DNA of 32,271 nucleotides, from IMG/VR virus record IMGVR_UViG_3300049460_000384, positions 1-32,271 of that record. One strand, given 5' to 3'. How positions within the stretch are numbered: the first letter of the stretch is position 1; the number at the start of each line of letters is the position of its first letter. Shown here in pieces: positions 1 to 32,271 of this stretch. The position numbers and the translations under genes are program-made. The notes under the pieces were generated by a model. The model had not been told where the DNA came from. It saw nothing but the letters and a program-made list of their open reading frames with translations, and made no database searches. This DNA is from a virus.

Positions 1-1041
1 TTAATCCGCAGTCACATCAATCATAGCCAGCGGATTTTTCGTCGTTGCGTCTTCTAAATGATCGGGCGAAAAGTGAGCGTAAATCATCGTCATTTTGATG
101 TCTGTGTGGCCAAGAATTTGTCTCAGCACCAGAATATTTCCGCTGTTCATCATGAAGTGGCTAGCAAACGTATGGCGCAAAACATGCGTTTTCTGACCAT
201 GAGGCAGTTCAATATTAGCCATCTTAAGGACGGTATTGAATCGCTTGGTCACATCTTTAAAAAGCGCTCCCTGCTTTTTGTTGATCTCGCCAAACAGCTC
301 TTTGGTGATTGGTACGGATCGATTCTTACCGCTTTTCGTATAAGCGAAATTGATTTTGTATGGGATGACCTGAGAACCTCTTAGGTTCAAGGCCTCACCC
401 CATCTGCAGCCAGTGCTCAGGCAAATCTTCACGATAGTCGTCAAATCGGCATTGTCATATGCCTCACAAGCCTTGAGCAGCGCGTTCACCTCGGCAATGT
501 TCAGGAATGATAGCTCTTTTTCTTTAATCCTGAATGGCGGAACGTTCTCGATAGGATTGGGGTATTTAATATGGCCAAGTTTTTTTAACGTGTTGTAAAC
601 GGAAGTGAGGTAAGTGCATTCGATATTTATTGTAGAAAGCGCGGCCGGTAATCTAAACCGGTTACGTTTTTTGCTAAAGACTTCACCGCTAATTCTCTTT
701 CTTCGATATTCTGATATGTCGAAAGGGGTAAGGTCAGCAGCGATGGGATCACCTAGAGCTTCACAAGTTCTGTTTAAATTTTGAAAGCGTAATTTCTTGT
801 TTTTGCCGTCAGCAAGAGTGACGCCATGCAGTTCCCACCACAGTTGGATCAGTTCACTCAAGAGGCGGGTATCATCTTTCTCACCAAGCCAGGGCTTAGC
901 GTCAGTCTCAGACATTGTGTGCTTTTCGAACGCAACAGCCTCGCCTTTCGTTGAGAACTGCTTTCTAACCCTGCGTCCAGAACGTCCGGCAGGGTAGCAT
1001 TCACACAGCCACTTACCGCTATCAAGCTTTCTAACAGACAC
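1..1041 (-). CDS. int: Tyrosine recombinase integrase, P2/186 Int type
   Basis: Site-specific recombinase that would integrate and excise the prophage at att. The 346-aa product has an N-terminal arm-binding segment and a C-terminal catalytic domain with all expected residues: R213 in STGCRWGEAL, a Lys near 236-239 (TKSGK), H286-x-x-R289 in HVLRH, GH at 311-312 and the nucleophile Y321 (MIYAHF). It starts with GTG (complement of 1039-1041), eight bases after the cI stop, so it is most likely co-transcribed with cI from pL as in phage 186. Its stop codon is the first base triplet of the window, so the attachment site expected next to int lies outside. Family and role are secure; the exact att specificity cannot be read from the sequence. 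Confidence 0.97.
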   Translation of the reverse strand: MSVRKLDSGKWLCECYPAGRSGRRVRKQFSTKGEAVAFEKHTMSETDAKPWLGEKDDTRLLSELIQLWWELHGVTLADGKNKKLRFQNLNRTCEALGDPIAADLTPFDISEYRRKRISGEVFSKKRNRFRLPAALSTINIECTYLTSVYNTLKKLGHIKYPNPIENVPPFRIKEKELSFLNIAEVNALLKACEAYDNADLTTIVKICLSTGCRWGEALNLRGSQVIPYKINFAYTKSGKNRSVPITKELFGEINKKQGALFKDVTKRFNTVLKMANIELPHGQKTHVLRHTFASHFMMNSGNILVLRQILGHTDIKMTMIYAHFSPDHLEDATTKNPLAMIDVTAD

Positions 1042-1049
1042 TTGATAAC

Positions 1050-1646
1050 CTAAGAATAAAGGGTAGTCATGATAACCTTACCAATCGGTTTGATATCATC
1101 GATGTTGCACTCAAAGGAAATTTCATCGTCACTAACTCTTAATTTTTTATTAGGCAAGCGTGAGAGTTTTCTCAGGCTGTTTGTACCTTCGATTTCAACC
1201 AGCCAAAGGCCATCAGTAATATCGTTGAATTTACTCTCTAAAATGTATCTTGCCTGATGTTCGATAAGTTGAACCGGTTCTTTGATATCACTTCTTAAGA
1301 ATGACGTATCGAACAATGAAAATTTTGCATCTTCAATAAGCCCATTTACTATTTTGATATTATTGACACTAATTAGATCTGATTCTTGTGGGGTGAACAT
1401 CGGTCCTTTACCAGTCATTAACCAGGACAAGGAGGCTTTAGTTTCAGCGGCGCACACGATAATCCAGTCGTATGGAAATGTATCCCTCATCCAACGGTTT
1501 CCCATGCCTCCCTTTGAAACCCCCATGTGATCGGCTAGCTGTTGTCTTTTACCGAACCCATAAGCCTCGCAAATCCTCTCAATTGCCTCTTTACCACCTT
1601 CTGTTGGCGTCAGCTGTATCCCATCTGCGAACGTTTTTATTGACAT
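1050..1646 (-). CDS. cI: CI repressor, phage 186 type
   Basis: Lysogeny repressor, 198 aa. An N-terminal helix-turn-helix occupies roughly residues 30-60 (RQQLADHMGVSKGGMGNRW). The C-terminal part (DGLWLVEIEG... KKLRVSD... FECNIDDIKPIGKV) resembles the oligomerisation domain of 186 CI as I remember it. No LexA-type Ser/Lys autoprotease signature is apparent, which fits a 186-style repressor relieved by an antirepressor rather than by RecA-stimulated cleavage. The gene is transcribed leftward from pL, and its ATG (complement of 1644-1646) overlaps the -35 element of pR. The upstream minus-strand sequence holds an AGGAT ribosome site. It would repress pR and probably other phage promoters. Confidence 0.93.
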   Translation of the reverse strand: MSIKTFADGIQLTPTEGGKEAIERICEAYGFGKRQQLADHMGVSKGGMGNRWMRDTFPYDWIIVCAAETKASLSWLMTGKGPMFTPQESDLISVNNIKIVNGLIEDAKFSLFDTSFLRSDIKEPVQLIEHQARYILESKFNDITDGLWLVEIEGTNSLRKLSRLPNKKLRVSDDEISFECNIDDIKPIGKVIMTTLYS

Positions 1647-1668
1647 TTGATTACTGTGATCCTATTGT
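1640..1668 (+). promoter_or_regulatory. Early lytic promoter pR
   Basis: A perfect -35 TTGACA at 1640-1645, a 17-base spacer and a -10 TATTGT at 1663-1668 point rightward to apl and cII, with a predicted start near 1675. The -35 overlaps the start codon of cI. This is the position of pR in the 186 immunity region. Confidence 0.75.
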
Positions 1669-1672
1669 CTTT

Positions 1673-1701
1673 CGTATCCCAGGTGCGAACTGGGTGATAC
1701 G
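1673..1701. promoter_or_regulatory. Palindromic operator between cI and apl
   Basis: The sequence holds a two-part dyad: CGTATC (1673-1678) and CCAG (1679-1682) on the left, CTGG (1690-1693) and GATACG (1696-1701) on the right. A 7-base centre separates the inner arms and a 2-base bulge lies in the right arm. It sits just downstream of the predicted pR start and inside the pR/pL overlap, where a CI or Apl operator is expected. Which protein binds it is not shown. Confidence 0.6.
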
Positions 1702-1731
1702 CGATGTTAACTACATGCGACCTAACAGGAG

Positions 1732-1760
1732 AATATGCCCGATGGCGACCTTGATTTCAA
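1732..1760 (-). promoter_or_regulatory. Lysogenic promoter pL (cI-int)
   Basis: On the minus strand TTGAAA (complement of 1755-1760), a 17-base spacer and CATATT (complement of 1732-1737) form a promoter pointing to cI, with a start near 1725. It faces pR, so transcripts from the two would overlap by about 50 bases. This is the face-to-face arrangement known from phage 186. Its -35 lies inside the apl coding region. Confidence 0.65.
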
Positions 1761-1996
1761 TTTATATCCCAAAAGCGAAACTTACCACCAAAGAGTTCGC
1801 AGAACTGCACGGTATGAAGCCTCGTACCGTACGCTCTTGGTGTGAGAAGGGGATCCTTTCTCAGGACAAGAAGTCCCATAAGAACAGCAGAAACACTATC
1901 CATTACCTCAAATACATTGAGCGCCAAACCCGTCAGGCACTGGGACATAATCGTTTCCAGATCATCGTGGGCCGTGAACCATCCTGTACCCAATAG
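1742..1996 (+). CDS. apl: Apl/Cox-like excisionase and regulator
   Basis: First gene of the rightward early transcript, 84 aa. A MerR/excisionase-like helix-turn-helix spans roughly residues 13-35 (LTTKEFAELHGMKPRTVRSW). In P2 and 186 the protein at this position (Cox/Apl) represses the lysogenic promoter and acts as recombination directionality factor with Int. The start was chosen at ATG 1742 because AGGAGA at 1727-1732 is ideally spaced; the reading frame stays open further upstream but would run through the pR operator region. Sequence similarity to 186 Apl itself is not obvious to me, so the name rests on position, size and HTH. Confidence 0.8.
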   Translation: MATLISIYIPKAKLTTKEFAELHGMKPRTVRSWCEKGILSQDKKSHKNSRNTIHYLKYIERQTRQALGHNRFQIIVGREPSCTQ

Positions 1997-2008
1997 GGAA
2001 CTTTTGAA

Positions 2009-2035
2009 ATGTTTGATTTTCAAGTTTCCAAACAC
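2009..2035 (-). promoter_or_regulatory. CII-binding site for establishment promoter pE
   Basis: ATGTTTG (2009-2015) and CAAACAC (2029-2035) contain a perfect inverted repeat TGTTTG-N13-CAAACA, with the 7-bp half-sites 20 bp apart centre to centre. That is the geometry described for 186 CII at pE. The site overlaps the cII start codon. A leftward start about 38 bp away, near 1984, would put establishment transcription through apl towards cI and int. Confidence 0.7.
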
Positions 2036-2518
2036 CCGCATTTTGACGATGCCTGCCGGGCGTTCGCGCAGCGTCATAACCTGGCAGATGTAGCGGTTGA
2101 AGCCACCATGAACGTGCAGATGTTGCGTAACAAACTCAACCCCGATCAAAAGCACCAACTGACCTGTGCGGATCTTATGCGGCTGACAGATGTTACTGAG
2201 GATGCAAGCCTGCTTGATGCGCTATTGGCTCAGATGCACTGTCTGCCATCTGTCCCGGTTAATGAAATGACGGCAGACAAGCTAGATATCTACGCACTGA
2301 AAGCCACGGCGGAGGTTGGCCAGTTAGCAGCATATGCAGTGTCAGGTGGTCGAATGACGGCTGGCGGTAGAAGTGCCCTTGTGACCAGCATTAATGCCGG
2401 CGTTCGTTATCTGTCATTGGCAGCTCTTGCAGTGCAAGCGCGTATTCACAGTAACCCCACGTTGTCATCCACCGTAGACGCGGTAAGTGGTATCACTGCT
2501 TCTATCGGTCTGAGTTGA
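2009..2518 (+). CDS. cII: CII transcription activator, 186 type
   Basis: 169-aa phage regulatory protein CII (the length I recall for 186 CII), beginning MFDFQVSKHPHFDDACRAF and ending in a helical, alanine-rich tail (residues about 95-169). In 186 it is a short-lived activator of the establishment promoter pE, which fires leftward and gives the burst of CI needed to choose lysogeny. An HTH-like segment lies around residues 20-45 (LADVAVEATMNVQMLRNKL). It follows apl after a 12-base gap, and the mRNA carries AGGGAA at 1995-2000 as ribosome site. Its own recognition dyad is embedded at its start codon. Confidence 0.93.
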   Translation: MFDFQVSKHPHFDDACRAFAQRHNLADVAVEATMNVQMLRNKLNPDQKHQLTCADLMRLTDVTEDASLLDALLAQMHCLPSVPVNEMTADKLDIYALKATAEVGQLAAYAVSGGRMTAGGRSALVTSINAGVRYLSLAALAVQARIHSNPTLSSTVDAVSGITASIGLS

Positions 2519-2525
2519 GGGAACT

Positions 2526-2717
2526 ATGGCTTTTTCTGTAGCACCTCTTTTGAAGCGTCAGAATCCCTCTCCATCTTTTGGTAATGGCTGGATCATGGGT
2601 GAGAAGGGTAGGCGCTGGCATCCGTCAATTTCACAGGCGGAATTACTGGCAGGTTTAACTACCACAGGGAGTAAGAGCAAATGGCTATCAATGCTGAACA
2701 AGCTATTGTCCCAATGA
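2526..2717 (+). CDS. fil: Fil-like phage filamentation protein (DUF2724 type)
   Basis: Small basic protein of 63 aa starting seven bases after the cII stop, with GAGG just before its ATG. The segment LLKRQNPSPSFGNGWIMGEKGRRWHPS matches the family I know as phage filamentation protein Fil (DUF2724) of 186 and relatives. Expression of 186 Fil makes host cells filament, so a division or replication block during early lytic growth is the likely role. The 3' end overlaps the next gene by 37 bases. The family name rests on recall and gene order. Confidence 0.75.
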   Translation: MAFSVAPLLKRQNPSPSFGNGWIMGEKGRRWHPSISQAELLAGLTTTGSKSKWLSMLNKLLSQ

Positions 2718-3022
2718 CGGCCGGGGAACGCGTCAAAGGCCTGAGCCACATTGCAAATCTTCGTACAAAAGTTTTCGGTGAAAGCTGCGGTGACGAGCTT
2801 AAGCGGTTCATGTTTGATATGCGCGATAAGCGCGATGTGTATTTTGAAAAGAATAAGCGTGCGCTGGCCGCAATATTCTTTCTGGCAAACCTTAAGTCAG
2901 AGCGTCATGAATGTGACTTTGATGAGCTGACGAGTGATGAAAAGTACGCGCTGATAGGTGCAATGAACCATTTTCGTGCAGTCGTGAGTTTATTTCCTAA
3001 GAAGCTTTCACTACCTAATTAA
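2681..3022 (+). CDS. Early protein of unknown function (DUF5347-like)
   Basis: 113-aa protein with no known enzymatic motif. The pattern MTAGERVKGLSHIANLRTKVFG, then RDKRDVYFEKNKRALAAIFFLA, is typical of the DUF5347 family found in enterobacterial P2-like prophages, as far as I can recall. It appears cytoplasmic and mostly helical. The ATG at 2681 lies inside fil and is preceded by GGGAGT, so it is probably translationally coupled to fil. It occupies the place where 186 carries small host-inhibition genes such as dhr; this does not prove that function. Confidence 0.75.
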   Translation: MAINAEQAIVPMTAGERVKGLSHIANLRTKVFGESCGDELKRFMFDMRDKRDVYFEKNKRALAAIFFLANLKSERHECDFDELTSDEKYALIGAMNHFRAVVSLFPKKLSLPN

Positions 3023-3089
3023 ATAACCAACCGAAATTAAAGGCGTAAACCCGCCGGGCATTCTTTTGCCTTAAATCTGGAGAGAGTTA

Positions 3090-3317
3090 ATGAGAAACAT
3101 TGAAACGAAAGTAATGAAGACCACCCCAGAAGCGATCGAGTCATTGCTGAATGCTGCACGTATGGATGAGCGCCGCAATCGTGCCGCTGTCTTTTCATCC
3201 CGCCTTAATTTCCTTGCGGAAAAAATTGCCAGTGGTGCGGCGAATTCTATTGAAGCCGCTGAACTGATTCGCGAAGAAGCTGAAGAGATTCAGAAACAGA
3301 CGCAGGAGCTGCACTAA
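3090..3317 (+). CDS. Small early protein, DUF2732-like
   Basis: 75-aa, strongly helical, charged protein (MDERRNRAAVFSSRLNFLAEKIASGAANS... EAEEIQKQTQELH). Length and pattern fit DUF2732, a family of unknown function common in the early operon of P2-like prophages. It has GGAGAGAG at 3079-3086 as ribosome site after a 67-base gap. Its stop codon overlaps the next start codon (TAATG at 3315-3319), a sign of coupled translation. Confidence 0.75.
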   Translation: MRNIETKVMKTTPEAIESLLNAARMDERRNRAAVFSSRLNFLAEKIASGAANSIEAAELIREEAEEIQKQTQELH

Positions 3318-3544
3318 TGGCTGATTCAATGGATTTAGCGCAGCAGCGCGAGGCTGAGAATCTGGCCCGCAGCCTGGCAAATGTGATCAATCGCCCTGTG
3401 CAGATTAGCGCGTTCTTCTGTGAAGAATGCGAAGCACCGATCCCCGAAGAACGCCGCAAGGCTCTTACTGGCGTGACGTTGTGTGTGACCTGTAAACAAC
3501 TCGAGGAGCTACACGCTTCTCATTTCAGAGGAGCGTCAGTATGA
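3317..3544 (+). CDS. TraR/DksA-type zinc finger protein
   Basis: 75-aa protein with one four-cysteine zinc finger: C35-x2-C38 (FFCEEC) and C56-x2-C59 (LCVTC), separated by PIPEERRKALTGV, the hallmark of the TraR/DksA family. An N-terminal helix precedes the finger. Short phage members may bind RNA polymerase in the secondary channel like TraR, but many have no assigned function. The gene is fused into the operon by overlaps on both sides (TAATG with the previous gene, ATGA with dam). Confidence 0.85.
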   Translation: MADSMDLAQQREAENLARSLANVINRPVQISAFFCEECEAPIPEERRKALTGVTLCVTCKQLEELHASHFRGASV

Positions 3545-4395
3545 ATACCGTTTTGAAGTGGGCAGGCAGTAAGTCACGCATCATGGCTGAGATTACTAAA
3601 CACTTGCCGGCGGGTGAGCGCCTCGTTGAGCCTTTCGCGGGTTCATGTGCTGTGATGATGAACACTGATTATCCGGCGTATCTGGTGGCGGACGTTAATC
3701 CAGACCTGATTAACCTCTATCGTCAGATTAAAGATAACTCTCGGCAGTTCATTATTTTGGCATTCCGGGCATTTGCGGAAAATCGCACGCAGGAAAGTTA
3801 TTACTCAATCCGCGAAGCATTTAATCATCATCTTGGGTTGCCATTGCTGGAACGCGCGGCCTATTTCCTTTATCTGAACCGCAATGGCTATCGCGGCATG
3901 TGTCGCTATAACCAGAAGGGCAATTTCAATATCCCCTTTGGTAATTACACAGAGCCGTATTTTCCGCTGGAAGAAATCAAAGCCTTTGCAGAAAAAGCAA
4001 AACGGGCAACGTTCATTTGTGCTGATTTTACTGAAACGCTGAACATGCTTAAAACCGGCGATGTGGTTTATTGCGATCCTCCATACGATGACACCTTTGC
4101 GGATTATCACAGTGGAGGCTTTGGAAAAGATAAACAGTATGAGCTGGCCTCCGTTCTCAGTGATGTCGCTAACCGGCACCCTGTCATCGCATCGAACAGC
4201 AATACCTGTTTAGTTAAAAGCTTATACCGCCAGTTTGACCTTCATGAGATCACAGCCCCTCGCAGCATTGGAGTTGCTGCTGGTAAAGGTAAAAGCGCTG
4301 AAGAGATTATTGCTGTTAGCCGTTCTGTTGGGGCGCAGGTTAAATACGCAAATCCTTCCATTTACCCAGGCCAATTCGCTGGAGTTGCATCATGA
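3541..4395 (+). CDS. dam: DNA adenine methylase, Dam/D12 class
   Basis: 284-aa adenine-N6 methyltransferase. The SAM-binding motif near the N-terminus (LKWAGSKSRI, residues about 5-14) and the catalytic DPPY at residues 179-182 (VVYCDPPYDDTFADY) place it in the D12/Dam class, whose usual target is GATC. VEPFAGSCAVMMNT (about residues 30-43) is a further class motif. Several phages carry such enzymes to escape restriction or to tune methylation-sensitive promoters and replication; which applies here cannot be seen. It overlaps the zinc-finger gene by four bases and the following forward reading frame by four bases (ATGA at 4392-4395). Confidence 0.95.
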   Translation: MNTVLKWAGSKSRIMAEITKHLPAGERLVEPFAGSCAVMMNTDYPAYLVADVNPDLINLYRQIKDNSRQFIILAFRAFAENRTQESYYSIREAFNHHLGLPLLERAAYFLYLNRNGYRGMCRYNQKGNFNIPFGNYTEPYFPLEEIKAFAEKAKRATFICADFTETLNMLKTGDVVYCDPPYDDTFADYHSGGFGKDKQYELASVLSDVANRHPVIASNSNTCLVKSLYRQFDLHEITAPRSIGVAAGKGKSAEEIIAVSRSVGAQVKYANPSIYPGQFAGVAS

Positions 4396-4967
4396 TCAGA
4401 CTTTTCGGTGGCTATATATCGGGTACTGTCCATCGCGGCAACCAGGCGTATCTTTGCTTTCAACCCGCGCAAGCCATGTCGGATTTATTTTCCCTGAAAC
4501 AAGCGTTGCCAGAAACTCGCCAAAATGTCCCGGTACCTGGAAAAGGTCTGTTGGCATTGGCAGAAATCGCGAATCGCCCAAAACAAACATCTCCACAGTT
4601 CGACGAGTCGCCTGGAGAGAAATGTGAATATCTGACTCTAGAGATTCCGGTGTGTCCCACTCAGGAAATCCTTGTGTATGGGTGTGCTGGAACGGTTGGA
4701 GCACGTTATTCAATGCGCGCCGGACAACTTCTTTCCATTCTTCGCGAGACGGCCACCTTGCTTCGACGCTCCATAGGACGCGACGAGCAATCTCATTTCG
4801 ACAGGATTCTGAGGGAAGCCAACGCTCAGCTTCGTAATTTCTCGTCGGCTCCAAAAACGCGTCACATGCGGCATACATGTCGGTCCCTGATAAGAGTCTT
4901 ACAGCAGCTTGAGGAGCATTTGCGCCAGGAACAAAACTCAACAGCTCATCGTAATAAGGACGTGTAA
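4392..4967 (+). CDS. Hypothetical protein between dam and A
   Basis: 191-aa protein of unknown function. It fits the operon tightly: its ATG overlaps the dam stop (ATGA), GGAG at 4381-4384 gives a correctly spaced ribosome site, and it ends three bases before the GTG of gene A. The N-terminal half looks beta-rich (LTLEIPVCPTQEILVYGC) and the C-terminal half forms basic amphipathic helices (RAGQLLSILRETATLLRR, RSLIRVLQQLEEHLRQ). Cysteine is unusually frequent (about 7) and there is no tryptophan. CTT is the commonest leucine codon, unlike its neighbours. A nearly coextensive antisense frame is also open; I favour this strand because of the operon fit and the base usage at codon positions 1 and 2. 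Confidence 0.6.
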   Translation: MIRLFGGYISGTVHRGNQAYLCFQPAQAMSDLFSLKQALPETRQNVPVPGKGLLALAEIANRPKQTSPQFDESPGEKCEYLTLEIPVCPTQEILVYGCAGTVGARYSMRAGQLLSILRETATLLRRSIGRDEQSHFDRILREANAQLRNFSSAPKTRHMRHTCRSLIRVLQQLEEHLRQEQNSTAHRNKDV

Positions 4968-4986
4968 TCGGTGACTGCCCTGACAT
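4396..4986 (-). CDS. Alternative antisense frame across the dam-A interval
   Basis: 196-aa open frame starting at ATG 4986 with GGAG seven bases upstream on the minus strand and ending with TGA directly beside the dam stop. The product is protein-like in composition, with balanced charge, six tryptophans and an amphipathic stretch (REEWKEVVRRALNNVLQPF). It would start inside gene A and be convergent with dam, an odd place for an operon gene. It competes with the forward frame over 4392-4967. Either one is a shadow or both are used; I consider this strand the less likely one. No homologue is recognised. Confidence 0.25.
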   Translation of the reverse strand: MSGQSPITRPYYDELLSFVPGANAPQAAVRLLSGTDMYAACDAFLEPTRNYEAERWLPSESCRNEIARRVLWSVEARWPSREEWKEVVRRALNNVLQPFQHTHTQGFPEWDTPESLESDIHISLQATRRTVEMFVLGDSRFLPMPTDLFQVPGHFGEFLATLVSGKINPTWLARVESKDTPGCRDGQYPIYSHRKV

Positions 4987-7283
4987 TTTATGCTCCATTT
5001 TCAGAATTGAGCAGCGACTATAAACCCGCAAATAAAAATCAACAACGATACGCCTGGCCGTGGAACGCACCACGGCAGGCTATTGGTAGTCCTTATCTCA
5101 CCTACGACCAAATCCAACGCCGCGATCAACTGATTGCGGCTGTTTCGCATGCGCGGGAATTATTGGAAGCGCAGCCCACCCTTGTCCGCATTGATGTTAA
5201 TCGCCGGCTGGCTGAGCTGGAGAAAGAGCATGGTGTTCAGCGGGCCAATGCCTACTTAACGAAAACCTTCGTTGAGCGGACATTGCCACGCCTTGAGCTG
5301 GTGAATGCGCAGTATCGTCTGGGGGAAATGAACCAGGGTACGTTTATGACGCTTACCGAGAACGCGGGCGATAACAGCCGGGCAGCAACCGCCGCCGGCA
5401 CTCTCTGGGAGTTGATGAGAAGATTCAACCGTCTTCCAGAAATGGCCCGTGCGGATGTTGATCTGCTGGCCGGTGATGTTGCCAGCTTCATTCTGGCTGA
5501 AATAGTTCAGGCACACAGCCTGGTGGGTGATGAATCAGATTACAAATACACTCACCGCATGTTCATGATGGCAGCAACCATTACCAGGGAGTTTAAGCAG
5601 ACGCCTCCACTTTGGGAGAAAGTTACGTCTCGCCTCTTTGACCCTGAAGAGGTTACCCCCGCCATCATGCGTATGCAGATGGAAAAATGGTGGAAAGGCC
5701 GGTTGCGGCGTATCGCGGCATCGTGGCGGGAACACCTCCAGATTGCCCTGGCTAACGTCAGCAAACAACACACCCCTTACGCCAGTAGCATGACAATCAT
5801 CGAATGGCGTGAACAGAAACGCCGCACCCGTGAATTTCTTAAAGGGATGGAGCTGGAAGACGAGGAAGGCAACCGCATCAGCCTGATTGAGAAATATGAT
5901 GGCAGCGTGGCTAACCCCGCGATCCGCCGTTGTGAGCTGATGAACCGAATTCGTGGCTTTGAGGATATCTGTAACGAGATGGGTTTTGTGGGGGAGTTTT
6001 ATACCATCACTGCACCATCGCGGTATCACGCCACTATCAAAACCGGCTACCGCAACCGTAAATGGAATGGCGCCAGCCCGGCAGAGACCCAGCGCTATCT
6101 TTGCAACGTCTGGCAGAAAGTCCGCGCAAAACTGCATCGTGAAGATATTCGCATCTTCGGCATTCGTGTAGCTGAGCCGCATCATGACGCTACGCCTCAC
6201 TGGCATATGCTGATGTTTATGCTTCCCGAAAACGTGGACCGCGTACGTCAAATCCTGCGTGATTACGCCTGTCAGGAAGAGAGTGATGAACTGACTACGG
6301 ATAAAGCCCGCAAGGCCCGCTTTCACGCTGAAGCCATCGATCCCGATAAAGGCAGTGCGACGGGCTATGTGGCGAAATACATTTCTAAGAATATCGACGG
6401 ATACGCTCTTGATGGTGAGCTTGACGATGAGAGTGGGAAAGAACTTAAAGAGACTGCTCCAGCCGTTTCAGCCTGGGCGGCGCGCTGGCATATACGACAG
6501 TTTCAGTTTGTAGGTGGCGCACCGGTTACGGTTTACCGCGAATTACGCCGTATGAAAGACAGCGAAACCGCTCACGGCCTCAGTGTTGAATTTGCTGCTG
6601 CTCATGATGCTGCAGATGACGGTGACTGGGCTGAATACGTTAATGCTCAGGGCGGGCCGTTTGTTCGTCATGACGATCTGGCTGTACGCACCTGGTATCA
6701 GGCATCTCAAGACCGGAACGAATACGGCGAGGAAACTCTGCGTATCAAAGGCGTGTATGCAACATCCGTCGGGGAGGACACACCAATTTTAACTCGTCTC
6801 GTGCAATGGAAGATTGTCGCGAAGCGGGCCGTTGAATTGGCGGTTGACCTTAAGGGTGCGAACGCGCCCTCTCGGAGTTCTGTCAATAACTGTACGGGGA
6901 GATTGGGATCTGAGGATCTGACGAAACCGGAAAGTATGCCTGATTTGGACTTTGGAAGTATGAGCAGAAAGGAACGGCGCAAGCAGTTGACCAGAATACG
7001 TTCCGAACAGCCTCAAAAGTCAGCCAAAGTATTCAAGCGATCGGATAAGAAAGAGTCCGCATGCATTCGTGTTATTGAACAGGTGCGTGATCTCAGTGGC
7101 GAAGTTATCAGTCGCGGACTTGCATCACGTTTGGTTGATGGAACTGAAACGCGTATTGGCGGGATGTGGTTCAGCAGTACTGCACAAGGTGAGCTGTTAC
7201 GGCCCCGCAAGAGAACCAGGGCAAAAGAGTTACTTACCAGATTTCATCTACTTGCGGAGAAGCAGAGAGGTAAACCAATGTAA
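4971..7283 (+). CDS. A: Replication initiator gpA, HUH endonuclease
   Basis: 770-aa rolling-circle replication protein that would nick the phage origin, become covalently linked to the 5' end and recruit host Rep helicase. The HUH metal site is clear at residues 402-413 (EPHHDATPHWHM). The twin nucleophiles are Y466 and Y470 (YVAKYISKNIDGY), spaced as in P2 gpA. P2 gpA is about 761 aa, so length agrees. The start is GTG 4971, preceded by AAGGA at 4956-4960 in the end of the previous frame. An N-terminal helical region of about 270 residues precedes the catalytic core. In P2-like phages the nick site lies inside or just after A; I could not pinpoint it. Confidence 0.97.
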   Translation: MTALTFYAPFSELSSDYKPANKNQQRYAWPWNAPRQAIGSPYLTYDQIQRRDQLIAAVSHARELLEAQPTLVRIDVNRRLAELEKEHGVQRANAYLTKTFVERTLPRLELVNAQYRLGEMNQGTFMTLTENAGDNSRAATAAGTLWELMRRFNRLPEMARADVDLLAGDVASFILAEIVQAHSLVGDESDYKYTHRMFMMAATITREFKQTPPLWEKVTSRLFDPEEVTPAIMRMQMEKWWKGRLRRIAASWREHLQIALANVSKQHTPYASSMTIIEWREQKRRTREFLKGMELEDEEGNRISLIEKYDGSVANPAIRRCELMNRIRGFEDICNEMGFVGEFYTITAPSRYHATIKTGYRNRKWNGASPAETQRYLCNVWQKVRAKLHREDIRIFGIRVAEPHHDATPHWHMLMFMLPENVDRVRQILRDYACQEESDELTTDKARKARFHAEAIDPDKGSATGYVAKYISKNIDGYALDGELDDESGKELKETAPAVSAWAARWHIRQFQFVGGAPVTVYRELRRMKDSETAHGLSVEFAAAHDAADDGDWAEYVNAQGGPFVRHDDLAVRTWYQASQDRNEYGEETLRIKGVYATSVGEDTPILTRLVQWKIVAKRAVELAVDLKGANAPSRSSVNNCTGRLGSEDLTKPESMPDLDFGSMSRKERRKQLTRIRSEQPQKSAKVFKRSDKKESACIRVIEQVRDLSGEVISRGLASRLVDGTETRIGGMWFSSTAQGELLRPRKRTRAKELLTRFHLLAEKQRGKPM

Positions 7284-7347
7284 TCAAAAAAGGCTAAGGT
7301 TAATCCTGGTAAAGGGTAAAAATCGTTTCACATTTGATGAGACTTTA

Positions 7348-7369
7348 TATACTGTACATGCATACAGTG
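7348..7369. promoter_or_regulatory. LexA box (SOS operator) overlapping a -10 element
   Basis: TACTGTACATGCATACAGTG at 7350-7369 contains CTGT-N8-ACAG with the exact LexA spacing and a near-perfect palindrome. A -10-like TATACT (7348-7353) overlaps its left arm, so bound LexA would block initiation. The box lies 20 bases upstream of the first of two small genes and 66 bases after gene A. In phage 186 the LexA-controlled p95 promoter of the tum operon occupies the same place. Confidence 0.88.
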
Positions 7370-7388
7370 TTTGCTTTGGGGAGGGAGA

Positions 7389-7601
7389 ATGAAAGATTTT
7401 TACATGGAGTCTATTCGGCTGCAGCGCATTGATTTGATTACACGTTCGTTGGTCAACGATCTCTACAATGATGACGACAAAGAAATTGCCATGGTTTGGG
7501 TAGCTGAGATGTTCACTGGGATTGTGGATGAGATTCGAGACCAGAAGAACGGTGTAAGAAAGAAGGTAGGAGAGGGCTGGAATTCAGATGTTAAACCGTA
7601 A
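7389..7601 (+). CDS. Small SOS-regulated protein (tum-operon position)
   Basis: 70-aa protein, MKDFYMESIRLQRI..., mostly helical with acidic and basic patches; no domain recognised. ATG 7389 was chosen because GGAGGGAG at 7380-7387 is a strong ribosome site; an in-frame start at 7371 would lie closer to the LexA box and has no such site. It is the first gene behind the LexA operator and thus should be induced by DNA damage. By synteny with phage 186 it belongs to the unit that encodes the CI antirepressor Tum, but it does not resemble Tum or DinI-like proteins in any way I can see. Confidence 0.7.
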   Translation: MKDFYMESIRLQRIDLITRSLVNDLYNDDDKEIAMVWVAEMFTGIVDEIRDQKNGVRKKVGEGWNSDVKP

Positions 7602-7628
7602 AAGCAGCTTTGAAAAAGATGGTGACGT

Positions 7629-7886
7629 ATGGCCAAGCGCGACGACAATTATCAGATAATCTATCGCGGTGACTCACTCACACAATACGTTCCTGGCGGA
7701 TGGGTTTTCTTCCAACGCCCAAAGAAGAACGGGGGAGGTTACTGGTTAGGTAAGACTATTGATGGCGCTTTCATGTTTGAGTTACCAGAGCCTGTTTCAC
7801 TTTCACGAGGTCTTTTATATCTGCAACAGCTATCTTCAGACGTGACGGAAAATCTGCCAGCTGACGATGACTTTTCCTTGTTATAG
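7629..7886 (+). CDS. Second small gene behind the LexA box
   Basis: 85-aa protein, MAKRDDNYQIIYRGDSLTQYVPGGWVFFQRPKKNGGGYWLG..., with an aromatic and glycine-rich N-terminal half suggesting a small beta fold and an acidic tail. Function unknown. It lies 27 bases after the previous gene in the same direction and before a strong terminator, so both form a short SOS-controlled operon. It, the preceding gene, or both could supply the antirepressor activity that induction of a 186-type CI needs. The ribosome site is weak (GGTG). Confidence 0.65.
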   Translation: MAKRDDNYQIIYRGDSLTQYVPGGWVFFQRPKKNGGGYWLGKTIDGAFMFELPEPVSLSRGLLYLQQLSSDVTENLPADDDFSLL

Positions 7887-7897
7887 CTTATGCTTGG

Positions 7898-8001
7898 GCA
7901 GTGCATGCCTACGCTGCATGAGATCGCATGATCCCGCGAGGATCGTTTTACCTGAAGCCCGCCAGTAACGGCGGGCTTTTGCGTAGGTCATGCAGTGCAT
8001 G
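7898..8001. repeat. Repeats in the packaging region left of cos
   Basis: GCAGTGCATG occurs twice in direct orientation (7898-7907 and 7992-8001). In addition GCATGCCTACGC (7903-7914) is mirrored by GCGTAGGTCATGC (7981-7993), an inverted repeat with one extra base that encloses the terminator. Repeated short motifs beside cos could be terminase recognition sites. That role is inferred from position only. Confidence 0.45.
7957..7980 (+). terminator. Rho-independent terminator of the early/SOS region
   Basis: GCCCGCC (7957-7963), loop AGTAAC, GGCGGGC (7970-7976) and TTTT (7977-7980) form a classical intrinsic terminator. It would end transcripts from gene A and from the SOS unit before the cos region. 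Confidence 0.88.
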
Positions 8002-8024
8002 AAAACCACTTCATAAAGCGGGCA

Positions 8025-8043
8025 GGCGTGGCGGGGGTACGAG
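8025..8043. other. cos site core (cohesive ends)
   Basis: GGCGTGGCGGGGGTACGAG matches the first twelve bases of the 19-base cohesive end I remember for phage 186 (GGCGTGGCGGGG...) and closely that of P2 (GGCGAGGCGGGG...). It lies between the end of the early region and gene Q, which is where cos is found in these phages. The terminase (gpP/gpM) would cut here, leaving 19-base 5' overhangs. The last seven bases differ from P2/186, so this phage may not share sticky ends with them. The exact nick positions are taken by analogy. Confidence 0.75.
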
Positions 8044-8096
8044 CGCGCGCGTTATGGTATAGTTATAGAGTAACAGTACTTATAGCTGAGTTGGTG

Positions 8097-8711
8097 ATGG
8101 ACTGGAAAATGAAAAAAAGCAAACTCAAAGATAATGCAATCAGAATCATTTATACGATAGTATTTTTCGTTGTAATGGTATTGGCTTGGTTTTTTCGCGA
8201 TTACTTCTTATATGAGACACGTCGTTTTAATCTAATAAGTTACATTGGCACTGTTGTTACAATGCTGGGTATTATCATTACTTTTTCAGAAGTGATACAC
8301 AGTGTTATGATAAGCAGAAGTCTTCAGAAACAAGCTCAAGATATACTCGGTGGTTTCAAAGTTAAAGAGTTTGACGTGTTGATAAACGAGCTTATTACAG
8401 GGTTGGAATATATTATTTCTGATATTGATAATAAACAGTTTACAATTGCATTAAGGCAAATTTATTCTTTCAATAGAACCTTTAAGCGTATAAACACGAG
8501 TTATCATGATTTTTATGGTGAGAATGAACTCAATATACATGATAAAATTAATAAAATAGAGGTGGATATATCAGCTTTAAAATATGCTGGACCCTCTATT
8601 ACAATACCCAATAAAACATGGATCGATTTAAATAATGATATTATGGAAGTTAAAAGTTTCTTTGTTAAAAAGCAATCAAGTTTAGGAGATTCAAAAAATG
8701 CTGCCATCTAA
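8097..8711 (+). CDS. AT-rich cargo: two-helix membrane protein of unknown function
   Basis: 204-aa protein with two N-terminal transmembrane helices (about residues 15-33 and 46-63), basic residues before the first, and a cytoplasmic domain of about 140 residues rich in Lys, Asn and Ile. No known family is recognised. The frame is open upstream to 7995, but that extension crosses the cos core, so ATG 8097 (or ATG 8109) is preferred. Its low GC content contrasts with the phage backbone. It sits in the A-Q interval, where P2 carries its exclusion genes tin and old, and is coupled to the next gene by a 14-base overlap. A role in phage exclusion is inferred from that location. Confidence 0.78.
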   Translation: MDWKMKKSKLKDNAIRIIYTIVFFVVMVLAWFFRDYFLYETRRFNLISYIGTVVTMLGIIITFSEVIHSVMISRSLQKQAQDILGGFKVKEFDVLINELITGLEYIISDIDNKQFTIALRQIYSFNRTFKRINTSYHDFYGENELNIHDKINKIEVDISALKYAGPSITIPNKTWIDLNNDIMEVKSFFVKKQSSLGDSKNAAI

Positions 8712-9000
8712 CATTTACGGTATGGTTGTTAAACTTGTTGAGATGACCCGACTTGGAAGTGTCTCATGGGTGTTTGATTACTATAATGACAAGGCCTCTG
8801 CATCTTTAGAGCATTTTTCTGTTGATGTCATTTCAGCATTCGACAGTGATTCTGGCTTGTCATATTTTCATGTGGATTATTTTGAAAAAGCCACAAGGCA
8901 ACACCATAGATTTTCAACTAATAATTTAGAATCTCAATATGACGCCGTTAAGGTATTATATGATGAAGCACAAGCATCTAATTTAAATATAAAATTTTAA
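8698..9000 (+). CDS. AT-rich cargo: small partner of the membrane protein
   Basis: 100-aa soluble protein of unknown function (MLPSNIYGMVVKLVEMTRLGSVSW...). Aromatic-rich strands such as SGLSYFHVDYFEK and a helical end (ESQYDAVKVLYDEAQ) suggest a small alpha/beta fold. It starts inside the membrane-protein gene with a strong AGGAG (8684-8688) ribosome site, so the two are made together. A hairpin at 9008-9026 follows its stop. Stoichiometry, and whether it is an effector, sensor or antitoxin, cannot be read from the sequence. Confidence 0.75.
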   Translation: MLPSNIYGMVVKLVEMTRLGSVSWVFDYYNDKASASLEHFSVDVISAFDSDSGLSYFHVDYFEKATRQHHRFSTNNLESQYDAVKVLYDEAQASNLNIKF

Positions 9001-9007
9001 TTTCATT

Positions 9008-9026
9008 GGGGTGAATATTTCGCCCC
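9008..9026 (+). terminator. Hairpin after the two-gene cargo unit
   Basis: GGGGTGAA (9008-9015) and TTCGCCCC (9019-9026) pair over eight positions with a 3-base loop. No T-run follows on the plus strand, so it is either a weak terminator or an mRNA-stabilising end. Confidence 0.45.
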
Positions 9027-9587
9027 ATACTACAATTTCAATAATTATAAGCCTTCTTTATTTAACATCATGCCCATTTAGTTCATAGGGCTGTTTTCTA
9101 ATTTTATTTCATTGTGAGTTGATATTATTATTTATTATGCGTGCATGTAAAGTATATATTATACGGCAGTGTGCGCTGTAAGATTTTTTTAAATTCCATT
9201 GGCTTCAATGATTTATAATTGGTCAAAAATTAAGTGTGAAATTTTAATTTTTTTCTTGTGGTTATTTTGTAAAAATAAGTGTCGTTGTGACTTCACTTTT
9301 ATCGTGCTATATCGATTTTTACAAGATGAGAATATATTATTCTAAGTTAAATATTTTGGTTAGCAATGTACGTGTTTATTTTAATTAATTTCAGTTACGC
9401 AATAAGTTTTTCATTTACACGACAAATATCATGCCCATGATTATTATATCATGTGAAATAATAACATTGTGTTATATATAAACTGTGAATCAAATTTTTA
9501 GTGATGTTTAGGTATGCAGCGAAATATGCTTTACTTTTTAAGTATCCAGTGTTAATTAAGACTAATCCTAATGATTGTTAAAGGTGT
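9027..9587. other. AT-rich intergenic stretch without a recognisable gene
   Basis: About 560 bases between the small cargo gene and the DUF262 gene carry no convincing reading frame. The sequence is very AT-rich. It contains an 11-base direct repeat ATCATGCCCAT (9067-9077 and 9428-9438) and a weak dyad around 9440-9465 (TTATTAT...ATAATAA). The promoter of the DUF262 gene must lie in its right part, but many AT-rich hexamers make an assignment arbitrary. A small RNA cannot be excluded. Confidence 0.6.
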
Positions 9588-11330
9588 ATGATGGAACTGC
9601 ATGCTTATACTCGAACTATTTCTGAATTGTTATCTGTAAATAGAAAATATGTTGTCCCAAGATTTCAGCGTGAATATTCTTGGATGAAAGAACAGATCAA
9701 TGAGCTTTGGTTTGATGTGATTTCAAATATAAAGAAAGATAACAACTCACAACTTATCAATAATGAGTATTTTATAGGTTCCTTAGTATTGGTGGGAGAT
9801 GAAACCGGTAAGGAGATGCAAATAGTTGATGGTCAACAGAGATTAACTACTATAACTATTTTTCTTTCAGTGCTGTGTGAATGTTTTGTAGGTATTAAAA
9901 AAAATCAACTAGCGGATGCTCTTTTCGAAAATTATATTGAAGGGAAAGATGATGATGGCAGGAAGTTTTTTAAACTGATCAATGAAACGCCTAAGCCATT
10001 TTTCCAAAGAAATATTCAGCATATTCAGAAAAAGAATGACCAGCCAGAGACTCAAGAAGAAAGAAATCTTTTGTCCGCTTATAAAGAAATTACTTTTCTA
10101 GCTTCTAAGGAAAAACTTTGCAGGCATTTTGATGTGGCTAACCCATCAGATGAAGAATATGAAGTTATTCTAAAGGCTGTAAGAGATCAAGTATTAAGGT
10201 ATCTAAAAATAATCTTTATTACTGTTAATGAAGAAGATGAGGCTTATACAATTTTTGAGACCTTAAATGCCCGCGGTATGAATTTAAGTTTTGTTGATTT
10301 AATAAAGAATAAACTATTTAAAGCGTTAAATGATGATCATCCAAGTGATGAGGCTAAAGATAACTGGCGGAAGATAAGGTCTATATTGACCCAGCGATCT
10401 GGGGCGGGGACAATTGAAAACTTCATCAGGCATTGGTGGGTTTCTAAATATGCATACGTAAGTAACGAGAACCTTTATAAGTCTTTTATTGGTAAATGGA
10501 GGAAAGGCGAGATTGATCCTGTTAAGTTCATTCGTGAACTCAAGGATGATGCGCATCTTTATGCAATGCTATCTTCTCCTTTAGAAAGTGACTTCCCCCA
10601 GATGGAAGATAAACCAATTTTTAACGCGCTGAATTCAATCAAATTATTTGGCATTACACAGTGCAGACCGTTCTTTTTATCCTTGCTTCGTGCTAAGAGT
10701 AACGGTACTGTTCGGCATCGCGATATTATTAATGCTGTTAAAGTTATCGAAAACTTTCATTTCATGTTTAACGCAGTTTGTTCATTGAGGCCATCAGGGA
10801 TTGAAGGTGCATACTCAAAAGCAGCTAGGTCAATAAATCAATTAACATCAACCAAGGTTTCAAATGGTGTTGTTATTCAGCAGTTGTGCGCATTATTAAG
10901 TAACAGAAAGCCAGACATCTCAGTATTTACAGAGAACTTTAGGGATGTGGTATTTACTGACGAGCAGTCTAAACAAAAGAAACTTATTCAATATATGATC
11001 AGCCAATTTGAGATGGTCCGACATTCTGGTAAGGAATATAAGCCTGACTCCATCACTTTAGAGCATATTAAGCCTCAAAGTGATGGTGGTGAAAAAGAGA
11101 TTGGAATGATTGGGAATCTCTTGCCATTATCAAAGGTACTCAACGAAGAAGCAGGTAATTCATGCCTTGATGATAAAATTCCTATTTATACTAAATCGGA
11201 GTTTAAAATGGTTGAGGAATTTATAGCTGAGTATTATGGTTATTATAATGGTGTATGGGATTTGGAGTCCATTGTGGAAAGAACAGATAGATTAGCCGGC
11301 GAGGCCTATTTAACAGTTTGGTCTCATTAA
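9588..11330 (+). CDS. GmrSD-like DUF262/DUF1524 restriction protein
   Basis: 580-aa single-chain protein. The N-terminal DUF262 domain shows VPRFQREYSW (residues 23-32) and the hallmark IVDGQQR (79-85), a ParB/Srx-like nucleotide-hydrolysing fold. The C-terminus carries the DUF1524 His-Me (HNH-like) nuclease signature LEHIKPQ (E492-H493) followed by IGNLLPLSKVLNEEAG near residue 510. This is the domain order of GmrSD type IV restriction enzymes, which attack modified phage DNA; related DUF262 proteins include other phage-defence nucleases. AAGG at 9581-9584 precedes ATG 9588. It is AT-rich, has its own terminator and lies in the A-Q accessory hotspot, so it is probably lysogen-expressed cargo that defends the host. 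Its target is unknown. Confidence 0.9.
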   Translation: MMELHAYTRTISELLSVNRKYVVPRFQREYSWMKEQINELWFDVISNIKKDNNSQLINNEYFIGSLVLVGDETGKEMQIVDGQQRLTTITIFLSVLCECFVGIKKNQLADALFENYIEGKDDDGRKFFKLINETPKPFFQRNIQHIQKKNDQPETQEERNLLSAYKEITFLASKEKLCRHFDVANPSDEEYEVILKAVRDQVLRYLKIIFITVNEEDEAYTIFETLNARGMNLSFVDLIKNKLFKALNDDHPSDEAKDNWRKIRSILTQRSGAGTIENFIRHWWVSKYAYVSNENLYKSFIGKWRKGEIDPVKFIRELKDDAHLYAMLSSPLESDFPQMEDKPIFNALNSIKLFGITQCRPFFLSLLRAKSNGTVRHRDIINAVKVIENFHFMFNAVCSLRPSGIEGAYSKAARSINQLTSTKVSNGVVIQQLCALLSNRKPDISVFTENFRDVVFTDEQSKQKKLIQYMISQFEMVRHSGKEYKPDSITLEHIKPQSDGGEKEIGMIGNLLPLSKVLNEEAGNSCLDDKIPIYTKSEFKMVEEFIAEYYGYYNGVWDLESIVERTDRLAGEAYLTVWSH

Positions 11331-11333
11331 ATG

Positions 11334-11360
11334 AAGCGCCTGTCTAAGGATGGGCGCTTT
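11334..11360. terminator. Bidirectional terminator between DUF262 gene and Q
   Basis: AAGCGCC (11334-11340) pairs with GGCGCTT (11353-11359) around a 12-base loop, followed by TTT. It lies between the two convergent stop codons (11330 and 11371) and would insulate the cargo from the Q-P late transcript. Confidence 0.7.
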
Positions 11361-11370
11361 AAAGTTAATT

Positions 11371-12414
11371 TTAGGTCTGTAATGTATACGGTGTGAACTT
11401 TATGATTTCATCATTCATCCAATTATTTAATTCTATAATTCTCTTTTGAAGGGCTGTTAATTCGTTCCTTACAAATACGTTGCTAGCTTTTTCAATATCC
11501 CCAAACCCACCAACATTGCTTGGCATTATCCCCATCATCTGTGGCGGAACTCGGTGCGCTGCCATCATGTCATCCCGACTCACATTCTTAATACTGAGAA
11601 ATTCATCCTTAGCAGCCACCTCTGACAGCGGAATGATCTGAATGCCGTCTTTCTTGCCGTTCGGCGAATACATAAATAGATTGCGGAAGTTGCCCGGTCC
11701 CTTCGCTCCTTTCATCGCGGCGCGGATGTTGTTCACGTCCTCCTGACTCTGCGCCGGGTCAGTCATGTACATGATAAAGCCCGCGTGGCTTCCGTTCATG
11801 TAGTACTTGCGGCGGAACAGCGTGGCCGACTCATTCAGCAGCGTGGAAGGAATGGCTGACAGGTACTCCGGCAGACCGTAAACCTCCTGATTCAGATCCG
11901 GTTCCATCAGGTGAAAAATGCTGCCTTTGGTGAATTCATACGGCTGCGATGTCAGGCCATACTGCACAAACCAGTAGGTGTCTAAATCGGTGCCGCGCCG
12001 GGTAAATTTCGCCAGTGCCGGCTCAAGCGACAGCACGCCACCAAGGCGATTAGTGCGCCTCTCCAGATATGCATTACCAAACACCAGATAGTCCTGAACG
12101 AAGCGGCTGAACGCCTGCTGGCTCAGAAGCGGGTGAGGGATAAACGTGCTGGTCAGGATGTTGCGCTTAACGGCAATCGGCGAACTGTGATGCACGGCTG
12201 CGCGGAACGTGCGCGCCAGCCCGTCAAAACTCACCGGCGGCTCATACCACTTATCCATCACCACGCATTCGACGTAATCCAGTAGTTCCCGCCGGTCCAG
12301 CACCGGCACCGGATCGCCAAAGGTGAACGCCTCCGCGTGCGGCTGTTGCGGCGCGCTGGACTGAACGGTTCGGGTAATGGCCTGCTGGCCGCTGCGGTTC
12401 CTGCGTTTGCTCAT
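11371..12414 (-). CDS. Q: Portal protein gpQ
   Basis: 347-aa portal vertex protein of the phage PBSX/P2 portal family; P2 gpQ is 344 aa. Twelve copies would form the DNA entry channel of the capsid and bind terminase. Typical segments are VLTSTFIPHPLLSQQAFSRFVQDYLVFGNAYLER and LPEYLSAIPSTLLNESATLFRRKYYMNGSHAGFI. It is transcribed leftward behind P; its ATG follows the P stop with no gap (TAAATG), so translation is probably coupled. The last 15 codons are more AT-rich than the rest, next to the cargo junction. Confidence 0.96.
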   Translation of the reverse strand: MSKRRNRSGQQAITRTVQSSAPQQPHAEAFTFGDPVPVLDRRELLDYVECVVMDKWYEPPVSFDGLARTFRAAVHHSSPIAVKRNILTSTFIPHPLLSQQAFSRFVQDYLVFGNAYLERRTNRLGGVLSLEPALAKFTRRGTDLDTYWFVQYGLTSQPYEFTKGSIFHLMEPDLNQEVYGLPEYLSAIPSTLLNESATLFRRKYYMNGSHAGFIMYMTDPAQSQEDVNNIRAAMKGAKGPGNFRNLFMYSPNGKKDGIQIIPLSEVAAKDEFLSIKNVSRDDMMAAHRVPPQMMGIMPSNVGGFGDIEKASNVFVRNELTALQKRIIELNNWMNDEIIKFTPYTLQT

Positions 12415-14181
12415 TTAAAAAATCTCCACGATGTTGCTGGTGTGTGCGGCTTCACCCTGAAGCGGCTCATTGGAAAGGGCGTGCATGGTTGCCCAGGCTA
12501 AATCGGCGTGGCTGGCTTCTTCGCTGCGGCTGGCTTCATAGGTCGGACGGTTGCCGCTGGCGGTAGTGGCCCGGCGTATAGCCATGAATGACTGCGCGAT
12601 GTCGGTGTGGCCAGCATCAAACTCCAGACGGCGGTGGCTGATGATGTCGTATGCCTTAAGCACCAGGGCGTTTTTCACGTTCGGGTTATAGACAAACTCT
12701 TTTACCGCCGGGAAGAACATCTTCACGTTCTCATAGACGCCATGCCCCACGCCGGTGGAATCAATGCCGATATAGGTCACGTTGTACTGGCGGGTAAGCT
12801 CTTTGATGGCATCGGCCTGCGCGCGGAAGTCCATGCCGCGCCACTGGTGGCGCTCCAGAATGCGGAACTTGCCGCCCGGAACGGTAGGGGGCGCAATCAC
12901 CACGCATCCGGCGCTGTCGCCGTGCTGCGTGCCTTTGGCCGGGTCGTATCCGATCCAGACTTCACGCCAGCCGAACGGACGCAGCGCCAGCGCCTCAAAG
13001 TCCTGCCAGACTTCCCAGCTGTCAACCATGCACGCCTGCAGATCGGCCAGCGGGAACACGGACGCGAGGTCGTCGATAAACTCACACATCAGCAGGTTCT
13101 GATATTCCGGCGGGCTGTACTCGAGGCGCAGCTGATCGATATCAAACAGGTTACAACCCCCGCGCACCGCATCCTCAACGGTAACAATCTGGCGGAACTG
13201 GCCGTCATCGCAGAACTTTCCCGGAGACAGGAAGCCGTGCGTCAGGTCGATGTCCACGCGATCTGTTTTGGCGCGGCCCCGGTTGAACAGGGCGCCGGAC
13301 CAGAACGGGTAAGCGCTGTGCGTCAGGCTGGATGGGGTGGAAAAATACGTCTGCCGCCACTTTTTGTGCAGCGCCATACCAGATGCCACCTTGCGCAGCT
13401 CCTGGAATCTCGGGATCCAGAAGTATTCATCCAGATAGAGGTTTCCGTGATAGCTCTGCGCGGTACGGGCGTTGGTGCCAAGGAAGTACAGGCACGCGCC
13501 GTTACTGAGCGTCATCGGGTCGCCCTTCAGATCCACGTCCACCTCACGGGCAAACTCAATGATGTACTGCTTAAAAACGTGCGCCTGCGCCTTACTGGCT
13601 GACAGGAAAATCTGGTTGCGGCCGGTGGTCAGCGCATCAATCAGCGCTTCGCGGGCAAAGTAGAAGGTTGCGCCAATCTGGCGCGACTTCAGGACGTTGC
13701 GGATACGGTGCTTGTTGCCCGCTTCCCACCAGTTGCGCTGATAGCCGAACATCGAGCCGTGGAAAACCTCCTGCAGCTTTTCAATCTGCTCGTCGCTGAA
13801 GACGTTTTTCTCAGGAGGCTTACGCGGGCCGCTGTTGCGGTTGGCCACCTTCGGGTTCAGATCCGACTCATTCCCGCCGTTGCTGAACTTATCGATGCGG
13901 GCGTGGCGCTCGGACTGGCGCGCCAGCAGGTCAATCTCCTTGAAATCTTTCCCTTCTTTCTGCTCCTTCATAATCAGCTGGCAGTAACGCGCGGCGGTGG
14001 TCAACTGCATCTGATCAAGCGGGCCATAGTCGCCCCATTTGTCGCGCTTCTTCCAGCTGTGAACGGTTGCGGGTTTCTCTCCCAGCATTTCAGCAATGCG
14101 GGCGATGCGGTATCCCTGAAAGTACAGGATAAGAGCCTGTCTGCGGGGATCGAGGTCTGCGGGCGTCAGTGTTGTATTCAT
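12415..14181 (-). CDS. P: Terminase large subunit gpP
   Basis: 588-aa packaging motor and nuclease; P2 gpP is 590 aa. An N-terminal HTH (IARIAEMLGEKPATVHSWKKRDKW), an ATPase with Walker-A-like SRQIGATF and Walker-B-like LYLDEYFW, and a C-terminal RNase-H-like nuclease with D residues in GYDPAKGTQHGDSAG and YIGIDSTG are visible. It acts with gpM on cos. The start is ATG 14181 (MNTTLTPADLDPRRQAL), which matches the P2 N-terminus and leaves room for the divergent promoters. The frame is also open to ATG 14286, where a GAGG ribosome site exists, but that would run through the Ogr site. Confidence 0.96.
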   Translation of the reverse strand: MNTTLTPADLDPRRQALILYFQGYRIARIAEMLGEKPATVHSWKKRDKWGDYGPLDQMQLTTAARYCQLIMKEQKEGKDFKEIDLLARQSERHARIDKFSNGGNESDLNPKVANRNSGPRKPPEKNVFSDEQIEKLQEVFHGSMFGYQRNWWEAGNKHRIRNVLKSRQIGATFYFAREALIDALTTGRNQIFLSASKAQAHVFKQYIIEFAREVDVDLKGDPMTLSNGACLYFLGTNARTAQSYHGNLYLDEYFWIPRFQELRKVASGMALHKKWRQTYFSTPSSLTHSAYPFWSGALFNRGRAKTDRVDIDLTHGFLSPGKFCDDGQFRQIVTVEDAVRGGCNLFDIDQLRLEYSPPEYQNLLMCEFIDDLASVFPLADLQACMVDSWEVWQDFEALALRPFGWREVWIGYDPAKGTQHGDSAGCVVIAPPTVPGGKFRILERHQWRGMDFRAQADAIKELTRQYNVTYIGIDSTGVGHGVYENVKMFFPAVKEFVYNPNVKNALVLKAYDIISHRRLEFDAGHTDIAQSFMAIRRATTASGNRPTYEASRSEEASHADLAWATMHALSNEPLQGEAAHTSNIVEIF

Positions 14182-14226
14182 TGCCCCAAAATACGGCCCC
14201 GACGCCGCCTTTTCTGCCGCATCTGA

Positions 14227-14246
14227 TTGTGTGGTTCCCCCCACAA
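14227..14246. promoter_or_regulatory. Ogr-type activator site of the divergent O and P late promoters
   Basis: TTGT (14227-14230), N12 and ACAA (14243-14246) form a dyad with the TGT-N12-ACA core recognised by P2 Ogr and P4 Delta; flanking bases extend it to ATTGTG/CACAAT. The O start lies 79 bases to the right and the P start 46 bases to the left. A -10-like CATAAG at 14284-14289 gives an O transcript start about 60 bases from the centre. One site may serve both promoters. Confidence 0.72.
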
Positions 14247-14324
14247 TGCCAGCCCGTTGTTTCAGACCCCCCATCACCGCAAACATAAGGCCTCACAGAG
14301 TTATTTCTCAACGGAGCCTGGCTC

Positions 14325-15179
14325 ATGACGGTAAAAGCAAAACGTTTTCGTATCGGGGTGGAAGGTGCCACCACGGACGGACGCGAAATCACGCGCGAAT
14401 GGCTGGAACAGATGGCCGCCGCGTATAACCCGGAGTTGTACACGGCCACGATCAACCTTGAGTACATCAAGTCTTACTCCCCGGACAGCACGTTTAACCG
14501 CTACGGCAAAGTGACGGCGCTGGCGGCAGAGGAAATCAAGGATGGGCCGCTGGCCGGAAAGATGGCGCTGTATGCGGACATCGAACCGACGGACGGTCTG
14601 GTGGCGCTGGTTAAGCTGGGCCAGAAGCTGTTCACCTCAATGGAAATCAGCCCGAAATTTGCCGACACCGGCAAGGCGTATCTGATTGGCCTGGCGGCCA
14701 CTGACGATCCGGCCAGCCTCGGAACGGAAATCCTGTCGTTCAGCGCAACGGCCACGCGTAATCCGCTGGCAAACCGCAAGCAGTCACCTGAAAACCTGTT
14801 TTCCGCCGCCGAAGAAACGGTTATCGAACTGACGGAAGTTCAGGACGACAAGCCATCCCTGTTCACCCGCGTTACCGCGATGTTCAGCAAGAAAGAGCAG
14901 TCCGACGATGCGCGCTTTTCTGACGTGCATAAGGCGGTGGAGCTGGTCGCTACCGAGCAGCAGAGCCTGAGCAGCCGCATGGATTTCGCGCTCAGCGGGC
15001 AGGCCGAACGGCTGAGCCAGATGGAAACGGAGCTGCAAACGCAGCAGGCCGCTTTCTCTGAGCAGGTGGCCGCATTTAACGAACTTCAGGCGCAGCTGAG
15101 CCGTCAGGACAGCCGCACCGATTATCGCCAGCGCGCGCCGGGCGGTGACGTACCGGCTGGCGGCCTGACCAATTGCTGA
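14325..15179 (+). CDS. O: Capsid scaffold and prohead protease gpO
   Basis: 284 aa, the same length as P2 gpO. The N-terminal half is a serine protease that trims capsid, portal and scaffold; the C-terminal half is a helical scaffold (about residues 205-265) ending GGLTNC. In P2 the proposed triad is D19, H48 and S107. Aligned by eye, D18 (TTDGRE) and S105 (LFTSMEI) are present, but the His of the NLEH motif is Tyr47 here (INLEYIK, codon TAC). A C-to-T change in CAC would explain it. The ribosome site is GGAG at 14312-14315. It is the first gene of the late head and lysis operon running to S. Confidence 0.96.
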   Translation: MTVKAKRFRIGVEGATTDGREITREWLEQMAAAYNPELYTATINLEYIKSYSPDSTFNRYGKVTALAAEEIKDGPLAGKMALYADIEPTDGLVALVKLGQKLFTSMEISPKFADTGKAYLIGLAATDDPASLGTEILSFSATATRNPLANRKQSPENLFSAAEETVIELTEVQDDKPSLFTRVTAMFSKKEQSDDARFSDVHKAVELVATEQQSLSSRMDFALSGQAERLSQMETELQTQQAAFSEQVAAFNELQAQLSRQDSRTDYRQRAPGGDVPAGGLTNC

Positions 15180-15195
15180 TGGAGCAACAAACCCG

Positions 15196-16257
15196 ATGAA
15201 ACAGAAAACCCGCTTTGCCTTTAACGCCTACCTGATGCAGCTGGCCCGCCTGAACGGCGTGGAGGTCGTTGACCTTTCGAGCAAATTCAACGTGGAGGCG
15301 TCCGTGGCGCAGACGCTGGAAGACCAGATCCAGCAGTCGGCCGCATTTCTCACCAACATCAACGTGATCGGCGTGGCCGAACAGTCCGGCGAGCTGCTGG
15401 GTCTTGGCGTGGGCAGCACCATTGCCGGGACCACCGACACCACCTCGAAAGACCGTGAACCAACCGATCCAACGGTAATGGCGGGCGTCGAGTACAAGTG
15501 TGAGCAGACCAATTTCGATACGGCGCTGACCTACGCCAAGCTGGACATGTGGGCCAAGTTCCAGGACTTCCAGGTGCGTATCCGGGACGCGATCATCAAG
15601 CGTCAGTCGCTGGACCGCATCATGATCGGCTTTAACGGCGTGAAGCGCGTCAAAACCTCCAACCGCGCAGAGAATCAGCTGCTGCAGGACGTGAACAAGG
15701 GCTGGCTGCAGAAGGTGCGTGAGGATGCGCCGGATAACGTGCTGGGCAGCAGCACGGCAGAAGATGGCACCACTACAGCCGCTCCGGTGAAGGTGGGCAA
15801 AGGTGGCGCTTACGCCAACCTGGACGCGCTGGTGATGGATGCGGTCAATGAGCTTATCGATCCGATTTTCCAGGACGATGACGAGCTGGTTGTTATCTGT
15901 GGCCGTGAGCTGCTGTCTGACAAGTATTTCCCGCTGGTCAACAGCGATCAGGCCAATACGGAAAAGCTGGCTGCTGACCTGATTATCAGCCAGAAACGCA
16001 TGGGTGGCCTTCAGGCAGTCCGCGCGCCGTATTTCCCGGCCAATGCGGTGCTGATCACCCGCCTGGATAACCTGTCCATCTACTGGCAGGAGGACACCCG
16101 CCGCCGTTCGGTTATCGACAATCCGAAACGTGACCGCATCGAAAACTTTGAGTCGGTCAACGAAGCCTACGTTGTTGAGGATTACCGCTGCGCCGCGCTG
16201 GTAGAAAACATCACCATCGGCGACTTCTCAGCCGTGGCAGCGGAAGCAGGGGAGTAA
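15196..16257 (+). CDS. N: Major capsid protein gpN
   Basis: 353-aa HK97-fold coat protein; P2 gpN is 357 aa. The N-terminus MKQKTRFAFNAYLMQLARLNGVEV and the segment FQVRIRDAIIKRQSLDRIMIGFNGV are characteristic of the family. In P2 the first 31 residues are removed by gpO during maturation; given the Tyr47 change in gpO, whether this cleavage happens here is open. GGAGCAAC before the ATG is the ribosome site, 16 bases after O. Confidence 0.97.
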   Translation: MKQKTRFAFNAYLMQLARLNGVEVVDLSSKFNVEASVAQTLEDQIQQSAAFLTNINVIGVAEQSGELLGLGVGSTIAGTTDTTSKDREPTDPTVMAGVEYKCEQTNFDTALTYAKLDMWAKFQDFQVRIRDAIIKRQSLDRIMIGFNGVKRVKTSNRAENQLLQDVNKGWLQKVREDAPDNVLGSSTAEDGTTTAAPVKVGKGGAYANLDALVMDAVNELIDPIFQDDDELVVICGRELLSDKYFPLVNSDQANTEKLAADLIISQKRMGGLQAVRAPYFPANAVLITRLDNLSIYWQEDTRRRSVIDNPKRDRIENFESVNEAYVVEDYRCAALVENITIGDFSAVAAEAGE

Positions 16258-16260
16258 CCC

Positions 16261-16911
16261 ATGAGCCTGAGTCCCGCACGGCAACACCGCCAGCGCATTC
16301 AGGCTGAACAGGCCGCCCGTCAGGGCGGCAGCGTTCGCCATGAAAAAGGCTATGACCTGATGCTGATGCAGCTGGGTGAAGACCGTCGCCGCCTAAAGGG
16401 CATTCAGTCCACCGTCAAAAAAGCCGAAATCAAGCTGGAAGTGCTGCCCAAATATGCCGCCTGGGCGGAGGGCGTGCTGGCCGCTGACGGTGCGCGTCAG
16501 GATGACGTGCTGATGTACGTGATGCTGTGGCGTATCGATGCCGGGGAATATGCCGGTGCGCTTGCTATTGGCCGCCACGCACTTAAACACGGCTGGGTTA
16601 TGCCTACCGGCTTTAACCGGAACGTGCAGACGCTGCTGACGGAAGAAATGGCCGATGCCGCCAAAGCCGCCCTTCTGGCCGAAACCCCGTTTGATGCTGA
16701 GCTGCTGCTGCAGACGCTGGACGTGATCGATGGGCTGGATATGCCAGACCAGTCACGCGCCCGCCTGCACAAGTCGCTTGGCTACGTGCTGCGCGAAAGC
16801 CAGCCCGTTTCAGCCCTGAATCACCTGAAACGCGCCATGCAGCTGGATGACAAATGCGGCGTGAAAAAAGACACAGAGCAGCTGGAGCGGAAACTCCGCA
16901 ACGCCAGCTGA
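16261..16911 (+). CDS. M: Terminase small subunit/endonuclease gpM
   Basis: 216 aa, shorter than P2 gpM (247). It acts with gpP in cos recognition and cutting. The typical pattern is MSLSPARQHRQRIQAEQ..., KGYDLMLMQLGEDRRRLKGIQS, then helical repeats up to HLKRAMQLDDKCGVKKDTEQLERKL. It begins three bases after the N stop with GGGGAG (16249-16254) as ribosome site. The protein should bind the cos-proximal repeats. Confidence 0.95.
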   Translation: MSLSPARQHRQRIQAEQAARQGGSVRHEKGYDLMLMQLGEDRRRLKGIQSTVKKAEIKLEVLPKYAAWAEGVLAADGARQDDVLMYVMLWRIDAGEYAGALAIGRHALKHGWVMPTGFNRNVQTLLTEEMADAAKAALLAETPFDAELLLQTLDVIDGLDMPDQSRARLHKSLGYVLRESQPVSALNHLKRAMQLDDKCGVKKDTEQLERKLRNAS

Positions 16912-16933
16912 TAACCGGACGTGCCAACGCGCG

Positions 16934-16987
16934 GGGCGGCACGGGGTGGCGACAGGCATTGCCGCATCAAAACCCCGTCCACCGCCC
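16934..16987 (+). repeat. Large hairpin in the M-L gap
   Basis: GGGCGG-C-ACGGGG (16934-16946) pairs with CCCCGT-CCA-CCGCCC (16973-16987), twelve base pairs with a small asymmetric bulge and a 26-base loop. It fills most of the 100-base space between M and L, the widest gap in this tightly packed operon. There is no T-run, so it is not a classical terminator; it could slow polymerase or mark an mRNA processing point. Confidence 0.55.
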
Positions 16988-17011
16988 GACTAATTCAGGA
17001 GTACCACGGCA

Positions 17012-17482
17012 ATGACAATGCAGTTTGTTGCGCCAGAAAAGGCGTTGGATACGCCGGAAATTATCCTCAACAACTCTTTCTGGCCGGATATCGATCTGGC
17101 GGGCTTTCGCGCGGCGATGCGCGTTGACGGTACCGTTACCCCGGCCCGCCTGCGTCAGGTCGTTCTGACTGCAATGTCAGAGGTGAATGCGGAGCTTTAT
17201 GGTTACCGCGAACGGCAGGAAATCAGGGGCTTCAACAGTCTGGCGGATGTGCCGTCAGAAAAACTGGCAGGCGAAAGCCAGCGCCTGCATCACTACCGCA
17301 ATGCGGTCTGGTGCTGGGCGCGCGCGGTGCTGAACGAGCGTTACCAGGACTTTGACGCCACGGCAGCCGCCGCAAAACGGGGTGAGGTGCTGGATGATGC
17401 CAGCGGCGACCTGTGGCGCGATGCGCGCTGGGCGATCAGTCGGGTACAGGATATGCCGCACAACATTGTGGAACTGATCTGA
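17012..17482 (+). CDS. L: Head completion protein gpL
   Basis: 156-aa head completion (stabilisation) protein; P2 gpL is 169 aa. It joins the filled head and prepares it for tail attachment. The N-terminal motif (NNSFWPDIDLAGFRAAMRVDGTVT) and the end (WRDARWAISRVQDMPHNIVELI) are diagnostic. CAGGAG at 16997-17002 precedes the ATG. Its stop overlaps the start of X. Confidence 0.95.
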   Translation: MTMQFVAPEKALDTPEIILNNSFWPDIDLAGFRAAMRVDGTVTPARLRQVVLTAMSEVNAELYGYRERQEIRGFNSLADVPSEKLAGESQRLHHYRNAVWCWARAVLNERYQDFDATAAAAKRGEVLDDASGDLWRDARWAISRVQDMPHNIVELI

Positions 17483-17685
17483 TGAAAGTGCGTGCGCTGC
17501 AGTATGACACGGTGGACGCACTCTGCTGGCGTCACTACGGGCGCACGCAGGGCGTGACGGAGCAGGTGCTGCAGGCGAATCCGGGACTGGCCGAACATGG
17601 CCCGATTTTACCTCACGGCCTTGAGGTTGAGCTGCCGGACTCTGCGCCTGCTGCCACCTCTCAGACCGTTCAGCTTTGGGACTGA
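17482..17685 (+). CDS. X: Tail protein gpX
   Basis: 67-aa tail component, the exact length of P2 gpX, with a LysM-like short fold (VDALCWRHYGRTQGVTEQVLQANPGLAEHGPILPHG). It starts at the ATG overlapping the L stop (TGATG at 17480-17484). P2 gpX is needed for tail assembly; its precise place in the virion is not well defined. Confidence 0.94.
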   Translation: MKVRALQYDTVDALCWRHYGRTQGVTEQVLQANPGLAEHGPILPHGLEVELPDSAPAATSQTVQLWD

Positions 17686-17688
17686 ATC

Positions 17689-17901
17689 ATGGCGGAGAAA
17701 ATCAGCACCGTTATCACCTGGTGCATTGCAATTCTGATGGCGTGGCTGGGCGACCTGTCGCTCAAGGATATTTCAACCGTGGCCGGATTGCTGGTCGGAA
17801 TCCTGATGGCGTTCATCAGCTGGTATTACAAACGCAAGACCTACCAGCTGCTGGCCAGCGGGCGTATCAGTCGGGAGGACTATGAATCTGCAACTCGTTA
17901 A
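17689..17901 (+). CDS. Phage holin, HP1-type
   Basis: 70-aa protein with two hydrophobic helices (about residues 7-21 and 33-47, ending WYYKRK) and a charged C-terminal tail, matching small holins of the HP1/P2-like group. It would permeabilise or depolarise the inner membrane and release the SAR lysozyme encoded next. It begins three bases after X and its 3' end overlaps lysozyme by 20 bases. It is shorter than P2 gpY (93 aa), so I do not give it that symbol. Confidence 0.9.
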   Translation: MAEKISTVITWCIAILMAWLGDLSLKDISTVAGLLVGILMAFISWYYKRKTYQLLASGRISREDYESATR

Positions 17902-18397
17902 GCGTTGCGCCGTGGGTGTGGTGCTGGCAATTGCCGCCACGCTGCCCGGCTTCCAGCAGCTGCACACCTCCGTTGAGGGGATGCGGCTGATTGCGGACTA
18001 TGAAGGCTGCCGCCTCAGTCCCTATCAGTGCAGTGCAGGCGTCTGGACAGACGGGATCGGAAACACCCACGGCGTGGTGTTGGGAAGGACAATCACGGAG
18101 CGGCAGGCGGCGGGGAATTTCATCACCAACGTGTTGCGGGTTGAAAGCGCGCTGGCGCGCTGTGCCGGGGTGGTGATGCCGCAAAAGGTGTATGACGCGC
18201 TGGTGTCTTTTGCGTTCAACGTCGGCACCGGCAACGCTTGCGGATCCACGATGGTAAAGCTGCTGAAAGCTGAGCGGTGGCGCGATGCCTGCAATCAGCT
18301 GCCCCGCTGGGTTTACGTCAGAGGCGTGTTCAATCAGGGGCTGGATAACCGCCGTGCGCGGGAGTTGGCCTGGTGCTTAAAGGGTGCCGGTACATGA
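17882..18397 (+). CDS. K: SAR endolysin (lysozyme, GH24)
   Basis: 171-aa lysozyme that cleaves the glycan strands of murein. The catalytic pattern E-x8-C/D-x5-T is seen as E41, C50 and T56 (DYEGCRLSPYQCSAGVWT). The first 24 residues form an uncleaved, weakly hydrophobic signal-anchor-release segment (VVLAIAATLPGF), as in P21 and P1 endolysins. A cysteine at position 9 and several in the core could give thiol control of activity as in P1 Lyz. GGGAGG (17873-17878) within the holin gene is the ribosome site. P2 K itself is of a similar length. Confidence 0.95.
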   Translation: MNLQLVKRCAVGVVLAIAATLPGFQQLHTSVEGMRLIADYEGCRLSPYQCSAGVWTDGIGNTHGVVLGRTITERQAAGNFITNVLRVESALARCAGVVMPQKVYDALVSFAFNVGTGNACGSTMVKLLKAERWRDACNQLPRWVYVRGVFNQGLDNRRARELAWCLKGAGT

Positions 18398-18822
18398 TGC
18401 GCCTGATGGTCCTGATTATGGCTCTGCTGATTGCGGCGCTGGGCTGGCAGTCGTGGCGGGTGAATAACGCCAGCCACACGATTGAAAGTCAGGGCAAAGA
18501 ACTGAATAGCAAAAAGCAGGCGCTGACGCAGAAAAACAGCCAGCTGATTGCCCTGAAAATCCTGACGCAGACCAGCAGCCAGGCACAAACGCAGCTTTAT
18601 GCCGCTGCTGAAAAAAATAACACCCTGCTGCGTGACCGGCAGCGGCGCATTGAGGAACTCAAGCGTGAAAATGAAGAACTTCGGATATGGGCTGATGCCC
18701 TTCTGCCTGATGCTGTTGTCCGGCTGCGCGCAAGACCGGCCCTCGCCGGAGGTGAATCTTACCGTGAGTGGCTGTCCCAAAATCACCCGGTGCCACCTGG
18801 GGCCGTCAGCCCCCCGAAGTAA
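18394..18822 (+). CDS. lysB: Inner-membrane spanin LysB (Rz-like)
   Basis: 142 aa (P2 LysB 141) with an N-terminal transmembrane helix (MRLMVLIMALLIAALGW) and a periplasmic coiled coil rich in Gln, Glu and Lys (about residues 30-95), the form of an i-spanin. Its start ATG 18394 overlaps the endolysin stop (ATGA). With LysC it would fuse inner and outer membranes in the last step of lysis. An in-frame start 21 bases upstream is possible but less likely. Confidence 0.9.
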   Translation: MMRLMVLIMALLIAALGWQSWRVNNASHTIESQGKELNSKKQALTQKNSQLIALKILTQTSSQAQTQLYAAAEKNNTLLRDRQRRIEELKRENEELRIWADALLPDAVVRLRARPALAGGESYREWLSQNHPVPPGAVSPPK

Positions 18823-18955
18823 TGGTGAGCTGCTGGCCGCGCTGGATTACGCTGAAGCCGCCTGGGCTAACTGTGCCGATAAGGTAGACACCATAGTGAC
18901 CTGTCAGGAAAAAGACGATGAACAAGCCGCAGTCCTTACGAAAAGCCCTGAATGA
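18671..18955 (+). CDS. lysC: Outer-membrane lipoprotein spanin LysC (Rz1-like), nested in lysB
   Basis: 94 aa (P2 LysC 96), read in a second frame within lysB and past its end. The signal sequence MKNFGYGLMPFCLMLLSGC ends in a lipobox with the lipidated cysteine C19, and a proline-containing mature part follows. This is the classical embedded o-spanin partner of LysB. The 3' end overlaps the R gene by 38 bases. Confidence 0.88.
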   Translation: MKNFGYGLMPFCLMLLSGCAQDRPSPEVNLTVSGCPKITRCHLGPSAPRSNGELLAALDYAEAAWANCADKVDTIVTCQEKDDEQAAVLTKSPE

Positions 18956-19352
18956 TGCCGTGCCATACGTGCGTGAAAATCCTGACCGGCTCCATCTGTT
19001 TGTGGATAACGGTTCGCTGGTTGCGACATCAGCCAACTCCGTTTCGTGGGAGTACCGTTACACGCTGAATATCGTGATAACGGACTTCACCGGCGATCAG
19101 AATCTGCTAATGGCACCCGTCCAGTTCTGGCTGCGCGATAACCAGCCGGACGCCCTTCAGAATACGGCAGAGCGGGAAAGGCTATTCACCTTTGAGGTGG
19201 ATATTCTTGGTAATGACCGCTGTGACCTGAGCCTGAACCTCAAGCTGACCGAACGGGTGATCGCCCGCGAGGTGGATGGCGTGATGCAGGTAGAGGCCGT
19301 GCCGGAGCCTGGGCAGCCGGACGAATTCTGGGCATCACATCAACATGGATAA
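18918..19352 (+). CDS. R: Tail completion protein gpR
   Basis: 144 aa; P2 gpR is 155 aa. The N-terminus MNKPQSLRKALNDAVPYVRENPDRLHLFVDNG and the block SWEYRYTLNIVITDFTGDQNLLMAPVQFWLR are typical. It is needed to finish tails or join them to heads. It overlaps lysC upstream and S downstream by eight bases. Confidence 0.95.
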   Translation: MNKPQSLRKALNDAVPYVRENPDRLHLFVDNGSLVATSANSVSWEYRYTLNIVITDFTGDQNLLMAPVQFWLRDNQPDALQNTAERERLFTFEVDILGNDRCDLSLNLKLTERVIAREVDGVMQVEAVPEPGQPDEFWASHQHG

Positions 19353-19800
19353 TTTGCAGCAGGTTGATGCCTGGCTGGCCGCGCTGCTTAATCAGCTGGA
19401 ACCCGCCCAGCGCTCACGGATGTTGCGTGAGGTGGCGCGGGACGTGCGCAAAATTCAGCAGGCGAACATCACCGCTCAGCGTGCACCGGACGGAAAGGCG
19501 TGGGAGCCGAAGCGCGTGACGGCCAGAACTAAGAAAGGCCGTATTCGACGGAAAATGTTTACGAAGCTGAAAACAGCGAAGTATCTCAAGGCTCAGGCAA
19601 ATGCGAATCAGGCTGAAGTGTTTTTTACCGGGCAAGTTCAGCGACTGGCCCGCGTTCATCACTACGGGCTAAGGGACAAGGTAAACCAGCGCGGTACGCA
19701 AGTGAAGTATACTGCGCGACCGTTACTAGGTATTACGATTAATAGCGAATCAGAAATCAAGGACATACTCACTCGCTGGCTATCCCATATGGTGCAATGA
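19345..19800 (+). CDS. S: Tail completion protein gpS
   Basis: 151 aa; P2 gpS is 150 aa. It starts MDNLQQVDAWLAALLNQLEPAQRSRMLREVARDVRK, with the basic segment KRVTARTKKGRIRRKMFTKLKTAKYLK and the conserved RVHHYGLRDKV. It acts in tail completion. It is the last gene of the O-to-S late operon. The last 20-30 codons drift to AT-rich usage, right at the border of the cargo gene that follows. Confidence 0.95.
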   Translation: MDNLQQVDAWLAALLNQLEPAQRSRMLREVARDVRKIQQANITAQRAPDGKAWEPKRVTARTKKGRIRRKMFTKLKTAKYLKAQANANQAEVFFTGQVQRLARVHHYGLRDKVNQRGTQVKYTARPLLGITINSESEIKDILTRWLSHMVQ

Positions 19801-19810
19801 TCTTAGTTGG

Positions 19811-21253
19811 TTATTTTATATTGAGTAGGTGAGAGCTTATTTCCTCCATGGTTTTTTTGAAGAATTCAGGTTTAAAGAAATTGTGGTAGTTATTGAGGTG
19901 TCGGTTGTCTATTTTTGTTTGTGAAATATCCCATTGGAGTATGGTGAAAATGCATCGCGTTAGTAATATTTTTAAGTGTTCTAATGCTATAGCTACTTGT
20001 GATAAGTATTCGCTATTGATGACATCGCCATGTACTATTCTGTTTCTTATTGTATAAAGTCCAACTGAATTGTTTTTTTTGTCATCAAAAATAGGCCATA
20101 TGTCATTTCTTGGGACATCGAACTCACTGAAGAAAAGTTCTGCGGATTCTTTGAGTGAAACCCTATTCAATTCAAGTAGCTTGCTTTTTATTTTTCCTCT
20201 TTTTTCTTTTTGATTGGGTAAGAAGTCATGGATGGTTTTTTCTATTAAACCTTTTAGCTCAGAGAATTCCGTTTGCTTGAGTATAAATTCAAGTTCATTG
20301 CTTCTCTTGCAAGTCAAAATCAATGATTCAAGCGCTTGAAAGTAACTTAAAAATGCCAGTTCTATTATAGTGCTGTTGCGGCCATCTAACGAATGGATAG
20401 AGTTGTTTATTGTATCTCTATAGATTGATGATTTGTAAATAGGCAGGGAGTCAGTAACGAATTTTTGTACATCTTTCCTTTCAATTAGCTCTTTGGCGGG
20501 ATCGTCTTTAATATCTGTCAATTTGAGGCGCTTACTGCGATAGTGCCAAATAATTTCATTATTGAAATCCGCTCTCCAATTTACATAACTTACCCTGCCG
20601 CTATGAGCGAAAGATAAAAGCATTAAAATGTCATCAACCTCATTGGAAATATTTTCATTAATGTAGGTTATGGGGTTTTTGTGTTTTTTTATGGTTGTTG
20701 CAAGTATTTGGTATCTATCAGATTCAAAATGACCATTGTTTGAGCTATATGTGTAAAGGACATCGGATTTTATTGGATTTGAATTACTCAAATTAAAGCT
20801 GATTGGTTCGCTTTTAGTTTGCTTTACTTCCCCGTTTTCATTTGGCTCAGTGTAAGTTCTCGGAGCTATCATGGGTGACTTGTTGATGTAAAATTTTAAT
20901 TTTGAAGGTTTTCTTTTTGATGTGTAATGTAGTTTTCTCCTTACGTTCACTTCTTGAGGAAACAAGAAGAGAGAGTAAGTGGAGTTATGACCAAGAGAAA
21001 AGCTAACGCCTCTAATGTTTGCATTAATGATTTTTGTTGATTCAATTATGTCCCCACTCAGATTGATGGTGGAGTATTCAATGTTTACAGAGTTCATTCC
21101 TTCCATAGAAGCTAGCTTTGAATCTGAAGATGTGATTTTAATCTTATTCCAATGGAGGCTGTTTTCAACTTCCACGTCACAATATATTTCTAATTTTTTT
21201 CCAGATTCAAAATTAAAAGTTAGTAGCTGGTTTTCTTGGTTTTTTTCCGCCAT
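19811..21253 (-). CDS. ApeA-like HEPN domain protein, probable anti-phage cargo
   Basis: 480-aa, AT-rich gene on the minus strand between S and V. The N-terminal part (about residues 10-200) is beta-rich (LLTFNFESGKKLEIYCDVEV...) and resembles the N-terminal domain of ApeA-type proteins. The C-terminal part is a helical HEPN domain with the nuclease motif R403-x4-H408 in IRNRIVHGD. HEPN proteins of this architecture cleave RNA and give abortive phage defence. The start is ATG 21253 with AAGGA at 21261-21265 (minus strand, seven bases); the longer frame to 21304 lacks this. It would be expressed independently of the late genes it faces. The assignment to ApeA rests on architecture, not on a search. 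Confidence 0.8.
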   Translation of the reverse strand: MAEKNQENQLLTFNFESGKKLEIYCDVEVENSLHWNKIKITSSDSKLASMEGMNSVNIEYSTINLSGDIIESTKIINANIRGVSFSLGHNSTYSLFLFPQEVNVRRKLHYTSKRKPSKLKFYINKSPMIAPRTYTEPNENGEVKQTKSEPISFNLSNSNPIKSDVLYTYSSNNGHFESDRYQILATTIKKHKNPITYINENISNEVDDILMLLSFAHSGRVSYVNWRADFNNEIIWHYRSKRLKLTDIKDDPAKELIERKDVQKFVTDSLPIYKSSIYRDTINNSIHSLDGRNSTIIELAFLSYFQALESLILTCKRSNELEFILKQTEFSELKGLIEKTIHDFLPNQKEKRGKIKSKLLELNRVSLKESAELFFSEFDVPRNDIWPIFDDKKNNSVGLYTIRNRIVHGDVINSEYLSQVAIALEHLKILLTRCIFTILQWDISQTKIDNRHLNNYHNFFKPEFFKKTMEEISSHLLNIK

Positions 21254-21263
21254 ATCTTGTTCC

Positions 21264-21283
21264 TTGTGTAGTGTACCGTACAA
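21264..21283 (+). promoter_or_regulatory. Ogr-type activator site of the V late promoter
   Basis: TTGT (21264-21267), N12 and ACAA (21280-21283) repeat the dyad seen at the O/P promoters. It is 46 bases upstream of the V start, the same distance as between the O/P dyad and the P start. A -10-like CATACT lies at 21317-21322. The site abuts the ribosome site of the divergent HEPN gene, so the two genes share a control region. Confidence 0.7.
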
Positions 21284-21300
21284 ACACCAATTCTTGGTGT
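21284..21300. promoter_or_regulatory. Perfect palindrome upstream of the HEPN gene
   Basis: ACACCAA (21284-21290), TTC, TTGGTGT (21294-21300) is a perfect 7-bp inverted repeat lying between the Ogr site and the V -10. It could be an operator for the HEPN gene or for V. No T-run follows, so a terminator is unlikely. Confidence 0.45.
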
Positions 21301-21328
21301 TCACATCTTAGCTTCTCATACTGTTGAA

Positions 21329-21907
21329 ATGAATGCACAACTGACCGAAATCATGCGCCTTATCACCAACCTTATCCGCACCGGAACCGTTTCGGAAGTG
21401 GATAAGGATAAATGGCTGTGCCGGGTGAAAACGGGCGACCTTGAAACCAACTGGATTAACTGGCTGACATTACGCGCCGGGAGTTCCCGCACCTGGTGGA
21501 AACCGTCAGTGGGTGAGCAGGTGGTTCTGCTGAGTCTGGGCGGCAATCTGGAAACCGCCTTTGCACTGCCCGCCGTTTATTCAGATGCTTTCCCGCCGCC
21601 CTCAGATTCTGAAGATGGCAGCGTGACGGAGTACCCCGACGGCGGCTGGTTCGAATATGAACCTGCCACCGGGCGCTGGCTCATAAAGGGCATTAAGAGC
21701 GTGCTGATTGAAGCCTCTGACAGCATAGAGCTGAAGACAGGCGCGTTCATTGTCACCGCAGACCAGACGCAAATTAACAGCGAGGTTGTCATCAACGGCG
21801 GCGTGACGCAGGGCGGCGGGACGATGACTTCTAATGGTGTAGTGGCGGATGGCCATACCCATGATGGCGTGGCAAAAGGCAGCGCAAATACCGGAGGGCC
21901 ACACTGA
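21329..21907 (+). CDS. V: Baseplate spike protein gpV
   Basis: 192 aa (P2 gpV 211). An OB-fold region comes first (RTGTVSEVDKDKWLCRVKTG... RTWWKPSVGEQVVLLSLGGNLETAF), followed by a triple-stranded beta region and a C-terminal HTHDGVAKGS-like tip, where P2 gpV binds metal at histidines. It forms the membrane-piercing spike of the contractile tail. The predicted transcript start is almost at the ATG and no strong ribosome site is seen, so translation may be near-leaderless. Confidence 0.95.
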   Translation: MNAQLTEIMRLITNLIRTGTVSEVDKDKWLCRVKTGDLETNWINWLTLRAGSSRTWWKPSVGEQVVLLSLGGNLETAFALPAVYSDAFPPPSDSEDGSVTEYPDGGWFEYEPATGRWLIKGIKSVLIEASDSIELKTGAFIVTADQTQINSEVVINGGVTQGGGTMTSNGVVADGHTHDGVAKGSANTGGPH

Positions 21908-22263
21908 TGATGTATCTGGGGATGAACCGGGATACCGGCGAAGCTATTACCGATATTGACCATATCCGCCAGTCGGTGCGTGACATTCTGATTACGCCGG
22001 AGGGTAGCAGGGTGGCCAGGCGCGAATACGGTTCGCTTTTATCTGTGCTGATTGACCAGCCACAAAACGATGTGGTGCGCCTGCAGGTCATGGCGGCCAC
22101 CTATTCGGCCCTCAGTCGATGGGAGCCACGTATCCGGCTTGATACGGTGAACCTGACGACTGATTTTGATGGCTCAATGCAGGTTGAGATTGCCGGGCAG
22201 CGCGATGACGGCTCACCTGTTTCTATGTCGGTATCAACGGGGGTTAACAGTGGCAGTAATTGA
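21907..22263 (+). CDS. W: Baseplate wedge protein gpW (gp25-like)
   Basis: 118 aa (P2 gpW 115) of the T4 gp25-like lysozyme-fold family: DIDHIRQSVRDILITPEGSRVARREYGS, then LIDQPQ and RLDTVNL. It forms the inner baseplate wedge and contacts the sheath. The start overlaps the V stop (TGATGATG); two successive ATGs are possible. Confidence 0.95.
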   Translation: MMYLGMNRDTGEAITDIDHIRQSVRDILITPEGSRVARREYGSLLSVLIDQPQNDVVRLQVMAATYSALSRWEPRIRLDTVNLTTDFDGSMQVEIAGQRDDGSPVSMSVSTGVNSGSN

Positions 22264-23164
22264 TTTATCACAACTACCCGCGCCGCAGGTTGTCCAGGTA
22301 CCGGATTTTGAGGTGCTGCTGGCTGACCGTAAAGAGGCGCTGATCGGACTTTATCCGGTGGATAAACAGGAAGCAGTGCGCCGGGTGCTGGCGCTGGAAT
22401 CCGATCCGCAGGTCAAAACCCTGCAGGAAAACGTCTATCGCGAAATCCTGCTCTTGCAGCGGATTAATGAGGCGGCGCAGGCGGTGATGGTTGCCTATGC
22501 CCTCAACAGCGATCTGGACCAGTTGGCAGCCAACTACAACGTATCCCGCCTGACCATCACGCCTGCTGATACCGATGCCGTGCCGCCGGTGGATGCCGTA
22601 ATGGAGTCGGACGACGATCTGCGTCTCAGGGTGCCAAATGCTTTTGAAGGTTTATCCGTGGCCGGGCCAACGGCGGCCTACGAGTTTTACGCCAAGAGCG
22701 CGGACGGGCGAGTGGCGGACGTGTCGGCCACCAGTCCGTCACCGGCGCAGGTGCTGATCACCGTGCTGAGCCGTGAGGGTGACGGCACGGCATCCGCTGA
22801 TCTGCTGAGCATTGTCGATAAGGCGCTGAATGCAGAAACCGTCAGGCCGGTGGCGGACAGGGTGACGACTCAGGGGGCAGAGATTTTCAGTTACAGCGTG
22901 GATGCCCGGCTGCATCTCTTTGACGGCGTGACGGCCGGGCCGTGTCTGGCCGCAGCGAATACTGCGCTTGCCGCCTATCTGACTGAGCAGGGCAGGCTGG
23001 GGCGCAGCGTGCGGAGGGAATCCTACGGCGCGGTGCTGCGCGTGGCCGGTGTTGACTGGGTGGAAGTTATCGAACCTGCAGCGGACATCATCATGGACCG
23101 CACGCAGACCGGTTACTGCACAGAAACGGCGGTAACCGTTGCAGATCAGGAGGATGCGGGGTGA
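22250..23164 (+). CDS. J: Baseplate wedge protein gpJ
   Basis: 304 aa (P2 gpJ 302), Baseplate_J family. The start is GTG 22250 (VAVIDLSQLPAPQVV, read as Met), because the P2 N-terminus MPQIIDLSQLPAPDVV aligns there; it overlaps W by 14 bases. Conserved blocks are LAERKEALIGLYP-like residues at about 20-32 and a glycine-rich middle around RVPNAFEGLSVAGPTAAYEFYAKSADGRVADV. It forms the periphery of the baseplate that holds the fibre. Confidence 0.95.
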   Translation: MAVIDLSQLPAPQVVQVPDFEVLLADRKEALIGLYPVDKQEAVRRVLALESDPQVKTLQENVYREILLLQRINEAAQAVMVAYALNSDLDQLAANYNVSRLTITPADTDAVPPVDAVMESDDDLRLRVPNAFEGLSVAGPTAAYEFYAKSADGRVADVSATSPSPAQVLITVLSREGDGTASADLLSIVDKALNAETVRPVADRVTTQGAEIFSYSVDARLHLFDGVTAGPCLAAANTALAAYLTEQGRLGRSVRRESYGAVLRVAGVDWVEVIEPAADIIMDRTQTGYCTETAVTVADQEDAG

Positions 23165-23775
23165 GTCTGAATAACAGCCTGATGCCGCCGGGATCGTCCA
23201 CGCTTGAGCGACGAATGGCGGAGGCGTGCAGCGGGATTTCAGGTATTGAGGTGCCGCTGCGTGACCTGTGGAATCCGGCCACCTGCCCGGTGCTGTTTCT
23301 GCCGTATCTCGCCTGGGCGTTTTCGGTGGACCGCTGGGATGAAAGCTGGGCGGAAAGCGTCAAGCGCCGGGTGGTGCTGGATGCGTTTTATATCCATCAG
23401 CATAAAGGCACAACCAGCGCCATCCGCCGCGTGGTGGAACCGTTCGGCTTTCTCATTCGCATTATTGAGTGGTGGCAAACCGGTGAGGCACCCGGCACGT
23501 TCCGTCTGGATATCGGCGTGCAGGACCAGGGCATTACCGAAGAAACCTATCAGGAGCTGGAGCGGCTGATCGGCGATGCCAAGCCATGTAGCCGCCATAT
23601 GCTGGGGATGTCCATCAATCTGCAGGTTGACGGCCAGATGCGCGTGGCGGCTGCCAGCTATGACGGTGACGACATGACCGTTTATCCCTACACCCCGGAA
23701 ATTATCTCCGTCAGCGGCACCGTTTACGGCGGCGCGGCGGTTCACGTTATCGATCTGCTGGAAGTGGGACCATGA
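23161..23775 (+). CDS. I: Tail protein gpI
   Basis: 204 aa (P2 gpI 176), baseplate protein joining wedge and tail fibre. Recognised by PGSSTLERRMAEAC..., RDLWNPATCPVLFLPYLAWAFSVDRWDESW and HKGTTSAIRRVVEPFGF. It starts with GTG 23161, overlapping the J stop (GTGA). The C-terminal 30 residues (TPEIISVSGTVYGGAAVHVIDLLEVGP) extend beyond P2 gpI. It overlaps H by four bases (ATGA). Confidence 0.95.
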   Translation: MSLNNSLMPPGSSTLERRMAEACSGISGIEVPLRDLWNPATCPVLFLPYLAWAFSVDRWDESWAESVKRRVVLDAFYIHQHKGTTSAIRRVVEPFGFLIRIIEWWQTGEAPGTFRLDIGVQDQGITEETYQELERLIGDAKPCSRHMLGMSINLQVDGQMRVAAASYDGDDMTVYPYTPEIISVSGTVYGGAAVHVIDLLEVGP

Positions 23776-24833
23776 CACAAAAATATTATGCCATCGTGAC
23801 TAACCTCGGCGCGGCGAAGATTGCGAATGCCGCCGCGCTGGGCACCAAACTGAACATTACCCAGATGGCCGTGGGTGACGGGAACGGGTCACTGCCAACG
23901 CCCACCGCAACACAAACGGCGCTGGTACATGAGAACCGGCGGGCAGCAATCAATGCGCTCAGCGTCGATCCGGCGAACGCCAGCCAGATTGTCGCGGAGC
24001 AGATTATTCCCGAAACGGATGGGGGATTCTGGATCCGTGAGATGGGGCTGTTTTCCGAGGACGGCACGCTGATTGCCGTGTGCAATACGCCGGAGACCTA
24101 CAAGCCAGCGCTGCAGGAGGGAAGCGGGCGCACGCAGACCGTCCGCATGATCCTGATAGTGAACAGTACAGATGCTATTACGCTAAAAATTGACCCGGCA
24201 GTGGTGCTGGCAACGCGTAGGTACGTGGATGAAACTATCCTCACAGTCAGGCAGTACGCTGAAAAACTTGTGGCAGACCACGCGGCGGAAGCTAATCCCC
24301 ATAGTCAGTATCTCCAGACAGCAAATGCACTAAGTGAAGTTAAAGCTGCGGGTAAAACGGCCGACGCGCTGGCTAACCTCGGCCTGGGTGCTGGCTCTGC
24401 GCTGCCCGCAGGCGTCCCTGTGCCGTGGCCCCTGGCTGCAGCGCCTGATGGCTGGCTGAAATGTAATGGTGCCTCGTTCAGCGCCACCGCCTACCCGGTT
24501 CTGGCTAAAGCCTATCCCTCACTTAAGCTGCCGGATCTGCGGGCAGAATTCATCCGTGGCTGGGATGACGGGCGAGGGGCAGACAGCGGACGCACCTTAT
24601 TGAGCACCCAGACGGACGCGTTACAGAATCACGGTCACCGCACCATCAGGCTCCGCTTTGTTGGCGGGGCCGGGAGCAATTTTGCAATCCCTGATGGTAG
24701 TTCTGATTTTACGGGCGATGCTGATTTAGTCGGGGACGTGTCCACGCGTAACTTCAGTGGCGGGGCTGCGCGTGTTGCACCTGAAACGCGCCCACGCAAC
24801 GTTGCATTTAACTACATCGTAAGGGCTGCATAA
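23772..24833 (+). CDS. H: Short tail fibre protein gpH with collar domain
   Basis: 353 aa, much shorter than P2 gpH (669). The first 150 residues are the conserved P2 fibre anchor (KYYAIVTNLGAAKIANAAALG..., AVGDGNGSLPTP, GGFWIREMGLF). A short shaft then joins the phage tail collar domain (PVPWPLAAAPDGWLKCNGASFSATAYPVLAKAYP, KLPDLRAEFIRGWDDGRG) and a terminal HGH...PETRPRNVAFNYIV tip. The repetitive shaft of P2 is absent, so the fibre should be short. It determines host binding. It ends overlapping G by one base. Confidence 0.93.
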   Translation: MTQKYYAIVTNLGAAKIANAAALGTKLNITQMAVGDGNGSLPTPTATQTALVHENRRAAINALSVDPANASQIVAEQIIPETDGGFWIREMGLFSEDGTLIAVCNTPETYKPALQEGSGRTQTVRMILIVNSTDAITLKIDPAVVLATRRYVDETILTVRQYAEKLVADHAAEANPHSQYLQTANALSEVKAAGKTADALANLGLGAGSALPAGVPVPWPLAAAPDGWLKCNGASFSATAYPVLAKAYPSLKLPDLRAEFIRGWDDGRGADSGRTLLSTQTDALQNHGHRTIRLRFVGGAGSNFAIPDGSSDFTGDADLVGDVSTRNFSGGAARVAPETRPRNVAFNYIVRAA

Positions 24834-25423
24834 TGGGCAAGGTAACGCTTGATAAAAATGGACTCGCAAAATCGGCCGGCACACTGACGATTTACAACTT
24901 TGACGCGGTAAGCGGCGAATTTACCGGCTCCACCGATGAATTTCTTGTGCCGGGTGTCGGTCTGCCTGCCAATGCCTGCACGTCTGCGCCGCCATCATTG
25001 GACGCAGGTCAGGTAGCGATTTTCCGCAATGGCGAGTGGGTAACGGAACCGGATCACCGTGGCGAAACGGTTTATTCAGAGGCTGATGGTTCTGAAGTCA
25101 TGGTTACCGAAACGGGGGACTATCCCACTGGCACCACGACACTTAAGCCGTCCTCGGATTTTGACGCATGGGACGGTAAAAAGTGGGTAACGGACACGGA
25201 TGCCCGGCGTGTCGCGAATGTTGCTGAGGCCGCACGACACAAGGCGGAGTTAATCAGCCAGGCGAACAGCACCACGCAGGCATGGCAGACGCAGCTTTCA
25301 CTGGGCATTATCACTGAGACGGACAGGGCTTCGCTGACAGTGTGGATGAAGTATATCCAGATGGTCCAGACGGTTGATGTTTCAGCCGCCCCCGATATTA
25401 GCTGGCCGCAGATGCCAGCATAA
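24833..25423 (+). CDS. G: Tail fibre assembly chaperone gpG (Tfa-like)
   Basis: 196 aa, longer than P2 gpG (175). The C-terminal half carries the Tfa pattern: [14 protein letters not shown], then the helical [43 protein letters not shown] and the end [10 protein letters not shown]. Chaperones of this type fold the cognate fibre tip. It is the last gene of the V operon and precedes a strong terminator. Fibre and chaperone usually recombine as a unit. Confidence 0.92.
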
Positions 25424-25428
25424 CCATC

Positions 25429-25455
25429 AGGCCCGTTAGCGGGCCTGTTTTGTTT
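25429..25455 (+). terminator. Terminator of the V-to-G operon
   Basis: AGGCCCG (25429-25435), loop TTAG and CGGGCCT (25440-25446), followed by GTTTTGTTT, form a strong intrinsic terminator directly after G. The T-rich tail runs into the Ogr-type dyad of the next operon. Confidence 0.88.
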
Positions 25456-25473
25456 GTACTACTTACCACACAA
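25454..25473 (+). promoter_or_regulatory. Ogr-type activator site of the FI (tail) late promoter
   Basis: TTGT (25454-25457), N12 and ACAA (25470-25473) is the third copy of the dyad in a late-promoter position. The centre is 80 bases upstream of the FI start, and a -10-like CATAGC lies near 25510-25515. It would drive FI to D and read on into ogr. Confidence 0.72.
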
Positions 25474-25542
25474 CTGCAACCGAGTGCAGTACCCCGCCTG
25501 ACCTTTCACCATAGCGAAACCCCTTATCAGGAGATTCGTTTC

Positions 25543-26715
25543 ATGGCGCAAGATTATCACCACGGCGTGCGCGTTGAGGAAATCAACGAAGGCACCCGAA
25601 CCATCACCACCGTCAGCACGGCAATCGTGGGCATGGTCTGCACCGGCGATGATGCCGATGCGGCAATGTTTCCGCTAAATAAGCCCGTGCTGGTTACTGA
25701 CGTACTGACCGCCAGCGGCAAGGCCGGGGAATCCGGCACGCTGGCCCGTTCACTGGATGCGATTGCCGACCAGGCTAAACCCGTCACCGTGATTGTGCGC
25801 GTGGCGCAGGGCGAAACCGAAGCGGAAACCACAACCAATATCATCGGCGGCGTGACGACTGACGGCAAACGCACCGGCATGAAAGCGCTGCTGGCCGCGC
25901 AGGCGCAGCTGGGCGTTAAGCCGCGCATTCTTGGCGTGCCGGGGCATGACACGCAGGCGGTGGCCACCGAGCTGCTGTCCGTGGCGCAGAGCCTGCGCGG
26001 CTTTGCCTATCTGGCGGCGTATGGCTGTAAAACCGTTGAAGACGCGATTGCCTACCGCGACAACTTCAGCCAGCGCGAAGGGATGCTTATCTGGCCGGAT
26101 TTCATCAACTTTGACACCGTGACCAGTGCGGACGCAACGGCCTACGCCACCGCCCGTGCGCTGGGCCTGCGCGCCAAAATTGACGAGCAGACCGGCTGGC
26201 ACAAAACCCTGTCTAACGTGGGCGTGAACGGCGTCACCGGCATTTCCGCCGATGTGTTCTGGGATTTGCAGGATCCGGCCACCGATGCGGGCCTGCTGAA
26301 CAAGAACGACATCACCACGCTTATCCGCAAGGACGGCTTTCGCTTCTGGGGTTCCCGCTGCCTCAGTGACGATCCGCTGTTTGCCTTTGAGAACTACACA
26401 CGCACCGCGCAGGTTCTGGCCGACACGATGGCTGAAGCACACATGTGGGCTGTGGATGGCCCGCTTAACCCGTCACTGGCCCGCGACATCATTGAAGGTA
26501 TCCGCGCCAAAATGCGCCAGCTGGTTAACCAGGGTTATCTCATTGGCGGTGACTGCTGGCTGGACGAAAGCGTGAATACCAAAGACACGCTGAAAGCAGG
26601 CCAGCTGCTGATCGATTACGACTACACGCCGGTGCCACCGCTGGAAAACCTGCTGCTGCGCCAGCGTATTACTGACCAGTATCTGGTGAACTTTGCCAGC
26701 CGCGTCAGCGCATAA
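25543..26715 (+). CDS. FI: Tail sheath protein gpFI
   Basis: 390-aa contractile sheath protein; P2 FI is 396 aa. The start at ATG 25543 gives [19 protein letters not shown], which matches the P2 N-terminus MSDFHHGVTVLEINEGTR; the frame is open upstream but without homology. AGGAG at 25529-25533 precedes it. Diagnostic blocks include [40 protein letters not shown] and [23 protein letters not shown]. It is the first gene of the tail operon. Confidence 0.97.
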
Positions 26716-26727
26716 GGAGACGGAAAC

Positions 26728-27243
26728 ATGGCCTTACCCCGCAAGCTTAAGCACCTGAACCTGTTTAACGCCGGAAACAACTGGATGGGCATCGTGGAGT
26801 CCGTGACGCTGCCGAAATTCACCCGCAAGTTTGAAAAATACCGTGGCGGCGGGATGCCCGGCGCGGTGGATATCGATATGGGGCTGGATGACGGCGCGCT
26901 GGACACGGAATTCAGCATTGGCGGCACCGAACTGCTGCTGTTCAAGCAGCTGGGAGCCACCACCGTGGACGGTATCCAGCTGCGTTTTACCGGGTCCATT
27001 CAGCGCGATGACACCGCTGAAGTGCAGGCCGTTGAGCTGGTCGTTCGTGGCCGCCACAAGGAGGTGGACTCCGGCGAATGGAAATCGGGCGAATCCAGCA
27101 CCACCAAAGTATCCGGCACCAACAGCTACGCCAAGCTGACCATTAACGGCGAGGTGCTCTACGAGGTTGACCTGGTGAACATGGTCGAAATCGTGGGCGG
27201 CGTGGATATGCTGGAAGCACACCGCAACGCACTCGGCCTCTGA
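26728..27243 (+). CDS. FII: Tail tube protein gpFII
   Basis: 171 aa; P2 FII is 172 aa. It polymerises into the inner tail tube around the tape measure. Diagnostic text: ALPRKLKHLNLFNAGNNWMGIVESVTLPKFTRKFEKYRGGGMPGAVDIDMG. It follows FI after 12 bases with AAGGAG (26714-26719) as ribosome site. Tube and sheath genes next to each other are a constant feature of this phage group. Confidence 0.97.
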   Translation: MALPRKLKHLNLFNAGNNWMGIVESVTLPKFTRKFEKYRGGGMPGAVDIDMGLDDGALDTEFSIGGTELLLFKQLGATTVDGIQLRFTGSIQRDDTAEVQAVELVVRGRHKEVDSGEWKSGESSTTKVSGTNSYAKLTINGEVLYEVDLVNMVEIVGGVDMLEAHRNALGL

Positions 27244-27249
27244 TTACTC

Positions 27250-27269
27250 CGGCAGGTGAAACCCTGCCG
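27250..27269 (+). repeat. Hairpin between FII and E
   Basis: CGGCAGG (27250-27256), TGAAAC and CCTGCCG (27263-27269) form a perfect seven-pair stem-loop just after the FII stop. No T-run follows. It could partially terminate or protect the abundant FI-FII message from 3' decay, lowering expression of E onward. Confidence 0.55.
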
Positions 27270-27301
27270 CTTATTCCCACTGAATTCAGGAACTGAACAA
27301 C

Positions 27302-27625
27302 ATGGCTAAAGACGCTGAACAGGCGGTAACCCTGCCGCTGCAAAAAATCGTTGTGCTGGATACGCCTATCCAGCGCGGCAAAGAAACCATCACCCAGGTC
27401 ACCCTGCGTAAGCCCCAGTCCGGTTCGCTGCGCGGCACCCGTCTGCAGGCGCTGATGGATATGGACGTCAACGCGATGATGGTTGTGCTCCCGCGTATTT
27501 CCGTGCCTGCGCTACAGCCGCACGAAATCAATGAAATGGACCCTGCCGATCTGCTTTTGCTGTCGGTTGAGGTGGTGACTTTTTTGTTGCCGAAGTCGGT
27601 GACGTCGGATTTCCAGACGGCCTGA
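27302..27625 (+). CDS. E: Tail protein gpE (tape-measure chaperone, short form)
   Basis: 107 aa (P2 gpE 91), the counterpart of lambda gpG. It is a chaperone for the tape measure rather than a virion part. Segments TPIQRGKETITQVTLRKPQSGSLRG and LPRISVPALQPHEINEMDPADLLLLS are typical. Near its end lies the slippery sequence that yields the longer E+E' product. Its stop at 27623-27625 comes 13 codons after the slip site. Confidence 0.93.
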   Translation: MAKDAEQAVTLPLQKIVVLDTPIQRGKETITQVTLRKPQSGSLRGTRLQALMDMDVNAMMVVLPRISVPALQPHEINEMDPADLLLLSVEVVTFLLPKSVTSDFQTA

Positions 27626-27762
27626 CGGTAGACGATCTGGTGGCAGACATCGCCACCGTATTTCACTGGCCGCCCTCCGTAACGGAGAACATGCCACTGA
27701 CGGAGGTGCTGGAGTGGCGGCACAGGGCAGTTTTACGCAGCGGAGCCGGTGACGATGAGTGA
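27302..27762 (+). CDS. E': gpE+E' translational frameshift product
   Basis: A -1 shift at T-TTT-TTG (27580-27586) moves ribosomes from the E frame to the frame beginning at 27586. The fused protein continues VAEVGDVGFPDGLTVDDLV... to a TGA at 27760-27762, about 153 aa in total (P2 E+E' 142). The extension contains ATVFHWPPSVTENMPLTEVLEWRHRA, typical of the E' (lambda gpGT-like) domain. E' has no start of its own and overlaps the T start. The shift efficiency cannot be read from the sequence. Confidence 0.88.
27580..27586 (+). other. Slippery heptamer for programmed -1 frameshift
   Basis: Six T followed by G, read in the E frame as xxT TTT TTG, is the same slippery heptamer used in P2 E/E'. 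Both tRNAs can re-pair with TTT after moving back one base. The -1 frame stays open to 27762 and encodes the conserved E' domain. Confidence 0.88.
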
Positions 27763-30400
27763 TACAAACCTGCGTCTGCAGGTGGTTCTCAACGCGGTGG
27801 ATAAAATCACCCGTCCTTTCAAAAATGCGCAGGCTGGCTCTAAGGAGCTGGCCGCCGCACTTAAGGCCAGCAAAGACGGCCTGAAATCCCTGAACGAGCA
27901 GGCCGGGCGCATTGACGGCTTTCGCAAGACGCGCTCCCAGCTTGCCATCACGGAAAAGAATCTGGCAACCGCCCGGCATGAGGCCGCACAGCTGGCGACC
28001 CAGTTTGCCGCGACCAACAAACCCACGGCGCAGCAGGCCAGGCTGCTGTCACAGGCTAAGGGGCGCGCCAGCGAACTGCAGCAGGCTTATAACGGGCTGC
28101 GTCTGTCGGTGCAGCGCCAGCGCGAGGCACTTACCACTGCGGGAATTGACACCAAACAGCTGAGCGCGGCGCAGCGCCGACTCAGAACGGACGCTGACGG
28201 TGCCAGCGCGGCGATTGAGCGCCAGCAGGCGCAGCTGCGTAAGCTGGGCGAACGGCAGCAGAAGCTGAGCGCCATCCGGGCGCGGCATGACAAATCGATG
28301 GAGCTGCGCAATAACCTCGCCGGGAACGGGGCGGGCATGGTTGCCACCGGCGTGACAACCGGGATGACGATGATGGCCCCGGTCAGGGCTTACGCAGAAT
28401 CAGAGGATGCCTCCACGCAGCTGGCCGCGTCCATGATGGGGCCGGGGGCCAAAGTGCTGCCGGAGTTTGAGAAAATCAACAAGCTGGCGGTGGGCCTGGG
28501 CGACAAGCTGCCCGGCACAACGGCGGACTTTCAGAACATGATGACCATGCTGCGGCGTCAGGGCATGAGCGCACAGTCAATCCTGGGCGGGCTGGGTGAG
28601 GCAACGGCGTATCTGGGCGTTCAGCTGAAGATGGCGCCCACTGATGCGGCGGAATTTGCCGCCAAGCTGCAGGACGCCACGCAGACCAGCGAAAAGGACA
28701 TGATGGCCCTGACCGACATTATCCAGAAGGGATTCTATGCCGGTGTCGATCCGGGAAACATGCTGCAGGGCTATGCAAAAATCGGCAGCGCCATGGACAT
28801 CATCAAGCAGAAAGGGCTGGAGGCTTCAAAAACCTTTGCGCCGCTGCTGGTCATGGCCGATCAGTCCAGCATGGCGGGCGAGTCTGCCGGTAACGCCTAC
28901 CGCAAGGTGTTTCAGGGCATGATGGACGCCGACAAGATGAAGGGCGTAAACAGCGACCTGAAAGGCACCGGCGTGAAGTTTGACTTCACGAACGGCAAGG
29001 GCGAGTTCGGCGGCATCGATAAGATGTATCAGCAGCTGGCACAGCTTAAAAGCCTGAGCACCCAGAAGCGGCTCACAACCCTGAAGGATATGTTTGGCGA
29101 TGACGCGGAGACGCTGCAGGTGCTGAACATCATGATTTCCAAGGGCGTGGAGGGCTACCGGGAAACGGCGTCCAAGCTTGAAAATCAGGCGTCCCTGCGT
29201 GAGCGCGTCAATGCGTCACTTAACACCCTGGGCAACAAATGGGAAGCGGCCACCGGTTCGTTTACCAACGCAATGGCCGCCATTGGTGAAACCGTCGCGC
29301 CGGACCTCAAGCGGCTGTCTGACTGGCTGGGCGACCTTGCCACCTCGCTGGGTAATTTTGTGAAGCAGCACCCGCAGCTGACCGCCGGGCTGTTTAAGCT
29401 TGGCGCGGCGTTTGCCATAGCGGCCAGTGCCGTGGGCGTGCTGTCGCTGGCCGCTGCCGCCATTCTTGGCCCGCTGGCCCTGTTGCGCCTGAGCTGTGGC
29501 GTGCTGGGTATCAAAACCGTCAGCGCGTTCACCCTTATCCGGGGGGCGATTGGCCTGATGGGCAACGGCATCTTATGGCTGGGCCGACTAATGCTGGCGA
29601 ACCCGATTCTGGCGGTTATTGGTCTGATTGCCGCCGGGGCGCTGCTTATCTGGCAGAACTGGGACACGCTGGGGCCGAAGCTTGCCGCGTTATGGGATGG
29701 CATCAGCACCAAGGTCAGCGCCGTATGGGACGCCATCAGGACTTACATCAGTTCAAAGTGGAGTGAAATTGTTGCTGACGTGCAGGCGCTGCCGGCCCGT
29801 TTTCAGGAGGCCGGTTCGCAGATGATTGACGGGCTGATGGCGGGGATAAGCGCGAAGTGGGAGGGGCTTAAAAGCAAGCTTTCATCCCTGACCAGCTATC
29901 TGCCTGACTGGATGAAACCGGGTGAGGCCTCGCCGGTGATGCCGGGCGCGCCGGGCAAGAGTCCGGGATCGGCAACGGGGTTTGCGGGGCTGTATGACAG
30001 CGGCGGCTTTATTCCCGCCGGTAAGTTCGGGATTGCGGGCGAGAACGGACCGGAGCTTGTGAACGGTCCGGCCAGGATCACCAGCCGCAGGCGCACCGCA
30101 TCACTGGCCGCGTCCGCCGCGCTGGCGATGGGGCTGGCAGGGACACCGGCCGCAGCACGGCCACTGCATCCTATGAGCCTGCCCGCTAAGGCACAACCGG
30201 CGGGTGCCACCGGCGGCGTAATGTCTGCCGGAGCGGCTGCCCCGGTGCATAACAGCTATGCATTCACCATCGTGCAGCAGCCGGGCGAAAGCCATCAGAG
30301 TGTGGTGGATGAGGTGATGCGCCGGATTGAAGAAAAAGAGCGGCAGGCACAGGCCCGCGCGCGCAGTTCCTACAGTGACCGGGGAGGGTTTGAATCATGA
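27755..30400 (+). CDS. T: Tail tape measure protein gpT
   Basis: 881-aa tape measure; P2 gpT is 815 aa, so a somewhat longer tail is expected. The N-terminal 180 residues are coiled coil (SKELAAALKASKDGLKSLNEQ..., QRQREALTTAGIDTKQL). A TP901-type tape-measure core follows (AAEFAAKLQDATQTSEKDMMALTDIIQKGFYAG), and hydrophobic segments lie near residues 545-580 and 605-635. A GTG six bases upstream (27749) is also in frame, but ATG 27755 (MSDTNLRLQVVLNAVDK) matches the P2 N-terminus. The start overlaps the E' end. Confidence 0.96.
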   Translation: MSDTNLRLQVVLNAVDKITRPFKNAQAGSKELAAALKASKDGLKSLNEQAGRIDGFRKTRSQLAITEKNLATARHEAAQLATQFAATNKPTAQQARLLSQAKGRASELQQAYNGLRLSVQRQREALTTAGIDTKQLSAAQRRLRTDADGASAAIERQQAQLRKLGERQQKLSAIRARHDKSMELRNNLAGNGAGMVATGVTTGMTMMAPVRAYAESEDASTQLAASMMGPGAKVLPEFEKINKLAVGLGDKLPGTTADFQNMMTMLRRQGMSAQSILGGLGEATAYLGVQLKMAPTDAAEFAAKLQDATQTSEKDMMALTDIIQKGFYAGVDPGNMLQGYAKIGSAMDIIKQKGLEASKTFAPLLVMADQSSMAGESAGNAYRKVFQGMMDADKMKGVNSDLKGTGVKFDFTNGKGEFGGIDKMYQQLAQLKSLSTQKRLTTLKDMFGDDAETLQVLNIMISKGVEGYRETASKLENQASLRERVNASLNTLGNKWEAATGSFTNAMAAIGETVAPDLKRLSDWLGDLATSLGNFVKQHPQLTAGLFKLGAAFAIAASAVGVLSLAAAAILGPLALLRLSCGVLGIKTVSAFTLIRGAIGLMGNGILWLGRLMLANPILAVIGLIAAGALLIWQNWDTLGPKLAALWDGISTKVSAVWDAIRTYISSKWSEIVADVQALPARFQEAGSQMIDGLMAGISAKWEGLKSKLSSLTSYLPDWMKPGEASPVMPGAPGKSPGSATGFAGLYDSGGFIPAGKFGIAGENGPELVNGPARITSRRRTASLAASAALAMGLAGTPAAARPLHPMSLPAKAQPAGATGGVMSAGAAAPVHNSYAFTIVQQPGESHQSVVDEVMRRIEEKERQAQARARSSYSDRGGFES

Positions 30401-30882
30401 TGATGACGCTGGGGCTGTTTGTTTTCATGCTGAAAACTGCCCCCTATCAGCAGCTGCAACACCAGCGCAGCTGGCGGTTTCCGACAAACAGCCGGGTGGG
30501 TGTCCGTCCGTCAATGCAGTTTCTGGGGCCGGATAACGACACCATCACGCTGACGGGCGTTCTGTTGCCTGAAATGACCGGTGGCCGCCTGACGCTGTTC
30601 GCGCTGGAGCAGATTGCGGAGCTTGGCCGCGCGTGGCCGCTGATCGAGGGCAGCGGGGCAATTTACGGCATGTTTGTTATCGAGAGCGTGAATAAAACCA
30701 GTACTGAGTTTTTCAGTAACGGCGCGTGCAGGCGCATCGAGTTTACGCTTACGCTCAGGCGAACGGATGAATCACTGCGCGAGATGTTTGGCAGCCTGAG
30801 CGACCAGCTAACGGCGATGCAAAGCGCGGCAACCGGCGCGGCGGGCAGGCTTAATTCTGCCGTGGGAGGGCTGCTGCAATGA
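30397..30882 (+). CDS. U: Tail protein gpU
   Basis: 161 aa; P2 gpU is 159 aa. Tail assembly protein with the conserved start LGLFVFMLKTAPYQQLQHQRSWRFPTNSRVGVRPSMQFLGPDNDTITLTGVL. It overlaps T and D by four bases each (ATGA), so the three are coupled. Confidence 0.96.
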   Translation: MMMTLGLFVFMLKTAPYQQLQHQRSWRFPTNSRVGVRPSMQFLGPDNDTITLTGVLLPEMTGGRLTLFALEQIAELGRAWPLIEGSGAIYGMFVIESVNKTSTEFFSNGACRRIEFTLTLRRTDESLREMFGSLSDQLTAMQSAATGAAGRLNSAVGGLLQ

Positions 30883-31973
30883 ACAGTTCCGCCTGGGCTA
30901 ACGGGGCCATCAGCGCGCCGAAGTTCCGTCTGACGATGGAAGGTGCCGACATCACGCAGAAGATTGAAAAACGGCTTATCAGCCTGACGCTCACGGACAA
31001 CCGCGGATTTGAGGCTGACCAGCTGGATATTCAGATGGACGATGCGGACGGCCTGCTGCAGCTTCCCCGCCGGGGCGTGGCACTGACGCTGGCGCTGGGG
31101 TGGGAGGGGCAGCTGCTTATCCCCAAAGGCACCTACACGGTTGATGAAATTGAACACTCGGGATCGCCTGACCGGCTGACGCTTCGCGCGCGCAGCGCCG
31201 ACTTTCGCGAGACGCTCAACACCAAGCGCGAAAAGTCATGGCATAAGGTCACGGTGGGCGACATTACGCGCGATATTGCGGCCAGGCATAAGCTGAAGCT
31301 GGCGCTGGGTGATGATGTGGCAAAGCTTGCCATTGACCATCTGGATCAGACGAACGAATCAGACGCCAGCTTTCTGATGCGACTTGCGCGCCAGTCCGGG
31401 GCGCTTGCCTGCGTGAAAAATGGCAGCCTGCTGTTTATCCGCCAGGGGCAGGGGAAAACGGCCAGCGGAAAGGTGTTGCCGGTTATCACCCTTCAGCGCA
31501 GGGACGGCGACAGCCACCGGTTTAGCCTGGCAGATCGGGATGCTTACACGGGCGTGATAGCCAGCTGGCTGCACACGCGGGAGCCGGTGAAGAAGGAAGT
31601 CACGAAGGTGAAGCGCAGGCGCAAAACCACGGCAAAGAAAAAAGAGCCGGAGGCTAAGCAGGGTGATTATCTGGTCGGCACGGATGAAAACGTGCTGGTG
31701 CTTAGCCGGACATATGCCAGCCGCGCTAATGCAGAGCGGGCAGCCAAAATGCATTGGGAACGACTGCAGCGGGGCGTGGCCACGTTTTCAATTGAGCTGG
31801 CGCGCGGCAGGGCTGAGCTTTACACGGAGATGCCGGTAAAGGTGAGCGGGTTCAAGCAGCAGATTGATGCGGCGGAATGGATCATCACCACGCTGACCCA
31901 CAATCTGGGCGACAGCGGGTTTACGACCAGTCTGGAGCTGGAAGTAAAAATTGATGGGCTAGAAATGGAATAA
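30879..31973 (+). CDS. D: Baseplate hub protein gpD
   Basis: 364 aa (P2 gpD 387), the phage late control gene D family (gp27-like hub). It carries the spike gpV. Conserved text: PKFRLTMEGADITQKIEKRLISLTLTDNRGFEADQLDIQMDD and QTNESDASFLMRLARQSGALACVKNGSLLFI. A lysine- and arginine-rich insert (KKEVTKVKRRRKTTAKKKE, about residues 237-255) is noteworthy. It is the last structural gene before ogr. Confidence 0.96.
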   Translation: MNSSAWANGAISAPKFRLTMEGADITQKIEKRLISLTLTDNRGFEADQLDIQMDDADGLLQLPRRGVALTLALGWEGQLLIPKGTYTVDEIEHSGSPDRLTLRARSADFRETLNTKREKSWHKVTVGDITRDIAARHKLKLALGDDVAKLAIDHLDQTNESDASFLMRLARQSGALACVKNGSLLFIRQGQGKTASGKVLPVITLQRRDGDSHRFSLADRDAYTGVIASWLHTREPVKKEVTKVKRRRKTTAKKKEPEAKQGDYLVGTDENVLVLSRTYASRANAERAAKMHWERLQRGVATFSIELARGRAELYTEMPVKVSGFKQQIDAAEWIITTLTHNLGDSGFTTSLELEVKIDGLEME

Positions 31974-32011
31974 AGTGATTCCTATTGGGGCCAATTTATC
32001 TATATACTCGC

Positions 32012-32029
32012 CACAAGTTCCCACTTGTG
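32012..32029. promoter_or_regulatory. Palindrome in the ogr control region
   Basis: CACAAGT (32012-32018), TCCC, ACTTGTG (32023-32029) is a perfect 7-bp inverted repeat 23 bases upstream of the ogr start. A -10-like TATACT (32003-32008) lies just before it, without a good -35. In phage 186 the ogr homologue B has its own promoter repressed by CI; this dyad could be the equivalent operator, although it does not resemble the dyad at 1673-1701. Confidence 0.45.
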
Positions 32030-32052
32030 TACAAATAACGGAGTATTTAACT

Positions 32053-32271
32053 ATGATGAACTGTCCATTATGTGGGGGCGCAGCGCATACCCGCAGTAGT
32101 TTTCAAGTCTCGAAGGATACCAAAGAAAGATATAACCAGTGTCAGAACATCAACTGCAGTTGCACGTTCAAGTCCTTAGAAACCGTAGCCAAGATCATCA
32201 TGCAACCCGGAACGGTCAAACCAGTTCCGCCTCACCCGGATAGATCACTGCAAGGCGCGCTTTGGCTCTAA
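32053..32271 (+). CDS. ogr: Late gene activator Ogr (zinc finger)
   Basis: 72 aa, the same length as P2 Ogr. A single C4 zinc finger is complete: C4-x2-C7 (NCPLCGG) and C30-x4-C35 (QCQNINCS), with the conserved KERYNQCQNINC between. It binds TGT-N12-ACA-type dyads near -55 of late promoters and contacts the alpha subunit of RNA polymerase. The start ATG 32053 gives MMNCPLC, matching MFHCPLC of P2; GGAG at 32040-32043 is the ribosome site. Its stop is the last triplet of the window, so attR should follow at once. Confidence 0.96.
   Translation: MMNCPLCGGAAHTRSSFQVSKDTKERYNQCQNINCSCTFKSLETVAKIIMQPGTVKPVPPHPDRSLQGALWL

Follow-up and report, generated by a model that had tools for sequence, protein, structure and literature searches.

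A putative mobile two-gene cargo unit beside cos in a P2-like phage

The cos-Q interval and its genes

The window (the whole 32,271-bp stretch that was analyzed, a virus record from IMG/VR) follows the P2-like gene order, with an integrase, a CI-type repressor, a Dam-like methyltransferase, A, cos, cargo, Q, and the late genes. Used as a query, its portal protein Q was 87% identical to that of a Pantoea agglomerans prophage and 96% identical to that of a short viral contig fragment (L082), and because of these two matches the host of the phage is likely an enterobacterium, perhaps near Pantoea. L082, the closest relative by Q, carries in the same slot a reverse transcriptase gene adjoining Q (2991-3968 of that contig, minus strand), which appeared by inspection to be of the retron type.

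Next to cos we found two overlapping genes, TM204 and P100 (Table 1), exactly as the initial annotation had described them. They are AT-rich, as it had also stated, with a GC content of ~31% versus ~52% in gene A and ~58% beyond Q. The neighbors of the pair in the window are proteins of phrog_698 and phrog_2100, cos, a GmrSD-type gene, and Q. The overlap measures 14 nt (8698-8711) and is kept in the homologous pair of L185, the AGGAG lies ~8 nt 5' of the P100 ATG, and the two genes are probably translationally coupled. TM204 may start at the ATG at 8109 rather than at 8097, because the homologs suggest so. None of 5,000 random sequences generated with a dinucleotide model contained an ORF of at least 200 aa or two of at least 100 aa, and both ORFs can be taken as coding, since their homologs are 57% (TM) and ~72% (P100) identical, with dN below dS.

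A terminator-like hairpin directly follows P100 in the window, and one stands right behind P100 in all six of the members that were folded (z from -2.8 to -5.9), with sequences that are unlike between subgroups. Because every folded copy has its own hairpin at this place, each looks like a transcription unit closed at its 3' end. The stretch 9001-9590 as a whole has ordinary structure (z -0.72), no RNA family was found in the window, and the promoter listing had no sigma-70-like entry for the interval from cos to TM204.

Table 1. Positions of the features discussed, in the window unless another contig is named
Feature	Position	Strand	Evidence
Gene A	4971-7283		
cos (GGCGTGGCGGGGGTACGAGC)	8025-8044	+	alignment with P2-like loci
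cos and end of conserved block, left boundary of variable cargo slot	8025..8052	+	alignment with L184, L185, L198; also L221
TM204, 204 aa	8097-8711	+	ORF; homologs L184/L185/L219/L188/L163/L164; hydropathy; AF2 model
P100 ribosome-binding site AGGAG, within the TM204 gene	8684..8688 (to ~2 nt)	+	sequence
P100, 100 aa, acidic soluble partner	8698-9000	+	ORF; homologs; AF2 model; pI 5.1
Terminator-like hairpin directly 3' of P100	9007..9027	+	fold -13.6 kcal/mol, z -3.96
Single-chain GmrSD-type protein (PADLOC HEC-06), beside Q	9588-11330	+	GmrSD_N 3e-38, GmrSD_C 2e-11 (Pfam); HEC-06 6e-91 (PADLOC)
Q, portal protein, right boundary of slot	11371..12414	-	query for relatives
P100 remnant, permease-phytase locus, L205	4121-4187		
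P100 remnant, permease-phytase locus, L206	3905-3971		
P100 remnant, permease-phytase locus, L207	3988-4053		
P100 remnant, permease-phytase locus, L208	3918-3984		

When aligned, the P2-like loci share the pattern GGC..GGCGGGG..ACGAGCGCGCGC and have unrelated DNA thereafter; the locus alignment, L221 included, puts the end of the conserved block just past GAGCGCGCGC, at ~8052, from where the DNA is different in each phage. The pair starts ~70 bp to the right of cos, within that portion of the A-Q hotspot which extends from cos to Q, and given the positions of cos and of the end of the block, its distance from the left virion DNA end is ~70 bp. We compared this interval across P2-like relatives, as had been proposed, and among the 123 with a recognized cos the cos-Q distance ranged from 151 to 6160 bp, with more than 600 bp of cargo in 101. 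The pair thus sits as cargo between A and Q, beside cos, at a place where unrelated DNA is substituted in relatives.

The available text of PMC9122126 presents the A-Q interval as an established hotspot of antiviral genes, places P2 tin and old in it, and reports partition and virulence genes from the same hotspot. The initial annotation was right to assign the pair to this hotspot, but its comparison with tin and old has to be narrowed, as the site lies strictly between cos and Q. In P2 that interval measures only ~190 bp and holds no cargo (P2 Q ends at 187), so that the P2 tin and old lie on the opposite side of cos. The cargo was also described too short: the pair occupies 8097-9000, but a second cargo gene, of the GmrSD/HEC-06 type, follows it.

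Elsewhere in the window, an AT-rich gene for a 497-aa protein (19811-21304, minus strand) lies between tail genes (ORFs 19345-19800 and 21329-21907), on the opposite strand. The protein has an RNRIVH motif like that of HEPN RNases and had no Pfam or PADLOC match. In L007, L101, and L151, relatives of the gene lie about as far from Q, and the position looks like a second cargo site.

Family searches and predicted structures

Neither TM204 nor P100 matched a family in Pfam, PHROGs, NCBIfam, or PADLOC, which agrees with the earlier impression that the proteins belong to no familiar family, and further family scans with the aligned relatives of both gave nothing above chance. In PADLOC 2.0.0 (2023), TM204 and the other members of alignment A3 had no match at E≤1, and the P100 of the window had none either. 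No catalogued SLATT/CBASS-type 2-TM effector family was listed for any member in Pfam at E≤1, a search that remote homology would escape. The pair would therefore define two protein families new to these four collections, and our literature searches turned up no described system that matches.

Hydropathy indicates two N-terminal membrane helices in all members, as claimed initially, and the AF2 model of TM204 (pLDDT 73.5) agrees, with two membrane helices followed by a helical bundle. From hydropathy and helix ends, the membrane helices lie near residues 13-32 and 45-68. TM204 is predicted, with modest confidence, to form an inner-membrane hairpin that carries a helical bundle on the cytoplasmic side. 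Most members have positive charge in the N-terminal segment, which is why the two termini of the protein are expected to be cytoplasmic. The structure search matched TM204 to many unrelated bundles of helices, generic in kind (best Z 13.4). Four-helix bundles are common, which, together with the modest confidence of the model, would count against reading a specific role from the fold.

P100 is modeled as helix-five strands-helix (alpha-beta5-alpha) with a pLDDT of 90.7 in the best of five models, to be taken with some caution because the other four scored 56-66. Searched against the PDB, it had no match at E≤0.001; its best VIA hit (Z 5.9) was to parts of methyltransferases, and its BFVD matches were mostly uncharacterized proteins, at E≥1.3e-3. 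In all members the TM protein is basic (pI 7.7-9.3) and P100 acidic (pI 4.4-5.1), which is compatible with a complex of the two, though not proof of one.

Distribution and genomic contexts

A whole-genome search of the family of P. agglomerans returned distant relatives of TM204 in four genomes (E from 2.5e-8 to 8.5e-14), with P100 relatives directly downstream in each. Among the 392 family-level genomes, both proteins occurred in these same four and a full-length protein occurred alone in none; a fifth P100 match (G110) is a remnant of only 19 residues. The viral-contig members were reached by alignments built after the whole-genome searches. Four other P2-like phages have the pair at the cos-Q site (L184, L185, L186, and L198/L219, the last two names denoting the same contig), at ~57% (TM) and ~71% (P100) identity and without a GmrSD-type gene. 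L219 also has an Hcp-family gene (T6SS_HCP, 2e-34) between A and cos (4464-5729, plus strand), followed by a 148-aa ORF and a DUF1493 ORF, which resembles an Hcp plus effector/immunity-like cassette.

In three further P2-like contigs (L187, L188, and L189), the pair is located after D and ogr. The contigs L187 and L189 stop short of the pair or inside it, and P100 was read in L188. Outside phages, the 4.5-kb contig L163/L212 codes for a relaxase and a replicase, with the pair as the only other recognizable cargo, and is evidently a mobilizable plasmid of which the pair is the sole cargo. In L164 and L165 the pair is chromosomal, flanked by a permease gene and by one for an esterase-like phytase (names by inspection). 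Wherever both genes are intact (L184, L185, L186, L198/L219, L188, L163, and L164), their order is constant and their spacing is -14 to +4 nt, and L165 has the same arrangement with a broken TM gene.

Hence, wherever we found relatives, in a genome or in a phage locus of sufficient length, those of TM and those of P100 were present together, and the pair is a true unit, as had been suggested; the possibility that its genes never occur together elsewhere was not borne out. Because the pair recurs in unrelated contexts, each folded copy ends in a hairpin of its own, and purifying selection acts on P100 (see below), TM204-P100 is by all indications a self-contained, horizontally mobile two-gene module. 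The same contexts (phage cos-Q, after ogr, plasmid, and chromosome) argue against a role in phage morphogenesis: genes for morphogenesis or packaging would be core and confined to phages, whereas the pair is also found on a small plasmid and in chromosomes.

The independent lineages that carry the pair are few. It was absent from the 160 nearest Q loci, tblastn with pair members gave no match in the phage and plasmid collections, and blastn gave none for the pair in E. coli genomes. Scanning viral and genome contigs for exact peptides of just the window proteins gave no match, nor did the genus of P. agglomerans yield any, while an early P100 alignment had only chance-level matches in 369 class-level genomes. 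The order-level search had G259 as its sole match.

Selection and decay

P100 is under purifying selection, with dN/dS values of 0.215/1.73 for the window and L185, 0.035/1.91 for L164 and L165, and 0.026/0.207 for L184 and L185; for the TM gene, L184 and L185 gave 0.024/0.129, and many other dS values were saturated and unusable. TM204 evolves faster than P100.

Within the genus of G294 (24 species), the pair occurs in two species, at one chromosomal locus, and in one of the two the TM gene is interrupted by a TAG, with P100 intact. A stop in the TM gene beside an intact P100, as read in L165, is as expected if TM204 were the costly half, with all of the decay evidence coming from one locus. 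In four more species of the genus, all that is left of the pair at this locus is the final 67 nt of P100 (Table 1), and since the four remnants share a breakpoint, one ancestral deletion is suggested. In a remnant that was read directly (L201), a hairpin and a T-run come next, and the remnant has perhaps been kept as a terminator.

Possible function

We infer the role and trigger of the pair from its position and architecture. The reading that we prefer, with the chances about evenly balanced and the doubt concerning mostly the function and not the existence of the unit, is a mobile exclusion or defense unit in which TM204 would be a membrane effector regulated by the cytosolic, acidic P100. 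P100 would bind the basic TM204 and hold it inactive, or sense infection on its behalf; upon infection by another phage, P100 might be titrated, modified, or lost, and the freed TM204 would oligomerize and disrupt the membrane. The infection would abort, and the resident prophage or plasmid would thereby exclude competitors. Of the proposals in the initial annotation, joint action of the two genes is supported, and a role in exclusion is plausible. This reading is suggested by the slot, a known antiviral hotspot in the available text of PMC9122126, by the cargo of more than 600 bp in most relatives, by the retron-like reverse transcriptase in the L082 slot and the GmrSD-type gene in that of the window, by the combination of a basic TM protein and an acidic P100 in all members, and by the conservation of the pair, its order, and its spacing across contexts, with P100 under purifying selection. 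The hotspot position is a prior and not proof, because partition and virulence genes also occur there according to the same text. Against defense, PADLOC defense families are unmatched, and the sequence and fold matches point to no specific mechanism. More tentative, with a chance that we put clearly below even, is the stronger claim that enterobacterial mobile elements carry in TM204-P100 a minimal antiphage system of two proteins that has not been described before. In it, a 100-residue acidic domain resembling no solved structure would directly gate a 2-TM effector, with neither an enzyme nor a nucleotide messenger, the whole being a 0.9-kb unit moving among phage, plasmid, and chromosome.

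Toxin-antitoxin maintenance, with TM204 as a membrane toxin and P100 as a proteic antitoxin, overlaps with this explanation, the benefit being plasmid or prophage retention instead of defense. Like type II systems, the pair consists of two small neighboring genes that are coupled and run in the same direction (overlapping by 14 nt in the window and spaced by -14 to +4 nt in other copies), with basic/acidic complementarity; it is the sole cargo of a 4.5-kb mobilizable plasmid, and in L165 it is the TM gene that is broken while P100 is intact. However, the effector comes first in the gene order, P100 has no significant match in Pfam, NCBIfam, or PADLOC to a known antitoxin family and none to a DNA-binding family, so that no autoregulation is implied, and a small plasmid is probably multicopy, with less need of maintenance. 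We consider pure maintenance unlikely.

Quite unlikely, in our estimate, is superinfection exclusion at entry, in which an inner-membrane TM204 would block the DNA passage of related phages without toxicity, P100 serving as an assembly or stability partner. Small prophage-encoded membrane proteins are the classic exclusion proteins (established knowledge; available text of PMC11436027), the TM204 gene is at a prophage cargo site, and no toxin-like domain was found in the family scans. Such proteins, however, usually act alone, with no need of a tightly co-conserved soluble partner, and the pair also occurs on a small plasmid and in a chromosome.

We regard as similarly improbable another form of lysogenic conversion, in which the pair would help the host through an envelope, transport, or stress function unrelated to phages. 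Non-defense cargo is known in the same hotspot, in the available text of PMC9122126, and one chromosomal locus has the pair in two related species and remnants in four more. That locus has nevertheless decayed in several species, and a rare, patchy occurrence (4 of 392 genomes) is unlike housekeeping.

Finally, a three-gene system formed with the GmrSD-type gene, which is adjacent and co-directional in the window, is very improbable and largely refuted, as L184-L186 and L219 have the pair only, L221 has a 68% relative of the GmrSD-type protein alone in its cos-Q slot, and the hairpin and ~590 bp lie in between; pair and GmrSD-type gene are evidently independent modules stacked in one slot.

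Comparison with known systems and meaning

Short hotspot-borne units with a membrane protein are already known in kind. The available text of PMC9122126 lists old/tin, retrons, a HAD with a TM protein, and TIR with TM proteins as cos-proximal cargo of P2 and P4. TM204-P100 shares with these systems the slot by cos between A and Q, the size of a short one- to three-gene unit, and the membrane placement of TM204, several of them having membrane proteins presumed to be effectors. Compared with the systems in that text, the pair has no family match in PADLOC 2.0.0, PHROGs, NCBIfam, or Pfam and no enzymatic sensor such as RT, TIR, or HAD, and its place is to the right of cos, on the side that in P2 is free of cargo.

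By architecture only, TM204 also resembles 2-TM membrane effectors that have a sensing domain in the cytoplasm, such as Csx23 (PMC11014256) and the type III-A CRISPR effector Cap1, whose domain is CARF-like (available text of PMC12642688), since two N-terminal membrane helices precede a cytoplasmic domain; by analogy, a membrane pore or disruption upon activation is proposed. Unlike these effectors as far as the available texts describe them, TM204 has a cytoplasmic part predicted to be all-helical and a small protein as partner, and neither a cyclic-nucleotide synthase nor a CRISPR locus was seen near the pair. Among the ORFs read in the other contexts, part of which were scanned, none was recognized by eye as a nucleotidyltransferase or signal synthase. 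With proteic toxin-antitoxin pairs that have a membrane toxin, it shares the small coupled genes, the acidic cytosolic partner, and carriage by plasmid, prophage, and chromosome; it differs from them in lacking a family match and in a partner without a DNA-binding family.

If our reading is true, a very small two-protein exclusion or defense unit would be added to those known, together with two protein families that Pfam, PHROGs, NCBIfam, and PADLOC lack. The small size of the unit means that simple cloning suffices for each test. For the P2-like phages, cargo to the right of cos can arise by the stacking of independent modules, as exemplified by a pair that occurs without the GmrSD-type gene in four phages and a GmrSD-type gene that stands alone in another.
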